A stretch of 64,000 nt of DNA, from positions 62,001-126,000 of the IMG/VR virus record IMGVR_UViG_3300019124_000001. One strand, given 5' to 3'. Positions within the stretch are counted from its first letter, which is position 1; every line of letters starts with the position of its first letter. The notes under the pieces were generated by a model, which saw only the letters and a program-made list of their open reading frames with translations, made no database searches and was not told the origin of the DNA. Of the stretch, positions 1 to 64,000 are shown piece by piece. Both the position numbers and the translations under genes were made by a program. This DNA is from a virus.

Positions 1-10
1 CTATTCTTAT

Positions 11-25
11 TCAATTGCCTGTTGA
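11..25. repeat. 15-base operator-like repeat, copy A
   Basis: TCAATTGCCTGTTGA. Its exact reverse complement occurs at 2130-2144. Both copies overlap a TTGACT box at the head of a transcription unit, so they may be a shared operator in opposite orientations. Confidence 0.4.
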
Positions 26-50
26 CTTTTGTGATTGTAGATGATATGAT
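22..50 (+). promoter_or_regulatory. Promoter of the Cys-rich protein gene
   Basis: TTGACT (22-27), 17-base spacer, TATGAT (45-50) with an extended -10 TGA in front. It shares TTGACTTTTGT and GATGATAT with the promoter at 503-531, so both probably use host sigma-A and are regulated alike. Confidence 0.65.
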
Positions 51-81
51 GTTTATAGATCAAACGAAAGGAGAATTGCAT

Positions 82-414
82 ATGAGCGAACGTCAGAAAA
101 AACGCCGTGTCAAGATCAAACCATATAATCAAGGTACGGCATATCAATCGCAATGCCAATGTTGTGGAGGTGTGCGCAAGTTCTACGGTGGACTTTACAA
201 GACCAACGATGACAAGCGCCGTTGTTGTGACGAATCAAGCATGGCAGAGGATGATTATTGGGATAGCGTGGCACATGACGCTGATGCAAGCTATCACTAC
301 TACATGGAGCGGGATGCCGCAAAGTGGGGAATTACCTACAAGAACCCATACAACGAATGCTCTAGGTGCCGTGGAGGTGGTTGTCCACAGTGTGAACCAC
401 GCCGCTTTTTATAG
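82..414 (+). CDS. Small Cys-rich (zinc-binding-like) protein
   Basis: 110 residues from ATG 82, chosen because AAAGGAG lies at the right distance. An in-frame upstream start at 22 would lie inside the promoter. The N-terminus is strongly basic. Cys pairs appear as CQCC near residue 29, a CC pair near 50, and CSRC and CPQC at the C-terminus, which suggests a treble-clef or ribbon zinc site. No family recognised; a nucleic-acid-binding role is only a guess. It forms its own unit between a promoter and a terminator. Confidence 0.7.
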   Translation: MSERQKKRRVKIKPYNQGTAYQSQCQCCGGVRKFYGGLYKTNDDKRRCCDESSMAEDDYWDSVAHDADASYHYYMERDAAKWGITYKNPYNECSRCRGGGCPQCEPRRFL

Positions 415-417
415 GCA

Positions 418-454
418 ACTGCAAACTCCGCTAAATACGGGGTTTGCAGTTTTT
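418..454 (+). terminator. Rho-independent terminator
   Basis: ACTGCAAACTCCG (418-430) pairs with CGGGGTTTGCAGT (438-450), followed by a T run. It lies directly behind the first gene. Confidence 0.85.
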
Positions 455-502
455 CGATAATTGTCTGAAAATTCTGAACAAGTAATTTATGGTATACTTT
501 GA

Positions 503-531
503 TTGACTTTTGTCTATAATGATGATATATT
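503..531 (+). promoter_or_regulatory. Promoter of the sliding-clamp gene
   Basis: TTGACT (503-508), 17-base spacer, TATATT (526-531) preceded by TGA. Closely similar to the promoter at 22-50. Confidence 0.65.
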
Positions 532-566
532 AGATGTAGAAACACAATCACAAAAGGAGGTTGCAT

Positions 567-1670
567 ATGAACCTGACCGAACAGACAAATATGAATGGCA
601 ACTTGTTCGAAACCATTATTACTGGCAATATGGTGAAACTCATTCACAATGTCAGTAAGCACATGAATGAACCGTTTCTAAACAGCGCAAAACTCTATAA
701 TCAAGGCAAAACGCTGTTCGCTGTAATCGCTGACAAAACAAATGCTGTATACTTGAACCTTGGAGATACTATGGTTCATGGAGAAGACTTCGAGTTTCTT
801 CTTCCTCTGTCATTATTCAAGCGATTGGGAAAGAGGGCTGATGCTACATTCCGCTTCGGCAACAGCGTCAACAAAGGGCATATCGCCATGTTTGCAGAGG
901 GCAATTGGGAACATCTGCTTACGCATGACGTGACGGATTTCCCTGAAATCAAGGATGTCGTTTCAGAAAAATACGAAGTCGTCACTGCTGGATACACGGA
1001 AGCCCTTGTCAGCGCCGTGAAATTCGCTGGACGCGAACGCATCGTGACGGCAATTAATGGCATCCATCATAATGCTGGCATGATCGAAGCGACTGACGGA
1101 AATCGGATTTATCGCCACACGGATGTGTTCAATGCTGACGTGTTCGAAATGCCGTTTTTGGTTGATGCAAGTACGGCTCTTTTGTTAGACACGTTGACAA
1201 AGGGCGAAGCTGTGGCAACTACAGTTGACTATGAAAATTGCATTCTGAAATACGAAGGGAATCGGCATACGCTGGTGGCAAAATTTCGACAAGTAGCGTA
1301 TCCAGATTTCGACAGCATTATTCCGAAAAACGGGTTTACTGGCAATCTGACGGTGAATCGCCGCAACCTTCTCGATGCACTAAACGGCGTTGAGGGGGCG
1401 GTAGAATTAAGGATGTCGCAAGCGGCGCAAACACTTGAAATCTACTACGACAAAAATGGTGAAGTCAAGAGGGACATTATTGATTGTGTGTACATCTCTC
1501 TTAAATCGTCATTTAACAATCAAGTAGTTGTGGACGCAAATCACATCGTTGACATGTTAAAAACATCTCACTTAAACGACATTGAAATCCAACTGTCTGG
1601 CAATCACGGGGCAATGATCGTTGACGTGGAAACGAGCTTTTTCCTGATTTTCCCTGTCATGAGAGGATAG
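567..1670 (+). CDS. dnaN: DNA polymerase III beta subunit-like sliding clamp
   Basis: 367 residues from ATG 567, six bases behind GGAGG; an in-frame TTG at 561 is too close to it. The length matches bacterial DnaN (about 370-380). The segment around KFRQVAYPDFDSIIPK matches the conserved clamp region before domain 3, and the C-terminus FPVMRG corresponds to the conserved end of beta clamps (PVR/PMR). It should encircle DNA and tether the replicative polymerase. A phage-owned clamp implies a phage polymerase elsewhere or recruitment of the host one. Own promoter upstream and a double-hairpin terminator at its stop codon. Confidence 0.85.
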   Translation: MNLTEQTNMNGNLFETIITGNMVKLIHNVSKHMNEPFLNSAKLYNQGKTLFAVIADKTNAVYLNLGDTMVHGEDFEFLLPLSLFKRLGKRADATFRFGNSVNKGHIAMFAEGNWEHLLTHDVTDFPEIKDVVSEKYEVVTAGYTEALVSAVKFAGRERIVTAINGIHHNAGMIEATDGNRIYRHTDVFNADVFEMPFLVDASTALLLDTLTKGEAVATTVDYENCILKYEGNRHTLVAKFRQVAYPDFDSIIPKNGFTGNLTVNRRNLLDALNGVEGAVELRMSQAAQTLEIYYDKNGEVKRDIIDCVYISLKSSFNNQVVVDANHIVDMLKTSHLNDIEIQLSGNHGAMIVDVETSFFLIFPVMRG

Positions 1671-1704
1671 CAGGTTCTATCCTCTCCCCTAAACAGGGGT
1701 TTTC
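1661..1704 (+). terminator. Tandem hairpin terminator overlapping the clamp stop codon
   Basis: GAGAGGATAG (1661-1670) pairs with CTATCCTCTC (1677-1686). A second hairpin CCCCT-aaac-AGGGG (1686-1699) follows and ends in TTTTCT. Confidence 0.75.
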
Positions 1705-1739
1705 TCTAGTGTAATGGAAAAGAATGCACAAATCAAGAC

Positions 1740-1767
1740 TTGACTACAAACGACAACTATGTATATT
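1740..1767 (+). promoter_or_regulatory. Promoter with embedded repeated element (copy 1)
   Basis: TTGACT (1740-1745), 16-base spacer, TATATT (1762-1767). The spacer holds GACAACTATGTA (1752-1763), a variant of the element found throughout the window. It would transcribe through the inverted repeat at 1801-1910 into the 38-residue membrane protein. Confidence 0.55.
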
Positions 1768-1800
1768 TGTCAGGTCGAGGAATTAGATCAAATTCATACA

Positions 1801-1910
1801 AATCGAAAAAGGGTAACTCTTTGCCAATAATAGAATATATGTTTAAATATATTTATTTAATATATATAACGTATTTTCTATTAGTAGCAAAGAGTTACCC
1901 TTTTTCGATT
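1801..1910. repeat. Perfect 24-base inverted repeat with AT-rich centre
   Basis: Bases 1801-1824 are exactly the reverse complement of 1887-1910. The 62-base centre is almost only A and T, and its ends pair partly too. As RNA it would be one long hairpin; as DNA it could extrude or melt easily. It could be a terminator or processing site, an origin-like unwinding element, or a small non-autonomous mobile remnant. No coding sequence lies inside. Confidence 0.8.
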
Positions 1911-1931
1911 TAGAACTATAGGAGTGATTAA

Positions 1932-2048
1932 GTGAAACACTCACAGAATAAAAGGGGGATTTCTTTAGAAGGTGCTATAGCATTAACAATTATCGCATTT
2001 GGGGCGGCGTTCATCATTGCCTTTGTAAGAGTATTACTTGGAGCTTAA
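1932..2048 (+). CDS. Small single-pass membrane protein (38 aa)
   Basis: GTG 1932 lies behind AGGAGTG with a 5-base gap. A short basic head (KHSQNKR) is followed by one hydrophobic helix of about 24 residues. No family recognised. It lies between the AT-rich inverted repeat and the lysogeny-control genes. Confidence 0.6.
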   Translation: MKHSQNKRGISLEGAIALTIIAFGAAFIIAFVRVLLGA

Positions 2049-2129
2049 TTCCGTCCTGCTACATAATGACAACTGCATTAACGTCTGTAAGTCAATATTT
2101 AGAGTGAATTGCTTGTAAAATTTTTTCAT

Positions 2130-2144
2130 TCAACAGGCAATTGA
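2130..2144. repeat. 15-base operator-like repeat, copy B (inverted)
   Basis: TCAACAGGCAATTGA, exact reverse complement of 11-25. It lies just upstream of the promoter of the MrpR-like gene. Confidence 0.4.
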
Positions 2145-2147
2145 CTA

Positions 2148-2176
2148 GAGACAAATAATGTCGGGTATGTTATAAT
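2148..2176 (+). promoter_or_regulatory. Promoter of the MrpR-like gene
   Basis: Extended -10 TGTTATAAT ending at 2176, with a weak -35 GAGACA at 2148-2153 (17-base spacer). An upstream TTGACT at 2141 is too far (24 bases) to be the -35. The spacer contains GACAAATAATG, loosely like the repeated element. Confidence 0.5.
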
Positions 2177-2219
2177 ATAAGTAGGCAAGACACTACAAGG
2201 GGGAAGTGAGTGATGGAGC

Positions 2220-3197
2220 ATGGTAAACTTGGTTATTCCGTTTAACAATAAAATGAAAGAGCGTTTCTTGGGTGATATGAATTTGAGCGAAGAGACAAAG
2301 TACTACTACAATCGACTCTTCCTCAAATCTAAATTCGCTGAAGAAACGCTGAACAAAGACCTTGCATACTTCAATGTAATCGAATTGGAAACGGTTTTAT
2401 ACAGCTTGAAATCCGCAACACTGAATGCTTGCATCAAAGAAGCAGGAATCATTAAAACATACATCAATTGGGCACTCGAAAAAGGATTGCGACAAGATGG
2501 AGTCAATCCCGTACTTATGCTAAAAGAAGATGACTACAGGAAGTTCATACCTGACAAGAACATCAACTTCACCTACAACGATGTGTTTGACGTAATGATC
2601 CCTCCCGTATATAATGCTAGTGACGCCATCTGCATCCTCCTTCCGTTCGAGGGCTTGTCACTGGCAGAGATGGTCAATCTGACTAAATACGATGTGGATT
2701 GGAACAATAGAGTCTTGATAGTTCAAAAAGATCGTAATGACGAAAGAACCAAACGAGTGGTACAGGTAGAGCAGAAAACTATAGACTTGATCGCCAAGAG
2801 CATCGAAGAGAGCGAGTATTACAAGAAAAACGGATATTATCGCTTCAATCCAACCCCACGAGTGAAACCTACTCTTGAGCTTGCAAGTAATGACTTCATC
2901 GTTAGAGCGGCACAAACCTACGGCGATAACGAAAATGCTCCTGCTGACACTCAAACTGTAACAAGAAGGCTCAAAATGCTAAAAGAAGAATTAGATCAAC
3001 CAGAATTGAAGTTTCAAAATCTTTCCCGTTCCGGTTTGTTATGGTACGCAAAGAAACTGATGGATGAACGTGAAGGGAGACTGGACACGGAAGCGTACAA
3101 GATGATTGGCAAAAAGTTTGATGTTGAACCGACATATGCGCAACTCAGGCGTACAGTGAATGAAGAAGAAGTGAACAAGCTCTACAATAGGAGGTAA
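2220..3197 (+). CDS. Tyrosine-recombinase-like protein, probable MrpR/YopR-type phage repressor
   Basis: 325 residues, the length I recall for SPbeta MrpR (YopR), the master repressor with a tyrosine-recombinase fold. Residues 1-110 look like a core-binding domain; the rest is catalytic-domain-like, but key positions are changed. GLSLAEMVNL replaces the usual GLRxSE, so the first catalytic Arg is lost. NLSRSGLLWYA replaces HxLRHTFA, so the His is lost while the second Arg remains. PTYAQL keeps a Tyr at the nucleophile position. It is therefore likely a DNA-binding regulator rather than an integrase. ATG 2220 is the only in-frame start near the ribosome binding site, but AAGGGGG is better placed for an overlapping 10-codon frame starting at 2213. 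It is followed at once by a small HTH gene and the peptide-receptor module. Family assignment is from length, fold pattern and context. Confidence 0.7.
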   Translation: MVNLVIPFNNKMKERFLGDMNLSEETKYYYNRLFLKSKFAEETLNKDLAYFNVIELETVLYSLKSATLNACIKEAGIIKTYINWALEKGLRQDGVNPVLMLKEDDYRKFIPDKNINFTYNDVFDVMIPPVYNASDAICILLPFEGLSLAEMVNLTKYDVDWNNRVLIVQKDRNDERTKRVVQVEQKTIDLIAKSIEESEYYKKNGYYRFNPTPRVKPTLELASNDFIVRAAQTYGDNENAPADTQTVTRRLKMLKEELDQPELKFQNLSRSGLLWYAKKLMDEREGRLDTEAYKMIGKKFDVEPTYAQLRRTVNEEEVNKLYNRR

Positions 3198-3201
3198 CAA
3201 C

Positions 3202-3549
3202 ATGGCACGTACTGTCATTCATGATCAAGACGTAAGGATCAAAAGGGATGTATTTGAAATGGAGTTTGACAAGCAAGGGTTTCGCACAGCGAAATCCTTT
3301 CTTGAATATTTTATTGAGGATGTTGGTTTGAAAATAGGTTGGAAGACTCTTTACCAAATGATTTACGAAAAGCCTAACAAGGTAGCATGGAAACTCCATT
3401 ACGCTATGTTGTTAGCAGATTATTTGAATCTAAAGGTGGAGGCGCTATTCGAGTTTTATGATGTAGATATCGAAGCGGAAGCGCAAGCGAGAGAAGACAA
3501 AAACGCTAAGATACGAGAGTCGAAAGAACGCAATAGTAATAAAAACTAA
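3202..3549 (+). CDS. Small Cro/XRE-like helix-turn-helix protein
   Basis: 115 residues from ATG 3202 behind AGGAGG, four bases after the previous stop, so it is co-transcribed with the MrpR-like gene. Residues about 45-85 (IGWKTLYQMIYEKPNK... LLADYLNLKVEALFEF) have the spacing of a Cro/C1-type HTH domain. The C-terminal 30 residues are charged and low in complexity. Probably a DNA-binding partner in the lysogeny switch. A perfect terminator hairpin follows. Confidence 0.7.
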   Translation: MARTVIHDQDVRIKRDVFEMEFDKQGFRTAKSFLEYFIEDVGLKIGWKTLYQMIYEKPNKVAWKLHYAMLLADYLNLKVEALFEFYDVDIEAEAQAREDKNAKIRESKERNSNKN

Positions 3550-3583
3550 AACAAGTACCCTAAAATAAGGGTACTTGTTTTAG
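3546..3583 (+). terminator. Strong terminator after the repressor operon
   Basis: CTAAAACAAGTACCCT (3546-3561) is perfectly complementary to AGGGTACTTGTTTTAG (3568-3583). The TTTT lies within the 3' arm. Confidence 0.8.
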
Positions 3584-3592
3584 TTTAGCTGG

Positions 3593-3622
3593 TTGACATA
3601 CATAGTTGTTATATGTTATAAT
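3593..3622 (+). promoter_or_regulatory. Promoter of the peptide-receptor gene, with inverted repeated element (copy 2)
   Basis: TTGACA (3593-3598), 18-base spacer, TATAAT (3617-3622), with TATGT just before the -10. The spacer starts with TACATAGTTGTT (3599-3610), the exact reverse complement of the element core AACAACTATGTA. This is the only inverted copy seen in the window. Confidence 0.8.
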
Positions 3623-3661
3623 ATTGACCGAGGACATTATTACAGTAAAGGGGTGTATAAT

Positions 3662-3682
3662 ATGAAGGGGTGTAAAAGATGA
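3662..3682 (+). CDS. Possible 6-codon leader peptide (MKGCKR)
   Basis: ATG 3662 is preceded by AAAGGGGTGTATAAT and ends with a TGA that overlaps the receptor start as ATGA. The leader is an imperfect duplication (aaggggtgtataatATG, then aaggggtgtaaaagATG), so translational coupling is plausible. Confidence 0.35.
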   Translation: MKGCKR

Positions 3683-4704
3683 TCGACAAGGAAAGTTACA
3701 TAGAACGCATTAAGGAGATTATGGACGAACAGGGCTTTACGTCCGTTGAAGCGTTTTCTGAGGTCTGTGGGGTAAACAAAGAATACATTAGGCAAATCCT
3801 GAAAGGCTCTCGTGACATCGGAGAGCTTGAAGCGAAAATAGCCTATGGATTAGGGGTGACTGTTCGTAGATTGCGAATGGAAGACACTCGCGAACAAATA
3901 ATAAAGGCTGAAAATGATTTACTGTTGCCTGAAGTCAACATTCAAGAACTTATTAAATCTGTAAATGTCCTCTACAAAAAAGCAATTGGCATTACAGAGA
4001 AAGCAGACATGCTCTATCTTTTATCCAGTGTGTACAAACATGGTAGACTTTGGAACGAGTGTGTCCAAACGTGCGAAGATGCTCTGCAACTACTGATAAG
4101 ACAGAAGAAGGCAAAGAGTATGAGCAAGATAGGGAAAAGACCTGATGGAGATCGTATCCGTAAGGTAATTTCTCGTTATCTATTCGCACTCAAATCTTCG
4201 CAACGTCTACATGAATATGTTGCCCTAATCGAAAAGTATGAGCAATATTTTGATGTAGATGCTAGAGCGAAGTCTGAGCTTTTGTATAGGAAAGGTAACG
4301 CAAAGTTTCGCCTGAACTACTGGAAGGAAGCGGAGGATTCGTATAACAGCGCACTCGAAGGATTTCGTGTTTTAAATGACAAAGAGTATGAATTTCGTAT
4401 CCTAGTCAATATCGCAATGATCTATGCGGAACGTGAGTTTTATGTAACAGCGATTGATATTTTAAACGAAGCGGAAAAGTTGTTGCAATATGAAACAGCA
4501 TTTGATTCTTTAATGAATTATCAATACGTTGTTGCAAAAATTCTATTTGTAAATGGATCAGATTTAGAAACAATCGAAAAAAGACTTGACAACGCTATGG
4601 GCAGATATGGTAAACTTGAAGGGAAGCCTATGTTGATTTACCATATATTAAAACAAGGCGTTGATCTGGCACTCAAAAGGCAGTTGATCCAAGCCGTCTT
4701 TTGA
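3679..4704 (+). CDS. HTH-TPR peptide-responsive regulator (RRNPP family, AimR-like)
   Basis: 341 residues. Residues 1-65 form an XRE-type HTH: SVEAFSEVCGVNKEYIRQIL, then a helix and GLGVTVRRL. Residues about 85-335 are alpha-helical with TPR-like pairs, for example LLYRKGNAKFRLNYWKEAEDSYNSAL near 205-230 and LVNIAMIYAEREFYVTAIDIL near 245. This is the layout of PlcR, NprR and AimR, regulators that bind a re-imported peptide in the TPR domain. The next gene is a small secreted propeptide, as in aimR-aimP pairs. Its promoter carries an inverted copy of the genome-wide element. ATG 3679 has AAGGGG upstream. The SPbeta AimR itself is about 386 residues, so this is a shorter relative or an independent RRNPP protein. 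Confidence 0.8.
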   Translation: MIDKESYIERIKEIMDEQGFTSVEAFSEVCGVNKEYIRQILKGSRDIGELEAKIAYGLGVTVRRLRMEDTREQIIKAENDLLLPEVNIQELIKSVNVLYKKAIGITEKADMLYLLSSVYKHGRLWNECVQTCEDALQLLIRQKKAKSMSKIGKRPDGDRIRKVISRYLFALKSSQRLHEYVALIEKYEQYFDVDARAKSELLYRKGNAKFRLNYWKEAEDSYNSALEGFRVLNDKEYEFRILVNIAMIYAEREFYVTAIDILNEAEKLLQYETAFDSLMNYQYVVAKILFVNGSDLETIEKRLDNAMGRYGKLEGKPMLIYHILKQGVDLALKRQLIQAVF

Positions 4705-4739
4705 TGTAACAGCCAACAGAAAGGAGAACAGTGAACATT

Positions 4740-4907
4740 ATGAAAAACATCAAGAACAAAATCTTTCTTGCAGGAATCATTCTTGCGATTGGAGCTACCG
4801 TAGGTTGCTCTAAAAATGCAATGCCGTTTGACCCCTACGAGCCTGACGGCAAAGAGGTGTCGGTGTTTGATCCCTACGAGCCAGACCCCATTGTGTTTAA
4901 CGGTTAA
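4740..4907 (+). CDS. Secreted propeptide with two copies of a heptapeptide (arbitrium-like signal)
   Basis: 55 residues from ATG 4740; GTG 4731 is in frame and equally possible with AAGGAG upstream. A basic head (MKNIKNK) precedes a hydrophobic stretch (IFLAGIILAIGATVGC) typical of a Sec signal, with a weak lipobox-like ATVGC. The mature part contains FDPYEPD twice: residues 30-36, followed by G, and 43-49, followed by P. Phr, NprX and AimP precursors have the same plan, a signal sequence plus a short active peptide, sometimes repeated. It lies 35 bases after the receptor gene and before a strong terminator, so the two are one transcript. I infer that FDPYEPD, or a trimmed part, is the ligand of the upstream receptor. 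The alternative is a small lipoprotein without signalling function. Confidence 0.75.
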   Translation: MKNIKNKIFLAGIILAIGATVGCSKNAMPFDPYEPDGKEVSVFDPYEPDPIVFNG

Positions 4908-4920
4908 ATATCGTTAAAAA

Positions 4921-4960
4921 AATGCCGAGGAATGTGTCGAAACATTCCTCGGCATTTTTC
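4921..4960 (+). terminator. Strong terminator closing the receptor-peptide unit
   Basis: AATGCCGAGGAATGT (4921-4935) pairs perfectly with ACATTCCTCGGCATT (4942-4956), followed by TTTTTC. It starts 13 bases after the propeptide stop. Confidence 0.9.
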
Positions 4961-5188
4961 TTCACAATCTATCAAAATTTTTGCGATTTTTGACTTGACG
5001 ATCAATTTTCGCAATTTCCTCTCCGAAACTATAGAAAAAAGTCATAATAGATGGTATTATGAAATTACCACATGAAAGACGAACGCTAGTTCGGTAACAG
5101 AGATAGACAATAGTTGCCAACATTCTACAGAACAGTTTTCGTCAAACACACAACTTCATAGTACAAACTTCCAAGGAGAGTGCTTTTC
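4961..5188 (+). other. Non-coding gap behind the signalling module; possible aimX-like locus
   Basis: No convincing gene. It holds a TTGACG box (4995-5000) without a good -10, a TATAGA at 5030-5035, the dyad at 5043-5061, and CGAACgctaGTTCG (5080-5093) that could fold in RNA. In SPbeta-type arbitrium loci a short RNA or ORF (aimX) occupies this place and is controlled by AimR. No element copy is present. Confidence 0.4.
5043..5061. promoter_or_regulatory. 7-5-7 dyad, candidate receptor binding site
   Basis: CATAATA-gatgg-TATTATG is a perfect dyad with a 5-base centre. Its right arm contains TATTAT, which could be a -10 box. HTH dimers of the RRNPP type bind such inverted half-sites, so this is the best operator candidate for the regulator at 3679-4704. 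Confidence 0.4.
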
Positions 5189-5572
5189 ATGTTAATGGGT
5201 GATCTGAAATTGTCTCAAACGAACCGTCGAATCCTTTCCTATCTTGTACAGAACGAACATGAGGAAGCCGAGTTTAGGGAATGGCATCTTGGTTTTAACC
5301 GATCTATTCTCTTTGATATTATGGCTTTCCGCGCTGTAAAGGTCGAGAGGGCGTTGGCGAAGTTGTCACTCTCTGATTTTGTACAAGCCTTTGAAAAAGG
5401 CAACAGAGAAGAAAAAAGGGAAGTTTTGCAACAGGTCTTTCAACAATGGGTAACAGATACTGACTTGGACGATCTGACAGAGCGAATTACGAACGGTCTG
5501 ACGCTCGAAGCGCTCTATGAAGAACGCCGCCTGAAGCCAAGTGACTTCCTCCACTCCCTACTTAGGGGGTAG
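5189..5572 (+). CDS. Hypothetical protein after the signalling module
   Basis: 127 residues from ATG 5189, ten bases behind AAGGAG; an upstream in-frame GTG at 5180 lies too close. Mostly alpha-helical and charged, with SQTNRRILSYLVQNEHEEAEF at the start and a C-terminus LKPSDFLHSLLRG. No family recognised. Position suggests it is the first gene controlled by the communication module. Confidence 0.6.
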   Translation: MLMGDLKLSQTNRRILSYLVQNEHEEAEFREWHLGFNRSILFDIMAFRAVKVERALAKLSLSDFVQAFEKGNREEKREVLQQVFQQWVTDTDLDDLTERITNGLTLEALYEERRLKPSDFLHSLLRG

Positions 5573-5591
5573 ACACTTGGTAAAATTATTC

Positions 5592-5621
5592 TTGACAAAC
5601 AATAACTATGTTTGTTAGAAT
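5592..5621 (+). promoter_or_regulatory. Promoter with embedded element (copy 3)
   Basis: TTGACA (5592-5597), 18-base spacer containing AATAACTATGTT (5601-5612), TAGAAT (5616-5621). Drives the Nudix gene. Confidence 0.75.
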
Positions 5622-5681
5622 GCTATCAAGGGGCAAAACTCATGTAACAGCAGAGTCATATAATAGCAGGAGGAATCTATT

Positions 5682-6320
5682 ATGGGCTTATGGAGAAAAA
5701 TGCTTAAATTCAAAACAAAGGTGTTGGAATGGGCGCTTAGGTCTAGTATTCCAAACACACAAAGCAAGATAAAGGGGCGAGAGGTGGAGTTTCTTGGTGG
5801 CAATCAATGGCTCCACGTCTATCGCTTCAAAACGGGAAAATATGCTGGTTATACTTTCTCGTATGAACCAAAGTGGGCTGATATCGGAGTTGGAATTCTG
5901 CCATATCGCAAAAAACACGATGGACAGATTGAATATTTGGCGGTCAATGAAATTCGACCAGTTCACGGGAACAATTTTAACCTCTACGCAATTACTGGCG
6001 GGTGGGATGATCGCAGTATTTCTACTAAAGGATGTGCTGTCAAGGAAGTCAAGGAAGAAACTGGGTACTCTGTAACAGAGAGTGAACTATTTTTCCTTGG
6101 TACTATCAATAATAACAAAATGTCAACTGGAACTATGTACCTGTATGCTGTTGATTTGACAGGCGCGGAAAAGGGTTCTAAAGTCACTGACGGAAGCAGA
6201 GTGGAGCTTGATGCTTATGCAAGTTGGATTGATTTAGATACCCTAATTACAGATGGTGACAATTTGCTGGCGAAGATGTACCTACTTCTAAGACATCGTA
6301 TGGAAAATGGGAAATACTAA
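5682..6320 (+). CDS. Nudix-fold hydrolase
   Basis: 212 residues from ATG 5682 behind AGGAGG. Residues about 100-126 (GGWDDRSISTKGCAVKEVKE then ETGY) match the Nudix box GX5EX7REUXEEXGU in its second half (KEVKEETGY), with Lys for the usual Arg and without the first Glu. The family hydrolyses nucleoside diphosphates linked to another group (NADH, ADP-ribose, dinucleotide polyphosphates). Substrate not predictable here. The degenerate first half of the box leaves activity uncertain. Element-controlled promoter upstream. Confidence 0.75.
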   Translation: MGLWRKMLKFKTKVLEWALRSSIPNTQSKIKGREVEFLGGNQWLHVYRFKTGKYAGYTFSYEPKWADIGVGILPYRKKHDGQIEYLAVNEIRPVHGNNFNLYAITGGWDDRSISTKGCAVKEVKEETGYSVTESELFFLGTINNNKMSTGTMYLYAVDLTGAEKGSKVTDGSRVELDAYASWIDLDTLITDGDNLLAKMYLLLRHRMENGKY

Positions 6321-6351
6321 TACGCACAATAATTTGTGCGTGTTTTAACTT

Positions 6352-6376
6352 CTGACAAACAACAACTATGTATAAT
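6352..6376 (+). promoter_or_regulatory. Repeated element (copy 4) abutting a ribosome binding site
   Basis: CTGACA at 6352, core AACAACTATGTA at 6361-6372, running into TATAAT (6371-6376) and AGGAGAGAG. The -35 to TATAAT gap is only 13 bases, so this is not a standard promoter. Confidence 0.6.
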
Positions 6377-6390
6377 AGGAGAGAGAAAAC

Positions 6391-6621
6391 ATGCAGAAAC
6401 CTACGCTTGACCAATTGCAACGTATCGCATACTGCGAAGAAGTTTTGTTGCGTCAATTCAATGGAGAATCCAGAGAGGATGCTGAAATTTGGCTACGGTT
6501 GAATTGGGGCGAAGCTAGGAGATTGGATTATTTGCAACGGGTAAAACGTAACAGGAAAGGCAAGGCGTATTGGAAAGGTGTACCGCAACAACAGCGCTTG
6601 ATGGGATATCAAGTTTTTTAG
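6391..6621 (+). CDS. Hypothetical small basic protein
   Basis: 76 residues from ATG 6391 behind AGGAGAGAG. N-terminal helices with conserved-looking AEIWLRLNWGEARRLDYL and a basic C-terminal half (RVKRNRKGKAYWKG). No family recognised. The 114 bases behind it hold only a possible 11-codon frame (6658-6693). Confidence 0.55.
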   Translation: MQKPTLDQLQRIAYCEEVLLRQFNGESREDAEIWLRLNWGEARRLDYLQRVKRNRKGKAYWKGVPQQQRLMGYQVF

Positions 6622-6735
6622 ATTGAATATAACAGCAGGAGCACAGAAGGACTACGGATGCCTGAAAGTTGTAACAGCTTTCGATATGAGTAGATGTTGG
6701 AAAAATGACCCCCCTATAGGAAAGGAGATAACAAG

Positions 6736-7296
6736 ATGTATTGGATAGCACCTGTACTCTGTGTCGTCGTCGTTTATTTAAGTTTCGTTTGTCATAACTA
6801 TTTTGAATATAAAATAGAGCTTAAGGAATATCTAGAAAGAAAGAGATATTCAAAGCCAAAACATTGGACGAAAGATTTAGATTCTTCCTTTTTCGCTAGT
6901 GTATTGATTGGCGCACTCCTATTTGTTCTATTGACAGGAATGATAAACCTAGTCGCAGATAAAGAGTGGCAGAACGATGGATATCAACCTATCTACGCGA
7001 TGCAGGATAACAGCACATACTATCTCAGACATGTCCACGTAGGAGATTCAAATATGCGTTACTATTATATGGTGGAAACTAGTAATGGGTTGGCTGTATC
7101 ATGGGCATCTACTGATATTTCTTACATCAAAGAAACCTCTGAAACTCCTCACGCTAAACATTTTAAGCGCAAATTTACCAATAAAACGATTGCCAAGTAT
7201 TTTGGGGTGGTCAATTCCAGTGGAAATGATGTTAGAGTCGAATTTCACATTCCAAAAGGTTCCGTTAAGCAAGAATTTAACGTTGACTTAAAATAG
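6736..7296 (+). CDS. Membrane protein with extracytoplasmic domain
   Basis: 186 residues. One membrane helix at residues 1-20 and a second near 55-75 (FFASVLIGALLFVLLTGMI); the C-terminal 110 residues look soluble and beta-rich. ATG 6736 lies behind AAAGGAG. First of three consecutive membrane-protein genes (to 7715), possibly acting at the host envelope, for example in superinfection exclusion. No family recognised. Confidence 0.65.
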   Translation: MYWIAPVLCVVVVYLSFVCHNYFEYKIELKEYLERKRYSKPKHWTKDLDSSFFASVLIGALLFVLLTGMINLVADKEWQNDGYQPIYAMQDNSTYYLRHVHVGDSNMRYYYMVETSNGLAVSWASTDISYIKETSETPHAKHFKRKFTNKTIAKYFGVVNSSGNDVRVEFHIPKGSVKQEFNVDLK

Positions 7297-7311
7297 AGGG
7301 AGGAAAAGAAC

Positions 7312-7494
7312 ATGGGATTATGGTTATGGATATTAATCGCATTCATGCTTTCGTTTACGGGTGCAAAGGTAACGATTCAGAAGCGGCGTATTGAAAATTG
7401 GTTTATCAAGTGGCTGTTTTGGGCGATTGTATTGCCTACATTACTATTTTTGATGTCGATTCCGTTCATGGTATTTAAATTCTTGTTCTTGTAG
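7312..7494 (+). CDS. Small two-helix membrane protein
   Basis: 60 residues from ATG 7312 behind GGGAGG. Two hydrophobic helices (WLWILIAFMLSFTGAKV and IVLPTLLFLMSIPFMVFKFL) joined by a basic loop. Co-transcribed with its neighbours. Function unknown. Confidence 0.6.
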   Translation: MGLWLWILIAFMLSFTGAKVTIQKRRIENWFIKWLFWAIVLPTLLFLMSIPFMVFKFLFL

Positions 7495-7508
7495 GAGGAT
7501 GGACAAAA

Positions 7509-7715
7509 ATGTCAATTACGGCTTTCACAATTGCGAGTTTAATCGTAGTGTACATTATGGTTTATATCCTAATTGGATTCCATGAAGAAGAATGGGGATT
7601 CGAAACCGTTGTTCACGCGTTGGCGGCAGAAATCCTCATGGTCTTATTCGTTTTGTTTCTCTATGGAGCCATTTACGGAATTGGTTGGGTACTGACAAAT
7701 GCATTTGGCGTGTAA
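7509..7715 (+). CDS. Small two-helix membrane protein
   Basis: 68 residues from ATG 7509 behind AGGAGG. Helices at about 5-25 and 40-62 around an acidic loop (HEEEWGFE). Unknown family; third of the membrane-protein trio. Confidence 0.6.
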   Translation: MSITAFTIASLIVVYIMVYILIGFHEEEWGFETVVHALAAEILMVLFVLFLYGAIYGIGWVLTNAFGV

Positions 7716-7757
7716 ATATAGAAATTGATCTTTCGTTCAAAGGAGAGTTACAAAACA

Positions 7758-8036
7758 ATGGAATTTGATAATGCAACGTTTGAAAAGCTAAAACTCGAAA
7801 CGTCTTTGAAAGTAGGGACAGATGAATTTTTCCAGCACTACAAGGGGATGACTGAAAAAAGTGCGCAACGAATTTTCGATTTGGCAAAGCGCGAAGCAAA
7901 TATTTTGATTCGCGTTATCAATGGTAATTACATCGTTTACAAGAATCGCTACGATAAATCTGGGATCGCTTGCTCTGCCCAAGATGTGCTTGACATGTTG
8001 CAGAATTACCCAAACACAGTAGTTATTAATTACTAA
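7758..8036 (+). CDS. Hypothetical protein
   Basis: 92 residues from ATG 7758 behind AAAGGAG. Acidic N-terminal helix and a compact C-terminal part with CSAQDVLDMLQNYP. No family recognised. Confidence 0.6.
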   Translation: MEFDNATFEKLKLETSLKVGTDEFFQHYKGMTEKSAQRIFDLAKREANILIRVINGNYIVYKNRYDKSGIACSAQDVLDMLQNYPNTVVINY

Positions 8037-8081
8037 TTTACAAGTTTAATCTACGGCTTGCATCCAAAAGGAGGAACTATA

Positions 8082-8495
8082 ATGGGGAAAATTGTGATCT
8101 TCAGTGCGATAGCAGGAGAAGGTGCAACTACGCAACTGATCAATGAAATGATGAGCTATGTAAATCCTAGCACTTCTGTAAAAATGATACTTCTGTCTAG
8201 TTATTTGAACTTCGATACATTTGCGGCTATTGCTAAGTCGCATAGCAATATTAAACATCTAAGAGCGTCTGATGAAATACGTTTCCAATACGTGGAGACA
8301 ATCTTGGATTCTGAACACTACTTTTTCGAACACGAAGGGGCGAGTGTGATCGCTTTAGATCGTCTTATCAACAACATAGATGATTATAAGCAAATCGAGG
8401 AGTGGGCACATAAATATGGAAAGACTGTACTAGTTTCTCGTGTCTTGCCGAATCGAGTAGCAAAGTGCGATAAATCAGTTCGTGTGCTTCGATAA
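8082..8495 (+). CDS. P-loop-like protein (small MinD/ParA-type fold?)
   Basis: 137 residues from ATG 8082 behind AGGAGG. It opens with IVIFSAIAGEGATTQLI, which resembles the deviant Walker A of MinD/ParA ATPases (GxGKTT) but has GEGATT, lacking the usual Lys. Alternating strands and helices follow (VKMILLSSY, ASVIALDRL, KTVLVSRVL). Much shorter than real ParA (about 250). Probably a reduced, non-ATPase P-loop relative; function unknown. Confidence 0.5.
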   Translation: MGKIVIFSAIAGEGATTQLINEMMSYVNPSTSVKMILLSSYLNFDTFAAIAKSHSNIKHLRASDEIRFQYVETILDSEHYFFEHEGASVIALDRLINNIDDYKQIEEWAHKYGKTVLVSRVLPNRVAKCDKSVRVLR

Positions 8496-8528
8496 AAGAT
8501 TGGTTTCATATTAGGAGGAGAATTGGTC

Positions 8529-8870
8529 TTGAATAAGCTACGATTTTTAGACGCTAAGATTGCAGAAATGGCGCATGGCTTTAAGTGGAGTACTACAAAG
8601 GGTGATAGAAAATTTCTGTTGTTGCCAAAAGACTATCTCTTGCGTACATGGTCAACTGTCTGGGATGACGATGGAATTCCCACTTGGTTGCCTGAATTTC
8701 ACCTCACTCTAGTAGGTGCGAACGTGATCGTTAACCAAGAATTGGTAGGCAGAGTGATCGAAGTGACGGAAGACAAGAAATTCCGTATCAAATGGCTGAA
8801 TATGAATTATGGTGGCAGAATCGGCAAGTATAATGCTGATTTTATCTTGGATAACGAACTTCAACTATAG
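8529..8870 (+). CDS. Phage ABA-sandwich-like protein, paralogue of 41406-41744
   Basis: 113 residues from TTG 8529, eight bases behind AGGAGG. The N-terminal half (LDAKIAEMAHGFKW... TWSTVWDDDGIPTWLPEF) shares the pattern IAEkvhGw...W..mWDe.G.P.WLPEy with the protein at 41406 and with the small phage domain called the ABA sandwich, of unknown function. The C-terminal half differs between the two copies. Confidence 0.6.
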   Translation: MNKLRFLDAKIAEMAHGFKWSTTKGDRKFLLLPKDYLLRTWSTVWDDDGIPTWLPEFHLTLVGANVIVNQELVGRVIEVTEDKKFRIKWLNMNYGGRIGKYNADFILDNELQL

Positions 8871-8901
8871 ATAAAACATGCCTTTCATCTAACCTAAAAG
8901 G
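8870..8901 (+). promoter_or_regulatory. Intercistronic leader repeat (copy 1)
   Basis: GATAAAAC...TTTCATCTAA between a stop codon and the next ribosome binding site; same layout as at 41272, 41744, 42076 and 58706. Confidence 0.45.
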
Positions 8902-8912
8902 ATGTGACACTC

Positions 8913-9092
8913 GTGTCCAAACGTTTTAACAAAATTGAAGAATTTAGAAATGCAGTCAAGAAATTCAAGAATTCAAATCAAACTCCACAAGAAATTATGA
9001 ATTTCTTACTTGCATTTAGACGGGCGACCATGTTAGGAGACGGGCTTTCTTATGTCAATGTAATGAAGGTCTTGGAGGATGAGATGGCATGA
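8913..9092 (+). CDS. Hypothetical small helical protein
   Basis: 59 residues from GTG 8913, 11 bases behind AGG; GTG 8904 is too close to it. Entirely helical by composition. Stop overlaps the next ATG (ATGA), so translation is coupled to the phosphoesterase. Confidence 0.5.
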   Translation: MSKRFNKIEEFRNAVKKFKNSNQTPQEIMNFLLAFRRATMLGDGLSYVNVMKVLEDEMA

Positions 9093-9901
9093 AATTTGAC
9101 CTGATTTCCGATATTCATATTGACTTTTATGTTAATATCTGCAAACCCGAATACAAAATGCGAAGGCGTATATCGGAGTTTGTAACATCAATTCTTCCAG
9201 ATGTACCATCTGACACTTTGGCTATCTGTGGCGATATTGGTCACTATAACAGTCAGAACGTAATGTTGCTGGAAGAATTGAGAAAACATTATCAAAATAT
9301 TGTGCTTGTGTTCGGAAACCACGACTTGTATTTGGTGTCCAACAACGCAAGAGGGAAGTATAGAAGAAATTCTCTCTTACGATTGGAAGAAATGAAAGTA
9401 TTAGCTTCCGCAATCGAAGGGGTTTATATCCTCGATGGGAATGTTGTTGAATTGGACGGAATCAAATTTGGCGGTTGTATCATGTGGTACGACTTCTCTT
9501 ATGTCGTACAAGAACTTGGATTGAAAATTGAAAATGCCAAGTATTGTTGGCGTACAGAGTCGAACGATAGTAGGCTTATCGCTGGATTCCCACTCAATGT
9601 GACGGAAATGTTCGAGAAAGAAAAGTCGAAGTTTGACAATATTCTATGTAACAGTGATGTAATTTTGACACATGTTGGAGGAGAGTGGAGTCATTGTGAT
9701 CCACGATTCAAAACTGAGCTTTCTACGAGTTTGTACTACTTTGATGGGAAGCCTTGGATGAACAAGCTAAAAGGTAAAATCTGGTGTTTTGGTCATGATC
9801 ATTATAGACGAGATTACACATTAAACGATTGTCGTTATGTGAATGGTGCATTGGGTTATCCTGACGAAAATAATGGATGCAAAATCGTTACCGTGACTTA
9901 A
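9089..9901 (+). CDS. Calcineurin-like metallophosphoesterase
   Basis: 270 residues with the family motifs in order: DIHID (residues 7-11) for DxH, CGDIGH (46-51) for GDxxD/H, VFGNHDLY (about 73-80) for GNHD/E, ILTHVGGEW (about 190) and FGHDH (about 233) for GHxH. These ligate two metal ions. Substrate unknown; members cleave phosphoesters of nucleotides, nucleic acids or proteins. Overlaps the upstream gene by 4 bases. Confidence 0.9.
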   Translation: MKFDLISDIHIDFYVNICKPEYKMRRRISEFVTSILPDVPSDTLAICGDIGHYNSQNVMLLEELRKHYQNIVLVFGNHDLYLVSNNARGKYRRNSLLRLEEMKVLASAIEGVYILDGNVVELDGIKFGGCIMWYDFSYVVQELGLKIENAKYCWRTESNDSRLIAGFPLNVTEMFEKEKSKFDNILCNSDVILTHVGGEWSHCDPRFKTELSTSLYYFDGKPWMNKLKGKIWCFGHDHYRRDYTLNDCRYVNGALGYPDENNGCKIVTVT

Positions 9902-9923
9902 AACATAACAGGAGAGTGCGACC

Positions 9924-10208
9924 ATGACAAAAATGTGGGAAGAACTGAAAGTAAGAATAACAGATACTTCTAAAGATTTTGAGACTAGTCTTGCCGATAA
10001 GCAGACTTATGACTATGTGTTGTATCTAATGGAAGAGATCGAAAAGAAGCATGGTCAATCTGAATCTTATCTTGTAAGTATCCCGCAAGAAGAGTATGAC
10101 AAACTCAAAGAAGAAGTGGCGTTCTTGGAATGCTTACGAGCTTGCGGGGTAGACAATTGGGAAGCCTACAGCGAAGCGCGAACTATGATGAGAGAAAGCA
10201 TTTCTTAA
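9924..10208 (+). CDS. Hypothetical helical protein
   Basis: 94 residues from ATG 9924 behind AGGAGAG. Acidic and alpha-helical. No family recognised. Confidence 0.55.
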   Translation: MTKMWEELKVRITDTSKDFETSLADKQTYDYVLYLMEEIEKKHGQSESYLVSIPQEEYDKLKEEVAFLECLRACGVDNWEAYSEARTMMRESIS

Positions 10209-10239
10209 ATCACTATAACAGCGGAGGGAGCTAGTTACC

Positions 10240-10866
10240 ATGAAACTTGGGACGACTGAATCGACAATGATTCTGAATCTTCTGAATCAACTGGATGTTC
10301 AGAAGTGTATTGATAATTCGTATAAAAACCATCATGCAAAAGGTCTGAATTACATCAATCTTTTTCGCGACCCTAACCTGACGATCAAGCTGTACTTTCT
10401 GGACGAAAATGTTCATAAGAATCTTAATAGCGAAGGTTTGCTTGTTATGCCCCACACTCACGCCTATCACTTTCAAACAGTTGTGATTTATGGCGCTATT
10501 CGACATGTTGTGTATAAAGAAGATAAGAAATTGTCAGGTCAACATCCTTGGCTATCTTATAAATATGATAGCCGCAAAGAGCCACAAGAGCGCTTTTCTG
10601 CACCGATGGTAACAGGCTTGACAATTGATAGCATAAACACATACAACCGTGGAGAAAGTTATTATGTAGACCCGTACATGATTCACAGCTTGATCCCAAC
10701 GCAAAAGTCAACTTGCTTAATTCTTTTTCAGTATGCAAATCAAAGAACAATTACAGAGTTCTATCAGCCTGTCAATTCAGAACTTCCGAAATTCGACGGA
10801 ATCTATGAGCGGTTCACGCCGCAAGAGATCGTATTTTTTGCAAAGGAAGTATTGAAGCATATTTGA
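10240..10866 (+). CDS. Cupin-like protein
   Basis: 208 residues from ATG 10240 behind GGAGGGAG. Middle part has MPHTHAYHFQTVVIYGAIRH (from about residue 70), with HTH plus a following strand as in cupin motif 1, and VDPYMIHSLIP near 145 with the His of motif 2. This suggests a small beta-barrel metal-binding enzyme. The reaction cannot be named. Confidence 0.6.
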   Translation: MKLGTTESTMILNLLNQLDVQKCIDNSYKNHHAKGLNYINLFRDPNLTIKLYFLDENVHKNLNSEGLLVMPHTHAYHFQTVVIYGAIRHVVYKEDKKLSGQHPWLSYKYDSRKEPQERFSAPMVTGLTIDSINTYNRGESYYVDPYMIHSLIPTQKSTCLILFQYANQRTITEFYQPVNSELPKFDGIYERFTPQEIVFFAKEVLKHI

Positions 10867-10878
10867 ATAACAATAAAG

Positions 10879-10895
10879 GAATTGTCAGACAATTC
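10879..10895. repeat. 17-base palindrome
   Basis: GAATTGTC-a-GACAATTC, a perfect dyad with a single central base, 12 bases after the cupin gene. It could be an operator or a weak RNA hairpin. Confidence 0.4.
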
Positions 10896-10908
10896 GGTAA
10901 AATCTTGT

Positions 10909-10983
10909 ATGTCTGCATTCCTCGGCGGCTTGGTATTTAGCACAATAACAATTTTGTTTCTATTATATGTTTTTGCAAAATAG
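10909..10983 (+). CDS. Possible 24-residue membrane peptide
   Basis: ATG 10909 opens a frame with one hydrophobic helix (FSTITILFLLYVF). No good ribosome binding site, so it may not be translated. Its stop lies just before the next promoter. Confidence 0.3.
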   Translation: MSAFLGGLVFSTITILFLLYVFAK

Positions 10984-10986
10984 TTG

Positions 10987-11016
10987 TTGACATCTGATAA
11001 TTATGTATGGTAAGAT
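10987..11016 (+). promoter_or_regulatory. Promoter with diverged element (copy 5)
   Basis: TTGACA (10987-10992), 18-base spacer with GATAATTATGTA (10996-11007), TAAGAT (11011-11016). AGTTGTT, an inverted half of the element, directly precedes it. Confidence 0.75.
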
Positions 11017-11077
11017 ATAACCATCAAGAGGAAAAACAAACCAAGTTTTCGACAAATTGCCAAATGAGGTGTGCAAA

Positions 11078-13126
11078 TTGAAAAACGACAAAAACATGAT
11101 CGTCAACAATGTTAACGGAAACTTCCCGCATTTCAGCGAAACTATCCAAGCGAGATTCGCAACATTTAGGGACAAGCCCCTCTTCACCACCAGCGCAGAT
11201 GGTCTTTTCGATGTTTTTCTTGACAATCTGCCGCAAGAAGCTCGCCAAGAATACACTTGCAACTGCTGTAAGCATTTCGTCAATCGCTTCGGTGGGCTTG
11301 TATCAATCTCTGAAACAGGTGAGATTAGCTCTGTCCTGTGGGATGATGAGGAAACCCCAGAATTCTTCGCACAGGCAGTAAAAGCCATGAAACGCATTGT
11401 TCTGAATGCACGTGTGAACGGAGTGTTTTTGTCGAAAGAAAAGACACTTGGCTATCCGACTTCTGGCGGTTGGGAGCATATGAATGTAGCCATCCCCGCT
11501 TCTGCGCCTAGCATCAATCGTTCTCGCGTTTACTCCGCAGAACAAGAAATGGCGAAAAAGCGCGAAGAGTTTGGAATGTTGACTCGTGGACTATTGGAGT
11601 ATCCGCTAAATGTAGTCGATCAAGCGGTAACACTGCTTGAATCAGAAGCCCTCCACAGGGGTGATCGCTATCTTGGCGTTGCGAAGTTCTTGCAAGAACT
11701 GCATAACAAGCGCAACAATGCCAAAAACAGCCGAATCCGTGATAATGTCACTTGGTTGGCTGTCGCCACTGCTCCGTCTGGATTTGCTCATGTTAAAAGC
11801 AGTATGATCGGAACACTTCTCGATGACATTGCTAGCGGCATGTCTTTCGAAGATGTGAGTCAAAGATTCAAGGAAAAAATGAATCCATCTCGCTATAATC
11901 GGGCACAAGTCGCTCCGTCTGCTGGAAATATTAAGCAAGCTGAAAAAATCGTCGCAGAATATGGAATCGCAGAATCGCTGAGTCGTCGTTATGCACGATA
12001 CGAAGAAATTCCGCAATTCCTCTGGCAAGGGAAGGATATTTCAGCGAAAGCTGACGCAAAAACTGGCGGTGTTTTTGGCAACATCAAACCGAAAGAGAAG
12101 CAAAACAATGTTGCAAACGATGTTCTGAATATGCCGCAAAAATTGATGACTTGGGAGAAGTTTCAACGAGAAGTTCTTCCGACAGCGAAAAGCATTGAAG
12201 TTATGTTGGACAACCCGAACCGATTTATGGCTCTGGTTACAGCTTCAAAGGCAGATGCTCCGAATATCCTGCAATGGAGCAATTCGTTCTCTTGGTACTA
12301 TCACGGTGGCATCGACGGGGATATTGCTGAACGTGTGAAAAACGCTGGCGGTCAATACCTCAACAACGATATTCGCGCATCTCTCGCTTGGGATAATTGC
12401 ACAGACCTTGACCTTCATTGCATTACTCCGAACGGAGTTGAAATCAGCTATAGGAATAAAAGAGTAGGTAATGGTTGGTTGGACGTAGATGCAAATGCTG
12501 GCGGTTGTCATACCATGAAACCTGTCGAAAACATCCGTTGGAGTCGTGGGCTTGCGCCGAACGGCAGATATCAATTCTTTGTCAATAATTTCCAAGAGCG
12601 CGGTGAAGGGAAGACTTCGTTCCGACTTGAACTGGAAATTGACGGAAAAATTTATACCACAAGTGGCTCTTTGCGGAACAATGAGAAGGTTACTGTGTTT
12701 ACTTTTGAATACATCAAGGGGCAAGAACCGCGCTTTATCGGTTCCGTCAACCAAAACTATGTGTCTGACGATGCTTGGAATGTTCCCCTTAATCGTTTCG
12801 TTAAGGTAAAAGGCATCACCGAATCACCGAATCTTTGGGGAGAAAACAACGTCCGACATGCAGGACACCACATCTTCTTCTTGCTCGAAGGTTGTAAAGA
12901 CCTGTCTGAAGGCAAGGGAAGAGGATTCTTCACGGAATCCCTCAAACCTGAGTTTCGTGAAATTCGTAAAACTCTGGAAGCATATACCGCAAGTACTCCG
13001 ATTGAAGGCGCTGACACTGCATCAGCATGTGGTGTAGGCTATTCCAAGGACAGCGAATGGAATGTTGTTGTAAGAGTCACTTCTGGCAACGTTACGCGAC
13101 TGATCAAGATCGACCGTTGGGACTAG
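11078..13126 (+). CDS. Large protein with a C-terminal DUF2135 (YfaP-like) domain
   Basis: 682 residues from TTG 11078, seven bases behind GAGGTG; a TTG at 11057 has no ribosome binding site. A Cys pair near 65 (CNCC) suggests a metal site in the N-terminal half, which is not recognised. Residues about 455-565 carry ASLAWDNCTDLDLHCITPNG, WLDVDANAGG, VENIRW and APNGRYQFFVNNF, the signature of the YfaP/DUF2135 beta-sandwich (usually ..W....DLDLHV..P.G.....VDDT.G..PEN....). The domain occurs in large phage and bacterial proteins of unknown role. Single gene under its own element-controlled promoter. Confidence 0.7.
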   Translation: MKNDKNMIVNNVNGNFPHFSETIQARFATFRDKPLFTTSADGLFDVFLDNLPQEARQEYTCNCCKHFVNRFGGLVSISETGEISSVLWDDEETPEFFAQAVKAMKRIVLNARVNGVFLSKEKTLGYPTSGGWEHMNVAIPASAPSINRSRVYSAEQEMAKKREEFGMLTRGLLEYPLNVVDQAVTLLESEALHRGDRYLGVAKFLQELHNKRNNAKNSRIRDNVTWLAVATAPSGFAHVKSSMIGTLLDDIASGMSFEDVSQRFKEKMNPSRYNRAQVAPSAGNIKQAEKIVAEYGIAESLSRRYARYEEIPQFLWQGKDISAKADAKTGGVFGNIKPKEKQNNVANDVLNMPQKLMTWEKFQREVLPTAKSIEVMLDNPNRFMALVTASKADAPNILQWSNSFSWYYHGGIDGDIAERVKNAGGQYLNNDIRASLAWDNCTDLDLHCITPNGVEISYRNKRVGNGWLDVDANAGGCHTMKPVENIRWSRGLAPNGRYQFFVNNFQERGEGKTSFRLELEIDGKIYTTSGSLRNNEKVTVFTFEYIKGQEPRFIGSVNQNYVSDDAWNVPLNRFVKVKGITESPNLWGENNVRHAGHHIFFLLEGCKDLSEGKGRGFFTESLKPEFREIRKTLEAYTASTPIEGADTASACGVGYSKDSEWNVVVRVTSGNVTRLIKIDRWD

Positions 13127-13133
13127 TGTGTCG

Positions 13134-13163
13134 TTGACAAACAAAAACTATGTATGATATTAT
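13134..13163 (+). promoter_or_regulatory. Promoter of the candidate small RNA (element copy 6)
   Basis: TTGACA (13134-13139), 18-base spacer with AAAAACTATGTA (13143-13154), TATTAT (13158-13163). Transcription should start near 13170, at the foot of the hairpin below. Confidence 0.75.
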
Positions 13164-13165
13164 AA

Positions 13166-13232
13166 TTTCAGAAGGTCGGCGCACGATAAAACGCTCAAAG
13201 GCTGATAACCTTTGAAAAACGACCTTCTGAAA
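13166..13232 (+). ncRNA. Candidate small structured RNA
   Basis: TTTCAGAAGGTCG (13166-13178) pairs perfectly with CGACCTTCTGAAA (13220-13232). Inside, TCAAAGG (13195-13201) pairs with CCTTTGA (13209-13215). The stem starts where the promoter would initiate, and another promoter follows at 13249, so this is a separate short unit without an ORF. There is no classical U tract behind it. Confidence 0.5.
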
Positions 13233-13248
13233 TATTTCCAAATTGTCG

Positions 13249-13278
13249 TTGACAAACAACAACTATGTTTGGTAAGAT
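13249..13278 (+). promoter_or_regulatory. Promoter with embedded element (copy 7)
   Basis: TTGACA (13249-13254), 18-base spacer with AACAACTATGTT (13258-13269), TAAGAT (13273-13278). Drives 13303 onward, including PnuC. Confidence 0.8.
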
Positions 13279-13302
13279 AGGAATATGAGAGAGGTGGACT
13301 AA

Positions 13303-13458
13303 GTGTTTTGGTATGGAGTAGCAACCACGATTCTATGTGTTGCGCGTGTGGCAGTAGCAGTAACACGAAACAAGCCGCCAGCCGAACGTCTTGGAAATTT
13401 TCTTGGCGAAGCAACGATAGCAGGATTCGTTGCAACAGCTACGGTTTTGTTGAAGTAA
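13303..13458 (+). CDS. Small membrane protein (51 aa)
   Basis: GTG 13303 behind GAGAGGTGG. Two short hydrophobic segments (VATTILCVARVAVAV and ATIAGFVATATVLL) around NKPPAERLGN. Unknown family; first gene of the pnuC unit. Confidence 0.55.
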   Translation: MFWYGVATTILCVARVAVAVTRNKPPAERLGNFLGEATIAGFVATATVLLK

Positions 13459-13479
13459 CAACAAAGGGGAGGAAACAAG

Positions 13480-13707
13480 GTGACTAGGACGCAATCTTAT
13501 CTGAATGGGTTACACACGAAACAACTTCTACAACTCAGAGATCGCATTCAAGCAAGCGGAGACACGTTGTATCATGTTGAAGAAGCTGGCTTGGATGTAA
13601 CGAAAGAAGAAGTCAAACATGTTCTTGCGACTCGCGAACATGTACCGAACAAGCAGGAAGCTCGTCTGATTCGCCAAGAAAAGGCGAAGGGAGGACGTGC
13701 AAAATGA
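13480..13707 (+). CDS. Hypothetical small protein
   Basis: 75 residues from GTG 13480 behind GGGGAGG. Helical, with a basic C-terminus (RLIRQEKAKGGRAK). Overlaps the PnuC start by 4 bases. Confidence 0.55.
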   Translation: MTRTQSYLNGLHTKQLLQLRDRIQASGDTLYHVEEAGLDVTKEEVKHVLATREHVPNKQEARLIRQEKAKGGRAK

Positions 13708-14348
13708 ACAAAATCACAGTAACAAACATGATTGTTGTTGCTGTACTCGCGCTGGTAGCTTGGTACACTTCAGCATCAACAATCGAAATTTTGGGCGCAC
13801 TCACTGGTCTTATCTGTGTGTGGGCTTACGGCAGACAATACATTTGGACGGCAACAATCGCGGGTGTGGCGAACGTTCTAGCTTGGACGTACATGTTCTA
13901 TGAGGTAAGGCTGTACGCAGAAATGACCCTGCAAATTGCATTCTTCTTGCCGCTCACGATTTACGGATTGTACTTTTGGTTATCTAATCGAAAAAATGGT
14001 GATAAGGTAGCGCGTACACGATATGCGACCAAAAAAGAAAAATATGATGCTTTGATTTACTTTCTGATCGGTTCTGCTGTATGGGCGATTGTCCTGTCAA
14101 CCGCGACAGATTCTTCTCTACCTTGGGTAGACGCACCGTTGGCGGTAGCACAAATTATTGCTCAGTTGTTCCTGTCTCGTAAAATTCTTGGAAACTGGCT
14201 TTGGTGGATTGCAGTTGATCTGATCATGATTGGAATTCTGGCCTATAAGGACTTGTATCTGACGGCTGGCTTGTATGGCGTGTTCCTAATCAATGCAATC
14301 GTAAGCTATATTTCTTGGAAGCGACAAGGTGTAGAGCGCACCTTGTAA
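13704..14348 (+). CDS. pnuC: PnuC-like nicotinamide riboside transporter
   Basis: 214 residues, about seven membrane helices. The PnuC hallmarks are present: paired Trp/Tyr-rich helices with LTIYGLYFWL near residue 90 and the later GNWLWWIAVD (near 165), which binds the pyridine ribonucleoside. PnuC imports nicotinamide riboside by facilitated diffusion and depends on a kinase for trapping. Such a kinase is encoded 2 kb downstream (NadR-like, 16300), so the phage carries a two-gene NAD salvage route. Start ATG 13704 overlaps the preceding stop. Confidence 0.85.
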   Translation: MNKITVTNMIVVAVLALVAWYTSASTIEILGALTGLICVWAYGRQYIWTATIAGVANVLAWTYMFYEVRLYAEMTLQIAFFLPLTIYGLYFWLSNRKNGDKVARTRYATKKEKYDALIYFLIGSAVWAIVLSTATDSSLPWVDAPLAVAQIIAQLFLSRKILGNWLWWIAVDLIMIGILAYKDLYLTAGLYGVFLINAIVSYISWKRQGVERTL

Positions 14349-14357
14349 AAATATACC

Positions 14358-14380
14358 GACAAACAACAACTATGTATGGT
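14358..14380 (+). promoter_or_regulatory. Repeated element (copy 8) without a -10
   Basis: GACA at 14358, core AACAACTATGTA at 14365-14376, TGGT to 14380. The position 18 bases after the -35-like box reads TCGCC, so a promoter is unlikely; it lies 45 bases before the next start. Confidence 0.6.
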
Positions 14381-14424
14381 TCGCCAATATATTGGTGCTA
14401 CCGATAACTGAGGAGGAAATTAAA

Positions 14425-14733
14425 GTGGATGAACGAAAATATGAAGCCGCAATACGTATTGAATACGAAAAAGCACAACACGCAGTAGAGGTTTGTCGAA
14501 AACACTTGCAAAAGAATGACGGGAAAGAATCCGCTTATTACTTGATCGCTCTAAGGTTATTGGTAAAGTTTGAATCTGTTGCAAAAATCAAAGCATATGA
14601 AGCGATTTTGAGCGACAAACACGTTCCTTTGATTGATGTAATGATTGGAGGGATTATACAGATGAAAACTGACCTCCAAAAAGAATCGGGGATCGACTGG
14701 CGAGACATCTACCACCATGTTCGACTTTATTGA
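14425..14733 (+). CDS. Hypothetical helical protein
   Basis: 102 residues from GTG 14425, eight bases behind AGGAGG. Helical, mixed charge. No family recognised. Nothing is visible in the 120 bases behind it. Confidence 0.55.
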   Translation: MDERKYEAAIRIEYEKAQHAVEVCRKHLQKNDGKESAYYLIALRLLVKFESVAKIKAYEAILSDKHVPLIDVMIGGIIQMKTDLQKESGIDWRDIYHHVRLY

Positions 14734-14855
14734 TTCAAATTCATATATTACTACCAATTCCCGATAAGGGATTAACATAGATTGCATTTTCACATAAATC
14801 ATCGTAAAACACCAAAATTCATAGTGCTAGAGGGCACAACAGGAGGAAACTACCA

Positions 14856-15926
14856 ATGTCTAACAATCAACAACTCGTTTCTGAAATCGAAGCAGTAAAA
14901 TCCAACACTGCAAAAACAATCATGTTAGAACTGCTGAATCGTTCGAAAGAAGCTCTGGAAGCAAAGGCTGTAACGGTTGACCTGACAGCGGAGGTTGATG
15001 CGGCTTTACTGAAGAAATCTATCGAAAAAGCTGACGATCTAACTAGCTCCGAACTTGGCGTACTTCTTGCGCAAGGACAGCAAAAAGTAGTATCTGGATT
15101 CGAAGCAATCGGAAAGTTGTTGTTGGAAGCTGGCGAAGACTATAAGAAATTGGTGTTCGCTCGTGATGCTGTCAAGTCTGAAATCGAAAATCTGACCAAG
15201 ACGAAAGCAGAATTGCTGACTCTGCAACAGGTAGTAAACGCTCGTATTATTGCTGAAGCGGAGAAAAAAGAAGTTCTGGCGAAACTTGATGGCGATATTG
15301 AAGCTACCAAAAAACTGATTGACGATATGAAGGATATCGCGAACTCTGAAATCGAACAACTGAAGGCTGATGCAAAGAAAGAACGTGATCGTGTAGAAGC
15401 AGAATTTAAGGCACAACACGAATTCGACAAAAAGCAAGCAAAACTGTCTCTAAAAGACGAACTGGATGATATGCGCCGTGCAGAGCAGGTGAAAATCGAC
15501 AACGAAAAAGCAAAACTGAAAGCTGAGTCTGAAGCTCTTGACAAGCGGGAAAAGGAAATGGGTGACACCGTTAAGCGGATTCAAGATTTGGAACAAAAAA
15601 TTATTGATCTGCAAGAGTATCAGACTAAAGCAATCATCAATGCGGTTGAAGCAAAAGAAGAAGAACTGAAGAAGGAGTTCAAGTACGAAAAAGACCTTCT
15701 GATCCAACAAAAGGCGAACGAGATCGTCGTTCTGACTCGCGAAAACGAGATGCAAGCAGAAATCATCGAAGACCTGAAACTTCAAATCAAGAAGCTGGAA
15801 CAATCCCAAGCTAACGCGTATTCCAACGTCCAAGCGATGGCTACAAAAGTGGCTGAAGCGGCTGGTTCCCAAAAAGTTAACGTCAACGTTCCGTCCGCTG
15901 GTTCTTCTGAAGCCAACAAACGATAA
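14856..15926 (+). CDS. Long coiled-coil protein
   Basis: 356 residues from ATG 14856 behind AGGAGG. Residues about 100-325 are almost unbroken heptad-like Lys/Glu/Leu/Ala sequence (KKERDRVEAEFKAQHEFD and similar), predicting a long coiled coil of about 30 nm. Short ordered N-terminus and a Ser/Asn/Val-rich tail. No family. The stop codon lies within element copy 9. Possibly a cytoskeletal or scaffolding protein. Confidence 0.7.
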   Translation: MSNNQQLVSEIEAVKSNTAKTIMLELLNRSKEALEAKAVTVDLTAEVDAALLKKSIEKADDLTSSELGVLLAQGQQKVVSGFEAIGKLLLEAGEDYKKLVFARDAVKSEIENLTKTKAELLTLQQVVNARIIAEAEKKEVLAKLDGDIEATKKLIDDMKDIANSEIEQLKADAKKERDRVEAEFKAQHEFDKKQAKLSLKDELDDMRRAEQVKIDNEKAKLKAESEALDKREKEMGDTVKRIQDLEQKIIDLQEYQTKAIINAVEAKEEELKKEFKYEKDLLIQQKANEIVVLTRENEMQAEIIEDLKLQIKKLEQSQANAYSNVQAMATKVAEAAGSQKVNVNVPSAGSSEANKR

Positions 15927-15959
15927 CTATGTATGGTAAAGGAGGGGCTTTTGCCCCTC
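15918..15959 (+). promoter_or_regulatory. Repeated element (copy 9) plus hairpin
   Basis: GATAACTATGTA (15922-15933) overlaps the stop of the coiled-coil gene. GAGGGGC-tttt-GCCCCTC (15942-15959) follows without a T tract, perhaps an attenuator. Confidence 0.55.
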
Positions 15960-15988
15960 TAATACATTACATAAGGGAGGTAGCAATA

Positions 15989-16303
15989 GTGGAAGGTGTA
16001 AAATTGCCAACGCTTGAAGACTTTTTAAACGCATTTGAAGCTACTGGATTAAAACCCGTGCAGGGCATTACGTACAAAAGTGGCTGTGCATGTGCTCTTG
16101 GCGCACTATATGCACAAAAAGGTTTTGCATTTACGCTAGATATATTTCGTCAGGCTGAAAGAGATTTTGGTGGAGATTTTGTTGATGGATTCGTTCATGG
16201 TTTTGATGATCTAATTCTTGATCCACGAATTTTCATTAATGAAAATTTTAGAAAAGGTTACGATCTTGGAAAATCCGTATGGAAGAAGGTTAGCACAAAA
16301 TGA
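15989..16303 (+). CDS. Small protein, paralogue of the second half of 21081-21614
   Basis: 104 residues from GTG 15989 behind GGGAGG. Shares the order (C.C..G.l.a..G......i......FG..y.dGF.hGFDd) with the product at 21255-21614, including CACALGALYA and FVHGFDD here against CGCGIGTVLA and FYHGFDG there. Function unknown. Its stop overlaps the NadR start (ATGA). Confidence 0.6.
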   Translation: MEGVKLPTLEDFLNAFEATGLKPVQGITYKSGCACALGALYAQKGFAFTLDIFRQAERDFGGDFVDGFVHGFDDLILDPRIFINENFRKGYDLGKSVWKKVSTK

Positions 16304-17337
16304 AGCGTGGACTCGTATTTGGGAAATTCATGCCTTTGCATAAAGGACATCAATTATTGATTGAAACTGGTATCTCCAACTGCGACGAATTGACTGTCGT
16401 TGTTTGCTCTCTGCCCACTGAACCAATTGACGGAAATCTCCGTTATGAATGGACTAAGAAGTTGTACGGTGACAAGGCGAAGGTCTTTCATTTAAATAAG
16501 GCGAATCTGCCGCAAGTGCCAGAAGAATGTGCAAGCGAAGAAGAATTTTACGGGATATGGAGAGATGAGATGCTACAATTTGTCGAGGGCGGAAAAGTCG
16601 ATATTCTGTTCACTTCGGAGGACTATGGCGATATAACAGCCAAGTATTTTGAATGCGAACACATGGAAGTTAACAAAGCTCGCGACATTGTGCCCGTGTC
16701 TGGAACTGCTTGTAGAACTAATCCATACGCCAATTGGCAATACATGCACCCGATGGTACGTACCTATTTCACCAAGTCCGTATTAGTAATTGGTGGAGAA
16801 TCTACAGGTAAGTCCACTCTTACTAAAAATCTCGAAGAGTACTACTTAAACAATGGGATCAGGGCATACGGTATTCAAGAATATGCCCGCCATTGGATTG
16901 ATACTCGTCTCGATGGTGACATGGACAAGCTCCAATTTAAACATATAACCCTGTTTGGTACAACTCAAATGAGCAGAGTTCGATACTATCAACAGAATGG
17001 GGTTAATCAGCTAGTCATTTCAGATACCGATGCAATCGTGTCTTCTGTTTTTCAACAATTGTATTTTGGGAAAATTGATCAAGCTCTGATAGACGAAGCA
17101 GACTTGGAGAAATTTGATCTGGCTCTATTGCTTTATCCTGATGTTCCGTGGGTAAATGACGGGCAACGCAATCTTGGAGAATGGGCTATGCGTATGAACG
17201 TGTTTGAGATGCTTCGATTCGAATTAAGTAAACGGAATATCCCGTATGTTATAGTTAAGGGTGAATGGGGTGCCAGATTCAAAACTGCCACACGTGCTAT
17301 CAATGATCTCATTGGAATAAAGGTGGACGATATCTGA
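16300..17337 (+). CDS. nadR: NadR-like bifunctional NMN adenylyltransferase / ribosylnicotinamide kinase
   Basis: 345 residues. The N-terminal domain (1-155) is a nucleotidyltransferase with GKFMPLHKGHQLLI (HxGH motif, residues 8-21) and an ISGT-like VSGTACR near 130. The C-terminal domain (about 160-345) is a kinase with Walker A GGESTGKST (about 166-174). It would phosphorylate nicotinamide riboside to NMN and adenylate NMN to NAD. The NadR repressor HTH is absent, as in many phage and Gram-positive forms. With PnuC upstream it forms a complete NR-to-NAD path. Confidence 0.9.
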   Translation: MKRGLVFGKFMPLHKGHQLLIETGISNCDELTVVVCSLPTEPIDGNLRYEWTKKLYGDKAKVFHLNKANLPQVPEECASEEEFYGIWRDEMLQFVEGGKVDILFTSEDYGDITAKYFECEHMEVNKARDIVPVSGTACRTNPYANWQYMHPMVRTYFTKSVLVIGGESTGKSTLTKNLEEYYLNNGIRAYGIQEYARHWIDTRLDGDMDKLQFKHITLFGTTQMSRVRYYQQNGVNQLVISDTDAIVSSVFQQLYFGKIDQALIDEADLEKFDLALLLYPDVPWVNDGQRNLGEWAMRMNVFEMLRFELSKRNIPYVIVKGEWGARFKTATRAINDLIGIKVDDI

Positions 17338-17576
17338 TGAATAATTTAAAGCGTTTGATATTTATACCGTTAGCAATAGCTTTTTGCTTTTTGGCTATAT
17401 TGATGTGGAAAGTTATGCTGTTTCTTGCTACAGTTGTTGTTTTAGGGATAATGGGATTCGCGTTCCTTGTTTGGTTGAGCTTACATGTTGATTCGATATA
17501 TCAATGGTTACACAAAGACAAAGAAAGTCTTATTCATCTAATAGCTGAAGAAATAGAAGATTTCTTAACGACTTAA
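17337..17576 (+). CDS. Small two-helix membrane protein
   Basis: 79 residues, ATG 17337 overlapping the NadR stop region (TGATGA). Two adjoining hydrophobic helices from residue 6 to 48 and an acidic amphipathic tail (LIHLIAEEIEDFL). Unknown. Confidence 0.55.
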   Translation: MNNLKRLIFIPLAIAFCFLAILMWKVMLFLATVVVLGIMGFAFLVWLSLHVDSIYQWLHKDKESLIHLIAEEIEDFLTT

Positions 17577-17591
17577 CAGGAGGGAACTACA

Positions 17592-18089
17592 ATGAGTACA
17601 ATTTTTTTGGAAAACATCAATAAACGAATTGAACACGAAATGAAGACTGGCGACTCTATTGCACTAAATACTTTTCGTGGATTGAAAGCCGCAATTGAAA
17701 AAGCTCGAACCGATAAGCGGAATATCGGAAAGGAGCTGGATTATGAAGCCATTGTGCGTAGTGAACTGAAGACGTACACAGAATTTATCGACATTGTAAC
17801 AAAACAAGGCAAACAAGAGGAACATGTTAACGCGATTCAAGATAAACGCTATAGCATTTCATTGCTACAAGCTCTCCTTCCGAAACAAATGGATAAGATG
17901 AAGATTCAGAAGATTGTTCGCCAAGTTATGAAAGAACAGAGTATCAATGATAAAAAACAGAAGGGCATCCTTATGAAACATCTGATGCCTCACGTAAAAG
18001 GCAAGGCAGATGGCAAGCTCGTGAATTCTGTCGTTGACGAGTTCTTTGATCTACTCGACAAAAAACTGGAAACGCTGATGGTGGACTAG
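17592..18089 (+). CDS. GatB/YqeY domain protein
   Basis: 165 residues from ATG 17592 behind AGGAGGG. Matches the YqeY family: N-terminal R..(D)...LNT.RGLKAAI, then LLPKQM and the C-terminal MKHLMPHVKGKADGKLVN. The domain is the tRNA-binding tail of the GatB amidotransferase subunit; free YqeY proteins are presumed to bind tRNA. It fits with the CCA-adding enzyme just downstream. Confidence 0.85.
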   Translation: MSTIFLENINKRIEHEMKTGDSIALNTFRGLKAAIEKARTDKRNIGKELDYEAIVRSELKTYTEFIDIVTKQGKQEEHVNAIQDKRYSISLLQALLPKQMDKMKIQKIVRQVMKEQSINDKKQKGILMKHLMPHVKGKADGKLVNSVVDEFFDLLDKKLETLMVD

Positions 18090-18090
18090 T

Positions 18091-18336
18091 ATGAAACAAT
18101 GGTTTGGCAAGTGGTTTTATAAAATTCTTGGGTGGATTGGCATGGCAGAGGGTGTTATTCACATTGTGGTCGGTCTTTTCTCTTTGTGGGGTGCTTCCTC
18201 TGTGGATACAACTACCATGTCAACCATTCAAGTTGCCGCATTATTCACAGCACCATACGAAAATTTGTTCTTCGGCGTTGTTGCTCTGACGCAAGGACTT
18301 GTAATTCACAAAAAATTAGGACAACATCACCACTAG
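18091..18336 (+). CDS. Small membrane protein
   Basis: 81 residues, ATG 18091 one base after the previous stop. Two to three hydrophobic helices and a His-rich C-terminus (GQHHH). Unknown. Confidence 0.55.
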   Translation: MKQWFGKWFYKILGWIGMAEGVIHIVVGLFSLWGASSVDTTTMSTIQVAALFTAPYENLFFGVVALTQGLVIHKKLGQHHH

Positions 18337-18357
18337 TCCGACCAAATCAAAAAACAG

Positions 18358-18387
18358 TTGACAAACGATAGGTATGTCTGCTATACT
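18358..18387 (+). promoter_or_regulatory. Promoter with diverged element (copy 10)
   Basis: TTGACA (18358-18363), 18-base spacer with GATAGGTATGTC (18367-18378), TATACT (18382-18387). AACGATAGGTA reappears inverted as TACCTATCGTT-like sequence at about 18400-18411 (aacctatcgttt), so the transcript start lies in a small dyad. Confidence 0.7.
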
Positions 18388-18436
18388 AAAAATAGTAGAT
18401 AACCTATCGTTTTTAGTTGAGAGGAGAATTGCCGTC

Positions 18437-18742
18437 ATGAATCGCGAATGGATGTTACATCCATCAGTAGTAGAAATTGTAAATGATTTTTACAAAGAAA
18501 ACATCAAAACATTCGCAGATGTTTTTAATGTGTTCTATCCCTATATGTCAGGCATTGAGAAAACCAAGAAAGCCGTTCTCTTACCTTTGCCAACAAGCAA
18601 TAGCAAGACCACACTTTGGTTTGATTTTTATGTAAAACAACGTCAAAAATATGGGGATAAGGGATATTCTCACTTCGCAGTTATCTTTGATTTTGAAGGA
18701 GGCTTCAATCGTGCAAATCGACTTGAACAACTCAATTCCTGA
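18437..18742 (+). CDS. Hypothetical protein
   Basis: 101 residues from ATG 18437 behind GAGGAG. Contains IFDFEGGFNRANRLEQLNS at the C-terminus, which overlaps the start of the CCA gene by 32 bases. No family. Confidence 0.55.
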   Translation: MNREWMLHPSVVEIVNDFYKENIKTFADVFNVFYPYMSGIEKTKKAVLLPLPTSNSKTTLWFDFYVKQRQKYGDKGYSHFAVIFDFEGGFNRANRLEQLNS

Positions 18743-20153
18743 ATATGTAAAGTCCGTAATCTACGCATTGGAGAGTAACGGATATGAAGCACACTTGGTT
18801 GGCGGTTCCGTCCGCGATCTTCTGGCTAAAAAGTTGGGAGTATATGACAAAGAAGCTAAGGATTATGATGTAGCCACCAACGCAACACCAGAACAAGTGA
18901 AATCTGTGTTTTCAGTGGTTATTCCGACTGGCGAAAAGCATGGCACCGTAACAGTCGTGGTAAGGAACGAAGGTGGACTGTTGAGCCATCCTACGGAAGA
19001 TTACGTAGAAGTCACTACATATCGCGCTGATGGCGAGTATTCGGATGGACGAAGACCTGACGAAATTCGTTTCGTGTCTAGTCTGCAAGAAGACTTGTCG
19101 CGCCGTGATTTCACGATTAATGCAATGGCTTACCGTCTCGACGGCACGTTGGTAGACCCATTCGATGGGCTAATAGACCTCCAAAGGCGTGTAATTAGCG
19201 CTGTAGGATACGCAAGACTGCGATTTTCTGAGGATGCACTGCGAATGTTACGCGCTATTAGATTTACGTCTCAACTTGAATTCAATTTGAGCAGTGAAGT
19301 TTTCTCGCACCTGCATTTACTCGCTTATAAGTTAGAACAAATTTCGATGGAGCGTATTCGTGATGAATTTGTTAAAATCATCAATAGCAAAAATCCACTT
19401 GGAGGTATTAATGCTTTGATGGATACTGGTCTTATGGAGTATATTATTCCAGAATTGTACGAAACTGTGGATTTCGATCAGCATAACCCACATCACAATA
19501 GAACCGTCTACGAGCATCTTATTGACGTTTTAAATGGTGTTTTGCATGTTCGAAACTTCTCCGACAAAGAAATCATGCAATTGCGCCTTGCGGCTCTATT
19601 GCATGACATTGCAAAACCACGCACTTTCTCCATTGGTGAAGATAAGGTGGGACACTTCTATAACCATCATATGGTTGGTATGGTCATGGCAGAAGTGATT
19701 TTGCGCCGTTTGAAATTCGATGGAGAAACCATTGAAGTAGTCCCTTTGCTCGTCAAAGAACACATGACCTTTTTCAAAGATGGAAAAGCAACGCGAAAGT
19801 CTGTATTGAAGAAATTTATTAATCGTGTAGGAGAAAAGAACCTTCCATTGTTGTATTTCTTGCAAAAATCCGATTCTATGTCTCACGTTGGAGGTGGTCA
19901 GGAGCGTGTAAAAACTCTTAGCGAAACCTACAGCGAAATTGAGCGCATTTTGACAGAGAAAGAGCCGTTGAGTGTGCGAGACTTGCATGTTAACGGTCAT
20001 GACCTGACAGAAATTGGTATTCCTGCTGGTAAAAACATGGGAACTATCTTAAAAATGCTGTTAGATCATATTTTGGATAATCCGCAGGACAACAATCAAG
20101 ATAAATTGATTGAATTGTCGAAAAAATTCTATTTTGCTATCACCGAGAAATAA
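18711..20153 (+). CDS. cca: CCA tRNA nucleotidyltransferase
   Basis: 480 residues from GTG 18711, chosen by AAGGAGG upstream. Class II features: AHLVGGSVRDLL (motif A, GGxVRD, about residues 26-37), DYDVATNATPEQV (catalytic DxD region), RRDFTINAMAY (motif for nucleotide binding) and an HD-like segment AALLHDIAKP near 300. It adds or repairs the 3' CCA of tRNAs without a template. A phage copy suggests repair of damaged or phage-encoded tRNAs, alongside the RNA-repair enzyme at 25736 and Pth2 at 32347. Confidence 0.9.
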   Translation: MQIDLNNSIPEYVKSVIYALESNGYEAHLVGGSVRDLLAKKLGVYDKEAKDYDVATNATPEQVKSVFSVVIPTGEKHGTVTVVVRNEGGLLSHPTEDYVEVTTYRADGEYSDGRRPDEIRFVSSLQEDLSRRDFTINAMAYRLDGTLVDPFDGLIDLQRRVISAVGYARLRFSEDALRMLRAIRFTSQLEFNLSSEVFSHLHLLAYKLEQISMERIRDEFVKIINSKNPLGGINALMDTGLMEYIIPELYETVDFDQHNPHHNRTVYEHLIDVLNGVLHVRNFSDKEIMQLRLAALLHDIAKPRTFSIGEDKVGHFYNHHMVGMVMAEVILRRLKFDGETIEVVPLLVKEHMTFFKDGKATRKSVLKKFINRVGEKNLPLLYFLQKSDSMSHVGGGQERVKTLSETYSEIERILTEKEPLSVRDLHVNGHDLTEIGIPAGKNMGTILKMLLDHILDNPQDNNQDKLIELSKKFYFAITEK

Positions 20154-20168
20154 GTTGTTATTTCTCGG

Positions 20169-20198
20169 TTGACAAACAACAACTATGTATGGTAAGCT
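20169..20198 (+). promoter_or_regulatory. Promoter with embedded element (copy 11)
   Basis: TTGACA (20169-20174), 18-base spacer with AACAACTATGTA (20178-20189), TAAGCT (20193-20198). Confidence 0.8.
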
Positions 20199-20240
20199 AA
20201 GTCTGCTGGTGCTATCTATCGTTTTCAAAAGGAGAGTGCA

Positions 20241-20423
20241 ATGATGCTAAACATTGTAATGCTTGTCATTTCTATTTTAATGATTTGTTTTTCTGGTCTA
20301 TGTGTATTTGTTTATGCAGATTCAAGGAAATACCGCTGGTATATGAACTTTCATCTAATCATGATGGCATTCTTCGTATTGGATGCAATCATTTGGAGCT
20401 ATATGATTGCAAGGGGAGCCTAA
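20241..20423 (+). CDS. Small two-helix membrane protein
   Basis: 60 residues from ATG 20241 (or 20244) behind AGGAGAG. Two hydrophobic helices separated by YADSRKYRWY. Unknown. Confidence 0.5.
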   Translation: MMLNIVMLVISILMICFSGLCVFVYADSRKYRWYMNFHLIMMAFFVLDAIIWSYMIARGA

Positions 20424-20514
20424 ATAGCAAGACTTTTGCTTTGTTTCGAGCATTTTGAAGTGAATTTGAAATCAACTGATTTACAAAATCTTACAGAAGA
20501 AAGGTGTGTAACTT

Positions 20515-20808
20515 ATGTTTTCTTGGCTTTGGACAACATTGATGGCGATTCCTTGGTGGGGATTTATCCTTCTGTTGGTCTACGCAATTTCGGTCTGCAT
20601 CTACACATATAATGTTTACGAAGATGTCAGATCATATGGTATGCTCAAAGGATTTCGCTATGCTGTTTGCGGATACAGCGCGAAGCATTTCCGTCTGCAT
20701 CACCTGTTGCAAGTAATTATTTTCTCCCCTGCAATGGTGTTGGCATACGTTTTGCCGATTTTGAAAGCAATCTTTACGTTTAAACTCTATACATTCAAAG
20801 ACGAATAG
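20515..20808 (+). CDS. Membrane protein
   Basis: 97 residues from ATG 20515. Helices at about 5-30 and 68-90. Unknown. The 90 bases before it hold no other gene. Confidence 0.5.
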   Translation: MFSWLWTTLMAIPWWGFILLLVYAISVCIYTYNVYEDVRSYGMLKGFRYAVCGYSAKHFRLHHLLQVIIFSPAMVLAYVLPILKAIFTFKLYTFKDE

Positions 20809-20823
20809 GGGACGGTGGTGGAT

Positions 20824-20848
20824 AATTGTGGGGCGAAAAGCCCCAATT
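20824..20848 (+). terminator. GC-rich hairpin, possible attenuator
   Basis: TGGGGC-gaaaa-GCCCCA flanked by AATT on both sides; no T tract, so termination would be partial. Confidence 0.4.
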
Positions 20849-20866
20849 ACATAGGAGGTGTGCAAG

Positions 20867-21106
20867 ATGAAGTTGGAAGAACCAGTGTGGATTTATACGG
20901 CAACGAATCACAACGGAGAGCTACTTGGCGAATTTAAATCGAGCATTTTCGGTCGAAAGGGCTGGATGTTTAATAGCGGACAGCAGGTACATTATTTGAG
21001 TCTGTTAAAATGGCGAGACGCGATTCATAATGAGTACGGAGAGCGCAATATTAAATTCGATGTACGCAGGGAGGAAGAAAATGACTTTAACGAAAGAACA
21101 GGTTGA
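20867..21106 (+). CDS. Hypothetical protein
   Basis: 79 residues from ATG 20867 behind AGGAGGTG. Small, mixed-charge, beta-like (WIYTATNHNGELLGEFKSS). Overlaps the next gene by 26 bases. Confidence 0.5.
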   Translation: MKLEEPVWIYTATNHNGELLGEFKSSIFGRKGWMFNSGQQVHYLSLLKWRDAIHNEYGERNIKFDVRREEENDFNERTG

Positions 21107-21614
21107 TCAAGTGAAAATGTTGTCTTCTAAGGGTTTTGGAATATTGGATTCGAAACGAGCGTTGATTCAAAACAATTGGGATATCGAAAAGGCAATCGCT
21201 TATCTTCAGTCATCCCCTAATCTATTCGCTTTGGTAACAAGGAGGAAGCAGAAAATGACAAAAGGACGCATTACGCCTGAAATGGTAGTGGAAGCATATA
21301 AGATTACTGGAATGTTGCCAATGATCGAGACTTTTGCAAGTCGCGATAAGAGTGGGAACCTGTGCGGATGTGGAATCGGAACGGTGTTAGCGAGTCGTGG
21401 CTATGAAGTCGAAAATGGTGGTATTAACGATTTAGCCGAACAGCTATTTGGAGAATACTATACAGATGGCTTTTATCATGGGTTCGATGGATATTCAAAA
21501 GAAGATATGGAAGCGTATTTTGACAACGAAGATTTTAAAAGTGGCTTTCTGGATGGACATGCCGCTCGTCAAGCAGTTATTGAAGCTGGTTACGACATTC
21601 TTACTGTCGATTGA
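21081..21614 (+). CDS. UBA-like domain fused to a small phage domain (possible two-start gene)
   Basis: 177 residues from ATG 21081 behind GGGAGG. Residues 1-45 (TKEQVDQVKMLSSKGFGILD then NNWDIEKAIAYLQ) resemble the UBA/TS-N domain at the head of EF-Ts. The rest (from about residue 59) is a paralogue of 15989-16303. At 21255 an in-frame ATG is preceded by AAGGAGG at good distance, so the second part could also be made alone (119 residues). The arrangement looks like two genes joined by loss of a stop. Confidence 0.6.
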   Translation: MTLTKEQVDQVKMLSSKGFGILDSKRALIQNNWDIEKAIAYLQSSPNLFALVTRRKQKMTKGRITPEMVVEAYKITGMLPMIETFASRDKSGNLCGCGIGTVLASRGYEVENGGINDLAEQLFGEYYTDGFYHGFDGYSKEDMEAYFDNEDFKSGFLDGHAARQAVIEAGYDILTVD

Positions 21615-21666
21615 AAATGAAGATCAGGCTATTTATTGAAACAATTCGAAGGATGGAGTTGATATT

Positions 21667-21909
21667 ATGTGTAGTTGCGGAGAGCAATTTTGCCCATATC
21701 CTGTTGATGGAGCGCAATTCGGAAAAGACTTAAAAGAATTGAGGCTACAAAAAGGGTATGGCTCTGTAAAATTGTCAAAAGACATTGGAAAAGCTGTGAC
21801 ATATGTGTCGCAAATGGAAAAAGGAAAAATAAAACACCCACCTGTTGAGACTTGTCGGCAGTTACTAAACGTGTTGCTTGCGAAGGAGGATAGAGCAAAT
21901 GCAGACTGA
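21667..21909 (+). CDS. XRE-family HTH regulator with Cys-rich head
   Basis: 80 residues. FGKDLKELRLQKGYGSVKLS followed by VTYVSQMEKGK is a clear Cro/C1 HTH (residues about 17-60). The N-terminus has CSCGEQFC, a possible metal or redox switch, unusual for this family. Overlaps the next gene. Confidence 0.75.
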   Translation: MCSCGEQFCPYPVDGAQFGKDLKELRLQKGYGSVKLSKDIGKAVTYVSQMEKGKIKHPPVETCRQLLNVLLAKEDRANAD

Positions 21910-22231
21910 AGTATTTGTTTTGATGTATCATTGTTTCGAAAACACCGACTGTATTTGGGCAGGAGCAGATTTCGGAGATGCAAAGATGAAATTTGCAGAA
22001 ATGCTTGGTAGACAAATGGAAGTCGAAGAAATTGAAGGATCGTATGTAATGGTTGTCTGGCGCGGTGGTCGCGGATTAAAATATCAAGATTTAAGAGATT
22101 TTGAGAATCGCATTTTAGAGTGTGGAACGTGCGGTGGAGAAGGTGGAGTGGATAGTGGTGGCGTAACACCGTGGGGATGGGGGATTGACATTCCTTGTCC
22201 TGAATGTAGTGAAAAAAGCGGTGGAGAGTAA
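21899..22231 (+). CDS. Hypothetical protein with C-terminal zinc-knuckle-like Cys
   Basis: 110 residues from ATG 21899 behind AAGGAGG. C-terminal CGTCGGEGG...CPEC is like half of a DnaJ-type zinc module (CxxCxGxG). Unknown function. Confidence 0.55.
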   Translation: MQTEVFVLMYHCFENTDCIWAGADFGDAKMKFAEMLGRQMEVEEIEGSYVMVVWRGGRGLKYQDLRDFENRILECGTCGGEGGVDSGGVTPWGWGIDIPCPECSEKSGGE

Positions 22232-22298
22232 TAAATTTGGAGTAGGTTGGTTAGAGAATAACATAGATGAAAGAAACATTTTATTAGGAGATGGCAAA

Positions 22299-22754
22299 AT
22301 GGCTTACAACATTGGTTTTCGTTCAGACAATGCGATTGAAAGACAATTAAGCAACCTTGCGTTTGCCCATTTCTTTATTGAAGGAAGGGAATGTAATTCA
22401 TTTGAAGGTTTCTACATGGGAATAAAGCGTTCAGGAGATGAAATTCAAAACGAAATCTTCAAAATGTTTGGATTCAATGCAAAGAACAGAACAAAGAAGA
22501 CAAAACATATCTACTTCAACGGACGTACCATGCAAGCAGGAAGCAAAGAGCATCACGAACTTCTGTTTCAGGCACAAGTGGCAAAGTACACGCAACACAA
22601 AGAATCACACGATGCGTTGATGGCTACTGGTAACACTCTGCTATATCACAAAGTTGGCAGAGATAGCATTTTATACCCTGCACGAGTGTTTTGTAGACAC
22701 CTTACGACAATTCGTTCAATGTTGCGTAAAGGTGAGTTGAAGTTTGTCGAATAA
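22299..22754 (+). CDS. NADAR-like protein
   Basis: 151 residues from ATG 22299 behind TTAGGAG. LSNLAFAHFFIEGRECNSFE then GFYMGIK (residues about 17-43), followed by a helix and QAQVAKYTQHKESHDALMAT, matches the NADAR/YbiA order (LSNFyp..f..dG..y.SvEh.yqa.K ... AKf.qn..l...LLaTG). NADAR proteins remove ADP-ribose from guanine or process ADP-ribose conjugates of NAD metabolism. The match is by eye and partial. It fits the phage's NAD salvage and Nudix genes. Confidence 0.55.
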   Translation: MAYNIGFRSDNAIERQLSNLAFAHFFIEGRECNSFEGFYMGIKRSGDEIQNEIFKMFGFNAKNRTKKTKHIYFNGRTMQAGSKEHHELLFQAQVAKYTQHKESHDALMATGNTLLYHKVGRDSILYPARVFCRHLTTIRSMLRKGELKFVE

Positions 22755-22815
22755 AATGAAAGTTTCATAGGAGACGTTTGACAATGAAAAATACCGCAAG
22801 GAGGGCTTAGGACAA

Positions 22816-23121
22816 ATGGACAACATCGAATTTAATCCGTTTCGCATATCTATAGCAGATGCAATGAAAGTTTCTATGAAAGAACGCAAATCTTTGCTTG
22901 TAGGTATAGACCCTAAATACACTGACGAGTCGGTTGCGAAGGGATTGGCAAAGCAATATTCGATATCTATTGAGTCTGCACAAGCCATTGTTCAGGCTAC
23001 TCTTATAAAGTTTAACAGCGAATCTGAGTATACGCAATTTGGCATTGTATTTGATAGTCTAGATGAAATACCTTTTGGCAAAGGTCTTTATCATGCTAGA
23101 AAATTGGCGCAGGTATGTTAG
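22816..23121 (+). CDS. Hypothetical protein
   Basis: 101 residues from ATG 22816 behind AAGGAGG. Helical N-terminal two thirds. An 8-codon frame (22784-22810, MKNTARRA) with its own AGGAG overlaps this gene's ribosome binding site. Confidence 0.5.
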   Translation: MDNIEFNPFRISIADAMKVSMKERKSLLVGIDPKYTDESVAKGLAKQYSISIESAQAIVQATLIKFNSESEYTQFGIVFDSLDEIPFGKGLYHARKLAQVC

Positions 23122-23135
23122 ATCGGAGGAACAAC

Positions 23136-23264
23136 ATGAAACTATGGCATCTTGTTTGGTACAATTACCACGCATTTTGGATGAATCATGCATTTACCAT
23201 GAAGCAACTTATTCATCACACTATGAGAAAGAATTATCACGAAAACTACTTGGACAAGGAGTAA
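23136..23264 (+). CDS. Small His/Trp-rich protein (42 aa)
   Basis: ATG 23136 behind CGGAGGA. Rich in His, Trp, Tyr and Asn (MKLWHLVWYNYHAFWMNHAF). This frame has the ribosome binding site, whereas the longer alternative frame over 23063-23296 lacks one. An 8-codon frame MKQQIFPP (23270-23296) follows with AAGGAG. Confidence 0.45.
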   Translation: MKLWHLVWYNYHAFWMNHAFTMKQLIHHTMRKNYHENYLDKE

Positions 23265-23324
23265 CACATATGAAACAACAAATTTTCCCTCCGTAGATTT
23301 TTAACTGGCAAGGAGTATGCTAGC

Positions 23325-23540
23325 ATGTCTACATGGAGTTATCTTCTAGGTGGGCTTGGAGTCATATGTCTATGGATGATTGGCTCCAAAAGCTCAAAAG
23401 GCTTTTTGCTAGGCATACTTGTACAACTGCTTTGGGTAGTTTATGCATTCCAAACGGAGCAATATGGGTTTCTAGCATCTGCCGTTGTGTATATTTCTGT
23501 GTACATCAGGAACTATTGGAGGTGGAAGCAAAATGAATGA
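23325..23540 (+). CDS. Small membrane protein
   Basis: 71 residues from ATG 23325 behind AAGGAG. Three short hydrophobic helices with Gly/Trp, ending in RNYWRWKQNE. Its spacing of aromatic residues recalls a PnuC half-repeat, but it is too short to say. Confidence 0.5.
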   Translation: MSTWSYLLGGLGVICLWMIGSKSSKGFLLGILVQLLWVVYAFQTEQYGFLASAVVYISVYIRNYWRWKQNE

Positions 23541-23727
23541 ACTTTGGGTAAAGGTGAATCGACCAATCGGCTATCATGATCATCATAATGTTGGTGAAAT
23601 TATCAAAATATTTATGCGAGATGCAAATGATTTAATAAGAAACGGATTTGTTGAAATCTTAGTTAATAACAACGGAAATAACTTACCTTACGACGAAAAA
23701 GAATTTCGTACTACGGAGAACTTCTGA
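23533..23727 (+). CDS. Hypothetical small protein
   Basis: 64 residues from ATG 23533 behind GGAGGTGG, overlapping the previous stop. No family recognised. Confidence 0.5.
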   Translation: MNELWVKVNRPIGYHDHHNVGEIIKIFMRDANDLIRNGFVEILVNNNGNNLPYDEKEFRTTENF

Positions 23728-23969
23728 TGGCTATTAAACGTGAAGTAGAAATGAATATCGACTATGCGATAGAATGCGCTTTGTTACATGTTCAAGAAAT
23801 TCAGCGATATATCGAAGAGTATAATGCTCACTTCAAAGATGGACTAGACATCCATCCAGCACGCGATTTTGATACAATACAATCCACTGTGCTTAAATTA
23901 AGAGGTTTAAAATACAGAATTCAGAAACGAAGGGAGAAGGCACTAAATGAAAGTACAGCACTATCGTAA
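23727..23969 (+). CDS. Hypothetical helical protein
   Basis: 80 residues, start overlapping the previous stop (TGATGG). Helical, C-terminus basic (RGLKYRIQKRREKAL). Confidence 0.5.
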   Translation: MAIKREVEMNIDYAIECALLHVQEIQRYIEEYNAHFKDGLDIHPARDFDTIQSTVLKLRGLKYRIQKRREKALNESTALS

Positions 23970-24297
23970 CAGGAAGTTTTATACAGCACTTGGCGAAGCG
24001 AACTACCTACCAAAAGGTGGATCAACAGGTAAACTTGATGGTAACACTTTTGCCAGAATGCGATCCAAGTTTATCTGCATAGCTACTCACACCGAAGAAG
24101 ATGATTCTTTGTGTGTTTATCGTCATCCTAGTGGTTCATTGTTCTATACTGCTGACCGCGATTATGGAGAACTGATGATCTATCGTGCAGAATATGAAGA
24201 TAATAAATATTGGGCACGTCCTCTTGAAATGTTTAGAGAATATGTGACTAATGACGATGGTATTGAAGTTCCACGATTCACCATTGTTGAATTTTAG
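23947..24297 (+). CDS. DUF1653-like protein
   Basis: 116 residues from ATG 23947, with GGGAGAAGG upstream inside the preceding gene. CIATHTEEDDSLCVYRHPSG then YRAEY...YWARPLEMFREYV follows the DUF1653 pattern (Y.HTET.e.lvvY..lYg....wvRPlemF.e.v). Function of the family unknown. Here the first part is longer than usual. Confidence 0.55.
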   Translation: MKVQHYRNRKFYTALGEANYLPKGGSTGKLDGNTFARMRSKFICIATHTEEDDSLCVYRHPSGSLFYTADRDYGELMIYRAEYEDNKYWARPLEMFREYVTNDDGIEVPRFTIVEF

Positions 24298-24307
24298 GAG
24301 GTACAAC

Positions 24308-24616
24308 ATGAGCTTTCGTTTAACACCAGAACTGATCAAAGACAAGACCTATTGGGCAAATAGAAGGTATCTTACGCACAAAAGAGCGGTAGAGAGTTTT
24401 GAAAACGATTCAAGCAAAAGGATGAGACTGCTACACAAAGAGTGCAGGGCTTGTTTCTATCTTCGTAATGTTATGTCTGGTTCGGCATTTACGAATTTCA
24501 CTTGCCAAAATTGCGATACGGTGAGTTCGTATCCAAATACAGATGTTCCTCGTTACTGTACAAAGTGTTCAGATGAACATAATGCATGTGTGCGGTGTGG
24601 AGGAGGATTGGAGTGA
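24308..24616 (+). CDS. Multi-zinc-ribbon protein
   Basis: 102 residues from ATG 24308 behind AGGAGG. Four Cys pairs in the C-terminal 60 residues (CRAC, CQNC, CTKC, CVRC) make two zinc sites likely. Possibly nucleic-acid binding. Confidence 0.6.
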   Translation: MSFRLTPELIKDKTYWANRRYLTHKRAVESFENDSSKRMRLLHKECRACFYLRNVMSGSAFTNFTCQNCDTVSSYPNTDVPRYCTKCSDEHNACVRCGGGLE

Positions 24617-24798
24617 TTATCTTGGCAGAGCATTGGGAAGAACAAAAGGAATTCCTTCGTCGAAACATTTCGTATTTGAAAAGAGTGGCAGAATTAACAA
24701 CATCCAAAGCGGAGAGAAGTCGTCTCCGAGCGAAAGCTGATGGTATGAGCGTTGCATTGCAACACATGAACGAAACCGAACGAATTTATGGAGGATAA
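24613..24798 (+). CDS. Hypothetical helical protein
   Basis: 61 residues from GTG 24613, which overlaps the preceding TGA; GGAGGAGG upstream. Helical throughout (coiled-coil-like RVAELTTSKAERSRLRAKAD). Confidence 0.5.
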   Translation: MIILAEHWEEQKEFLRRNISYLKRVAELTTSKAERSRLRAKADGMSVALQHMNETERIYGG

Positions 24799-24800
24799 AA

Positions 24801-25316
24801 ATGAGTAGACGATTTGTTACATCTGACCATCATTTTGGTGACAAGAAAATTATTGGATACGAGAATCGCCCATTTCAAAGTGTTGAACATATGAATCTTG
24901 ATCTAATCGGAAGGTGGAATAGCGTGGTTGGAAAACATGACACCGTTATTCATCTTGGGGATTTCTCATTCTTACCAAAGAAAGAAACCAAAGATATTCT
25001 CGCACGTCTTAATGGTCGAAAAGTTCTAATTTTAGGCAATCATGATCGTGGGCGTTCCGTAAACTGGTGGAGAGAAGTGGGTTTTGATCAGGCTTACGAA
25101 TATCCCATCATTCTTGACGGGTTCTATATTCTGTCACACGAACCTGTTTACGTAAGCGAAAACATGCCTTACGTCAATGTGCATGGACATACACACAACA
25201 AACGTATAGATCATCAGCAAATTATCAACGTTTCTGTTGAATGTACGGACTACAAGCCAGTTCTTTGGGATTCAATCAAGACACGTTTCGCAAGCGAAGG
25301 AGAACAAGCAGAATGA
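24801..25316 (+). CDS. Small calcineurin-like phosphoesterase
   Basis: 171 residues. Motifs: SDHHFGD (8-14), HLGDFSF (51-57), ILGNHDRG (about 75-82), LSHEPV (about 110) and VHGHTHN (about 127-133). All metal ligands of the family are present. Short form as in many phages; substrate unknown. Second phosphoesterase of this window. Confidence 0.9.
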   Translation: MSRRFVTSDHHFGDKKIIGYENRPFQSVEHMNLDLIGRWNSVVGKHDTVIHLGDFSFLPKKETKDILARLNGRKVLILGNHDRGRSVNWWREVGFDQAYEYPIILDGFYILSHEPVYVSENMPYVNVHGHTHNKRIDHQQIINVSVECTDYKPVLWDSIKTRFASEGEQAE

Positions 25317-25534
25317 AAAAGTTTTATCAGTATCATGTATACAATGATCATTGTGACACAATTGTAACAGTTGACATTGAAGGAGAAGAGGTAGCAAGAG
25401 GTTTTGCGAAGGGCTGTTTAAGAGACTTTTATGGTAAGACAGAAGAACATGTTCGCGATCTAAATGTAGTTTTTCTGAGTTCATTCTACAATAACGCGAT
25501 AGCTGTATTGGATTTATTGCAAAAGAGAAAATAG
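25313..25534 (+). CDS. Hypothetical protein
   Basis: 73 residues from ATG 25313, overlapping the previous stop. One small alpha/beta domain. Unknown. Confidence 0.5.
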   Translation: MKKFYQYHVYNDHCDTIVTVDIEGEEVARGFAKGCLRDFYGKTEEHVRDLNVVFLSSFYNNAIAVLDLLQKRK

Positions 25535-25585
25535 AAGTAGCGGACAAGTTTTAGCCGAGAAAATCTCCAAACTTTCAAAACAGTG

Positions 25586-25615
25586 TTGACAAACAACAAC
25601 TATGTATGGTAAGAT
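25586..25615 (+). promoter_or_regulatory. Promoter with embedded element (copy 12)
   Basis: TTGACA (25586-25591), 18-base spacer with AACAACTATGTA (25595-25606), TAAGAT (25610-25615). Upstream of the RNA-repair gene. Confidence 0.85.
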
Positions 25616-25648
25616 AATCTTGTAACAAAGTAATAGAGAAGGATCAAG

Positions 25649-25696
25649 GTGTACGACAAAACGTTTGTTTCGAACCATGATTTTATTTTTGCCTAA
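25649..25696 (+). CDS. Possible 15-residue leader peptide
   Basis: GTG 25649 with AGAAGG upstream encodes MYDKTFVSNHDFIFA; its stop overlaps element copy 13. It lies in the 5' leader of the RNA-repair mRNA and may couple translation to regulation. Confidence 0.35.
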   Translation: MYDKTFVSNHDFIFA

Positions 25697-25716
25697 CAAA
25701 CAACAACTATGTATAA
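25695..25716 (+). promoter_or_regulatory. Repeated element (copy 13) before the RNA-repair gene
   Basis: Core AACAACTATGTA at 25702-25713 running into TATAAT, then AAAGGAG. With copy 12 this gene has two elements 107 bases apart. Confidence 0.65.
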
Positions 25717-25735
25717 TAACAAAGGAGCGAAATAA

Positions 25736-28240
25736 ATGCGCCAACTGATCTTGATGCGTGGAGCAATGGGTGCTGGTAAGTCTACATTTATTGAGAATAA
25801 TGGTCTGAAGCCGTATGCCCTGAGTCCTGACGAGCTTCGCTTGATGCACCAAACACCTGTATTACAAGAAAACGGAAAAACTGCAATCACCATGAGTAAC
25901 GACAAGTATGTCTGGGAGACGCTTTTTCATCTGCTCGAAAAACGCATGGAACGCGGTGAATTGACTGTTGTAGACGCAACTCACTCTAAAACAGAAGACA
26001 TGCGTCAATATAAGAAATTGGCTGATACTTATTGCTATCGAGTGTGGGTTGTAGATTTTACAGACGTACCGATTGAAGTAGCCAAAAAGCAGAATGCAAT
26101 GCGAAGTGAACATAAGCGTGTGCCTGAATCGTCTATTGACAAGGTGTATGCGCGTTTTGCTGGCGAGAAAGTTCCGTCTGGATTCACAGTCATAAAGCCA
26201 AACCAGATTAACGAAGTATTACAACTGAATCCATTTGACTATTCTGAATGGAAAAAGATTCACTTTTTCGGTGATCTTCATGGTTGCAATACAGTTCTGC
26301 AACGATATCTCTCCGAAAATGGTGGAATCAAAGATGATGAGTTTTATGTCTTTGTTGGGGACTACATTGATCGTGGCATTGAAAACAAAGAGCTTCTAGA
26401 TTTTCTGTTCTCCATCGTTGACAGAAATAATGTAATTTTTCTAGAAGGGAATCATGAAATACACTTGTGGAAGTGGGCTAACAATGAAGTTCCGTTTAGT
26501 AAGCACTTTATCAATCATACACAAAAACAATTAGAAAGTGATATTGGTTTGTTGGAAGTGCCAGAACGGCAGAAATACGAACGAGATGTTGACTACTTGG
26601 TGCGCATTGCAAAGTTGATCCCTCGTGAAGAAGGGGAAACAATGGAGTTCTATTTGGAACGTCTGGCAGACCAACACTATCGTAGTGCACCTTTGATTGG
26701 CGAAACAATGGAACAATGGAAAAAGCGTACCAAGGAAGTGCGCATGGAAAACTTAAAACGTCAAAAATCATTAGATGAATTCAAAAAGAAAGCACGAATG
26801 TTCTATCGCAAGCTCCGTCAGATGCTATATATCAAGTATGGAAACAAAATCATTCTAGTTAACCACGCTGGTATCTCTACGATTCCTATGGAGATGAATA
26901 AAATTGCAAGCGATCAATTTATTCGTGGCGTTGGTGGATATGAAGTAGATATTGACCTGATATTCTCCGAGAACGTACAAGCGGCAAACATTTTGCCCAA
27001 CCTTTCTTTGTCATACATTGCCGATTATATCGGAGATTTGGAAACATTTGACGGATTTTTCCAAATTCATGGACACCGCAATTTGGGTAATTTGCCAATC
27101 TTTGCATCATCAAATTCCTTCAATTTAGAAGGTGAAATTGAGTTCGGTGGACATCTGCGAGTCCTACAACTCAGTCACGAACATGGCTTCGTACCAATTG
27201 AAGTAGAAAATACTGTGTTCGACGTAGAAGACCCACGTGCAGAACCCCATCTGGTCTTCGATAATATTCTTGAAGAATTGCGTTCGAAGCAAGACTTGAT
27301 TAACGAAAAAAAGTTTGGCAACATTTCTTCTTTTAATTTTAATCAAGATGTATTTCGTTATGGCAAGTGGAATGCACAGACCATTAAAGCGCGTGGTATC
27401 TTCATCAACACGGAAACAACTGAAATTGTTGCTCGAAGCTACAATAAGTTTTTTAATGTTGGAGAAAAATCCTTCACGAGACTTAATGCTTTGAAACGAA
27501 ATCTTGTTTTCCCGTTAGATGTTTATGTCAAAGAAAATGGATTTTTGGGAATCAATGGCTACGATAGTCAAAGTGATACGCTGGTTGTGGCATCCAAGTC
27601 GATGTTATCTGGTGAGTTTCAAGGCTATTTCAAAACCTTGTTGGATGCCACTATTTCTCAGGAAGGTCAGGAAGAATTGAAGCGTATTCTGAAAGAGGAA
27701 AATCTATCTGCCGTGTATGAGGTTGTTGACATGAACAATGATCCTCACATTATTGATTATCCTCAATCTGGAATCTATTTGCTCGATATGGTTCGACGTA
27801 CCCCCGCATATGAGAAGTTGCCGTATAACGAACTACTTGAATATGGTAGCTATTTGGGGGTACAGACCAAGCAGTATGTGACAACCTTTTATGATTGGCA
27901 GTCATTTTATGAATGGTATCTTCGAATCATGGATGACATGTCCATTCAAAGCGTTGAGGGATTCGTTTTGGAAGATGCGACTGGTTTCATGACAAAGATA
28001 AAGCTCCCGTTCTACAACTTCTGGAAACAGATGCGAGGAATCAAGGAAATACTCTCTTCCAAAGCTCAAAACCCGACCATCAACACTGCCCGCCTTATTA
28101 CAGCAGAGAGTATCGACGTGTACAACTTTATGAAGCGTCAAAGCAAAGAATATTTGTCTTCTACTCCTATTCACATTGTACGCGCTGACTATTACCGCGA
28201 AAAGAATGGCACCATTATTCAGGCTCGCGCTACAATCTGA
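25736..28240 (+). CDS. Trifunctional RNA repair enzyme: polynucleotide kinase, phosphatase, RNA ligase
   Basis: 834 residues. The kinase domain has Walker A GAMGAGKST (9-17). The calcineurin-like phosphatase starts near 175, with GDLHGC, VGDYIDRG (about 208-215) and LEGNHEIH (about 236). The C-terminal adenylyltransferase domain holds the candidate nucleotidyl Lys599 in KENGFLGI (KxxG motif I), preceded by ARGIFINTET and RSYNKFFNVGE as in T4 Rnl1-type ligases. Order and size resemble bacterial Pnkp. It would heal and seal RNA cut by host anticodon nucleases, within one polypeptide. ATG 25736 lies behind AAAGGAG. Two elements and a leader peptide precede it. Confidence 0.9.
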   Translation: MRQLILMRGAMGAGKSTFIENNGLKPYALSPDELRLMHQTPVLQENGKTAITMSNDKYVWETLFHLLEKRMERGELTVVDATHSKTEDMRQYKKLADTYCYRVWVVDFTDVPIEVAKKQNAMRSEHKRVPESSIDKVYARFAGEKVPSGFTVIKPNQINEVLQLNPFDYSEWKKIHFFGDLHGCNTVLQRYLSENGGIKDDEFYVFVGDYIDRGIENKELLDFLFSIVDRNNVIFLEGNHEIHLWKWANNEVPFSKHFINHTQKQLESDIGLLEVPERQKYERDVDYLVRIAKLIPREEGETMEFYLERLADQHYRSAPLIGETMEQWKKRTKEVRMENLKRQKSLDEFKKKARMFYRKLRQMLYIKYGNKIILVNHAGISTIPMEMNKIASDQFIRGVGGYEVDIDLIFSENVQAANILPNLSLSYIADYIGDLETFDGFFQIHGHRNLGNLPIFASSNSFNLEGEIEFGGHLRVLQLSHEHGFVPIEVENTVFDVEDPRAEPHLVFDNILEELRSKQDLINEKKFGNISSFNFNQDVFRYGKWNAQTIKARGIFINTETTEIVARSYNKFFNVGEKSFTRLNALKRNLVFPLDVYVKENGFLGINGYDSQSDTLVVASKSMLSGEFQGYFKTLLDATISQEGQEELKRILKEENLSAVYEVVDMNNDPHIIDYPQSGIYLLDMVRRTPAYEKLPYNELLEYGSYLGVQTKQYVTTFYDWQSFYEWYLRIMDDMSIQSVEGFVLEDATGFMTKIKLPFYNFWKQMRGIKEILSSKAQNPTINTARLITAESIDVYNFMKRQSKEYLSSTPIHIVRADYYREKNGTIIQARATI

Positions 28241-28251
28241 CAAATTTGATG

Positions 28252-28281
28252 TTGCGCGGCGAAGGAATCCTATGGTAAGAT
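28252..28281 (+). promoter_or_regulatory. Promoter of the SSB gene
   Basis: TTGCGC (28252-28257), 18-base spacer ending in CTATGG, TAAGAT (28276-28281). The element follows 25 bases downstream rather than lying in the spacer. Confidence 0.6.
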
Positions 28282-28291
28282 AGATATTGTC

Positions 28292-28326
28292 GTCACCCGT
28301 ACAAACAACAACTATGTATGGGTGAT
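28292..28326 (+). promoter_or_regulatory. Repeated element (copy 14) in a hairpin loop
   Basis: TCACCC and GGGTGA enclose the element (core 28307-28318) and could pair, presenting it as an RNA loop in the SSB leader. Confidence 0.6.
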
Positions 28327-28379
28327 GTTTTTCATCTCAAAATTAATAACCGAATCTCGAAAGGGGAACATGAACAACA

Positions 28380-29465
28380 ATGGCAACGCAAGAAACGACT
28401 CTGCATCCGACAAAAGGCTCGATTAAGGTGAAAGGACAGATTTCTGGACTTTCGGCAGAAAAATCATTCCGCTCTGGCAGAAACAAAAATGGCGCCGAAT
28501 ACCAATCTATCTCTTTCTTCGTCACTACCAATAAGTACACTGATGCAGAAGGCAACGAAGTTGAAAACAAAGTGAAAGTTGAATTGTACGGTCAAGTGAA
28601 CGAGTTCGTTTATCCGTACAAGCCTGCTCCGAAGGGTTCTCCGAAAGGAACTAAGGGAACTTCCATCAAACATCCGTTCGCACAGCGCTACTCTTTGCCA
28701 CAAGGGTTCCATTTGATTGGTGTTAAGACAAAATTCAACGTTGGTGGAGAAATGAAGTCTGGCGAATACGTAGACTTCGATGCGGTTGGCGTTATTAAGT
28801 CTCATCTGAAAGACGGAGATTTCGTAGAAATTTATGCTGAATCTCGTTATAGCGAATATACGAACGAAAACTCTGGCGAAACGAAACTCCAAACACAGTA
28901 TTCTATCAAAAGCATTGAACACATTGGCGAAATTGACTTCTCCGATGCAAACTTCGAAGAACTGTCCTCTTTTAAACAAGAGATTGTTTTCATTGCGGCT
29001 GACCACGACAAACAAATCGGCAAAACCGTTGTTACTGGTCGTGTAATCGCATATGGAGAGAAGTTTTATGATGTACAATTTATGATTGACCCCAACATTG
29101 ATCCTGCTGTAAAAGCGCTTGCGGCAACGTTCTTGAATAAGAACAAGCAGATTCCGATGAAGTTTGGAACTAAGATTGAAGTCAAAGGTCGTCTAATTAA
29201 CTACGCTATTAAAGAACAAGTCGAAGCTCCTGCGCTCGAAGTAGGTTGGGGTATTGATGTTCCTGGTTTTAGCGGTTATGTTCAAACTAATTACTTCTCT
29301 GAACTTCAAATCCTTGGCGCGGAACCGAGTTCTTATGAGCCTGACAAGTACACGGAAGATGATTTTGTAAATAAAGGTTTGAATACGAAAGCTGATCAAG
29401 AAACAGAGGAAGACAATCCGTTCGCAAATCCGATTGACATTTCGGACGATGATCTGCCTTTTTAA
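28380..29465 (+). CDS. ssb: Single-stranded DNA-binding protein
   Basis: 361 residues from ATG 28380 behind AAAGGGG; an out-of-frame ATG at 28370 is ignored. N-terminal strands (GSIKVKGQISGLS, SISFFVTTNKY, KVKVELYGQ) are OB-fold-like, with a second beta-rich half from about 200. The extreme C-terminus is acidic and ends in DDDLPF, the hallmark tip of bacterial SSBs that recruits partners. About twice the size of host SSB, as in large phages. Followed by a Sak4-like ATPase, the usual annealing partner. Confidence 0.85.
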   Translation: MATQETTLHPTKGSIKVKGQISGLSAEKSFRSGRNKNGAEYQSISFFVTTNKYTDAEGNEVENKVKVELYGQVNEFVYPYKPAPKGSPKGTKGTSIKHPFAQRYSLPQGFHLIGVKTKFNVGGEMKSGEYVDFDAVGVIKSHLKDGDFVEIYAESRYSEYTNENSGETKLQTQYSIKSIEHIGEIDFSDANFEELSSFKQEIVFIAADHDKQIGKTVVTGRVIAYGEKFYDVQFMIDPNIDPAVKALAATFLNKNKQIPMKFGTKIEVKGRLINYAIKEQVEAPALEVGWGIDVPGFSGYVQTNYFSELQILGAEPSSYEPDKYTEDDFVNKGLNTKADQETEEDNPFANPIDISDDDLPF

Positions 29466-29470
29466 TACAC

Positions 29471-29518
29471 TGACAAACAACAACTATGTATGGTCGCTGT
29501 CGTGAGATAGCGACCATA
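29471..29518 (+). promoter_or_regulatory. Repeated element (copy 15) merged into a hairpin
   Basis: Core AACAACTATGTA at 29479-29490. TATGGTCGCT (29489-29498) pairs perfectly with AGCGACCATA (29509-29518), so the 3' end of the element is part of a stem. No -10 box. Confidence 0.65.
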
Positions 29519-29562
29519 TAATACACAGACTTATATGAAAATACAGGAGGACATTGAAAACC

Positions 29563-30603
29563 ATGAGTTTTGACCTTTCCATTCTTGGTGTAACGCAAAA
29601 TATTCCGAAAGTTAACTATCTTGAATACACTGGTGTCTTCCAAGCACCTCCGAAGTTCGGCAAAACCACTTGGGCATCTTACTACCCGAAGTCGATCCTT
29701 TTAGCTGTAGAAGAAGGCTATAAGGCGCAAGTTGTCAACAAGCGTTCTATCACTACTTGGGATGATTTGGTGGACTTCATCGACAAATTGGAAGAAAATC
29801 GCGAAGCAATTGGCGATAATGTTCAATCCATCATTGTAGATACGGTTGACAAGCTGTACCCGCTTGCCACTCCGTATGTGTTGCGAAAGCAAGGCATTCT
29901 AGACAAAAAGCGATACACTAAAGTTAGTGACATTCCGTATGGTGCTGGCTATGGTTTGATTGACCAAGAATTCGAATCCCAATTGAATCGCATTCTCGCT
30001 ATGGGATTCACAATTTTGTACCTGACTCACAGCAAGGTAAAACCGATTCGTCCGAAAGATGCTGAACCATATGACGTATACGAATCTACAATGCCTGACC
30101 GTTGTGCTCGAATCATTTATCCTGCTTGTGACTTTATTTTGCACGGAGAACGCCGTGTTGTCGATGGTGTGCCAAAACGCGTGTTGCTGATTCGTGGTAA
30201 TGAACAAGCGGTCGCTGGTAGCCGCGTTGCTTTTGAGGAAGATATTGTTTTTGACAGCGAAGAAGAAGCAATGGATATGTTCAAGGTGTACTTCCGTAAG
30301 GGTATCGAGAAAAATCTGCGGAAAGCTGGCGTAACTCGTGACATCGACGAGATTGCGGCAGAACAAGAACAGGAACGCAGGGAAAAGGTTGCGGAGTATA
30401 TCGAATCCCGCAATGTTGACGCAATTCGTTCTCAGTTGGCAGAGCTTGTAAAAAATCCAGTTGTATCTCAGAATAAGGCAGAAGTCATTGCTCAGTTCAA
30501 AGCAATCATGGGTGACGCTGACTTTAATAAAGTTACCGTAGCAAGTAAGCTCGAAGAAGCTGTCAAGTGGCTGACCGATTTCCTCGATTCTAAAGGTTCT
30601 TAA
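29563..30603 (+). CDS. Sak4-like RecA-fold ATPase (ssDNA annealing/recombination)
   Basis: 346 residues from ATG 29563 behind AGGAGG (TTG 29554 is in frame but only three bases away). Walker A QAPPKFGKTTWAS lies near residues 27-39, followed by ILLAVEEGY, IIVDTVDKL (Walker B-like, about 85) and LYLTHSK (about 150), the AAA_24/Sak4 pattern. These proteins work with phage SSB in single-strand annealing. The C-terminal 100 residues are a helical appendage. Confidence 0.8.
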   Translation: MSFDLSILGVTQNIPKVNYLEYTGVFQAPPKFGKTTWASYYPKSILLAVEEGYKAQVVNKRSITTWDDLVDFIDKLEENREAIGDNVQSIIVDTVDKLYPLATPYVLRKQGILDKKRYTKVSDIPYGAGYGLIDQEFESQLNRILAMGFTILYLTHSKVKPIRPKDAEPYDVYESTMPDRCARIIYPACDFILHGERRVVDGVPKRVLLIRGNEQAVAGSRVAFEEDIVFDSEEEAMDMFKVYFRKGIEKNLRKAGVTRDIDEIAAEQEQERREKVAEYIESRNVDAIRSQLAELVKNPVVSQNKAEVIAQFKAIMGDADFNKVTVASKLEEAVKWLTDFLDSKGS

Positions 30604-31313
30604 TGCGTTTTCTAGTAAGTCTGCATCTTTTTGGATTCCTGTTGGTTGGATACAGTTTGTATTCTAGCCAACAGGAATCACATAAGTTGCCAGATGTAGA
30701 CAACAGTGTTCAGTTCAAAGAAGAAAAGTCTTTGATCTATACTGTCGAATTGCCGAAACAGGAACAGAAACTTCCTGTTGTAGCATCGAGAGGCGACTTA
30801 GATGAACGTGCAATGATTCAACAGCAACGACAAATTCGAAAACAACAAGAGGAAATCAGGTATTATGACATACCGTTAAATCGGGATTTGCAAAAATACA
30901 TTTGGGAACTTTGCAAAGCATATGGATTCCCATATGAAACTACTATTTCTGTTATTCGTACAGAAAGCACGTTTAACGCTAAAGCCGATAACGGCATTGC
31001 CAGAGGGCTAATGCAGATTAACTATTCCGATAACACACTCCGATGGTTGGCTAAGGAGACTGGAATACCCAATCCTGACGCGTTTGACCCATATCAGAAT
31101 GTTAAAATGGGTATTTGGTATTTGGGATATTTGAAAAAATATTGGATTAGCAAGGGTTATACAGAACATGTTGATAGTTTTGCTCTCGTAAGCTACAATC
31201 GTGGCTTGGGTGGTGGAATAAAATTCGTTCAAAGTGGTCAATTGTCCGATACTTACACTACAAAGGTGTATAGGTATCAAAATGAATTGCAAAGTCTGAA
31301 GTCAAAAATGTAA
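30603..31313 (+). CDS. Membrane-anchored lytic transglycosylase (SLT domain)
   Basis: 236 residues, ATG overlapping the previous TAA. An N-terminal membrane helix (FLVSLHLFGFLLVGYSLY) is followed by a linker and, from about 97, an SLT domain: VIRTESTFNAKADNGIARGL then MQIN with catalytic Glu, and SYNRGLGG. It would cleave peptidoglycan on the outer face. Odd place for a wall enzyme, between recombination and nucleotide genes. Confidence 0.85.
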   Translation: MRFLVSLHLFGFLLVGYSLYSSQQESHKLPDVDNSVQFKEEKSLIYTVELPKQEQKLPVVASRGDLDERAMIQQQRQIRKQQEEIRYYDIPLNRDLQKYIWELCKAYGFPYETTISVIRTESTFNAKADNGIARGLMQINYSDNTLRWLAKETGIPNPDAFDPYQNVKMGIWYLGYLKKYWISKGYTEHVDSFALVSYNRGLGGGIKFVQSGQLSDTYTTKVYRYQNELQSLKSKM

Positions 31314-31369
31314 CCTTCGCATATTTGGCTTTTGATGTAACTAAAATTGCGGAACGGAGATCATTTACC

Positions 31370-32041
31370 ATGAAAGCGAAAGTAATTTGTCTTGTGGGAG
31401 CGTCTGGCTCTGGAAAGGATACGATCAAGAATCTACTCCCACTTCCACATGTTGTTTCTTATAGGACGAGAGAAATGCGACAAGGAGAACGAAATGAAAT
31501 TGACGGCTTATTTGTAGATGAAGCTACTTACGAGCAACATAGGCAGTCTGGCATTATTGCGGCATCCACATTTTACAACGATAACCACTATTGGACGACG
31601 ATATCGCAGTTCAAATGTGTTGTAGAGAACGAGAGTCCGATAGTTTATGTTGTAGACTGGAATGGAGTCGAAACGTTGAGGCAAGCACTTGGAGAGGATA
31701 AGGTGGTTTCAATTTTTATTGATGTGCCACTTTATATTCTTGTCTCTCGCATGGTTCAACGCGGAGACTCCAAGGAAGCAATTGCACAACGTAAAGCGAT
31801 CTTCGAAGTTGTAGATATGCCAGCGAAAGAGAAATGTGACTATGTTGTTTCGAATGTACTTTCTCCTACTTACGCCGCAAAAGAAATCTCCCTGATTATT
31901 TTGCAGGAGATGTTTGGAGTGGTGAAACGTGGCAAGAAAGAATACATCGAAGATTACATCTTCGGAATCGACTATGCGAAAGACCCAAAACTCAAATTCG
32001 AAAAAGAATACGAGTGTAAATGGACAGGAGATCAAGATTGA
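31370..32041 (+). CDS. Guanylate kinase-like nucleotide kinase
   Basis: 223 residues from ATG 31370. LVGASGSGKDTIKNLL (P-loop, residues 7-22), SYRTREMRQGERNEIDGLFV corresponding to the GMP-binding segment (S.TTR.pR.GE.nG.dY.Fv), YYVVDWNG-like strand and a lid region RMVQRGDSKEAIAQR. Converts GMP/dGMP to the diphosphate for dNTP supply. Longer than the host enzyme by a C-terminal 30-residue tail. Confidence 0.8.
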   Translation: MKAKVICLVGASGSGKDTIKNLLPLPHVVSYRTREMRQGERNEIDGLFVDEATYEQHRQSGIIAASTFYNDNHYWTTISQFKCVVENESPIVYVVDWNGVETLRQALGEDKVVSIFIDVPLYILVSRMVQRGDSKEAIAQRKAIFEVVDMPAKEKCDYVVSNVLSPTYAAKEISLIILQEMFGVVKRGKKEYIEDYIFGIDYAKDPKLKFEKEYECKWTGDQD

Positions 32042-32306
32042 AAGTTACTGGTGGCTTCATCATGACGATGAGGGATACGAGTCAGATTGCGTTGTCTACA
32101 CAACAGATACGAAGACAAAAGTAAAACTGAAAGATGTTCAGTCTTTTGGAGAGTATTATCGCGAAGGCAAAGCGAAAGCGTTTGCGGTTCAATATATTGT
32201 TTCAGTGTATAGTCCAAGTTATCAAAAGTTGCTTGACCTGTTTGGTCTAACCGAAAAACACCGCAAGAAAGAGTATGAAACCAGACAGAGAGCAAAGCGA
32301 AAATAG
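32037..32306 (+). CDS. Hypothetical protein with possible ATT start
   Basis: About 89 residues. The real-looking sequence begins ESYWWLHHDDEGYESDCVVY. AGGAG (32026-32030) is six bases before ATT 32037, the in-frame codon; a TTG at 32038 opens only a short other frame. An in-frame ATG at 31974 lacks a binding site. Either an AUU start or longer form is possible. Basic C-terminus. Confidence 0.5.
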   Translation: MESYWWLHHDDEGYESDCVVYTTDTKTKVKLKDVQSFGEYYREGKAKAFAVQYIVSVYSPSYQKLLDLFGLTEKHRKKEYETRQRAKRK

Positions 32307-32346
32307 AATCGAAAAACAAAATGCCCGTAAGGAAAGGAAAACTAAC

Positions 32347-32916
32347 ATGACCGAAATCGCAACCAAACATGTCGATGGAATCGACAAAGACAACGAATTG
32401 GTACAATACTTCGTTGTAAACAAAGACTTGGGTATGAGTGCTGGCAAGGTTGGCGCACAAGTTGCACATGTAGCGACAGCTACCGCTGTAGCTCGCTTCA
32501 GGGATGAAAACATGTCGTTGTATGACAAAACGAATTTTGACATCTGGTGCGATATCGCAATGGTCAAAGTAGTTCTTGAAGCATCTGAAGAAGAGATGCT
32601 TCGATTGCTTGGCGAACACGAAGAGTTCTACACGATGGTTGACGAAGGTCGAACGGAAGTTGCAAATAACTCTCTGACTGTCATTGGAATGATGCCGATG
32701 AAGAGAAAAGATGCACAGAAGATCATCGGTCACTTGCCTATCCTTGGAGCACAACGCACAAAAAATCATGTGGAACTTCAACGCGAAAAGCAATTTGACG
32801 CAATGCTTGAAGCACTAAAGGAGCTTCGTACCGAATTACAGGATGTATACCGATTGATTCCTTGTTTTTTGAAACACGAAGAGGCTTTAAAAAACGTAGG
32901 TGTTATTCTTGAATAG
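32347..32916 (+). CDS. Pth2-type peptidyl-tRNA hydrolase
   Basis: 189 residues from ATG 32347 behind AAAGGAAAG. QYFVVNKDLGMSAGKVGAQV then AHVA (from about residue 20) is the Pth2 signature (..vvr.Dl.m..GK.aAQ..Ha), and VDEGRTEVANNSLTVIGMMP matches the second half (DaGrTei..gs.Tv.aigP). It releases peptides from tRNA. A C-terminal helical extension of about 60 residues is unusual. Pth2 is archaeal/eukaryotic-like; occurrence in a phage of Bacillota is notable. Confidence 0.85.
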   Translation: MTEIATKHVDGIDKDNELVQYFVVNKDLGMSAGKVGAQVAHVATATAVARFRDENMSLYDKTNFDIWCDIAMVKVVLEASEEEMLRLLGEHEEFYTMVDEGRTEVANNSLTVIGMMPMKRKDAQKIIGHLPILGAQRTKNHVELQREKQFDAMLEALKELRTELQDVYRLIPCFLKHEEALKNVGVILE

Positions 32917-33256
32917 AAAACTTCAACAGACCCTGCATCTTATTGTTGATAATGCGGTTGATGATCTTGTCAATCGCATTATCAACAATTCAAAAGACTT
33001 ATCGGAAAGTATCAACCTTCTTGAAGAAGCAAGAGTTGAGTTCAGCATAAAATATGTTGAACTGATGCAAGGCATTCGCAAAAGAGCGCAAGGATTCTTT
33101 TCAGGACAAAAATGGCAAGCAAAGTGGGATTATAAAACTTGGAAAGAAGGACAGGTGGCAATTGTGACACGAGTTACGGGTGACAATACGGTTGTACTGG
33201 ATGATATGTTCGAATTGCCGTTTGACTCTGTTCTTAACAACTTTAAGAAGGGGTAG
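32909..33256 (+). CDS. Hypothetical protein
   Basis: 115 residues from TTG 32909, six bases behind AGGTG, overlapping the Pth2 stop. Helical N-terminal part and a small beta C-terminal part (GQVAIVTRVTGDNTVVLDDM). No family. Confidence 0.5.
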   Translation: MNRKLQQTLHLIVDNAVDDLVNRIINNSKDLSESINLLEEARVEFSIKYVELMQGIRKRAQGFFSGQKWQAKWDYKTWKEGQVAIVTRVTGDNTVVLDDMFELPFDSVLNNFKKG

Positions 33257-33262
33257 TGACAG

Positions 33263-33616
33263 TTGGCAGAATACAGCACATATGGAAGGCATGAAATGGC
33301 TGACTTCTATGGTGTTTCCAGTAATACCTTTGGAATATTGAATCTATTGCACGAAGCAGTCGAGAGAACGGGTGCGCACGTTGAAAAGGTGGATTTAAAC
33401 ATTACGCCAGAAAAAATCAGCATCATGTTCTTGTTAACAGAGAGCCACTTGTCTCTTCACGCTTTCATTAAACAGAAGCGTTGGTTTGTAGATTGTTACA
33501 CTTGTGGCGAAACAGTGTATCCGAGTAGAGCTATTGATATGTTAATCAACACGTTAGATTTCCAATATGTTTATCGCCACGAACTTATTCGCGGTGTACA
33601 AGAAGATGCTCACTAG
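33263..33616 (+). CDS. speD: S-adenosylmethionine decarboxylase proenzyme (SpeD-like)
   Basis: 117 residues from TTG 33263. LLTESHLSLHAF (57-68) holds the self-cleavage Ser61 that becomes the pyruvoyl cofactor, His66, and VDCYTCG (76-82) holds Cys81. The spacing equals that of the short bacterial SpeD (ESHLT.H ... VD.fTCG). It makes decarboxylated AdoMet for spermidine synthesis. The aminopropyltransferase would have to come from the host or another phage region. Polyamines could help DNA packaging. Terminator directly behind. Confidence 0.85.
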   Translation: MAEYSTYGRHEMADFYGVSSNTFGILNLLHEAVERTGAHVEKVDLNITPEKISIMFLLTESHLSLHAFIKQKRWFVDCYTCGETVYPSRAIDMLINTLDFQYVYRHELIRGVQEDAH

Positions 33617-33637
33617 TATTCCTAGTGGGCAATTTTT
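33608..33637 (+). terminator. Terminator after speD
   Basis: GCTCACTAG-tattc-CTAGTGGGC (33608-33630, one G-T pair), then AATTTTT. Confidence 0.8.
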
Positions 33638-33650
33638 ATCAGAAAACCAG

Positions 33651-33706
33651 TTGCCAACCAACCCATATACATAGTATAATAGTGACAAACAACAACTATG
33701 TATGGT
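33651..33706 (+). promoter_or_regulatory. Promoter with the element at the start point (copy 16)
   Basis: TTGCCA (33651-33656), 18-base spacer ending in TACATAG (part of an inverted element), TATAAT (33675-33680). The element core AACAACTATGTA (33691-33702) covers the expected start of transcription. Confidence 0.7.
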
Positions 33707-33725
33707 AGCCGAGGAGGTTGTACAA

Positions 33726-34097
33726 ATGACTGTTTGGAAGTACGTTCTTCCAATTGGTGATGATGTAAATAAAAGGGCTGTCGGTATCAACATTATGATG
33801 CCGTTAGAGTCAGAAATGCTTTACGTAAAGCCGCAATACATCAAGGGCAAGGGATGGAGAATCGTAGCGTATGCGCGGATAAACGACACAAGTGCCCCAT
33901 TAACATTGCGCACGTTTTTCGTTCTTGGCACAGGTCACGATGGCAGTAATATGAATTCTACTAAAGTGTTTAAATCATTAGGGGCGGCAGACATTAAAAA
34001 CGGACAGAAGATGTGGCATGTCTTCTATTTGCCATTTGGTCATGTTGAAGAATTGCCGATCTATGGACAGGAGGAATATGCAAATGCCATTAGATAG
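33726..34097 (+). CDS. Hypothetical protein
   Basis: 123 residues from ATG 33726 behind GAGGAGG. Beta-rich single domain. No family. Overlaps the next gene. Confidence 0.55.
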   Translation: MTVWKYVLPIGDDVNKRAVGINIMMPLESEMLYVKPQYIKGKGWRIVAYARINDTSAPLTLRTFFVLGTGHDGSNMNSTKVFKSLGAADIKNGQKMWHVFYLPFGHVEELPIYGQEEYANAIR

Positions 34098-34350
34098 CAG
34101 GTCGTTGACGTTCAAACAGTTCCATGCAATTATGAATCGAATTGGAGTACATCACAGATTTGGTGGATTAAGTCCCGAACCGAAACCTCCGTACATCAAA
34201 TACGTACATCCCACATTTGACATGAGAGATGGGGCAGTTTTTAGCATTTTATTTCGCGGTATGTTCGAAGATAAGCAATTCGACTTCAGAGACAGCGAAG
34301 AGACTATGTATAGTCGAATAATGTCATGGCTTAATTCTGACAAACAATAA
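34084..34350 (+). CDS. Hypothetical protein
   Basis: 88 residues from ATG 34084 behind AGGAGG. Its last codons lie within element copy 17, so the repeat is partly translated here (..SDKQ). Confidence 0.5.
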   Translation: MPLDSRSLTFKQFHAIMNRIGVHHRFGGLSPEPKPPYIKYVHPTFDMRDGAVFSILFRGMFEDKQFDFRDSEETMYSRIMSWLNSDKQ

Positions 34351-34360
34351 CTATGTATGG
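34337..34360 (+). promoter_or_regulatory. Repeated element (copy 17) abutting a ribosome binding site
   Basis: CTGACA at 34337, core AATAACTATGTA 34346-34357, then TGGGAGGTG which serves the next gene. Confidence 0.65.
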
Positions 34361-34372
34361 GAGGTGTCCTTC

Positions 34373-34981
34373 ATGCCGCTTGCTAAATGCAGACAATGTG
34401 GAGAAAAGGAGAACTCCAAGAACATGGTTCCTGTTCTTAAAGGCAAAAGCAAAGTGTACGTACACGAGCATTGCAAAGAAGAATATGAAAAACAGCAGTC
34501 TTTTAAGCAGAAAGAAACAAAGGAGCTTGAAGACCTGATTGTTAACTATGTTTCGAAGATTCATCGAACAAACGCAATTCCACATTCGTACTACCCTTTG
34601 GTTCAAGACCTTCGCAATGGGACGATTCGCAAAGGGAAGATTATCAAAAGGCAATATAAAGAGGGTTTTCCGTACCCTGTTATCGCACGTGCATATCTTG
34701 AAAATTGGCAAAAAATTTATGAACGAATCAACTGGTCAAAGCAAAACGGCCATATTAAGAACAAAGCTGATGAGTTTCGGATTGGCTTAAATGTCGTAGC
34801 AGAACAAGTTGCTTTAATACAAGAGAAGATTGAACGTGAAAAACAAGCAGAGCGTATTGCAGAAGAACGAGAACGAGAACGTGCCCAACTCGATCTGACA
34901 GCATTGGCTCCTACCGAAAACAAAATCTTCCGCAAACCTACACAAAAGGCACACGACGATATTAGTGCGTTTTTAGATTAG
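34373..34981 (+). CDS. Zinc-ribbon protein next to the helicase
   Basis: 202 residues from ATG 34373 behind GGGAGGTG. Zinc ligands CRQCG (6-10) and HEHC (about 33-36) at the N-terminus, helical middle, and an Arg/Glu coiled-coil near 155-175. The position directly before DnaB suggests a helicase loader or primosome accessory, but no loader family is recognised. Confidence 0.6.
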   Translation: MPLAKCRQCGEKENSKNMVPVLKGKSKVYVHEHCKEEYEKQQSFKQKETKELEDLIVNYVSKIHRTNAIPHSYYPLVQDLRNGTIRKGKIIKRQYKEGFPYPVIARAYLENWQKIYERINWSKQNGHIKNKADEFRIGLNVVAEQVALIQEKIEREKQAERIAEERERERAQLDLTALAPTENKIFRKPTQKAHDDISAFLD

Positions 34982-34994
34982 GAGAGTGGAAATA

Positions 34995-36611
34995 GTGTCT
35001 AATGAAGTAGCAGTAAAAATGACAGTTCATGACATTTTAGCACAAGAGGTTAAAATTAGCGAAGGATTGCTTACTGGACTATTCTGGCTCAAACCAGAGT
35101 TCTATAGTTTTTACAGTAACGAAAAACTAAGTAGAGCCACTTTCTTGAATCATCACTATGGTTTTTTCTTTGGACTTGGAAGATACATGGCTGAAAATGG
35201 TGTTCAAAAATTTGACGATATTACCGTAGAGAAGACGGTTCAAGAACTTGGGGACAACGTAATCCAAAAGTACAATGAGTACGGTGGATATGAAACGATG
35301 GAAGAGATCATGGATTCTGTCAATGGCTTGGAAGATAATATTCAAGCATACTACGACGACATCGTAAAATACCAAGTGCTTAAAGGGTATTGCGAAGTAA
35401 TGAAATCCAAGACTCCCATCACGCCAGATGGCAAATATGATCACCGTAAAATGAACAAAGACCAGATTATTAAATTCTGGAACGACAAATTCAATAGTAT
35501 CGGTCTAAATCTGGACAACAGGTTTGAGGAGTATGACCTGTTAGCAGACTTGGAAAAGGAGATTGAAGAGTGGGACAAGAACCCTGTTGTTGGTATGGAC
35601 TTCCACGATTCGCCTCTTATGACTCGTATCTGTACAGGTTGGGATTATGGTACATTGACGATCTTGGGTGGCTTTGGTGGCTCTGGCAAGACATCGTTTA
35701 CGGTACGCAAGATTTTCATGTCTTGTATTGATAACCAAGAAAAATTGTTGGTTGTAGCAAACGAACAGGGTATTCGCGACTTCCGTAAGGCACTTGTCAC
35801 GACGATAATGGGCATAATTTACTATTCTAAGCCTTATGAAGAACGTCAAAAATATTTCTTCGACCGCAAACGACTAAATCAGGGTAACTTCACTGATAAT
35901 GAGCGTGATCTTTTGCGTCGCGCAGTTGCTTTAGCTGGCATCATGTGTAACGATGAGACAGGCTTAATTAAGTTTGTATTCATGGAGAACTATGTCATTG
36001 ACGATCTGAAGAAGATCGTTCGATACTACAATAACCGTGGATACAGACGCTTGATCATCGACACCGGAAAACCGTCTGAAGGTGGACAAGAACAACAACG
36101 CTGGATTCAGTTCACCGAAGATATGAAAGAAATCTACAAGCTCACCCGTAAAGAGGGTGGTGGATTGAACTTGGCAACATGGGTTACTGTCCAGCTTGCG
36201 GATAACGCTTTGCGTCAACGCTTCTTGAATGAATTCTGCTTCGGTGAGTCTAAAAAAATCAAAAACGAAGCAGACGTTGTTTTCATGTATCGCTACGCAT
36301 GGGACGATGAATATGAGGATGGGGCAAAGGCACTCGTGGTGAAACGTTACTTCAATGTGAATTATGAAAGTGATGACCCCATACATGTAGCGAATCGTCA
36401 GGAAGCGATCAACAAAAATCAAAAGACCTACTGCGTAGAAGAGAAGCTGAAGCGCGGTAAGCGATACATTCTTCTGTTTACACCAAAGAATCGTCGCGGT
36501 CAAGATAATAAGAATGGGCAAGACGTTCTTGTTATGGAGATAAATCTGAACTTCAACTCGTGGCGCGAAATCGGTTGGACAACAGTTGTTGACGATAAGA
36601 ATTACTATTAA
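34995..36611 (+). CDS. dnaB: Replicative DNA helicase, DnaB/RecA-fold
   Basis: 538 residues from GTG 34995, ten bases behind TTAGGAG; a GTG at 34986 is too close. Helical N-terminal domain, then from about 200 a RecA core: GTLTILGGFGGSGKTSF (Walker A, about 222-238), LLVVANEQG (about 258), RRLIIDTGKPSEGG (Walker B region, about 352) and TWVTVQLADNA, with a C-terminal Arg-rich segment (LFTPKNRRGQ). The N-terminal half has diverged from host DnaB. Followed by primase. Confidence 0.85.
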   Translation: MSNEVAVKMTVHDILAQEVKISEGLLTGLFWLKPEFYSFYSNEKLSRATFLNHHYGFFFGLGRYMAENGVQKFDDITVEKTVQELGDNVIQKYNEYGGYETMEEIMDSVNGLEDNIQAYYDDIVKYQVLKGYCEVMKSKTPITPDGKYDHRKMNKDQIIKFWNDKFNSIGLNLDNRFEEYDLLADLEKEIEEWDKNPVVGMDFHDSPLMTRICTGWDYGTLTILGGFGGSGKTSFTVRKIFMSCIDNQEKLLVVANEQGIRDFRKALVTTIMGIIYYSKPYEERQKYFFDRKRLNQGNFTDNERDLLRRAVALAGIMCNDETGLIKFVFMENYVIDDLKKIVRYYNNRGYRRLIIDTGKPSEGGQEQQRWIQFTEDMKEIYKLTRKEGGGLNLATWVTVQLADNALRQRFLNEFCFGESKKIKNEADVVFMYRYAWDDEYEDGAKALVVKRYFNVNYESDDPIHVANRQEAINKNQKTYCVEEKLKRGKRYILLFTPKNRRGQDNKNGQDVLVMEINLNFNSWREIGWTTVVDDKNYY

Positions 36612-36624
36612 GGAGGATACCAAA

Positions 36625-36711
36625 ATGGCAGATTTCATTTTGGGCTTTATCGGTGGCGTGATAGCCTTCGGTTGTGGCTATTTCACATGTAAGATGAATT
36701 CTAAAAAGTAA
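36625..36711 (+). CDS. 28-residue membrane peptide between helicase and primase
   Basis: ATG 36625 behind AAGGAGG encodes one helix with Gly zipper (ILGFIGGVIAFGCGYFTCK) and a basic tail MNSKK. Good ribosome binding site; too short to classify. Confidence 0.6.
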   Translation: MADFILGFIGGVIAFGCGYFTCKMNSKK

Positions 36712-36723
36712 GGTGAATGGCAA

Positions 36724-37851
36724 ATGAGTGATCTGAAAATGCTAAAACGCATGATCTACGAAGATGATCGTATCGAAGAAATTTTGGAAGCATTAGGTTG
36801 CGAAGAAATTCATCATTCGGGCGAATACATTATGGCTCGTAGACCCAACGGCAGAAAAAATAGAAGCGTTCAGGTCAAGCTCAATGAAAACTTGTCTTCA
36901 TATGTTCGCTCTCAGGGAATAGAAGGAGATATCTATTCCCTTGTTTCTTATCTTAGAAGTGGTCTTACTACTAAGGAAGAATGGGACAAGGATTTACCGA
37001 AAGCTAAAAAATGGCTTGCTGAAACGCTTGGTTATTGGCAAATATTGCGTGATGACTATACACCACCGCCAGTATATAACGACTGGTTGAGAAACATCAA
37101 AAAGAAACGATCAAAAAAGATCAATCTTGCGGAGATCAAACAGAATCCAGTTCTTTCAGAAGATATTCCGAAACGAGAATGGTATGAGATGATTCCACAT
37201 ATGGAATGGGTAAACGAGGGAATTCATCCCTCCGTACAGATGCTTTTTGAGGTTGGTTTTGATCATTTTACTAATCGCATCATTACATTGATCAGAAACA
37301 GTAACGGAGAACTGATTGGTGTTAAAGGTCGCACAGTAGAGGATAGATATAAAGAACTTGGTATCCCGAAGTATCTGTATTTGATCAACTTCGATAAGCA
37401 CATTGAGCTATACAATCTTCACCGTGCAAAGAAATACATCGAAGCAATGGGATATGTTCTAGTATTCGAAGGTTACAAGTCTGTTATGAAGGCTTTTCAA
37501 GCTGGATTCCCAAATGCTGTAAGCATCGAAGGGAATACCATCTCTGCCGTTCAAGCTGAAATATTGCGGCAGTTAGGACAGGATATAGACATTGTTCTGT
37601 GTTTCGATAAAGACCGATACATCAAGATAGAAGTTGACAGTAAGGGCAACCAAAAAATGGTGTTTGACGGTGATTTTATTCTAAAAAAAAGTGGGGCTAA
37701 TCTCTTGCGTAAACGGAAGGTTAAGGCTTTAATTGACACATCAAATCTCCTCGGCATGAAGGATTCACCGATAGACAAGGGTAAACATGTTTTCGAAGAA
37801 CTTATGAAAAAGAAATTTCTTGTACCTATTGACGAAGCCGCCAATAGATGA
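36724..37851 (+). CDS. dnaG: DNA primase, DnaG/TOPRIM type
   Basis: 375 residues from ATG 36724. The TOPRIM domain has YVLVFEGYKSVMKAFQAGFP (EGxxDv motif with Lys-Ser in place of Asp, about residue 243) and VLCFDKDRY (DxD-like, about 295). Before it lies the RNA polymerase-like basic segment. The N-terminal zinc ribbon is missing: residues 25-70 have one Cys only. Gene order helicase-primase matches phage replisomes. Confidence 0.8.
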   Translation: MSDLKMLKRMIYEDDRIEEILEALGCEEIHHSGEYIMARRPNGRKNRSVQVKLNENLSSYVRSQGIEGDIYSLVSYLRSGLTTKEEWDKDLPKAKKWLAETLGYWQILRDDYTPPPVYNDWLRNIKKKRSKKINLAEIKQNPVLSEDIPKREWYEMIPHMEWVNEGIHPSVQMLFEVGFDHFTNRIITLIRNSNGELIGVKGRTVEDRYKELGIPKYLYLINFDKHIELYNLHRAKKYIEAMGYVLVFEGYKSVMKAFQAGFPNAVSIEGNTISAVQAEILRQLGQDIDIVLCFDKDRYIKIEVDSKGNQKMVFDGDFILKKSGANLLRKRKVKALIDTSNLLGMKDSPIDKGKHVFEELMKKKFLVPIDEAANR

Positions 37852-37886
37852 TAGAATAGGGACATAACAAACAACAACTATGTCTG
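37829..37886 (+). promoter_or_regulatory. Promoter followed by the element (copy 18)
   Basis: TTGACG (37829-37834), 17-base spacer ending in extended TGA, TAGAAT (37852-37857). The element core (AACAACTATGTC, 37873-37884) lies just after the start point. The promoter lies within the 3' end of primase. Confidence 0.65.
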
Positions 37887-37898
37887 AGGTGACAGGTA

Positions 37899-38273
37899 AT
37901 GACGAAAAGTTGGCTAGGAAGTTTGATTCATCAGCACTCACACTTAGACAATGATGCTCTACGAGCAATGATCGAATATGTCAAAAGACACGATGATCAT
38001 TTGCCACAAGTAGACGTTGACTTTGAAATTGCTGATAGGGACGCGATATTATCGGTGACTGAAATGAATTTTCGCCCCATTCGCCTAAGCGACTTCTCCT
38101 CCGAGCACGAACTGACGGATCAGGACATTGCTAGAATCAAACACTCTACGAAGATACATTGTGTTTTAGAGCAAATCAAAAACCAAAAACGCATTGTGGC
38201 AAACGAAGAGAACATGCTTAAACAACTATACAATAAGCTAGACAAACTTAAGGAAGAGGGGCTACAGTTGTAG
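37899..38273 (+). CDS. Hypothetical protein with C-terminal coiled coil
   Basis: 124 residues from ATG 37899 behind GAGGTGACAGG. C-terminal NEENMLKQLYNKLDKLKEEG is coiled-coil-like. No family. Confidence 0.55.
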   Translation: MTKSWLGSLIHQHSHLDNDALRAMIEYVKRHDDHLPQVDVDFEIADRDAILSVTEMNFRPIRLSDFSSEHELTDQDIARIKHSTKIHCVLEQIKNQKRIVANEENMLKQLYNKLDKLKEEGLQL

Positions 38274-38280
38274 CCTTCTA
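38260..38280 (+). terminator. Short hairpin at the stop codon, weak terminator
   Basis: GGCTAC-agtt-GTAGCC then TTCT; it precedes element copy 19. Confidence 0.4.
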
Positions 38281-38288
38281 ATTCTCTC

Positions 38289-38313
38289 TACAAACAACAA
38301 CTATGTATGGTGG
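38289..38313 (+). promoter_or_regulatory. Repeated element (copy 19) fused to a ribosome binding site
   Basis: CTACAAAC, core AACAACTATGTA (38296-38307), then TGGTGGTGA, the likely ribosome binding site of the first kinase-like gene. No -10. Confidence 0.7.
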
Positions 38314-38321
38314 TGAATGAT

Positions 38322-39053
38322 TTGCGTATCGGTGGACGCGGAATGCGAGTAGTTAACGATATGCCCTTTAATGACATCTTAAAAATCACGCAGATGGCAG
38401 TTAATAGGTTTAAGCATTGCGGATTGCAACGTCTTGGCGGTGGAGAGTATGGCAACGTATACCTCTACATTGATACCAACGGCAAGAAGTATGCGATTAA
38501 GGTGTGGAATGATAGGCATATCAATCATGACGCAGACATTGATTTTCTGCTGAAACTTCAGGGTAGCGAATATTTTCCAAAGGTCTACATGTATAAACGT
38601 AAGGGTTTTCTGGTCATGGAATTTTTCGAAGGAAGAACACTGAAAGAGATTTATGATCCCATTAGCAGAGAAATTGCAGATAATACTGGTAAAACTCGAA
38701 TCAAAAATATTCACAATGGAATCCAACACATCGAAAAGGCATTTCGATTTGCTATGTCGCGTGGACTCTTGCCATTCGACACTCACGGCAATAACATTGT
38801 TGCAACGCCAGATGGCAGACTGAGATTTATAGATGTTGGCTTGTTTGAAGAACTTAAAGTAAAATACAAAATTCTTCGCTGGAAAAACTCTGTAAGGCTC
38901 AGAAGCAACAAAGACTTCATTCGTCAGGTTAGTCGCGATCTTAATTACTACAACGAATTCAACAAAGCTAAAAGTGCTTTTGAGGAAGCGAAGAAAGCTA
39001 TTGTTGAGGAAGCAACGCAAGCTATCATTAAGGAACGACAGAGGATATGTTAA
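38322..39053 (+). CDS. Protein kinase-like protein, tandem copy 1
   Basis: 243 residues from TTG 38322; the equivalent position in copy 2 is an ATG. Kinase landmarks: Gly-rich loop LGGGEYGNVYLYI (38-50), YAIKVW with Lys60, hinge FLVMEFFEGRTL (96-107), catalytic loop FDTHGNNIV (152-160) and IDVG (170-173) at the DFG position. The loop has DxHxxN rather than HRDxxxxN, as in small phage or atypical kinases, so activity is likely but not certain. Followed by two paralogues, each behind its own element. Confidence 0.75.
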   Translation: MRIGGRGMRVVNDMPFNDILKITQMAVNRFKHCGLQRLGGGEYGNVYLYIDTNGKKYAIKVWNDRHINHDADIDFLLKLQGSEYFPKVYMYKRKGFLVMEFFEGRTLKEIYDPISREIADNTGKTRIKNIHNGIQHIEKAFRFAMSRGLLPFDTHGNNIVATPDGRLRFIDVGLFEELKVKYKILRWKNSVRLRSNKDFIRQVSRDLNYYNEFNKAKSAFEEAKKAIVEEATQAIIKERQRIC

Positions 39054-39059
39054 CTTTCT

Positions 39060-39083
39060 ACAAACAATAACTATGTATGGCGG
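39060..39083 (+). promoter_or_regulatory. Repeated element (copy 20) fused to a ribosome binding site
   Basis: TACAAAC, core AATAACTATGTA (39066-39077), then TGGCGGTGA. The element was duplicated together with the kinase gene. Confidence 0.7.
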
Positions 39084-39091
39084 TGAACTTA

Positions 39092-39811
39092 ATGAGAATC
39101 GGTGGACGCGGAATGAAGGTAGTTAATCATATGCCATTTAAGGATATCTTGAAGATTACACAAATGGCAGTTAGTCGGTTTCGGGATTGCGGTCTGACTA
39201 GAATTGGAGGTGGGAAGTTCGGAGATGTATATCTGTATATCGACAGCAATAGTCAGAAATATGCAATCAAAGTATGGAAAGTATACTACGACAATGAAGA
39301 TCACGACATCGAAAATTTGCTTCGTCTTCAAGGTAGTAAGTATTTTCCTAAGATTTACATGTACAAGAAGAGAAGTTTTCTCGTAATGGAGTATTTTGAT
39401 GGCAGAACTTTAGCGGAAATTTTCAGCAAACATGATAGAGAGAGGGCTGACAAAATCGGCAAACCTGCAATCAAATACATTCATGATGGCAACAAGTCTA
39501 TCGAAGAAGCATTTAAGTTTGCGGTTTCTCGTGGGCTTGCACCAAACGATACTCACGGCAATAACATTATAGTTACGAAAGAAGGAGAACTAAAATTTAT
39601 AGACGTTGGCTTATTCGAGGAACTTAAAGTTAGATACCACAGATGGCACGACTATAATGGCAAGGTGGTTTATAATAACAATAAGGATCTCGTTGAAAGC
39701 ATAAAACGGGACATTACAAACTGCTTCGAGCTTGAATACGCAAAAGGCCAATATCAATCAGCGTTTAATGCATTAGTTGAACAACAAGCAAAAGAGCTAG
39801 CCTCTATTTAA
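39092..39811 (+). CDS. Protein kinase-like protein, tandem copy 2
   Basis: 239 residues from ATG 39092. Closest to copy 1 (both start M.IGGRGM.VVN.MPF.DILKIT). IGGGKFGDVYLYI loop, AIKVW Lys, FLVMEYFDGRTL, PNDTHGNNIIV catalytic loop and IDVGLFEELKV. All putative catalytic residues retained. Confidence 0.75.
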   Translation: MRIGGRGMKVVNHMPFKDILKITQMAVSRFRDCGLTRIGGGKFGDVYLYIDSNSQKYAIKVWKVYYDNEDHDIENLLRLQGSKYFPKIYMYKKRSFLVMEYFDGRTLAEIFSKHDRERADKIGKPAIKYIHDGNKSIEEAFKFAVSRGLAPNDTHGNNIIVTKEGELKFIDVGLFEELKVRYHRWHDYNGKVVYNNNKDLVESIKRDITNCFELEYAKGQYQSAFNALVEQQAKELASI

Positions 39812-39814
39812 CTA

Positions 39815-39838
39815 TCAAACAACAACTATGTATGGTAG
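39815..39838 (+). promoter_or_regulatory. Repeated element (copy 21) fused to a ribosome binding site
   Basis: ATCAAAC, core AACAACTATGTA (39821-39832), then TGGTAGGTGATAGG before TTG 39849. Confidence 0.7.
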
Positions 39839-39848
39839 GTGATAGGCA

Positions 39849-40574
39849 TTGAAACAAGATAAAGGAATGCAGATACTTGGAGACATTGATCTGATAGATG
39901 CTACTATGATCATGAAAATGGCTATCAGTCGATTTTCAGATTGTGATCTTAAATGTATTGGAGAAGGTGTCTATGGTCGCGTTCTGCTTTATGTGGGACG
40001 AGAGGGTCGGAAGTATGCCATAAAGGTATTCAAGAGCAACTATTCGATGCTCGATATGGATGACATAGACAAACTCTTGGCTTTGCAAGGTTGTGAACAC
40101 TACCCAAAAGTATTTATGTATCAACGCGGATCGTTTATGGTGACTGAATTTATTGATGGTCGCACTCTTTATGAAATTCACTGCATTCAAGAGCGCTCTT
40201 TTGCAAACAGACTTCGCAAACCAATCATAGACAAAATGGAAAATCCTATTGAACAATACAAAAATGCATACAAATATGCTTTATCTCGTGGATTCGCACC
40301 TTATGATACGCATGGTGATAACATTATGGTAACTCCGCATGGTAGACTTGTAATCGTTGATGTTGGCTGTTTTGCTAAGTTTCACCGTAAACTAATTATC
40401 CCAATGTGGGCTTCTGAAAACAAGAAGAAGTTTTCTCAATCGGAACTTCTTCAAGCTCTGAAAGCTGATAAAGGAAATTTTTGGGGATACCACAATGGTG
40501 TGGAAGCCATCAAAGAGTGCGAGATTCATTTAAAAACACACAAAACAAATGGACAGGAGTTGCAACCAGCATGA
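39849..40574 (+). CDS. Protein kinase-like protein, tandem copy 3
   Basis: 241 residues from TTG 39849. More diverged: IGEGVYGRVLLYV loop, YAIKVF Lys, FMVTEFIDGRTL, PYDTHGDNIMV catalytic loop and VDVG. Its N-terminus lacks the IGGRGM head of copies 1 and 2. Stop overlaps the next ATG. Confidence 0.75.
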   Translation: MKQDKGMQILGDIDLIDATMIMKMAISRFSDCDLKCIGEGVYGRVLLYVGREGRKYAIKVFKSNYSMLDMDDIDKLLALQGCEHYPKVFMYQRGSFMVTEFIDGRTLYEIHCIQERSFANRLRKPIIDKMENPIEQYKNAYKYALSRGFAPYDTHGDNIMVTPHGRLVIVDVGCFAKFHRKLIIPMWASENKKKFSQSELLQALKADKGNFWGYHNGVEAIKECEIHLKTHKTNGQELQPA

Positions 40575-40867
40575 TCGTAAACTTTGAAAACATCTCCGCA
40601 GAAAAGAAAAAGGTATACGCAGAAGATATCGTTCTCTTTGCAGAAGAAGTATTTGGAATGGATGGACGTGTCATGACCATCTCTGAAGGACATACCATTC
40701 AGCGAGTCAAACTACAGACATGGGAACGTGTTCGACTTCGTAATTACCAAGAGTACACAACCACCGCAACATCGTACCATGCGTATGTTCGACCAACAAA
40801 TATCGAAAATGACTATCTCCGCGAAGTTTACGAAGCGCACCAAAGTCTGCTGAAAGAGGTGACTTAA
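40571..40867 (+). CDS. Hypothetical protein
   Basis: 98 residues, ATGA overlap with the kinase-like gene, so translationally coupled. Small alpha/beta domain. No family. Confidence 0.55.
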   Translation: MIVNFENISAEKKKVYAEDIVLFAEEVFGMDGRVMTISEGHTIQRVKLQTWERVRLRNYQEYTTTATSYHAYVRPTNIENDYLREVYEAHQSLLKEVT

Positions 40868-40977
40868 TGCAAAATAATAAGGAGTTGTTGGCTAATGCTA
40901 TGGAAGCAATAGCAAAAATTGACCTTGATCAAGAAAGTTCTGCATTCGAATGTCATCTGAAACTTGCCCTAGAATAA
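40867..40977 (+). CDS. Hypothetical 36-residue protein
   Basis: ATG 40867 overlaps the preceding TAA (TAATG). Acidic amphipathic helix (NKELLANAMEAIAKIDLDQE). No separate ribosome binding site; coupling likely. Confidence 0.4.
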   Translation: MQNNKELLANAMEAIAKIDLDQESSAFECHLKLALE

Positions 40978-41069
40978 TTGGAAGATTGTTACAGATGGGC
41001 TAATGAAGGTTAGATGAAAATGCACTTGTTTAATAAAATATCGGTTTGATAGACAGAAGGGGGACAAGT

Positions 41070-41276
41070 ATGTATACCGATTGGGAGCTTGAAAACACCG
41101 TAAAAACGATGGAAAGTAACTTTATTGACAGAGGTTGTGTCAATATCGTCAATCTCGATGAAGCAAAGAAGTTTTCCACTTATCTCAAAATCAAAGGTTA
41201 TCAAGTAGAGATCAAAGACAGCAACCTTTATTTTCCTGTTGCTAGAAGCTACGATGTAATCAAAGTAGACCGATAA
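41070..41276 (+). CDS. Hypothetical small protein
   Basis: 68 residues from ATG 41070 behind AAGGGGG. Alpha/beta, VNLDEAKKFSTYLKIKGYQV looks like a small thioredoxin- or ferredoxin-like fold, not assignable. Confidence 0.5.
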   Translation: MYTDWELENTVKTMESNFIDRGCVNIVNLDEAKKFSTYLKIKGYQVEIKDSNLYFPVARSYDVIKVDR

Positions 41277-41300
41277 AACGAAAATTTCATCTAAAGGAGG
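41272..41300 (+). promoter_or_regulatory. Intercistronic leader repeat (copy 2)
   Basis: GATAAAAC-gaaaa-TTTCATCTAA followed by AGGAGG; the TAA is the upstream stop. Confidence 0.5.
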
Positions 41301-41309
41301 TGAGCTACA

Positions 41310-41393
41310 GTGAAAAAACGAAGAACCAATCCGCTTGCTTTGGGTCTTGGAGTTTTTGTTGGCTTTGTAGTTTATCACATCTTGACAAAATAG
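41310..41393 (+). CDS. 27-residue membrane peptide
   Basis: GTG 41310 behind AAAGGAGGTGA. KKRRTNP head and one helix (LALGLGVFVGFVVYHIL). Strong binding site supports expression. Confidence 0.55.
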   Translation: MKKRRTNPLALGLGVFVGFVVYHILTK

Positions 41394-41405
41394 GGAGTGT
41401 TCGCA

Positions 41406-41744
41406 ATGTCCTTGCGAATTTTGGATGGCATTATTGCAGAAAAGGTACACGGATGGGAGTGGCACCAAGTCACTGAGAACCGAAAAATCTTAGTGCCACC
41501 GATTAACGATCATCGTAGCACTTGGGCGGCAATGTGGGACGAGAATGGTTTTCCGCATTGGTTGCCAGAATATCGACATGAAGCAATTGGGATTCGATTC
41601 GACTCGACATATGAATCTGGTCGGGTGACTGGATTTGACGAAGATGGAGACATTTTCGTTGAGATTTTCTTAAAATCGACTGGTCAGACCTATACTGAGC
41701 TTTGGTTTAAGGAATCTTTGCTCAATAGAGAACTACTAAGGTAG
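41406..41744 (+). CDS. Phage ABA-sandwich-like protein
   Basis: 112 residues from ATG 41406. GIIAEKVHGWEWHQV... STWAAMWDENGFPHWLPEY is the typical N-terminal pattern of the phage ABA-sandwich domain; paralogue at 8529-8870. Function unknown. Confidence 0.65.
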   Translation: MSLRILDGIIAEKVHGWEWHQVTENRKILVPPINDHRSTWAAMWDENGFPHWLPEYRHEAIGIRFDSTYESGRVTGFDEDGDIFVEIFLKSTGQTYTELWFKESLLNRELLR

Positions 41745-41773
41745 ACAAAACTTAGTTTTCATCTAAAGGGGAG
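41744..41773 (+). promoter_or_regulatory. Intercistronic leader repeat (copy 3)
   Basis: GACAAAAC-ttagt-TTTCATCTAA followed by AGGGGAG. Confidence 0.5.
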
Positions 41774-41780
41774 TACAAAA

Positions 41781-42080
41781 ATGTACAAAATTGGTGATGC
41801 AGTAATGATTTCGAGGAACTTGGCAGAACGTTATAATATCAATCATGAACATAGGAATGGAATTGTAACAAGTGTAGAGGGTTATATGCTAAAGATTTCA
41901 AATCCATTATGGAAAAATCAAGAAGGTTGTTTGATTGGTAGTTTCAATGAATCAGATTTCGATGTCATTAACTCCCATAGTGTTATTATAGGCAAAGATA
42001 TACTTGATCATCTTCTTAATTTGCCTATTGTTGAAATTTCCGCTAAATTATCGAACGGAAAGCAGATTGAAATTCGATAA
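41781..42080 (+). CDS. Hypothetical protein
   Basis: 99 residues from ATG 41781. N-terminal half beta-rich, KOW/SH3-like (YKIGDAVMIS... NGIVTSVEGYMLKI). Unknown. Confidence 0.5.
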   Translation: MYKIGDAVMISRNLAERYNINHEHRNGIVTSVEGYMLKISNPLWKNQEGCLIGSFNESDFDVINSHSVIIGKDILDHLLNLPIVEISAKLSNGKQIEIR

Positions 42081-42103
42081 AACTACGATTTCATCTAAGG
42101 AGG
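42076..42103 (+). promoter_or_regulatory. Intercistronic leader repeat (copy 4)
   Basis: GATAAAAC-tacga-TTTCATCTAA followed by GGAGG. Confidence 0.5.
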
Positions 42104-42111
42104 AACAACCA

Positions 42112-42291
42112 TTGGAGATGTTGACAGATGTAATGGGAATTGCAAATACTGCACTTGGTTTCTACGTGTTTGGCAAGCTGTCTGAGCGTAAAAGAACTAA
42201 GCATGTTAAATTGTACCCCTTGTTGGTGGTCTGTGTGATTGGTACTATTGTTCTTGATTTTCTGCATTTCGTTATTAAAGTAGATTTCTAA
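42112..42291 (+). CDS. Small membrane protein
   Basis: 59 residues from TTG 42112 (or ATG 42118) behind AAGGAGG. Two hydrophobic segments flanking a basic loop (SERKRTKHVK). Unknown. Confidence 0.5.
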   Translation: MEMLTDVMGIANTALGFYVFGKLSERKRTKHVKLYPLLVVCVIGTIVLDFLHFVIKVDF

Positions 42292-42309
42292 ACCAAGGAG
42301 CATACAATA

Positions 42310-43371
42310 ATGTCAAATACCGCCAATTCCGTGCTGTTCGAAGATTATAATGCAAAACTCGAAAAGTTTGAAGTGTACAACTCGGATGGAATCTCTGTAC
42401 TTGGTTTCTATCCAATTAAAACGATTCTTGCAGAAGACCTTGGCAATGCGCTCCGCAAATACGTTATCGAGTCTGGTTTCAAGTATTGGAAATCGTATCG
42501 CAATGAGTTTGGGAAAAACATTCTCGTAGGGCTTCGAAAGGGCAATAGACGCCATCATAAGAACAATCAGGTGTTCGTTTACATATCGAAGGTAGACGAT
42601 GCATTTGACTTTATTGTTGAAGACGCTCGTACACGTACACTGATGGCAGAAATTAGAGCAAGCAACATTCAAAGTGCGGCAATAGAATTCGCAAAAATTG
42701 CCAAAAAGGATGTAGTAAAATTCCATTCCAAGAACACCTTGGCAACAATCTACGAGATTGGAGGAGAGCTTTACCTATTCCGCATTAAACCATTCATGAA
42801 CGATGAAGGACAGAATAAACCGCAGAATCAAGCACCGATGGAGGAAATTTATTGGGGCGAAAGCCAAATTGATGGATCATGTTCAGAAATCATTGAAGGG
42901 ATTATTGATGCGGCTGACAAGGCTGGTATTCTAGAAGACATTCCCGTTGAAGATGGAATGTTCAAACTTCATGCGACAGTAAATACCTCTATCTACCAAG
43001 AACTACAAGACGTTGTTCTTAAAGTTCAGTCAGGACAAAAGATTCGTTCTTCTCGAACCGAACGCGAACTTCTGCTTGGAGAAGATGGTGACTTCAGAGA
43101 GGTATTGCATTTCTCAAAATCGCAAATTCGACCGTACAATCTTTATACTAATCGAGTTAATTTCTCTGCATCGTTGTTTGAAGAAAAATGGACAATCGTT
43201 TCTCAACCATGCAGTTTCGTAGATGCTATGCGTCATATGCAAGCTGGATGCACGATCTACTGTATCAATGATGGTTTGATGTATAAAGCCGAAACGTCAA
43301 TCGGAATGTCTCTTAACGCATTTGCTTCCGCTAAGTGGTTCTATGAACCAGTAGAACTTCCGTTCGAATAA
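42310..43371 (+). CDS. Hypothetical protein, 353 aa
   Basis: ATG 42310 behind AAGGAG. Soluble, mixed alpha/beta, with an acidic centre (EGIIDAADKAGILEDIPVED). No motif or family that I recognise despite its size. Sits just before RecJ with two small genes between. Confidence 0.6.
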   Translation: MSNTANSVLFEDYNAKLEKFEVYNSDGISVLGFYPIKTILAEDLGNALRKYVIESGFKYWKSYRNEFGKNILVGLRKGNRRHHKNNQVFVYISKVDDAFDFIVEDARTRTLMAEIRASNIQSAAIEFAKIAKKDVVKFHSKNTLATIYEIGGELYLFRIKPFMNDEGQNKPQNQAPMEEIYWGESQIDGSCSEIIEGIIDAADKAGILEDIPVEDGMFKLHATVNTSIYQELQDVVLKVQSGQKIRSSRTERELLLGEDGDFREVLHFSKSQIRPYNLYTNRVNFSASLFEEKWTIVSQPCSFVDAMRHMQAGCTIYCINDGLMYKAETSIGMSLNAFASAKWFYEPVELPFE

Positions 43372-43395
43372 GATGGATCAAGAAAGGAAATTATC

Positions 43396-43581
43396 ATGAA
43401 CAACCAAGATGATCCAATCTTTGACAAATTAAGTCGTATTCAGAAATATATTGTCGAGCGATTCAATGGTGTTCATGTAGACATATATTATTCTGAAGGT
43501 CATCAAGGCGCATTGGTGGTTCAAGCAGGAAAGCCACTTATTTTGCAGAACGTAATTCATGTAGTCAAAGTGCGAATTTAG
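43396..43581 (+). CDS. Hypothetical small protein
   Basis: 61 residues from ATG 43396. One alpha/beta unit. Unknown. Confidence 0.45.
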   Translation: MNNQDDPIFDKLSRIQKYIVERFNGVHVDIYYSEGHQGALVVQAGKPLILQNVIHVVKVRI

Positions 43582-43594
43582 GGAGGATACCAAG

Positions 43595-43786
43595 ATGAAA
43601 ATTCAAGTTGTTGGCTTGCGCTTTAATAGTGCTGATGAATGCGCTACTGCTCTTTTTGAGGCGCATTTGAAAATTGGATTTATTAAGGGCGAAATTGAAC
43701 TGCCTTCCGAATTAAGGTATTGCGGAAATCAAACTGTGATATCCGAATATATTAAACGTGCCCTTAAATCAGAATTAATTTACTGA
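43595..43786 (+). CDS. Hypothetical small protein
   Basis: 63 residues from ATG 43595 behind GGGAGG. Unknown. Confidence 0.45.
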   Translation: MKIQVVGLRFNSADECATALFEAHLKIGFIKGEIELPSELRYCGNQTVISEYIKRALKSELIY

Positions 43787-43802
43787 AAGGTAGTTGAAAA
43801 TT

Positions 43803-45491
43803 ATGGCTTGGAAGAAACGTTCTCCGCAAATCGCATATTTAGAATCTGACCATGTTATCACAAAACTTGCCAAGATTAGAGGTATCAAGTCTACAGAGCT
43901 TGACAGATACATGAACCCAACATCGAAAGAACTTCATTCGCCATTCCTAATGAAGAATATTGAAATTGCTTCCGAAAGAATTGTAGAGGCTATTCGCAAA
44001 AATCAACGTATCGCAATCAGCAATGATTGTGATACGGATGGTGTTTGCGGAATGGCTCAGTTTGTCAGATACCTTCGTGATTGTGAACATAAAAATTATT
44101 ACGTAACACATAATGAACGTTCACGAGGTCACGGTGTGCATAATCAGCTTGACAAAATCGAAAATGGCACCGAACTTTTGGTCATTATTGACTCATCATC
44201 GACAGAAGATTCTAAGGATGCTATTTTTTCGATAATTTCTCGTGGTATTGACGTAATCATTCTTGATCACCATGATGTTGAAGTAGATTATCACGATTTG
44301 ATTCCAAGAGTAATCATGGTTAACCCACAACAAATTGATTGCTTTTATCCAAACAAGCATATCTCCGGTTCTACCGTTGTCTACAAAACATTACAAATGG
44401 TAGACGACATTATTGGTATGGGAACTGTTGACGATTACCTTGATCTTGTTGCGGTTGGCATGTATGCAGACGTTATGCGTGTAGATGTGCTTGAAAACCG
44501 ATATTTGATCATGCAGGGAATGAAAAATATTCGAAATATTGGCTTAATGTCTATTCTGAAAGTGAATGACAAATTAAAGGAACCAGTCACGTCTCAAACC
44601 ATTGGATTCACTTTGGCTCCTTCTATCAACGGAACCATGCGATTAGATAAGATCGAGTACGTAATAAAACTCCTCTTGGAAGATGACGCATTAGTAGCGT
44701 ACAATATTGCCAAAGACATTAAAAAATTCAACGATCAACGAAAGGCAGAGCAAAAGGAGATTGTCGAACGTTATCTGTCTCATTATGTTAACCCTGATAA
44801 CAAGGTTGTCGTAGTCATTGACAAAGATGCTTCCAAAGGTTATAACGGCTTGGTGGCGACAACTTTGGCTGAAAAGTTTAAGCGTCCTGCTATCGTTATG
44901 CATGTCAATCAAGATGGCGAATGCGCTGGTTCTTTCCGTGCTTACGGAGACTTTAAAATGAAAAAGTTTCTCGTAAGTAATTTTAAATTTGGGAAATATG
45001 CCAACACGATCAAATACGCTGTTGGTCACGAACAAGCTGGCGGTATTGGTGTACATGTATCCAATCTTAACGCACTCGTTAGTGGCATGAATGCTGAACT
45101 TGCGAATGTTCATTTTGACACTGATTTAGAGTATGATCTTGAAATTGCGGCTGACGATCTTACTACGTCATTCATCCAACAAGTAGAAAAGTTTAACTTC
45201 TTGACAGGCAAGGGGTTTCCTACAGCCACATTCAAAGTGACAGGTTGTACCGTTTTGAAGCGTGACGTACTAGGCAAAGAACGGAAGGACACCGTAAAGA
45301 TCACGTGCGATAACAATCTTGCTTTAATGAAGTTTCGAACTGACTCAGATTGGGGATTAGACATCATTGATGAAGATGCTTGGGTTAATACTGTAGATGT
45401 AATCGGGCAGTTAAATGTTAATGTTTTTGTAACCCGATCTGGTCGGCGTGTAACCAATCAGGTTTTTGTTGAGGACTACAAAAAAGTTTGA
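43803..45491 (+). CDS. recJ: RecJ-like single-strand-specific exonuclease (DHH family)
   Basis: 562 residues from ATG 43803 (TTG 43794 also in frame). DHH phosphoesterase motifs: ISNDCDTDGVCG (about residue 77), a second Asp in VIIDSSS (about 125), IILDHHDVE (about 152) and YADVM (about 223). A DHHA1-like part has GHEQAGGIGVHVS (about 405). It degrades single-stranded DNA 5' to 3' during recombination and repair; SPbeta has a counterpart (YorK). Confidence 0.85.
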   Translation: MAWKKRSPQIAYLESDHVITKLAKIRGIKSTELDRYMNPTSKELHSPFLMKNIEIASERIVEAIRKNQRIAISNDCDTDGVCGMAQFVRYLRDCEHKNYYVTHNERSRGHGVHNQLDKIENGTELLVIIDSSSTEDSKDAIFSIISRGIDVIILDHHDVEVDYHDLIPRVIMVNPQQIDCFYPNKHISGSTVVYKTLQMVDDIIGMGTVDDYLDLVAVGMYADVMRVDVLENRYLIMQGMKNIRNIGLMSILKVNDKLKEPVTSQTIGFTLAPSINGTMRLDKIEYVIKLLLEDDALVAYNIAKDIKKFNDQRKAEQKEIVERYLSHYVNPDNKVVVVIDKDASKGYNGLVATTLAEKFKRPAIVMHVNQDGECAGSFRAYGDFKMKKFLVSNFKFGKYANTIKYAVGHEQAGGIGVHVSNLNALVSGMNAELANVHFDTDLEYDLEIAADDLTTSFIQQVEKFNFLTGKGFPTATFKVTGCTVLKRDVLGKERKDTVKITCDNNLALMKFRTDSDWGLDIIDEDAWVNTVDVIGQLNVNVFVTRSGRRVTNQVFVEDYKKV

Positions 45492-45499
45492 TAGAGTAG

Positions 45500-45529
45500 T
45501 TGACAAACAACAACTATGTATGGTACTAT
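45500..45529 (+). promoter_or_regulatory. Promoter with embedded element (copy 22)
   Basis: TTGACA (45500-45505), 18-base spacer with AACAACTATGTA (45509-45520), TACTAT (45524-45529). Confidence 0.8.
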
Positions 45530-45575
45530 AAAAATGTGAGTTACGACAAATACGAACGAGAGGGGAACATTTAAG

Positions 45576-45851
45576 ATGGACTCGAAATTTTTGTTAAAAG
45601 GCGAAGAAACAACCATCACCCTGCAAGACGAAGATGGCAAAGATTTGGTATGTACGATGATTTGCACCTTTGAAAATGAAGGCAATATCTATGCTGTTCT
45701 AGTTGTTAACGATGACAACTCTGACGATGGATATATGTTGCGTATTGACAATGACGGAGAACACGATTACCTTGTTGAAATTGAAGACGAAGAAGAGTGG
45801 CAACGTGCGGTGGACGCATACAGCGTCATTGCAACGCTCGACGAAGCATAA
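45576..45851 (+). CDS. DUF1292-like acidic protein
   Basis: 91 residues from ATG 45576 behind GAGAGGGG. ITLQDEDGKDLVCTMICTFE, then YAVLVV and a C-terminal EIEDEEEWQRAVDAY, follow the DUF1292 (YrzB) order (i.l.DedG.e.....l.tfe.....Yvll ... edeeE...v...f). Very acidic. Function unknown. Confidence 0.7.
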   Translation: MDSKFLLKGEETTITLQDEDGKDLVCTMICTFENEGNIYAVLVVNDDNSDDGYMLRIDNDGEHDYLVEIEDEEEWQRAVDAYSVIATLDEA

Positions 45852-45865
45852 AGGAGGAAACAAAA

Positions 45866-46309
45866 ATGTATTTTGCAAAAATCGCAATCCTTTCCCTATT
45901 CTGCGGAGGAGTTGCTTGGTACATGATTGCACGTTGGTTTAAACTGAAGCACAAGAAGAAAGTATCCGAAATTCATGCGAACCAATTAAAAGAACTTGAC
46001 GAAGAAGTTCGGGACACGGTGCCTCAATGGGATGTTTCAACCAAGAAACAAGATCAGCCGAAGTCCACAGAAGTCTCTATTGTAGCTCTAAACACGAACA
46101 TTCAACCAGTCCAACAATATGCTCGAAAACAAGCAAATCCCAAGGTAAAAACTTCTGTGTCGATTAACGACAACACATACTATGGCGAATCGCCATCGAA
46201 GCCTTCAAGTTACCGCAGTGGTTCGTCGTCGTGGTCTTCTGATTCTTCATCGTCTTCCGATTCGTGGTCTTCGTCTTCTGATTCTTCATCGTCGAGTTCG
46301 TGCGACTAA
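45866..46309 (+). CDS. Membrane-anchored protein with Ser-rich repetitive tail
   Basis: 147 residues from ATG 45866 behind AAAGGAGG. One N-terminal helix (IAILSLFCGGVAWYMIARWF), basic stop-transfer KLKHKKK, linker, then a tail of about 35 residues that is nearly all Ser with Trp/Asp, ending SSSSSCD. The DNA is a degenerate repeat of TCGTCTTCTGATTCT units. Resembles small phage or TPM-like surface proteins, not assignable. Confidence 0.6.
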   Translation: MYFAKIAILSLFCGGVAWYMIARWFKLKHKKKVSEIHANQLKELDEEVRDTVPQWDVSTKKQDQPKSTEVSIVALNTNIQPVQQYARKQANPKVKTSVSINDNTYYGESPSKPSSYRSGSSSWSSDSSSSSDSWSSSSDSSSSSSCD

Positions 46310-46350
46310 CAACAACTATGCTAGAAGAGGGCTTTTGCCCTCTTCTTTCT
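46305..46350 (+). terminator. Element (copy 23) followed by a terminator
   Basis: Core AACAACTATGCT (46311-46322) starts at the stop codon. AGAAGAGGGC-tttt-GCCCTCTTCT (46323-46346) and TTCT follow. The core merges into the hairpin foot. Confidence 0.65.
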
Positions 46351-46367
46351 ATTGAGGAGGAAACATT

Positions 46368-47027
46368 TTGAACGAAATTACCGAACTTCAAGAGCTTGAT
46401 CTTCCTGCTGAAATCTATTTCATGCGTGGCTTTGCTTTGGGCAGTGGGTACAATGAACTTTATAGGTCTATTAGTTGTGCGCTCATCGAACACCGCAAAC
46501 AAGCTCGTAATGGTGGTCAACCGTATGCAACACACCCGATTCGATGTGCCCACATGTTGGTAACTCACGGTGTTCGCGATGAGCGTATCCTGTCTACAGT
46601 TGTTCTGCATGATGTACCTGAAGATTGTGGCGCAAGCAAAGAAGACCTGATTCATATGTATGGAATCAGTGAAGATGTTGCTTACTTAGCAACAGTGCTC
46701 GACAAAAGACGGTACAAATCCACTGAGGATTACTACTTGTCTCTTCGACAGTACATTGAAACTATTCTTACAAAAATTGTAGACCGTTGTCATAATCTTG
46801 CTACAATGGTTAACGTTTTCTCTGAAAAAAGGATGAAGAAATATATCGAGGAGACAGAAGAGTATGTGATTCCCCTCTGTCAATATGCAGTTCTCCATCA
46901 TCCCGAATATTCGAACGTAGTATTTGCATTAAAGCGTCATATCGTTGATATGCTCACCATTCTAAAAGCCCTTCTTCCAAAGGATCATTTGGACGAAGAA
47001 ATGATAGGAGCGACATGTTCATTATGA
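46368..47027 (+). CDS. HD-domain hydrolase, RelA/SpoT-type
   Basis: 219 residues from TTG 46368 behind GAGGAGG. EHRKQARNGGQPYATHPIRC (first His ligands), VVLHDVPEDCGAS (HDxxED, about residue 84), KIVDRCHNLATM (about 138) match the (p)ppGpp hydrolase domain of SpoT/MESH1. The synthetase domain is absent, so it would be a stand-alone alarmone hydrolase that could prevent a stringent response. Confidence 0.8.
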   Translation: MNEITELQELDLPAEIYFMRGFALGSGYNELYRSISCALIEHRKQARNGGQPYATHPIRCAHMLVTHGVRDERILSTVVLHDVPEDCGASKEDLIHMYGISEDVAYLATVLDKRRYKSTEDYYLSLRQYIETILTKIVDRCHNLATMVNVFSEKRMKKYIEETEEYVIPLCQYAVLHHPEYSNVVFALKRHIVDMLTILKALLPKDHLDEEMIGATCSL

Positions 47028-47200
47028 TTTGGGTTTTATATCGAAACGGCGAACTGTTCGGAAATGGCTCAAACATTCGTGCCTATGCTTCCGAAAAGAG
47101 GGCAATGGCAAACGCATTGGCTATTGTTCGTAATGGAATTGGGACATATAAGATTGAAGAATTTAAGGCTGTACCCTATATGCCTAAAGAGGTGAAATAG
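47015..47200 (+). CDS. Hypothetical small protein
   Basis: 61 residues from ATG 47015 behind ATAGGAG, overlapping the previous gene by 13 bases. Unknown. Confidence 0.45.
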   Translation: MFIMIWVLYRNGELFGNGSNIRAYASEKRAMANALAIVRNGIGTYKIEEFKAVPYMPKEVK

Positions 47201-47203
47201 CAT

Positions 47204-47413
47204 ATGCCGCTAATCCTGCTGATTGTTTCAATTGGTTTGGCATTTGTGCCAATGTGGTTCTTTATTTTGGTTGCGTGTATAGCAACAGTCTACGTTGTTA
47301 TTATTGCATCTCAACTGAACTGCATATTGGAAGCATTCATTGCAATGGTGTTCGTATGGATTATCCTTTATGGATTAAGATACCTAATTCATCACTTGCA
47401 ATGGGTGAACTAG
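47204..47413 (+). CDS. Small membrane protein
   Basis: 69 residues from ATG 47204, three bases after the preceding stop; GAGGTG lies in that gene's end. Two long hydrophobic helices. Unknown. Confidence 0.5.
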   Translation: MPLILLIVSIGLAFVPMWFFILVACIATVYVVIIASQLNCILEAFIAMVFVWIILYGLRYLIHHLQWVN

Positions 47414-47431
47414 AAGGAGCGAAAAACAAAC

Positions 47432-48175
47432 ATGGAACGAAAACCTGTAGCAAAAATGCTTGTTGGTTCACACAACTACAACTTGCATAATGAGAATTCT
47501 GACCGTGATTATAAGCTATTCGTCCTACCAACGTATGACGACTTATATCATGGAACTACCGATCACTTTAAAACCAAGTCTTCGATTACGAATACAGAGG
47601 ATGTAGAAGTCCACGATGTTCGCAGATTGCCGCATTTGCTGGACAAGGCAAATGTGAACTTCATCGAAACTCTTTTCTCTGTATCTCGTACAACGTGGGA
47701 CGAAACCACCTACTACACCGATCAATTGTTCGCAATGCGCGAAGAACTTGCGCGTATGAATCTGCCGTATTTGTACAATGCTTCTTTCGGCATGTTTATC
47801 GAACAGAAGAAAAAGTGGGAGAAAGGCGACTACACCGACCATAAGAAAGCGTATCAAGCCCTTCGAATTCTTGATTTTCTTGTTCGATACGAGCGCAACA
47901 AGTTTGAATCTTTTGGTCAGGCCATCTATTACGAAGCAAGCGACCCAATGCGTAGCTATCTCTTGAAAGCAAAAGCAGGGGAAGTTTCAATGGGCGATAT
48001 GAACGTATCTTTGGCTAATTACGAGAACCACGTCAAACTAATTCGTACATCCTACATGTCTCACGAGCGGAATGAAGAAACAAAAAAGCGTCTTGATAAA
48101 CTTGTCTACGAAATGGTTGCAATCGAGATCGAGAACGAGTTTATGCGAAAAAAAGACGAAAGCATTTTGTTCTAA
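47432..48175 (+). CDS. Nucleotidyltransferase of the RlaP/polymerase-beta type
   Basis: 247 residues from ATG 47432 behind AAGGAG. KMLVGSHNYNLHNENSDRDYKLFV (residues 9-32) carries the GS...DxD nucleotidyltransferase core, followed by a helical C-terminal domain, as in RlaP (T4-associated RNA ligase partner) and related phage proteins. Likely adds a nucleotide to RNA or protein. Confidence 0.75.
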   Translation: MERKPVAKMLVGSHNYNLHNENSDRDYKLFVLPTYDDLYHGTTDHFKTKSSITNTEDVEVHDVRRLPHLLDKANVNFIETLFSVSRTTWDETTYYTDQLFAMREELARMNLPYLYNASFGMFIEQKKKWEKGDYTDHKKAYQALRILDFLVRYERNKFESFGQAIYYEASDPMRSYLLKAKAGEVSMGDMNVSLANYENHVKLIRTSYMSHERNEETKKRLDKLVYEMVAIEIENEFMRKKDESILF

Positions 48176-48258
48176 TACCACGCGTAAGACCTCTGTTTGG
48201 ATGACATACATTTTGAAATAACTCTGTAAATTGTTGTAGCTCTCGTCAAAGATCGTTG

Positions 48259-48288
48259 TTGCGCAAGGTTGCCGCCAGATGGTATCAT
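48259..48288 (+). promoter_or_regulatory. Promoter of the ribonucleotide reductase operon
   Basis: TTGCGC (48259-48264), 18-base spacer, TATCAT (48283-48288). Same -35 type as the SSB promoter. The 185-base gap holds no gene. Confidence 0.55.
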
Positions 48289-48327
48289 AGTAGAGTATCA
48301 ATTGTACAGAAGGTCTTCGTGTCTCTT

Positions 48328-48352
48328 TACAAACAACAACTATGTATGGTGG
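48328..48352 (+). promoter_or_regulatory. Repeated element (copy 24) fused to the nrdI ribosome binding site
   Basis: TACAAAC, core AACAACTATGTA (48335-48346), then TGGTGGTGG. It lies about 40 bases into the transcript. Confidence 0.7.
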
Positions 48353-48360
48353 TGGACATC

Positions 48361-48735
48361 TTGATAGTGGCATATGATTCGAGGACGGGCAACGTAAAGA
48401 GGTTCGTTTCTAAGCTCGATATGGATTCTATTCAAATAACAGAAGATTCTGTCATTAATGAGCCGTTTGTGTTGATCACGTTTACAACAGGCTTCGGTCA
48501 AGTCCCACCTAAAACTGCCAAGTTTTTAGAAAGAAACCATCGTAACCTTATTGCTGTTTCTGCGAGTGGGAACAAAAACTGGGGAGACTCTTTCGCAAAG
48601 AGTGCAGATATTATTTCAGAATCGTTTGGCGTTCCAGTTATCCTGAAGTTTGAATTGTCTGGAACGCCAAACGATGTAGTTTTCTTCAAAGAGAGGGTGC
48701 AAGAAATTGGCAAGCAGACACATCGAACTAAATAA
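48361..48735 (+). CDS. nrdI: NrdI flavodoxin
   Basis: 124 residues from TTG 48361, which gives the canonical NrdI start (IVAYDSRTGNVKRFVSKL). TFTTGFGQVPPKTAKFLE and VSASGNKNWGDSFAKSADII are the FMN-binding loops. NrdI supplies the oxidant that assembles the Mn-tyrosyl radical in NrdF. Overlaps nrdE. Confidence 0.9.
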   Translation: MIVAYDSRTGNVKRFVSKLDMDSIQITEDSVINEPFVLITFTTGFGQVPPKTAKFLERNHRNLIAVSASGNKNWGDSFAKSADIISESFGVPVILKFELSGTPNDVVFFKERVQEIGKQTHRTK

Positions 48736-50791
48736 TGAAATCATGGTGAAGCTAAATGGCTTCTATCAAATCGAGAAAGACAAAGAAGCTGTAAGAGAAT
48801 TCGAAAAAGAAGTTAAAGAAAAGATGGTTACGTTTAAGTCATTGCATGACAAACTTCGCTATCTAATTGAAAACGACTTCTATTATGATGTCCTAGCTGA
48901 CTACAGCATAAAAGACATTCAGGAAGTATGGGCGATTCCTTACTCTTACAATTTCAAGTTTCAATCTTATATGGCGATTTCAAAATTCTATAAAGATTAC
49001 GCCATGAAGACGAATGACAAACAGAAATATCTTGAAACTTACGAAGACCGAATTGCAATAGTTGCTCTTTACTTGGCTCGTGGCGAAGTATGGAGGGCGA
49101 AATTCTATGCGACACAAATGATCAAACAGAATTATCAGCCAGCAACACCAACGTTTCTAAACGCAGGAAAAGCAAGACGGGGAGAGATGGTTTCGTGTTT
49201 CTTGTTGGAAGTTGACGATTCATTGAACGCGATTACGTTCCATGAAGGAGTTGCACAGCAACTTTCAAAAATTGGCGGCGGTGTGGCGATCAATTTGTCT
49301 CTACTACGAGGAGAACGCGACCCAATCAAAGGAATCAAAAACGTTGCAAAAGGTGTCTTGCCGATTGCGAAGAAGCTCGAAATGGCATTCGCATACGCTG
49401 ATCAAATGGGACAGCGCAAAGGTTCTGGTGCGGCTTATCTAAATATCTTCCACATCGACTCTCCTGCATTCTTGGATACAAAGAAAATCAATGCAGATGA
49501 GCGTATTCGCCTAAAAACTCTATCAATCGGTCTTATTATTCCGTCGAAGTTCATGGAGCTTGCAGAGCGTGGAGAAGATTTCTATACGTTCTCGCCGTAT
49601 GATGTTTTCAAAAAATACGGCATCCATTTGGATAATATGGACATGGACATTTGGTATGATCGTCTAGTAGAAGACGAAGATATTCGCAAGGAACAACTGA
49701 GTGCTCGTGACTTCATGACAAAAATTGCTCAAACGCAAATGGAATCTGGATATCCGTATATTATGTTCAAAGATAATGCAAACAAGTGGCATTCTTTGAA
49801 AGATATTGGCATGGTCAAAATGTCCAATTTGTGTACTGAAATCTTCCAATTGCAGGAGACTTCCATTATCAATGATTACGGAATTCCCGATGAAATCAAG
49901 CGCGATATCAATTGCAACCTTGGCTCCTTGAACATCGTTAACATAATGGAGAATAAAGAGATCAAGGAAGCAGTATTTGCTGGCATGGATATGTTAACGG
50001 CTGTGTCCGACATGACAAGCATTGCGAACGCTCCTTCTGTCAAGAAAGCCAATGATGAGCTACACTCCGTTGGACTTGGTTTGATGAATTTACATGGTTT
50101 CTTTGCTAAAAATCGCATTTACTACGAGAGCAAAGAGGCAATCGACTTTGTTCGTGCGTTAGGTATGACCGTAAACTATTATTCAATTTTACGTTCTATG
50201 ACAATAGCTAAGGAACGTAAACAGAAATTTAAAGATTTTGAAAAATCTGCATATGCAGATGGGCGATACTTCAGGATGTATTTTGTCGAAGACTTCTCTC
50301 CAAAGACAGACAAGATCAAAAAGTTGTTCGAAGGCATTTATATTCCAACTATCGAAGATTGGAAACGACTTGCCAATGAAGTAGCAGTACATGGATTGTA
50401 TCATGCCTATCGACTTGCCGTGGCACCTACGCAGTCGATTTCGTATATTCAGAATGCGACTTCCTCTGTTATGCCAGTAGTTGAAATCATTGAAGAACGC
50501 AAATACGGTAACGCAACTACGTTTTACCCGATGCCGTTCCTGTCTCCTGAAACTGTATTCTTCTACAAATCAGCATACGATGTCAACATGTTCAAGCTGA
50601 TTGATCTGATTGCTGAACTACAGCGCCACATCGACCAAGGAATCTCGACGATCTTGTACGTGAATAGCAACACCAGCACGTATGACTTGGCTCGTTACTA
50701 CATCTATGCACATAAGCGCGGATTAAAGTCGCTATACTATACGCGTACACGCAATTTATCAGTAGAAGAATGTACATCTTGTGCGGTTTAA
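48707..50791 (+). CDS. nrdE: Class Ib ribonucleotide reductase alpha subunit
   Basis: 694 residues from TTG 48707, seven bases behind GAGAGGGTG and inside nrdI. NrdE features: PATPTFLNAGKARRGEMVSC (about 143-162, active-site Cys), NCNLGSLNIVN (about 400), PTQSISYIQNATSSVMPV, and the C-terminal redox pair ECTSCAV. No N-terminal ATP cone, as in class Ib. Uninterrupted, unlike SPbeta, whose copy I recall as carrying intron and intein. Confidence 0.95.
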   Translation: MASRHIELNNEIMVKLNGFYQIEKDKEAVREFEKEVKEKMVTFKSLHDKLRYLIENDFYYDVLADYSIKDIQEVWAIPYSYNFKFQSYMAISKFYKDYAMKTNDKQKYLETYEDRIAIVALYLARGEVWRAKFYATQMIKQNYQPATPTFLNAGKARRGEMVSCFLLEVDDSLNAITFHEGVAQQLSKIGGGVAINLSLLRGERDPIKGIKNVAKGVLPIAKKLEMAFAYADQMGQRKGSGAAYLNIFHIDSPAFLDTKKINADERIRLKTLSIGLIIPSKFMELAERGEDFYTFSPYDVFKKYGIHLDNMDMDIWYDRLVEDEDIRKEQLSARDFMTKIAQTQMESGYPYIMFKDNANKWHSLKDIGMVKMSNLCTEIFQLQETSIINDYGIPDEIKRDINCNLGSLNIVNIMENKEIKEAVFAGMDMLTAVSDMTSIANAPSVKKANDELHSVGLGLMNLHGFFAKNRIYYESKEAIDFVRALGMTVNYYSILRSMTIAKERKQKFKDFEKSAYADGRYFRMYFVEDFSPKTDKIKKLFEGIYIPTIEDWKRLANEVAVHGLYHAYRLAVAPTQSISYIQNATSSVMPVVEIIEERKYGNATTFYPMPFLSPETVFFYKSAYDVNMFKLIDLIAELQRHIDQGISTILYVNSNTSTYDLARYYIYAHKRGLKSLYYTRTRNLSVEECTSCAV

Positions 50792-50806
50792 GGAAGGTGA
50801 ATGAAT

Positions 50807-51808
50807 ATGGGAAACGTTAAAGCGGTTAATTGGAATATTCCTGACGATGATTTTACTTTAGATTTCTGGCAAATAAATATTCGCCAATTTTGGGTAGACA
50901 CAGAGATACCGATTTCTGATGATAAGCTATCTTGGAAAAATGATCTAACAGAACTAGAACGCATGACTTATATGCGCATTCTTGGTGGTCTGACAGGTCT
51001 TGATACCGAACAAGGTGGAGTGGGTATGCCTTTAATTGCGCAGTACACACAAGGTCTGCAACGCAAAGCTACTCTGATTTTCCAAGGAGCAATGGAACAG
51101 ATTCACGCGAAATCCTATTCGACGATCTTCACGACTCTGGCTACTACAGAAGAGATCAACGAAACGTTCGAGTGGGTTGAGCAGAACAAGTATATCCAAA
51201 AGAAGATTGAATTGATTTCAGAATACTACAACAATATTCGAAAGCCGCGTGACTATTACATGGCTATGGTTGCTTCAGTCTTCTTGGAGAGTTTCTTGTT
51301 TTATAGTGGATTCTTCTATCCGTTATATCTTGCTGGTCAGGGTAAAATGGTAGCTTCTGGCGAAATCATTAACCTGATTATTCGCGACGAGAGCATTCAT
51401 GGCACATACATTGGCACTCTTGCACAGGAAGAGTTTGCTAAGTTTAGCAAACGAACGCAGGAGAAATTGAAGTCAGAAGTTTACGAATTGCTGGAAGAAC
51501 TGTATGTAAACGAATGTGCGTACACGGATGAATTGTATACTCCGATTGGCTTGCAAGAGGAAGTAAAAAAGTTCATTCGATACAACGCCAACAAAGCGTT
51601 GATGAATCTTGGATACGAACCGTTTTTCCCTGAAGAAGCGGTTAACCAAATCGTTCTTAATGGTTTGCGCACAGAAACAAAAAACCACGACTTCTTTTCT
51701 ACCAAGGGTAACGGATACGTTAAAACTCTTAACGTAATTCCGCTGGACGATGAAGCATTCAAGTTCGAATGGCTTGAAGAACAACAAGCATTTCCAGTCT
51801 ATTTCTAA
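50807..51808 (+). CDS. nrdF: Class Ib ribonucleotide reductase beta subunit
   Basis: 333 residues from ATG 50807 behind AAGGTGA (ATG 50801 also in frame). Metal ligands in order: LTGLDTEQ (Asp), GAMEQIHAKSYSTIF (Glu, His, Tyr), VASVFLESFLF (Glu) and IIRDESIHGTYIG (Glu, His). It holds the di-Mn tyrosyl radical. Complete. Confidence 0.95.
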   Translation: MGNVKAVNWNIPDDDFTLDFWQINIRQFWVDTEIPISDDKLSWKNDLTELERMTYMRILGGLTGLDTEQGGVGMPLIAQYTQGLQRKATLIFQGAMEQIHAKSYSTIFTTLATTEEINETFEWVEQNKYIQKKIELISEYYNNIRKPRDYYMAMVASVFLESFLFYSGFFYPLYLAGQGKMVASGEIINLIIRDESIHGTYIGTLAQEEFAKFSKRTQEKLKSEVYELLEELYVNECAYTDELYTPIGLQEEVKKFIRYNANKALMNLGYEPFFPEEAVNQIVLNGLRTETKNHDFFSTKGNGYVKTLNVIPLDDEAFKFEWLEEQQAFPVYF

Positions 51809-51822
51809 GGAGGATAACTAAA

Positions 51823-52077
51823 ATGAAAATCGTCAAATTTGAAAAAGACCATTGCCCTTATTGCGTAATGGCAACAAATCACCTGAAGAATGCTGGCGTA
51901 GAAGCTGTTTCGAAACGTCCCTACGACAACGAAGATGACCTTAATGAATTTATCCCCTATGGCGTGATGGCGTTTCCTTTGATCGTTTTGCTTGATGACA
52001 ACGGTCAGGCTATAAAACAGTCCGTTGGATACAACGTAAAAGAACTTGACGAAATGATCGACGCTGTGAAGTCCTAA
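51823..52077 (+). CDS. Glutaredoxin/NrdH-like redoxin
   Basis: 84 residues from ATG 51823 behind AAGGAGG. Active site HCPYC (residues 9-13), cis-Pro in VMAFPLIVLLD, GYNVKEL. Natural electron donor for the reductase, encoded directly behind it. Confidence 0.9.
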   Translation: MKIVKFEKDHCPYCVMATNHLKNAGVEAVSKRPYDNEDDLNEFIPYGVMAFPLIVLLDDNGQAIKQSVGYNVKELDEMIDAVKS

Positions 52078-52126
52078 TGGACTTCCAGCGTTATTAAAAT
52101 TACCGAATAAACGGAGGATAAACAAA

Positions 52127-52858
52127 ATGGCAAAGCGTTACTATAAAGTTGGAGAGCGAGTTTGGCTTAAAGGTTTGAATGTAGAAGGAGTTATTAAAGG
52201 GTTGGACATTCCTAGCCTGACTGCCTTCGTTGATTTTGTATCTAAGACCACTGGTAAAACAAATCAGAATGTTCCGTTTAAATTTATGGACATCGACAAA
52301 CTTCGCAAGAAGAAACCAGCATCTAAAAAATCATCTTTTACTGTTGATTCTATTGGTAACACCATTACCAGTGGCACAATGAAAGCGAATAAACAGGCTC
52401 ATGGTCTTGACTATGCTTTCGAACAAGTGAAGCAGTTCCATTCGACCTTCGGACATCCAGTAGCGACAGTTCCAACTTCCATGTCTTTTGCAGAAGCAAT
52501 GAACCGCTACAAATTTATGAAGGAAGAAATTGACGAATTCTTGCTTGCATCAGAAGGAAGAGACAAACATGGAAATAAGCTAGATGAAATCCAGAAGATT
52601 GCCGCACAAGCAGATGCAATGATTGACAACATCTATTTTTCGCTTGGAGTTCTCGTCATGATCGGCGTTCTTCCGCAACCTCTAATGGATATTGTGCAAC
52701 ATGCCAATATGTCTAAATTGTGGGCTGATGGAAAGCCGCATTATGATCCTGTTACCAATAAGATTCTAAAACCTGAAGGTTGGAAAGACCCTGCTCCGTT
52801 CTTAGAGGCAGAAGTTATGCGCCAGAAAGCGAACGCCGTGTTGTCCAATCGCAAATAG
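52127..52858 (+). CDS. MazG/PRA-PH-like nucleotide pyrophosphohydrolase with an N-terminal SH3-like part
   Basis: 243 residues from ATG 52127 behind CGGAGG. Residues 1-60 look like a small beta-barrel (KVGERVWLKGLNVEGVIKGL). From about 105, HSTFGHPVATVP, NRYKFMKEEIDEFLLAS (ExxE), KIAAQADAMIDNIYFSLGVL (ExxD-type helix, here AxxD) follow the all-alpha NTP-PPase fold. It would clear non-canonical dNTPs or degrade host nucleotides. Confidence 0.75.
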   Translation: MAKRYYKVGERVWLKGLNVEGVIKGLDIPSLTAFVDFVSKTTGKTNQNVPFKFMDIDKLRKKKPASKKSSFTVDSIGNTITSGTMKANKQAHGLDYAFEQVKQFHSTFGHPVATVPTSMSFAEAMNRYKFMKEEIDEFLLASEGRDKHGNKLDEIQKIAAQADAMIDNIYFSLGVLVMIGVLPQPLMDIVQHANMSKLWADGKPHYDPVTNKILKPEGWKDPAPFLEAEVMRQKANAVLSNRK

Positions 52859-52865
52859 TAAAAAC

Positions 52866-52885
52866 GGGTGGGTTTCGGCTCACCC
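52866..52885 (+). terminator. Hairpin after the pyrophosphohydrolase gene
   Basis: GGGTG-ggtttcggct-CACCC followed by AAAAC; without a T run, probably an attenuator or processing site. Confidence 0.4.
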
Positions 52886-52910
52886 AAAACTTCCAAAAGG
52901 AGCAACTAGT

Positions 52911-53144
52911 GTGAATATTGGACTAGCAAATTCAATCATTGTGGATATGCATGAGAGAACACGTGAAAGTAAAGACACAATTGTCTCATCATTAGCGGCA
53001 ATATCAATAAATTGGGAAAAACTTTCAAATCAAGAAAAATACTATATTTCGAAAAAGCTAGGTGGTCACTGCCACCAAGCAAGATTATTGGTTTTGTTCG
53101 AAGCGATTTTTAATAATTTAAATTGGGAAAAAGGAGACAATTAA
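52911..53144 (+). CDS. Hypothetical small protein
   Basis: 77 residues from GTG 52911 behind AAAGGAG. Helical, includes GGHCHQARLLVLF. Unknown. Confidence 0.5.
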   Translation: MNIGLANSIIVDMHERTRESKDTIVSSLAAISINWEKLSNQEKYYISKKLGGHCHQARLLVLFEAIFNNLNWEKGDN

Positions 53145-53147
53145 ACG

Positions 53148-53642
53148 ATGGCAACTTTGTACGAAATCACTGGCACTATGGCAGACCTGCAAGCCTTACT
53201 AGAAGATGAAACCGTAGATAACGAAATGATTCTTGATACCTTGGAATCAATGGAAGTTCTTCTGGAAGAAAAAATGGAGGGTATCGCAAAATATTTAAAA
53301 AACCTTACTGCCGAAGCTGAGATGTTTAAAGCAGAAGCGGATCGACTAGCTCAACGTTCTAAGGCTATCCAAAATCGTGTTGAAAGTTTGAAGACATACG
53401 CTCAAAATTGCTTGGAATCTGCTGGCATTGATAAAGTGAAAGCTGGCATGTTCACTGTACGCCTACAAAAGAATCCTCCGTCTATTAGAAAGACAGATGA
53501 ACTCGCTGTTGTTCCTGCAAAATATCTTATTCCACAAGAACCGAAAGTAGATAACAAGCAAATGCTTGCAGACCTTAAAGCTGGCGTTGAAATCGAAGGT
53601 TTTGCACTCGAAACTGATAAGAAACACTTGCGCCTTGCGTAA
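53148..53642 (+). CDS. Siphovirus Gp157-like protein
   Basis: 164 residues from ATG 53148 behind AAGGAG. Gp157 plan: N-terminal LYEITG...LQALLEDE, a long central coiled coil (KYLKNLTAEAEMFKAEADRL), and GMFTVRLQKNPPSIRKTDEL with PAKYLIPQEPKVDNK at the end. Family linked to resistance functions and recombination; role unproven. Confidence 0.85.
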   Translation: MATLYEITGTMADLQALLEDETVDNEMILDTLESMEVLLEEKMEGIAKYLKNLTAEAEMFKAEADRLAQRSKAIQNRVESLKTYAQNCLESAGIDKVKAGMFTVRLQKNPPSIRKTDELAVVPAKYLIPQEPKVDNKQMLADLKAGVEIEGFALETDKKHLRLA

Positions 53643-53670
53643 GTGTTTCAATTTTTGGAGGTAAACTAAT

Positions 53671-54684
53671 ATGCAAGTAAAAATGATCTATCATACACCT
53701 AACTACCACAAGCTCGTAGAGGCTCTTGCAAGAAACTGCTACCAATCTTACGAACGTTGCACTGAAACATCTCATAATATGCTTAAAGGAATTATGGCGA
53801 AAGGACATTTGAGTGTTGCTAGCGTAGGGAATATTGTTTTTAAGTTGCAAGCTGACAACTATGCTGAACTTGTAAGTTTGTATGGCGACCTTATTGCATT
53901 TAAAGAGATTACACCTTTTATTCGTTGGACATTTCCAAACAAACAGAACCAAGTAGATCGCATTGTGGTATCTATGAACGTATTGACGTTAATGGACATA
54001 AATAACAATTATGTTTCGTTTCATGACGACAACGATCATCCATCTGCCTTGTTGCCACAAATAATCGAACAGATTAAGGCTGTCCCGTATCTCCATTGGT
54101 TCCTAGATCATACAGTTGATGTGCCGTCAGCGCCAAATGAGTATCTTGTCACACCTGATTGGTCGAATCCAATCGTTTTGACTCAGGATTATACGGCACT
54201 TAAAGAGCTTGGATTTACGGACTATGAACTTGACACACATGCTACTGTTACCGTAGACCTTGTTACAGATCGTGCGACAGGCTTACAAATGTGGAGACAT
54301 GTAGCGTATCAAGGTGGAACGGAGCTATCGCAAAGATATGTTGACCGTTCAAATGCATCTTTCCGTGTACCTGTGGGTTTGGAACAATTGAATACGGAAA
54401 CCGAAGATTGGGTAGAATGGTTTAAAGACCTTATGAATTCACATTTGTCTAATTATAATATAGTCAAAGAGGAATTGGAAAATGCTGGAATTGGCAAAAT
54501 GAGAGCTAAAGAAATGGCTCGAAACCTGCTCCCGAATATCCAGACCCGAATCATTCAATGTCGCCCATTAAAATATTGGAAACATTATATCAATCTGCGG
54601 AATACTCCACACGCACAAGCAGAGATTCGGGAGGATACAAAAGCTCTTATCTCATCTTTCCAAAATGCAGGTATTGAAATTTAA
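53671..54684 (+). CDS. thyX: FAD-dependent thymidylate synthase
   Basis: 337 residues from ATG 53671 behind GGAGG. GLQMWRHVAYQGGTELSQRY (about 211-230) is a variant of the ThyX motif RHRxxSxNExSxRY: Arg-His and the Ser-Arg-Tyr remain but His-Arg-to-Val and Asn-to-Gly changes are seen. NLLPNIQTRIIQC and RPLKYWKHYINLRNTPHAQA match the C-terminal substrate-binding part. Longer than usual (about 220-250) through an insertion near 90-180. Makes dTMP with FADH2. Confidence 0.85.
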   Translation: MQVKMIYHTPNYHKLVEALARNCYQSYERCTETSHNMLKGIMAKGHLSVASVGNIVFKLQADNYAELVSLYGDLIAFKEITPFIRWTFPNKQNQVDRIVVSMNVLTLMDINNNYVSFHDDNDHPSALLPQIIEQIKAVPYLHWFLDHTVDVPSAPNEYLVTPDWSNPIVLTQDYTALKELGFTDYELDTHATVTVDLVTDRATGLQMWRHVAYQGGTELSQRYVDRSNASFRVPVGLEQLNTETEDWVEWFKDLMNSHLSNYNIVKEELENAGIGKMRAKEMARNLLPNIQTRIIQCRPLKYWKHYINLRNTPHAQAEIREDTKALISSFQNAGIEI

Positions 54685-54686
54685 AA

Positions 54687-54726
54687 TACAAAAAGCGGCT
54701 ATCAAAAATGATAGCCGCTTTTTGTA
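54687..54726. terminator. Bidirectional terminator
   Basis: An 18-base perfect stem (54687-54704 with 54709-54726), core AGCGGCTATCA, with A runs on one side and T runs on the other. It ends thyX on + and the structured RNA on -. Confidence 0.9.
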
Positions 54727-54730
54727 TAAT

Positions 54731-55003
54731 TGGTGTGGGTGAGGGGATTCGAACCCCCAAGGATGTTTTTGCTGATCCGCAAATAGGGGCATAACCTCTT
54801 CGAAGCAACGAAACCTGATAATTCTCTGCATGGAGAGCGTATCGTGCACTCAATAGCATCGTGCCCGTTGGTACGATGCTTACCATCGGAGAATAAAAAT
54901 CAAAGAAGTTATGTACTTTTACCGCAATTGCAGAATCGCTAGTCACAGAGCCTACGAATCGCACCCCTGCGTTTCGCCGTATGCCGTTTTCTGGTACACC
55001 CAC
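54731..55003 (-). ncRNA. tmRNA-like RNA (alternatively an interrupted tRNA)
   Basis: Read on -, the RNA begins GTGGGTG and ends CACCCAC-A-CCA, a perfect 7-base acceptor stem with encoded CCA. The T arm GGGGG-TTCGAAT-CCCCT precedes it. The 5' part has GGCATACGGCGAAACGCAGG, close to the tmRNA block GCGAAACCCAAGG. GGCATA pairs with TATGCC near the 3' side, and GCGAAAC with GTTTCGT, giving a long P2-like helix. GCATCGT/ACGATGC and other hairpins fill the middle. Length 273 is short for tmRNA (about 350). No tag ending in -LAA is obvious, so the class is uncertain. An intron-split tRNA would need an oversized variable arm. Promoter and terminator both support a - transcript. Confidence 0.55.
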
Positions 55004-55015
55004 ATTGTCTTGTAT

Positions 55016-55021
55016 ATTATA
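55016..55021 (-). promoter_or_regulatory. -10 box of the tmRNA-like gene
   Basis: TATAAT on the - strand, 12 bases before the mature 5' end, in an AT-rich stretch; no clear -35. The only - strand promoter I see. Confidence 0.5.
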
Positions 55022-55107
55022 GCTTATTCGATTATGATACTAATATTCTTAATATTATTCGACAATAAACGACAATCATAATTCCTCGGTCATAATCTAG
55101 GAACTTG

Positions 55108-55137
55108 TTGACAAACAACAACTATGTATGATAGACT
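55108..55137 (+). promoter_or_regulatory. Promoter with embedded element (copy 25)
   Basis: TTGACA (55108-55113), 18-base spacer with AACAACTATGTA (55117-55128), TAGACT (55132-55137). Confidence 0.8.
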
Positions 55138-55194
55138 AACGGTAACAGGATAAATCCTGCAATTGATTTTGGTGTATAGGGAGAGTGCTAATCT

Positions 55195-55932
55195 ATGAAA
55201 CTCGGCTTGGGGCTGGCAAGACTTCTAAAACCTAATCCGATTGAAGAATTGATCAAAAAGGTCAATCGGGGAGATGTGGTCGTAGACGTTAATACTGGAA
55301 ACCTAGTGGAAACGAAGCATCTAGAGAGCAAAGAGGATGTGGTTGATCCTGTTATTGACAATGAGCTTTCACAATCCACCGAACCTAATGAACCCACTGA
55401 AATAGAACAAAATCACGAAACCCTTGGCATTGTTTTGTCGCAAGACGTAGCAATGATGGCTGAAGAATTGAATGCGGACGATGGTGCTAATCCTTACTCA
55501 ACCGCACAAATGGATATGTCTGCGTATCGTCCCAATCGTGTTGCAGAACTTGTGCAATCCATCTGCGATACCATGAATGAACTATCTGTTGTTAAAACCC
55601 AAATTAACAAAAAAATGAGCAATGTCGATAAAGAACTGAGTAACATTTATCATAATGCAGAAGTGCATCTTATGACCGATGAACAAGCTATTTCTGCATG
55701 GAGATATTTGCAGGATGTAGTTCGTACTCGCCGCCAAGTGAAGCACGAAAATGAGCTAATTAGTCATCTAGAAAGCAAATTTAAGTTCGAAACGTTTCTT
55801 CCACAACTTACTAATGCTAATAGCGGCGTTCAGAAGCGATACCGAGATCAGCAGAATTTTTGGGATAAAATAGAAGATGAAACTCCTACTATCAATGGTA
55901 CCAAAAAATCGTGGAAGAAGATGTACAAATAG
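55195..55932 (+). CDS. Hypothetical helical protein
   Basis: 245 residues from ATG 55195 behind GGGAGAG. An acidic, disordered-looking stretch (about 45-85) precedes a helical C-terminal half (ELVQSICDTMNELSVVKTQI and following). No family. Only gene under the copy 25 promoter before another promoter starts at its stop codon. Confidence 0.6.
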   Translation: MKLGLGLARLLKPNPIEELIKKVNRGDVVVDVNTGNLVETKHLESKEDVVDPVIDNELSQSTEPNEPTEIEQNHETLGIVLSQDVAMMAEELNADDGANPYSTAQMDMSAYRPNRVAELVQSICDTMNELSVVKTQINKKMSNVDKELSNIYHNAEVHLMTDEQAISAWRYLQDVVRTRRQVKHENELISHLESKFKFETFLPQLTNANSGVQKRYRDQQNFWDKIEDETPTINGTKKSWKKMYK

Positions 55933-55962
55933 TTGACAAACAACAACTATGTATGGTAAACT
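55933..55962 (+). promoter_or_regulatory. Promoter with embedded element (copy 26)
   Basis: TTGACA (55933-55938), 18-base spacer with AACAACTATGTA (55942-55953), TAAACT (55957-55962). Starts one base after the preceding stop. Confidence 0.8.
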
Positions 55963-55982
55963 GAATTTACAGAGGTGGAGTT

Positions 55983-56084
55983 GTGATCAAGTACGAAATT
56001 ATCGAACGACTGCCTAATGATGAAATTCGAGTTAGAGCTACGGAAGGTTTGACAACGTGGATTTTTAAGAGGCTGGTGAAATAA
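55983..56084 (+). CDS. Hypothetical 33-residue protein
   Basis: GTG 55983 behind GAGGTGGAG. Three short strands by composition (IKYEIIERLPNDEIRVRATE). First gene of the copy 26 unit. Confidence 0.5.
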   Translation: MIKYEIIERLPNDEIRVRATEGLTTWIFKRLVK

Positions 56085-56252
56085 TTGGCTGAGTCAAAAG
56101 CTAAACGTTTGCGTAAAAAAATGAGTCGCGAAGGAAAACTAGACCCGTCAATTAAGCGACATGGCTGGAACGGCGTAAATCCCGTACAGCGTGTAAAACA
56201 TCATTCAAAGCGGCGTCTGATTGAAGAAGCTCAAAAGAGAGATGAGTACTAA
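56085..56252 (+). CDS. Hypothetical small basic protein (55 aa)
   Basis: TTG 56085 directly after the previous TAA; GAGGCTGGTG upstream. Very basic (KAKRLRKKMSREGK, KHHSKRRL), likely nucleic-acid binding. Confidence 0.5.
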   Translation: MAESKAKRLRKKMSREGKLDPSIKRHGWNGVNPVQRVKHHSKRRLIEEAQKRDEY

Positions 56253-56329
56253 GGTAACCGATGTGAATTTTTCAACATAGAACTAACCGTTGTCGGAGTC
56301 TCCCAATATATTAGCAGAGGTGAACAATT

Positions 56330-56623
56330 GTGGAAGAAAAACTCGTTGACATTAACCTGCATCAAGATACCACTGGATTCACTCTTTCTTTATGGTTTGA
56401 TGATGAATTTATGCCCAAGATAGATATAGCGGAAATTCTTGGCGTAAACATGCCTTTTGGTGATGAATATGTACATTTCATTGGCGAAGTGATCCGCAGA
56501 AATATGGTTGCTTGCGTTGATGGTGGCAAACCAAAAGTAATGGATGTTAAGTACGTCAACAGTCAACGCGCATTCACGATCAATGTTGATGGGAAAAAAG
56601 TTGGCGGCTATATTTTGAACTAA
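56330..56623 (+). CDS. Hypothetical protein
   Basis: 97 residues from GTG 56330 behind AGAGGTGA. Compact alpha/beta protein. Stop overlaps element copy 27. Confidence 0.5.
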   Translation: MEEKLVDINLHQDTTGFTLSLWFDDEFMPKIDIAEILGVNMPFGDEYVHFIGEVIRRNMVACVDGGKPKVMDVKYVNSQRAFTINVDGKKVGGYILN

Positions 56624-56643
56624 TAAACAACAACTATGTATGG
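56622..56643 (+). promoter_or_regulatory. Repeated element (copy 27) abutting a ribosome binding site
   Basis: AATAAAC, core AACAACTATGTA (56629-56640), then TGGAGG. No -35 or -10. Confidence 0.65.
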
Positions 56644-56654
56644 AGGTTTTGATC

Positions 56655-56717
56655 TTGGAGTTGAATTATGAAAAAGAAGCGGAAGCGCAATCCGAAATAG
56701 AGGAGTTTGAATACTAA
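56655..56717 (+). CDS. Tiny acidic ORF with an overlapping tiny basic ORF
   Basis: TTG 56655, eight bases behind GGAGG, encodes 20 residues rich in Glu (NYEKEAEAQSEIEEFEY). In another frame ATG 56668-56700 encodes MKKKRKRNPK with GGAG upstream. Only one is likely real; TAATG coupling to the next gene favours the first. Confidence 0.35.
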   Translation: MELNYEKEAEAQSEIEEFEY

Positions 56718-57049
56718 TGGCACGTTACCGAAAACTGTTGGGCAAGATTCTTAGAGCAGAGTTCGGCATGAATCAAAATGGAGAGATGGGCTATTGTCTC
56801 TTTCTCCATTTTGGTAATCGTGGTTCGTTGGTATATGGGCTGTATGACGATAGCAGTACAATTGGATCAGAGATTCCGCAAATCTGGTACAATATGCAAA
56901 GATTTCTGACGGACGCAAAGGTTCAATACGTATCTCAACTGACTGGCATCCCCGTTGAAGTAGAACAATACGAAGATGGAACTGTCAGAAATATCAGAAT
57001 CTTGACAGAAGTCATGGAGGAGAAACCAAGATGGCTAAACTCACGCTAA
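56717..57049 (+). CDS. Hypothetical protein
   Basis: 110 residues from ATG 56717, behind GAGGAG and overlapping the preceding stop. Beta-rich with a helix. Overlaps the next gene by 19 bases. Confidence 0.55.
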   Translation: MARYRKLLGKILRAEFGMNQNGEMGYCLFLHFGNRGSLVYGLYDDSSTIGSEIPQIWYNMQRFLTDAKVQYVSQLTGIPVEVEQYEDGTVRNIRILTEVMEEKPRWLNSR

Positions 57050-57426
57050 TTTGTGGCAAGGCGAGAAAAGCAGATTTCATGCAACAACTATATCGTGGCG
57101 ATAAAACAAAAGACAAATTACTTCTTGACCTTGTAGGTTATCACGCATTTGAAGTAGATCGCTATTTCGGTGGGAGATTTGAAACTCTTGAAGACGTTAA
57201 GGCAATTTTGGAAGAATTGTCTAAATATTCTTCAGTACATGGCAATAAGATCGAGACATTATACATCTATGGAAACTTCCCTGCTGACTGGAAGCAAGAG
57301 TTGAGAGAAATTTTAAGCAAAACATATCATATTCGAAACTTCGTTGTTACTATTCAAGAAGACGTGACAAATGTCAACATGGATAGCGATTATGAGTTTC
57401 GGGTAGAAAATTACTATCATATCTAG
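57031..57426 (+). CDS. Hypothetical protein
   Basis: 131 residues from ATG 57031 behind GGAGG. Alpha/beta (LTLICGKARKADFMQQL, IETLYIYGNFP). Rossmann-like alternation but no motif. Confidence 0.5.
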   Translation: MAKLTLICGKARKADFMQQLYRGDKTKDKLLLDLVGYHAFEVDRYFGGRFETLEDVKAILEELSKYSSVHGNKIETLYIYGNFPADWKQELREILSKTYHIRNFVVTIQEDVTNVNMDSDYEFRVENYYHI

Positions 57427-57434
57427 GAGAAACC

Positions 57435-57746
57435 ATGATGGCTAAAAAACAATTAGAGATTCCTTTCGATAGGAACGGAAATCCGCTTTCTTATGATGAT
57501 CGACTTAAAGTGCATGACTACCGTGCGAACTACGAATTTGTAACTACTATGCGAGTCGTTGATATGAGTCGTGGTCGAAGTGCGGCAAACTTCACGCTTA
57601 AAGACGAAAAAGGAATTGAATACAATATGTTTATGAAAGACATGTTATATCTGATTCAAAATTGCATTATTGACAAGGGTGTAGTCTCTGGTAAGTGGAC
57701 TTTTGTCAAGCGTGGCAATAATTATGGAATTATGCTTATTGAATAG
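57435..57746 (+). CDS. Hypothetical protein
   Basis: 103 residues from ATG 57435 behind TAGGAG. Beta-barrel-like (TMRVVDMSRGRSAANFTLKD, GVVSGKWTFVKRG), perhaps an OB-type domain. Precedes the methyltransferase-like gene. Confidence 0.5.
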   Translation: MMAKKQLEIPFDRNGNPLSYDDRLKVHDYRANYEFVTTMRVVDMSRGRSAANFTLKDEKGIEYNMFMKDMLYLIQNCIIDKGVVSGKWTFVKRGNNYGIMLIE

Positions 57747-57757
57747 GGGCGGAAAAA

Positions 57758-58711
57758 ATGAAAGAAATTAAAATAGTCAGCCTATTCTCTGGTGTAGGAG
57801 GGTTGGACTACGGTTTTCATAAATATCCACAAGCAAAATTTGTTTTCGCAAATGATATAAACGAGTTTGCATGTTACACATATCACTCGTACTTCGGTTT
57901 CAAGCCTATGTGTGCTGATATTGAACACGTGGACATCAACATGATTCCAGAGTGCGATCTTGTGATTGCAGGAAGTCCAAACAATGGATTTAGCGTCGAA
58001 AATCAGATTAACAACTCTGTCAATCATCCATCCAATAAGTTGGTTGCCAAATTTGTTGAGATAGTCAAAATCAAAAATCCAAATGTGTTCATATTTGAAA
58101 ATGTACCAGAGATTATGACAGTTGGTGGCGGCAAATACGCTCGATTCATCACAGAATCACTGTCCGATTATCATATTGAAATATATGAGGTCAACGCTTT
58201 GAATTATAGTGTTCCACAAAAACGAACAAGCGTCTTATTTGTTGGAAGCAAGATTGGACGGATTGAACGTCCAGTTCAAGATACTGTGACGTATACTGTC
58301 AGAGATGCCTTCGAAGGAATTCATAGCGGCATTCCAAATCAATCTGACGTAAATCCACATCGGAAGATTACTCTTGAACGAATGTCTTATGTACCAGCAG
58401 GGGGAAACATTAACGACATTCCAGAGGAGTTGCGACCGAAAGGCAATCACAGCGACCGCTATCGTCGATTAGAGTATGATAAGCCAAGCATAACAATTGC
58501 CAATCCACGAAAAGCTGTTATATTGCATCCCTTGCATGACAGAATCTTAACTGTTAGAGAATGTGCGAGAATCCAATCTTTCCCTGACGATTTCTTGTTC
58601 TACGGTAGCTTGGATGAAAGACAGCAATTTGTCGCGAATGCATTTCCTCCGCGTCTCAGTGTTAAAATTGCTGATGTAGTGATGAAAGCATTTAATGAGA
58701 AATTAGATTAA
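57758..58711 (+). CDS. C5-cytosine DNA methyltransferase homologue lacking the catalytic Cys
   Basis: 317 residues from ATG 57758. Motif I SLFSGVGGLDYGF (8-20), motif VI FENVPEI (about 111), motif VIII SVPQKRTSVLFVG (about 160), and C-terminal LTVRECARIQSFPDDF plus ANAFPPRLS are all present. At motif IV the usual PCQ(G)FS is PNNGFS: residue 75, the nucleophile, is Asn (codon AAC at 57980-57982). With the Cys gone, methyl transfer should be impossible, while AdoMet and DNA binding may persist. The frame is intact, so this looks like a maintained, repurposed protein or a very recent loss. SPbeta-type phages carry active versions. Confidence 0.85.
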   Translation: MKEIKIVSLFSGVGGLDYGFHKYPQAKFVFANDINEFACYTYHSYFGFKPMCADIEHVDINMIPECDLVIAGSPNNGFSVENQINNSVNHPSNKLVAKFVEIVKIKNPNVFIFENVPEIMTVGGGKYARFITESLSDYHIEIYEVNALNYSVPQKRTSVLFVGSKIGRIERPVQDTVTYTVRDAFEGIHSGIPNQSDVNPHRKITLERMSYVPAGGNINDIPEELRPKGNHSDRYRRLEYDKPSITIANPRKAVILHPLHDRILTVRECARIQSFPDDFLFYGSLDERQQFVANAFPPRLSVKIADVVMKAFNEKLD

Positions 58712-58732
58712 ACAAAAATTTTATCTAAGGAG
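58706..58732 (+). promoter_or_regulatory. Intercistronic leader repeat (copy 5)
   Basis: GATTAAAC-aaaaa-TTTTATCTAA followed by GGAGAG. Confidence 0.45.
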
Positions 58733-58740
58733 AGATCAAC

Positions 58741-59079
58741 TTGAAGGCTCACGAGGCTATTTTTCAAGTCAAATGCGTCAATCAAGGCAATAATTCCTCT
58801 ATCTATGTCAACGGAATTTATGATGTTTTCAAAGAAGTCGGTGGATACTACTTAATTATCAATGCACGTGGCAATATGTGCGAGTATCCAAAAGAGTTGT
58901 TCGAACGAATAAAAATTACGCCTAACGTTGACACGATTGGTCTACTGATCGAGCAAGCATTTCAGCAAAGCCGAAACGAACTTATTCGCATTCTGGAAAG
59001 CGAAACACTAGATGGTATCCAAAAAGCAACTGATGACTTTGTTTATCTCCACAAACTTCGCCAATCTGCGAAGAGATAG
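58741..59079 (+). CDS. Hypothetical protein
   Basis: 112 residues from TTG 58741 behind AAGGAGAG. N-terminal beta part (KCVNQGNNSSIYVNGIYDVF) is SH3-like; C-terminal half helical. Unknown. Confidence 0.5.
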   Translation: MKAHEAIFQVKCVNQGNNSSIYVNGIYDVFKEVGGYYLIINARGNMCEYPKELFERIKITPNVDTIGLLIEQAFQQSRNELIRILESETLDGIQKATDDFVYLHKLRQSAKR

Positions 59080-59140
59080 TTAGATGAAATCTCACTTTTA
59101 TCAAATAGTAAAACTATAGAATACATCACAGGGGAGAATA

Positions 59141-60568
59141 ATGTTGGCAACCAAAAGTGAACTCGCGCATTTTTGCGTCACATTCATCGACAAAAATAAT
59201 ATTGCGCATGTTATATGTTCTTGTGGAGCAGAGCAACCATGCGCCAATATCAAGACTTACCATATCTTTGATAAAAAGTCTAAATCATTCGTTCATCTGC
59301 AACTAATTGAAAAATCTCGCTACCATTTTAAGATGTTGCGCGTTCGTGTAATGGTCAACGTAAATCGTATTAAGAACACGATTTCATGGAAAACTGAGCG
59401 AGAATTTGTTTTGAATTACAACTTCTCTGATCGAAGTATGACTTTGTTTCTAGATAACGAAGAGATCGAATGTGACATTGACAACTTGAACAAGTTCTTC
59501 GTTGGTGTTGTCGAAAACGATTTCTACAGAGTGCTTGACGATCAGCGAATGGAAGAATTGATTCGATTCGCTTTTAACCATTTGGTTTCCAATGAATATG
59601 CTTATCGCAGAGATCGTTGGGGATACCAGCGGCGAGTTTTGGTACAGCGAGTTCCTACTGTAGCAAAAGCGTTGATAAAATTCATGAGCCAGCACAGAAC
59701 GAAGGCAATCGAAATCTTACATGCTTGTGGATTTAATGCCAGAACTGTTGATCTTGTAAGTGGTGAACTTGACTTAAACGCAAGCAAGCCGCACGAAATC
59801 TTCAATACTCCGAAATATCTCGTTTCTCTTTTTAAAGATTTGGGTAGTCATCTGACTAAAAAGACCATCAATTCATTGCGTCAATTAGATAGTATTTTTG
59901 ATGGCAACACCGTCAAACAATTGGTGCAAATTGCAAGCGAAGAAGCCAACGGGATTCCGACTCTGGTAGGCTTAACGCCTAATTTGCTAGAATTGCGCGA
60001 TTTGGGATACAGGGATGTTCGTCGCCTGTTCTTGTATCTAGTGCGCGAAGTAAAGTTGTCTCAGGGGATTAGTGACCCAATACATGCGGCAAATCTTTTG
60101 CATGATTACGTTCGCATGATGCGTGATATGGAGCTAAATTATAGCAAATACAGTAAGAGCTTAAAATTACATCATGACGTAGCTATGATGAACCACAATG
60201 TATTATTGGACGCTCAGACGATGCAAGCATTTTTGGATTCCGTAGAGAGTTACAAGCACCTTGAGTTCCATAAAAAGTCAGAAGACCTGTGCATTCTTGT
60301 TCCTAAGAGCGCGAAAGACATCATTGACGAAGGAAGTTCATTGAACCACTGTGTTGCATCGTATGTAAATGATGTCGTCAAAAACAAGTGTCAAATCCTC
60401 TTTTTGCGACATAAGAAGTTTCCGAAACAGTCTCTTGTGACAATCGAGGTTCGTGATCACAGTATTCGTCAAGTGCGTGGACAGCAAAACCGCAGAGCAA
60501 CAAATTCCGAGATGAGTTTTGTTCGAATGTGGGCAGACGAACGAAATCTTGTTTTAGCTTGTCATTAA
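59141..60568 (+). CDS. PcfJ-like protein
   Basis: 475 residues from ATG 59141 behind GGGGAG. The C-terminal part has SSLNHCVASYVNDVVKNKCQ, ILFLRHKKF, LVTIEVRDHSIRQVRGQQNR and a final WADERNL, the PcfJ signature (LhhCVgsY...i..g...il.lR.......TiEv......Q.rG..N). A Cys pair near 28-33 (CSCGAEQPC) may bind metal. PcfJ occurs on conjugative plasmids and phages; role unknown. Confidence 0.8.
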   Translation: MLATKSELAHFCVTFIDKNNIAHVICSCGAEQPCANIKTYHIFDKKSKSFVHLQLIEKSRYHFKMLRVRVMVNVNRIKNTISWKTEREFVLNYNFSDRSMTLFLDNEEIECDIDNLNKFFVGVVENDFYRVLDDQRMEELIRFAFNHLVSNEYAYRRDRWGYQRRVLVQRVPTVAKALIKFMSQHRTKAIEILHACGFNARTVDLVSGELDLNASKPHEIFNTPKYLVSLFKDLGSHLTKKTINSLRQLDSIFDGNTVKQLVQIASEEANGIPTLVGLTPNLLELRDLGYRDVRRLFLYLVREVKLSQGISDPIHAANLLHDYVRMMRDMELNYSKYSKSLKLHHDVAMMNHNVLLDAQTMQAFLDSVESYKHLEFHKKSEDLCILVPKSAKDIIDEGSSLNHCVASYVNDVVKNKCQILFLRHKKFPKQSLVTIEVRDHSIRQVRGQQNRRATNSEMSFVRMWADERNLVLACH

Positions 60569-60592
60569 AATAAACAAAGGGGATAACCAACA

Positions 60593-60853
60593 ATGAAAAT
60601 CGAAATTCCTGACAACTCTTTCATTACTGAAATTGAATTCGGTGATATTGTCGAAATTTTGAATGGCGGTGTTTATATTGTCATGAAAGAACATGATGGA
60701 ATGGCTTCCTTGCGTTCTTTCGACGGTGTACATTATTACTGCGAACCGCTTCCATTAGAACGACTCTTCTCCAAGTTGTCTCATCGTACTCGTGGTATTA
60801 ACATCCTGAAAGCGAACCAGTTCAAGCTCAAACTCGTTCCGATCAACGAATAG
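60593..60853 (+). CDS. Hypothetical protein
   Basis: 86 residues from ATG 60593. Beta-rich. No family. Confidence 0.5.
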   Translation: MKIEIPDNSFITEIEFGDIVEILNGGVYIVMKEHDGMASLRSFDGVHYYCEPLPLERLFSKLSHRTRGINILKANQFKLKLVPINE

Positions 60854-60867
60854 AAAGTTGGTGCGCA

Positions 60868-61233
60868 ATGCACATCACAGTTGAACCAAATCTGAACAAA
60901 GGCGAAACGCGGTTGTCCATGTATCGTGTTACGGTATTGGACGACCAATCTAATATGACAACTTGCTTCGTGCCTATCTGTTACCTAAAAGAACAATATG
61001 CTAGTTATAAAAGTGGATACGCAGGAGCGACGATATTTGAAGCACCTCTGGAATGGGAAAACCCCGATGCAGTTCGAACGTGGTTGCTAGACGACCCTGT
61101 TGGCAAAGCATATCTCGAAGAAATTCTGCCAATTTTTGCTTGGAATGGCGAACCCGAAGAATTCGAAGATAGACTCAGACGTATCGAAAAATCTCTCGAA
61201 GAAGTCGAAAAATGGGAGGACTTAGAGTGGTAA
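60868..61233 (+). CDS. Hypothetical protein
   Basis: 121 residues from ATG 60868. Acidic C-terminal helix (RLRRIEKSLEEVEKWEDLEW). Unknown; overlaps the next gene. Confidence 0.5.
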   Translation: MHITVEPNLNKGETRLSMYRVTVLDDQSNMTTCFVPICYLKEQYASYKSGYAGATIFEAPLEWENPDAVRTWLLDDPVGKAYLEEILPIFAWNGEPEEFEDRLRRIEKSLEEVEKWEDLEW

Positions 61234-61667
61234 AAGCATTGAAACAATTTCGTATTGTGAATGCAGACGGAAAGGTACATGCCAAGGGTGTTGTACTTCC
61301 GTCTGGACGAACTTTGCACGAGACGCTTGGCGCTATGCCGCAACAGATTCGCACACAAAACCTCGAAGCAGTTCGAATCATCGAATCAGAATACGGAAGA
61401 ACTGTTGAACTGATCGAGGACGAACAGGCTATCCGAGAATATTACTTCGAACGCATTAAGGATATTTCTGGTCAATCTGGAATCGGTGTCGTTGTACGAG
61501 GCGGTGTATTTCCGTCTGGCGTAGCAATGCACGAGTGGATTCCGTCTGGTGCACAGTCTGTCAATATTTACGATAATGCCAAGCAAGCACAAGAAACGCA
61601 TGGACACAATGGAGCAACACTTATGAAATTTGTTGACAAAGATGGCTTGCCGCCAATCGAAGAATAG
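61227..61667 (+). CDS. Hypothetical protein
   Basis: 146 residues from GTG 61227, six bases behind GGGAGGA. Two similar halves: KGVVLPSGRTLHETLG (about 19-34) and GGVFPSGVAMHEWIP (about 92-106), an internal repeat of the form G(v)vfPSG...HE. Unknown family. Confidence 0.55.
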   Translation: MVKALKQFRIVNADGKVHAKGVVLPSGRTLHETLGAMPQQIRTQNLEAVRIIESEYGRTVELIEDEQAIREYYFERIKDISGQSGIGVVVRGGVFPSGVAMHEWIPSGAQSVNIYDNAKQAQETHGHNGATLMKFVDKDGLPPIEE

Positions 61668-61679
61668 GAGATGCACAAA

Positions 61680-61904
61680 ATGCGCAATAAAATGATTGCA
61701 ACCATAGTTGGCGCAGGGTTGATAGGTTCAATTGTATTTTTGTCGATGATTAAAGCAATGGGGGTAGCATTATTCTTTATTCTTGTTGCGATATTAGGCG
61801 TTCTAATCTCTTATTTGGTAGGTTTTTTAGCTTGCGTTATCCTTGTTTTGATCTTTGATGGAACGAGATTTGCACGTTGGATTACGGAAAATATTTTGGA
61901 TTAA
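61680..61904 (+). CDS. Small two-helix membrane protein
   Basis: 74 residues from ATG 61680, nine bases behind AGGAG (ATG 61671 too close). Three hydrophobic stretches. Unknown. Confidence 0.5.
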   Translation: MRNKMIATIVGAGLIGSIVFLSMIKAMGVALFFILVAILGVLISYLVGFLACVILVLIFDGTRFARWITENILD

Positions 61905-61923
61905 AGGGAGGCTAGAAGCAAAT

Positions 61924-63234
61924 ATGAATGACGCACATGTAGAAATGGCTTTTGCTGTAATTGATCAGCTTTTATCTACGCGTTCTGGAAAACAGAAACA
62001 AGGTATTCTTGCGCAACATATCCCGAAAAACAGGGTACTTATGAGTCTGCTGTTTATGGGTTTTAATGAATTCTTGACTTACAATATTAAACAGAAGCCA
62101 AAAGTTGCGCCACAGGGGACAGGATTGAGTATCGCTCGTTTCATAGAATTCATGCACTTACTTGCCGATCTTGACCAGCGTGTTATTACTGGCAACGAAG
62201 CGAAGAAAGTGGTCGCAGAATACTTTTCAAAATGTTCCGAACAAGAGTTTAATGTCTATTGGGCAATCATGAAAAAAGACTGGAAGATTGGTCTATCTGC
62301 TAAAACCGTTAATGAGGTATACGATTTCATTCCATTTTACGAGTGCATGTTGGCTCATCCGTTTGAAGAAAAACGTTTGAATAAGGGTAGGCAGTATATT
62401 CTAGACAAGAAGCTGGACGGCTTTCGGATTAACGCATACCACGATCTAGATGGAAAAATCTACCTATTATCCCGCAATGGTCACAAGATTGAGGGCTTCG
62501 ATGGAGTAGAAATGGCGCTCAGTCATCTCCCGAAAGGGTATATGTATGATGGAGAACTTATGGCTCCTTCTGGTAAATTTAACGACATGCAGACTCTTGC
62601 GTTTAAGGATGAACGCAATAAAGAGGCTGTGTTTCACATCTTTGATGTATTGCCTATTGAAGAATTTAAAGCTGGAAAATCAAAACATACATTGCGTCAA
62701 CGAAAAGAATTTCTTGAAGACAAAGGAGTTACAGGTGCAATATTTCAATCTGCGATTAATACGCTTGCAAAGTATGACTTAGTATGTATTGAATTGGTCG
62801 AATATCAAGTCATAACCTACGAAGGACAAGAAACACTTGACAAAATCATGGCTATCTATCATCAACATCTGTCCGAAGGACTAGAGGGGACAATGGTCAA
62901 GGATGCCGATAGCTATTACCAATGCAAACGAAGTCACTCAATTCTGAAAATAAAGCCAAGCGAATCAATCGACGTTATTGTAGTTGATATGTATGAAGGC
63001 AAGCAGGATTCCAAGTATGAAGGTATGCTTGGAGGTCTGATTTGTGATTGGAATGGCGTTCGCGTCAAAGTTGGCGGTGGGTTTAGCGACAAACAACGTT
63101 CGGACTGGTGGAAAAATCCAAATCTAATAGTAGGTAAGACCATTGAGGTTCTAATTACCGAATATACTCAAAACAAGGAAGGCAACAATAATTTGCGTTT
63201 CGGACGCTTCAAAAAGGTGCGTCTCGACAAATGA
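61924..63234 (+). CDS. ATP-dependent DNA ligase
   Basis: 436 residues from ATG 61924 behind GGGAGG. Motif I LDKKLDGFR with nucleotidyl Lys (about 162), motif III YDGELM (about 207), motif IIIa VFHIFDVLP (about 240), motif IV GLEGTMVKD (about 320) and motif V ILKIKPS (about 343). N-terminal helical DNA-binding domain as in T7/SPbeta-type ligases. Seals nicks during phage replication. Confidence 0.9.
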   Translation: MNDAHVEMAFAVIDQLLSTRSGKQKQGILAQHIPKNRVLMSLLFMGFNEFLTYNIKQKPKVAPQGTGLSIARFIEFMHLLADLDQRVITGNEAKKVVAEYFSKCSEQEFNVYWAIMKKDWKIGLSAKTVNEVYDFIPFYECMLAHPFEEKRLNKGRQYILDKKLDGFRINAYHDLDGKIYLLSRNGHKIEGFDGVEMALSHLPKGYMYDGELMAPSGKFNDMQTLAFKDERNKEAVFHIFDVLPIEEFKAGKSKHTLRQRKEFLEDKGVTGAIFQSAINTLAKYDLVCIELVEYQVITYEGQETLDKIMAIYHQHLSEGLEGTMVKDADSYYQCKRSHSILKIKPSESIDVIVVDMYEGKQDSKYEGMLGGLICDWNGVRVKVGGGFSDKQRSDWWKNPNLIVGKTIEVLITEYTQNKEGNNNLRFGRFKKVRLDK

Positions 63235-63431
63235 GAGTCTTTGCAAACATCGTAGCTTTCGTACTCTTGCTAATTGTGGCTTTTCCGCTATTCATTGCGG
63301 CAATTTACAGCTATCGCGACCCTTTGCCGCAAATCATTTCGATAGGTATTGCAATCACAATCATCATGTTGTTGTATCTTTCATACGATCTGACGATTGG
63401 AAAAGCGATTGACAGACGAATGAAAAGATGA
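63231..63431 (+). CDS. Small two-helix membrane protein
   Basis: 66 residues, ATGA overlap with the ligase gene. Two hydrophobic helices and a basic tail; its 3' end contains the promoter for tdk. Confidence 0.5.
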   Translation: MRVFANIVAFVLLLIVAFPLFIAAIYSYRDPLPQIISIGIAITIIMLLYLSYDLTIGKAIDRRMKR

Positions 63432-63437
63432 TATACT
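63409..63437 (+). promoter_or_regulatory. Promoter of the thymidine kinase gene
   Basis: TTGACA (63409-63414), 17-base spacer ending in extended TGA, TATACT (63432-63437). A 10-pair hairpin with G-T pairs (GGGGGAGGTC with GATCTTTCCC) follows. Confidence 0.7.
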
Positions 63438-63470
63438 GATAGTAGTGGGGGAGGTCTTTCGATCTTTCCC

Positions 63471-63494
63471 ACAAACAATAACTATGTATGGTGG
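63471..63494 (+). promoter_or_regulatory. Repeated element (copy 28) fused to the tdk ribosome binding site
   Basis: ACAAAC, core AATAACTATGTA (63477-63488), then TGGTGGTGA. It directly follows the leader hairpin. Confidence 0.7.
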
Positions 63495-63502
63495 TGAACA
63501 GG

Positions 63503-64000
63503 TTGGCGCAGTTATATTTCAGATATGGAGTTGTAGAAGCGGGGAAGTCTTTTGACACTCATAAAGTCCACTACAGCTATAGTAAGCGCGGCAAAAAGGT
63601 ACTTCTGTTTGTTCCTGACGAAGCAGGAGAAGTAGTTTCCACTAGATTTATGGGACTTGAATTGGAAGCGAATATCATAAATCACGACATTGTTAGCGTG
63701 GTATGGTCTGAACAGCCAGAATGTGTGATAGTAGACGAGGCTCAATTCTTGACCAAGGATGATGTACTTCGATTGACTCTAATTGCTGACGAATATAACA
63801 TCCCCGTAATCTGTTATGGACTGTTGACAGACTTCAAGGCAGAATTATTTGACGGAGCCAAGGCTTTGATCGAGTATGCAGATAAGCTAGAAGAAATCAA
63901 GTCTGTTTGCGCATACTGCAACAAAAAGGCAAGATTCAACATGAGAACGTTAAATGGCAAGCCTGTATTCGAAGGTGAAGTGATTTCGAAAGATAAGAGT
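63503..64000 (+). CDS. tdk: Thymidine kinase (cut by the window end)
   Basis: At least 166 residues from TTG 63503. AQLYFRYGVVEAGKSFDTHK (P-loop GVVEAGKS instead of the usual GTMNSGKS), KKVLLFVPDE, CVIVDEAQFL (Walker B), VICYGLLTDFKAELF (lasso loop) and the first zinc pair CAYC. Phosphorylates thymidine to dTMP. The C-terminus and second zinc pair lie outside the window. Confidence 0.9.
   Translation, partial: MAQLYFRYGVVEAGKSFDTHKVHYSYSKRGKKVLLFVPDEAGEVVSTRFMGLELEANIINHDIVSVVWSEQPECVIVDEAQFLTKDDVLRLTLIADEYNIPVICYGLLTDFKAELFDGAKALIEYADKLEEIKSVCAYCNKKARFNMRTLNGKPVFEGEVISKDKS

What the first reader, a model, noticed from the sequence alone, without database searches (positions are those of the whole stretch)
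3593..4960. Arbitrium-like communication module with a duplicated heptapeptide
Seen: an HTH-TPR regulator (3679-4704) is followed 35 bases later by a 55-residue secreted propeptide whose mature part carries FDPYEPD twice, and then by a strong terminator. Known: RRNPP receptors (PlcR, NprR, AimR) sit next to their signal precursors, and AimR/AimP decides lysis or lysogeny in SPbeta-like phages. Inferred: this phage uses an acidic, Pro-rich heptapeptide or a fragment of it. Published AimP signals, as I recall, are hexapeptides at the extreme C-terminus and appear once. Two copies followed by different residues (G and P) and an acidic net charge would make this a distinct signal class.
Basis: partly seen in the sequence, partly recalled or inferred. 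Interest (0 to 1): 0.88.

Follow-up and report, generated by a model that had tools for sequence, protein, structure and literature searches.

The report
Phage peptide-signal cassette beside its repressor
A large SPbeta-related phage carries a two-gene unit (a putative peptide-sensing regulator and a small exported protein repeating the same seven amino acids twice) beside a relative of the SPbeta master repressor and under its likely DNA switch, which suggests phage-to-phage signalling through a receptor that is not recognisably the known AimR.

Summary
An HTH-TPR regulator (3679-4704) and a 55-residue exported small protein (4740-4907) with two FDPYEPD copies form a two-gene unit with its own promoter and strong terminators. 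The gene upstream (2220-3197) is a full-length homologue of MrpR/YopR, the SPbeta master repressor. The genome carries 29 copies of an element matching SPBRE, the MrpR operator, and one lies inside the regulator's promoter; in SPbeta, MrpR represses aimR through SPBRE. In sister phages the flanking genes are adjacent, so the pair is an accessory insertion in the repressor block. The receptor has no detectable similarity to AimR, and its RRNPP assignment rests on sub-threshold HTH and TPR matches plus gene arrangement; predicted structures show only a generic TPR fold. Duplicated pheromones are already published, so duplication does not make a new class. The precursor has a lipobox, known for some mobile-element pheromone precursors, so a lipoprotein or a different released peptide remains possible. 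Verdict: new variant of a known kind, interesting, mechanism inferred.

The parts
2220..3197 (+). MrpR/YopR homologue (inactive tyrosine-recombinase-type repressor)
   Evidence: Pfam MrpR_N_CB E 1.9e-18; PHROG 5830 E 1.2e-66; tblastn to SPBc2 YopR 1e-14, phi3T 1e-20, KKP_3916 1e-33 over 96-99% of length; the catalytic-Arg stretch of tyrosine recombinases is not conserved in the alignment (read by eye)
3202..3549 (+). 115-aa conserved gene following mrpR
   Evidence: orthologous to the gene directly after the MrpR homologue in BcoS-136, PJN02/FADO and KKP_3916 (blastp 1e-7 to 1e-8, hhalign probability 97%)
3543..3586 (.). terminator hairpin separating the mrpR operon from the cassette
   Evidence: 19-nt perfect arms, -27.4 kcal/mol, z -8.2
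3593..3622 (+). promoter TTGACA-18-TATAAT with TG before the -10
   Evidence: 12 of 12 consensus matches, best in the region
3597..3612 (-). copy of the phage-wide SPBRE-like operator, inside the promoter
   Evidence: 1 mismatch to ACAACAACTATGTATG; 29 copies in the 163,787-bp genome, 0 in the reversed-pattern control; motif matches SPBRE
3679..4704 (+). HTH-TPR regulator, putative peptide receptor
   Evidence: TPR_12 E 2.6e-6, HTH_3 E 0.0032, both below gathering cut-off; all-helical models
4740..4907 (+). 55-aa exported small protein, putative signal precursor (alternative start GTG 4731)
   Evidence: K-rich N-terminus, hydrophobic core (mean hydropathy 2.41), lipobox-like ATVG|C23
4827..4847 (+). 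FDPYEPD copy 1
4866..4886 (+). FDPYEPD copy 2, followed by C-terminal PIVFNG
4918..4959 (.). strong terminator closing the two-gene unit
   Evidence: 21-nt arms, 95% complementary; -28.7 kcal/mol, z -8.6
5180..5572 (+). conserved gene 3 of the mrpR block, next to the cassette
   Evidence: blastp 2.8e-6 to the third gene of BcoS-136, which there lies directly after gene 2

Best explanation
The two genes are an RRNPP-type peptide-signalling cassette that works like arbitrium but does not use a recognisable AimR. Proposed sequence: the MrpR-like repressor keeps the cassette silent in lysogens through the SPBRE-like operator in its promoter (operator and repressor homology shown; binding inferred). 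On infection or induction, regulator and precursor are made together (shared promoter and terminator shown). The precursor is exported by Sec, cut by host extracellular proteases into short peptides, most likely FDPYEPD or a part of it (two per precursor), re-imported by the host oligopeptide permease and bound by the TPR groove of the regulator, which changes DNA binding by its HTH and shifts the balance towards or away from lysogeny, probably by acting on neighbouring genes such as ORF 5180-5572 or on the repressor circuit (all inferred). My estimates: peptide signalling of RRNPP type about 0.7; linked to lysis-lysogeny about 0.55; FDPYEPD-derived ligand about 0.5.
For: Pair fits published RRNPP detection limits (receptor 250-500 aa, precursor 10-100 aa, gap -60 to 400 bp; PMC10075063): here 341 aa, 55 aa, 35 bp. 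Self-contained unit: perfect promoter, strong terminators on both sides. Neighbouring MrpR homologue. Operator: 29 copies, 24 intergenic although about 90% of the genome is coding; its matrix aligns with SPBRE derived from SPBc2 at the same strand and offset, score 12.77 against a column-shuffled null of 7.65 +/- 1.38, 0 of 1000; one copy lies in the regulator promoter. MrpR binds SPBRE in the aimR promoter and represses it in SPbeta (PMC10516654). YopP and YopQ homologues elsewhere in the genome. Insertion between genes 2 and 3 of the conserved mrpR block. Heptapeptide core conserved while its flanks are unlike. Duplicated and SEC/SPII-type precursors are documented in RRNPP systems of mobile elements (PMC9765709).
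Against: HTH and TPR matches are below Pfam cut-offs. No homologue of the pair was found, so no co-variation of receptor and peptide can be tested. Structure models are low confidence (pLDDT 53.5 and 67.8) and match TPR proteins in general (LGN, kinesin light chain, RapI; PlcR at rank 8 for the full-length model), none at E <= 0.001. The precursor could be a lipoprotein. No aimX equivalent and no binding site for the regulator were identified. FDPYEPD is not at the extreme C-terminus.
Confidence: 0.6

Rival explanations
1. The small gene encodes a stable surface lipopeptide or lipoprotein (for example superinfection exclusion or immunity) co-expressed with an ordinary HTH-TPR regulator; there is no signalling.
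For: Lipobox pattern IILAIGATVGC at residues 13-23. Phage regulatory regions can carry lipoproteins (SPbeta yonS next to the repressor yonR).
Against: Only about 32 residues would follow the Cys, with no recognised domain. A repeated short motif next to a TPR partner is the usual anatomy of a pheromone precursor. 211 of 2,734 RRNPP precursors are predicted SEC/SPII, enriched in mobile elements (PMC9765709).
Confidence: 0.17
2. It is a peptide-signalling pair, but the ligand is another part of the precursor: the C-terminal PIVFNG (typical position of arbitrium and AloP signals), or a hydrophobic fragment of the signal sequence such as AIGATVG, as for enterococcal sex pheromones released from lipoprotein signal peptides.
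For: Most RRNPP signals are C-terminal (PMC9765709); the lipobox predicts release of a signal peptide ending in LAIGATVG (the enterococcal precedent is from my own knowledge).
Against: The repeated, synonymously diverged FDPYEPD core indicates selection on that core rather than on the unlike tails.
Confidence: 0.25
3. It is a peptide-signalling pair that manipulates the host (sporulation, competence, defence), like Rap-Phr of phi3T, rather than deciding lysis or lysogeny.
For: Phages carry such second systems (PMC10075063; PMC11343458).
Against: Position inside the mrpR block and control by the repressor's operator; no Rap, Spo0E or AbrB homologue was recognised among the neighbours examined. 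The regulator has an N-terminal HTH-like region, unlike Rap.
Confidence: 0.2
4. A true but extremely diverged AimR-AimP system of SPbeta type.
For: Same circuit partners (mrpR, SPBRE, yopP, yopQ).
Against: No sequence similarity to AimR; about six helix pairs in a 341-aa protein by low-confidence model, against nine TPRs in AimR (PMC12700828); located downstream of mrpR instead of upstream of yopM-mrpR.
Confidence: 0.1

Closest known systems
Arbitrium AimR-AimP of SPbeta/phi3T
   Same: Receptor gene followed by an exported small precursor; phage lysogeny circuit with MrpR homologue, YopP and YopQ homologues and an SPBRE operator at the receptor promoter
   Different: No AimR sequence similarity; gene order mrpR - ORF115 - receptor - precursor; precursor has a lipobox and an internal, duplicated acidic heptapeptide; no aimX found
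PlcR-PapR / NprR-NprX class (HTH-TPR RRNPP regulators)
   Same: N-terminal HTH plus TPRs, downstream precursor; NprR- and PlcR-associated precursors can hold several copies (PMC9765709)
   Different: No detectable sequence relation; phage setting; PlcR seen only as a weak structural hit among many TPR proteins
Phr105/Rap105 and Phr3T/Rap3T of Bacillus phages
   Same: Phage precursor with duplicated signal; phi105 has two identical copies 4 residues apart (PMC11343458); here 6 residues apart
   Different: Rap receptors lack a DNA-binding HTH; the phi105 and phi3T signals are unrelated hexapeptides (ERPVGT, SRGHTS/RRGHTA) with one copy at the C-terminus
MrpR-SPBRE repressor system of SPbeta
   Same: Repressor homologue and matching genome-wide operator motif
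   Different: Operator consensus ACAAACAACAACTATGTATG against AAATACAAATAATATGTATA; binding not tested here

Membership tests
RRNPP(A) peptide-signalling systems | Receptor 250-500 aa with TPRs and (for transcription factors) N-terminal HTH | tested here: inconclusive
   341 aa; TPR_12 2.6e-6 and HTH_3 0.0032, both under Pfam cut-off but in the right places; helical TPR-like models of low confidence
RRNPP(A) peptide-signalling systems | Adjacent short precursor (10-100 aa) with an export signal, gap -60 to 400 bp | tested here: met
   55 aa, 35 bp gap, K-rich hydrophobic N-terminus with lipobox; SignalP not run
RRNPP(A) peptide-signalling systems | Mature precursor-derived peptide binds the receptor and alters its activity | not testable with these tools
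   needs synthetic peptides and purified receptor
AimR-AimP (arbitrium proper) | Receptor homologous to AimR | tested here: not met
   BLASTP E 0.11-0.15, unrelated fragments; tblastn of receptor in phages none; tblastn of phi3T AimR finds only SPbeta-group AimRs
AimR-AimP (arbitrium proper) | Signal is a hexapeptide at the extreme C-terminus | tested here: inconclusive
   the repeated motif is internal, C-terminus is PIVFNG; the real ligand is unknown
AimR-AimP (arbitrium proper) | aimX target downstream, regulated by the receptor | not tested
   no candidate established; only the 220-bp gap 4960-5179 and ORF 5180-5572 noted
MrpR repressor family (upstream gene) | MrpR core-binding domain and full-length homology to YopR | tested here: met
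   Pfam E 1.9e-18; 24-31% identity over full length in a 10-member alignment
MrpR-SPBRE regulon | Genome-wide repeated operator like SPBRE, also at the receptor promoter | tested here: met
   29 copies; matrix match 0 of 1000 shuffles; copy at 3597-3612
MrpR-SPBRE regulon | Repressor binds the element and represses the promoter | not testable with these tools
   inferred from SPbeta (PMC10516654); needs EMSA and reporter

The most novel reading that the evidence does not exclude
A second, independently recruited kind of phage lysogeny communication: a non-AimR HTH-TPR receptor with an acidic, duplicated heptapeptide signal carried on a lipoprotein-type precursor, inserted as a cassette into the MrpR/SPBRE repressor block of a large SPbeta-related phage. 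It would show that this circuit accepts different signalling modules.
Probability: 0.4. Interest if true: 0.78.

Novelty: new variant of a known kind. Interest (0 to 1): 0.62.

Why it matters
Arbitrium is known through AimR receptors. If this works as proposed, a different receptor lineage has been placed under the same repressor-operator control in a large phage, so peptide-controlled lysogeny would be a modular, repeatedly acquired trait rather than one family's invention. The conserved mrpR block and the SPBRE-like motif also give a sequence-based way to look for further non-AimR signalling cassettes in phages that AimR searches miss.

Tried and rejected
Receptor relatives: none by tblastn in phages or plasmids, nor by pattern scans of IMG/VR and GTDB. 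399 genomes of the order of Chengkuizengella, chosen because it holds a 51%-identical helicase, gave one weak TPR-only hit, 28% over 112 aa, judged generic. FDPYEPD in IMG/VR: 13 contigs, none in a small exported protein. Exact operator in IMG/VR: none. Foldseek with both models: generic TPR hits, not discriminating. Charge argument for an acidic ligand: TPR part pI 8.9 overall but 5.4 for residues 180-341, so not used. A possible dyad TGGTA-N9-TACCA near 5051 as a regulator site was seen by eye and dropped as untested. A large serine recombinase was sought in the genome and not found. 'AimR family' was rejected by sequence.

Full report
Observation. The regulator (3679-4704, 341 aa) shows an HTH at residues 11-47 and TPRs at 201-269. 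Both Pfam matches are under the curated cut-off, so the label is probable rather than certain. The small protein reads MKNIKNKIFLAGIILAIGATVGCSKNAMPFDPYEPDGKEVSVFDPYEPDPIVFNG. The two FDPYEPD copies differ by two silent bases in 21, while the six residues after each copy are unrelated. This is what one expects if the core is kept by selection, though a recent duplication of only the core would look the same.

Transcription unit. A perfect 19-bp hairpin ends the upstream operon (3543-3586), a 12-of-12 sigma-A-type promoter follows (3593-3622), then the regulator, the small gene and a terminator hairpin with 21-nt arms (4918-4959). The pair is therefore a closed two-gene unit.

Setting. The window lies in a 163,787-bp IMG/VR virus record. 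The gene before the unit is a full-length homologue of MrpR/YopR, the SPbeta master repressor. The genome also encodes YopP (19.7-20.6 kb) and YopQ-like (58.3-59.6 kb) homologues; the MrpR paper lists mrpR, yopQ, yopP and aimR among the core genes of SPbeta-like phages thought to be active in lysogeny (PMC10516654).

Operator. A 24-bp element, consensus ACAAACAACAACTATGTATGgTag, occurs 29 times in the genome. 24 copies are intergenic although about 90% of the genome is coding by a simple ORF model. I derived SPBRE from SPBc2 itself by collecting 12 sites, among them those upstream of aimR, yopM and yopV. The two matrices align on the same strand without offset, score 12.77 against 7.65 +/- 1.38 for column-shuffled controls, 0 of 1000 reaching it. 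In SPbeta, SPBRE is bound by MrpR, and MrpR represses the aimR promoter (PMC10516654). One copy here (3597-3612, reverse orientation) lies in the regulator's promoter, over the spacer. Repressor homologue, operator homologue and position together place the pair in the repressor's regulon. Binding itself is inferred.

Insertion. In phage BcoS-136 the MrpR homologue is followed directly by gene 2 and gene 3, and PJN02/FADO show the same layout. Here gene 2 (ORF 3202-3549; blastp 1e-8, hhalign 97%) and gene 3 (ORF 5180-5572; 2.8e-6 to BcoS-136) flank the cassette. The pair is thus an accessory module in an otherwise conserved lysogeny block.

Is it arbitrium? Not by descent as far as sequence shows: there is no similarity to AimR and no relative in phages, plasmids or scanned genomes. 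AlphaFold without an alignment gave low-confidence all-helical models (pLDDT 53.5; TPR part 67.8) whose Foldseek hits are TPR proteins in general, with PlcR at rank 8 and Rap lower, none at E <= 0.001. By function it resembles arbitrium: same gene-pair design, same repressor and operator.

Signal. Repeated pheromones are documented in AimR, NprR, PlcR and Rap precursors, up to six copies (PMC9765709), and phi105 Phr with two identical copies is processed by supernatant proteases (PMC11343458). The lipobox makes a lipoprotein a fair rival, but 211 of 2,734 analysed RRNPP precursors are predicted SEC/SPII and 59 of these are in mobile elements (PMC9765709), so it does not refute signalling. Candidate ligands are FDPYEPD or fragments, PIVFNG, or a signal-sequence fragment.

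Verdict. Real, well-placed two-gene unit; most likely an RRNPP-type signalling cassette working like arbitrium with a non-AimR receptor. Shown: anatomy, repressor homology, operator motif, insertion. Inferred: export, processing, binding, effect on lysogeny.

Noticed in passing
window, more than 25 sites, e.g. 6359, 20176, 25593, 38294, 55940: SPBRE-like repeated operator throughout the early region. In several cases (15920, 33689, 38294, 39064, 63475) the element overlaps the start codon of the next gene, so the repressor may act at the gene start rather than in the promoter.
   Followed up: partly
window 38307-40574: Three tandem paralogous genes with protein-kinase/ABC1-like domains, each preceded by a copy of the operator.
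   Followed up: partly
G000:C1:16676-17806 (L027, minus strand): Tubulin/FtsZ-family GTPase (Pfam Tubulin 4e-18), perhaps for plasmid-like prophage partition or intracellular organisation.
   Followed up: no
window 3648-3681: Tandem duplication of a ribosome-binding-site/start segment; a six-codon ORF (MKGCKR) overlaps the regulator's ATG by its stop, suggesting translational coupling.
   Followed up: no
G000:C1:19637-20680 and 151689-152666: Two further tyrosine recombinases, one YopP-like, one between tail genes as yomM is in SPbeta; no large serine recombinase found.
   Followed up: partly
L037 (phage BcoS-136): This MrpR-bearing sister phage has its own repeated element AAAAATAATGATATAAT (up to 8 copies of its core in 50 kb), possibly its own repressor operator.
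   Followed up: no
L034 (G001 contig 8, Chengkuizengella): A bacterial genome contig carries an MrpR homologue (31% identity) near the contig end; the same genome has a 51%-identical phage helicase, suggesting a related prophage.
   Followed up: no
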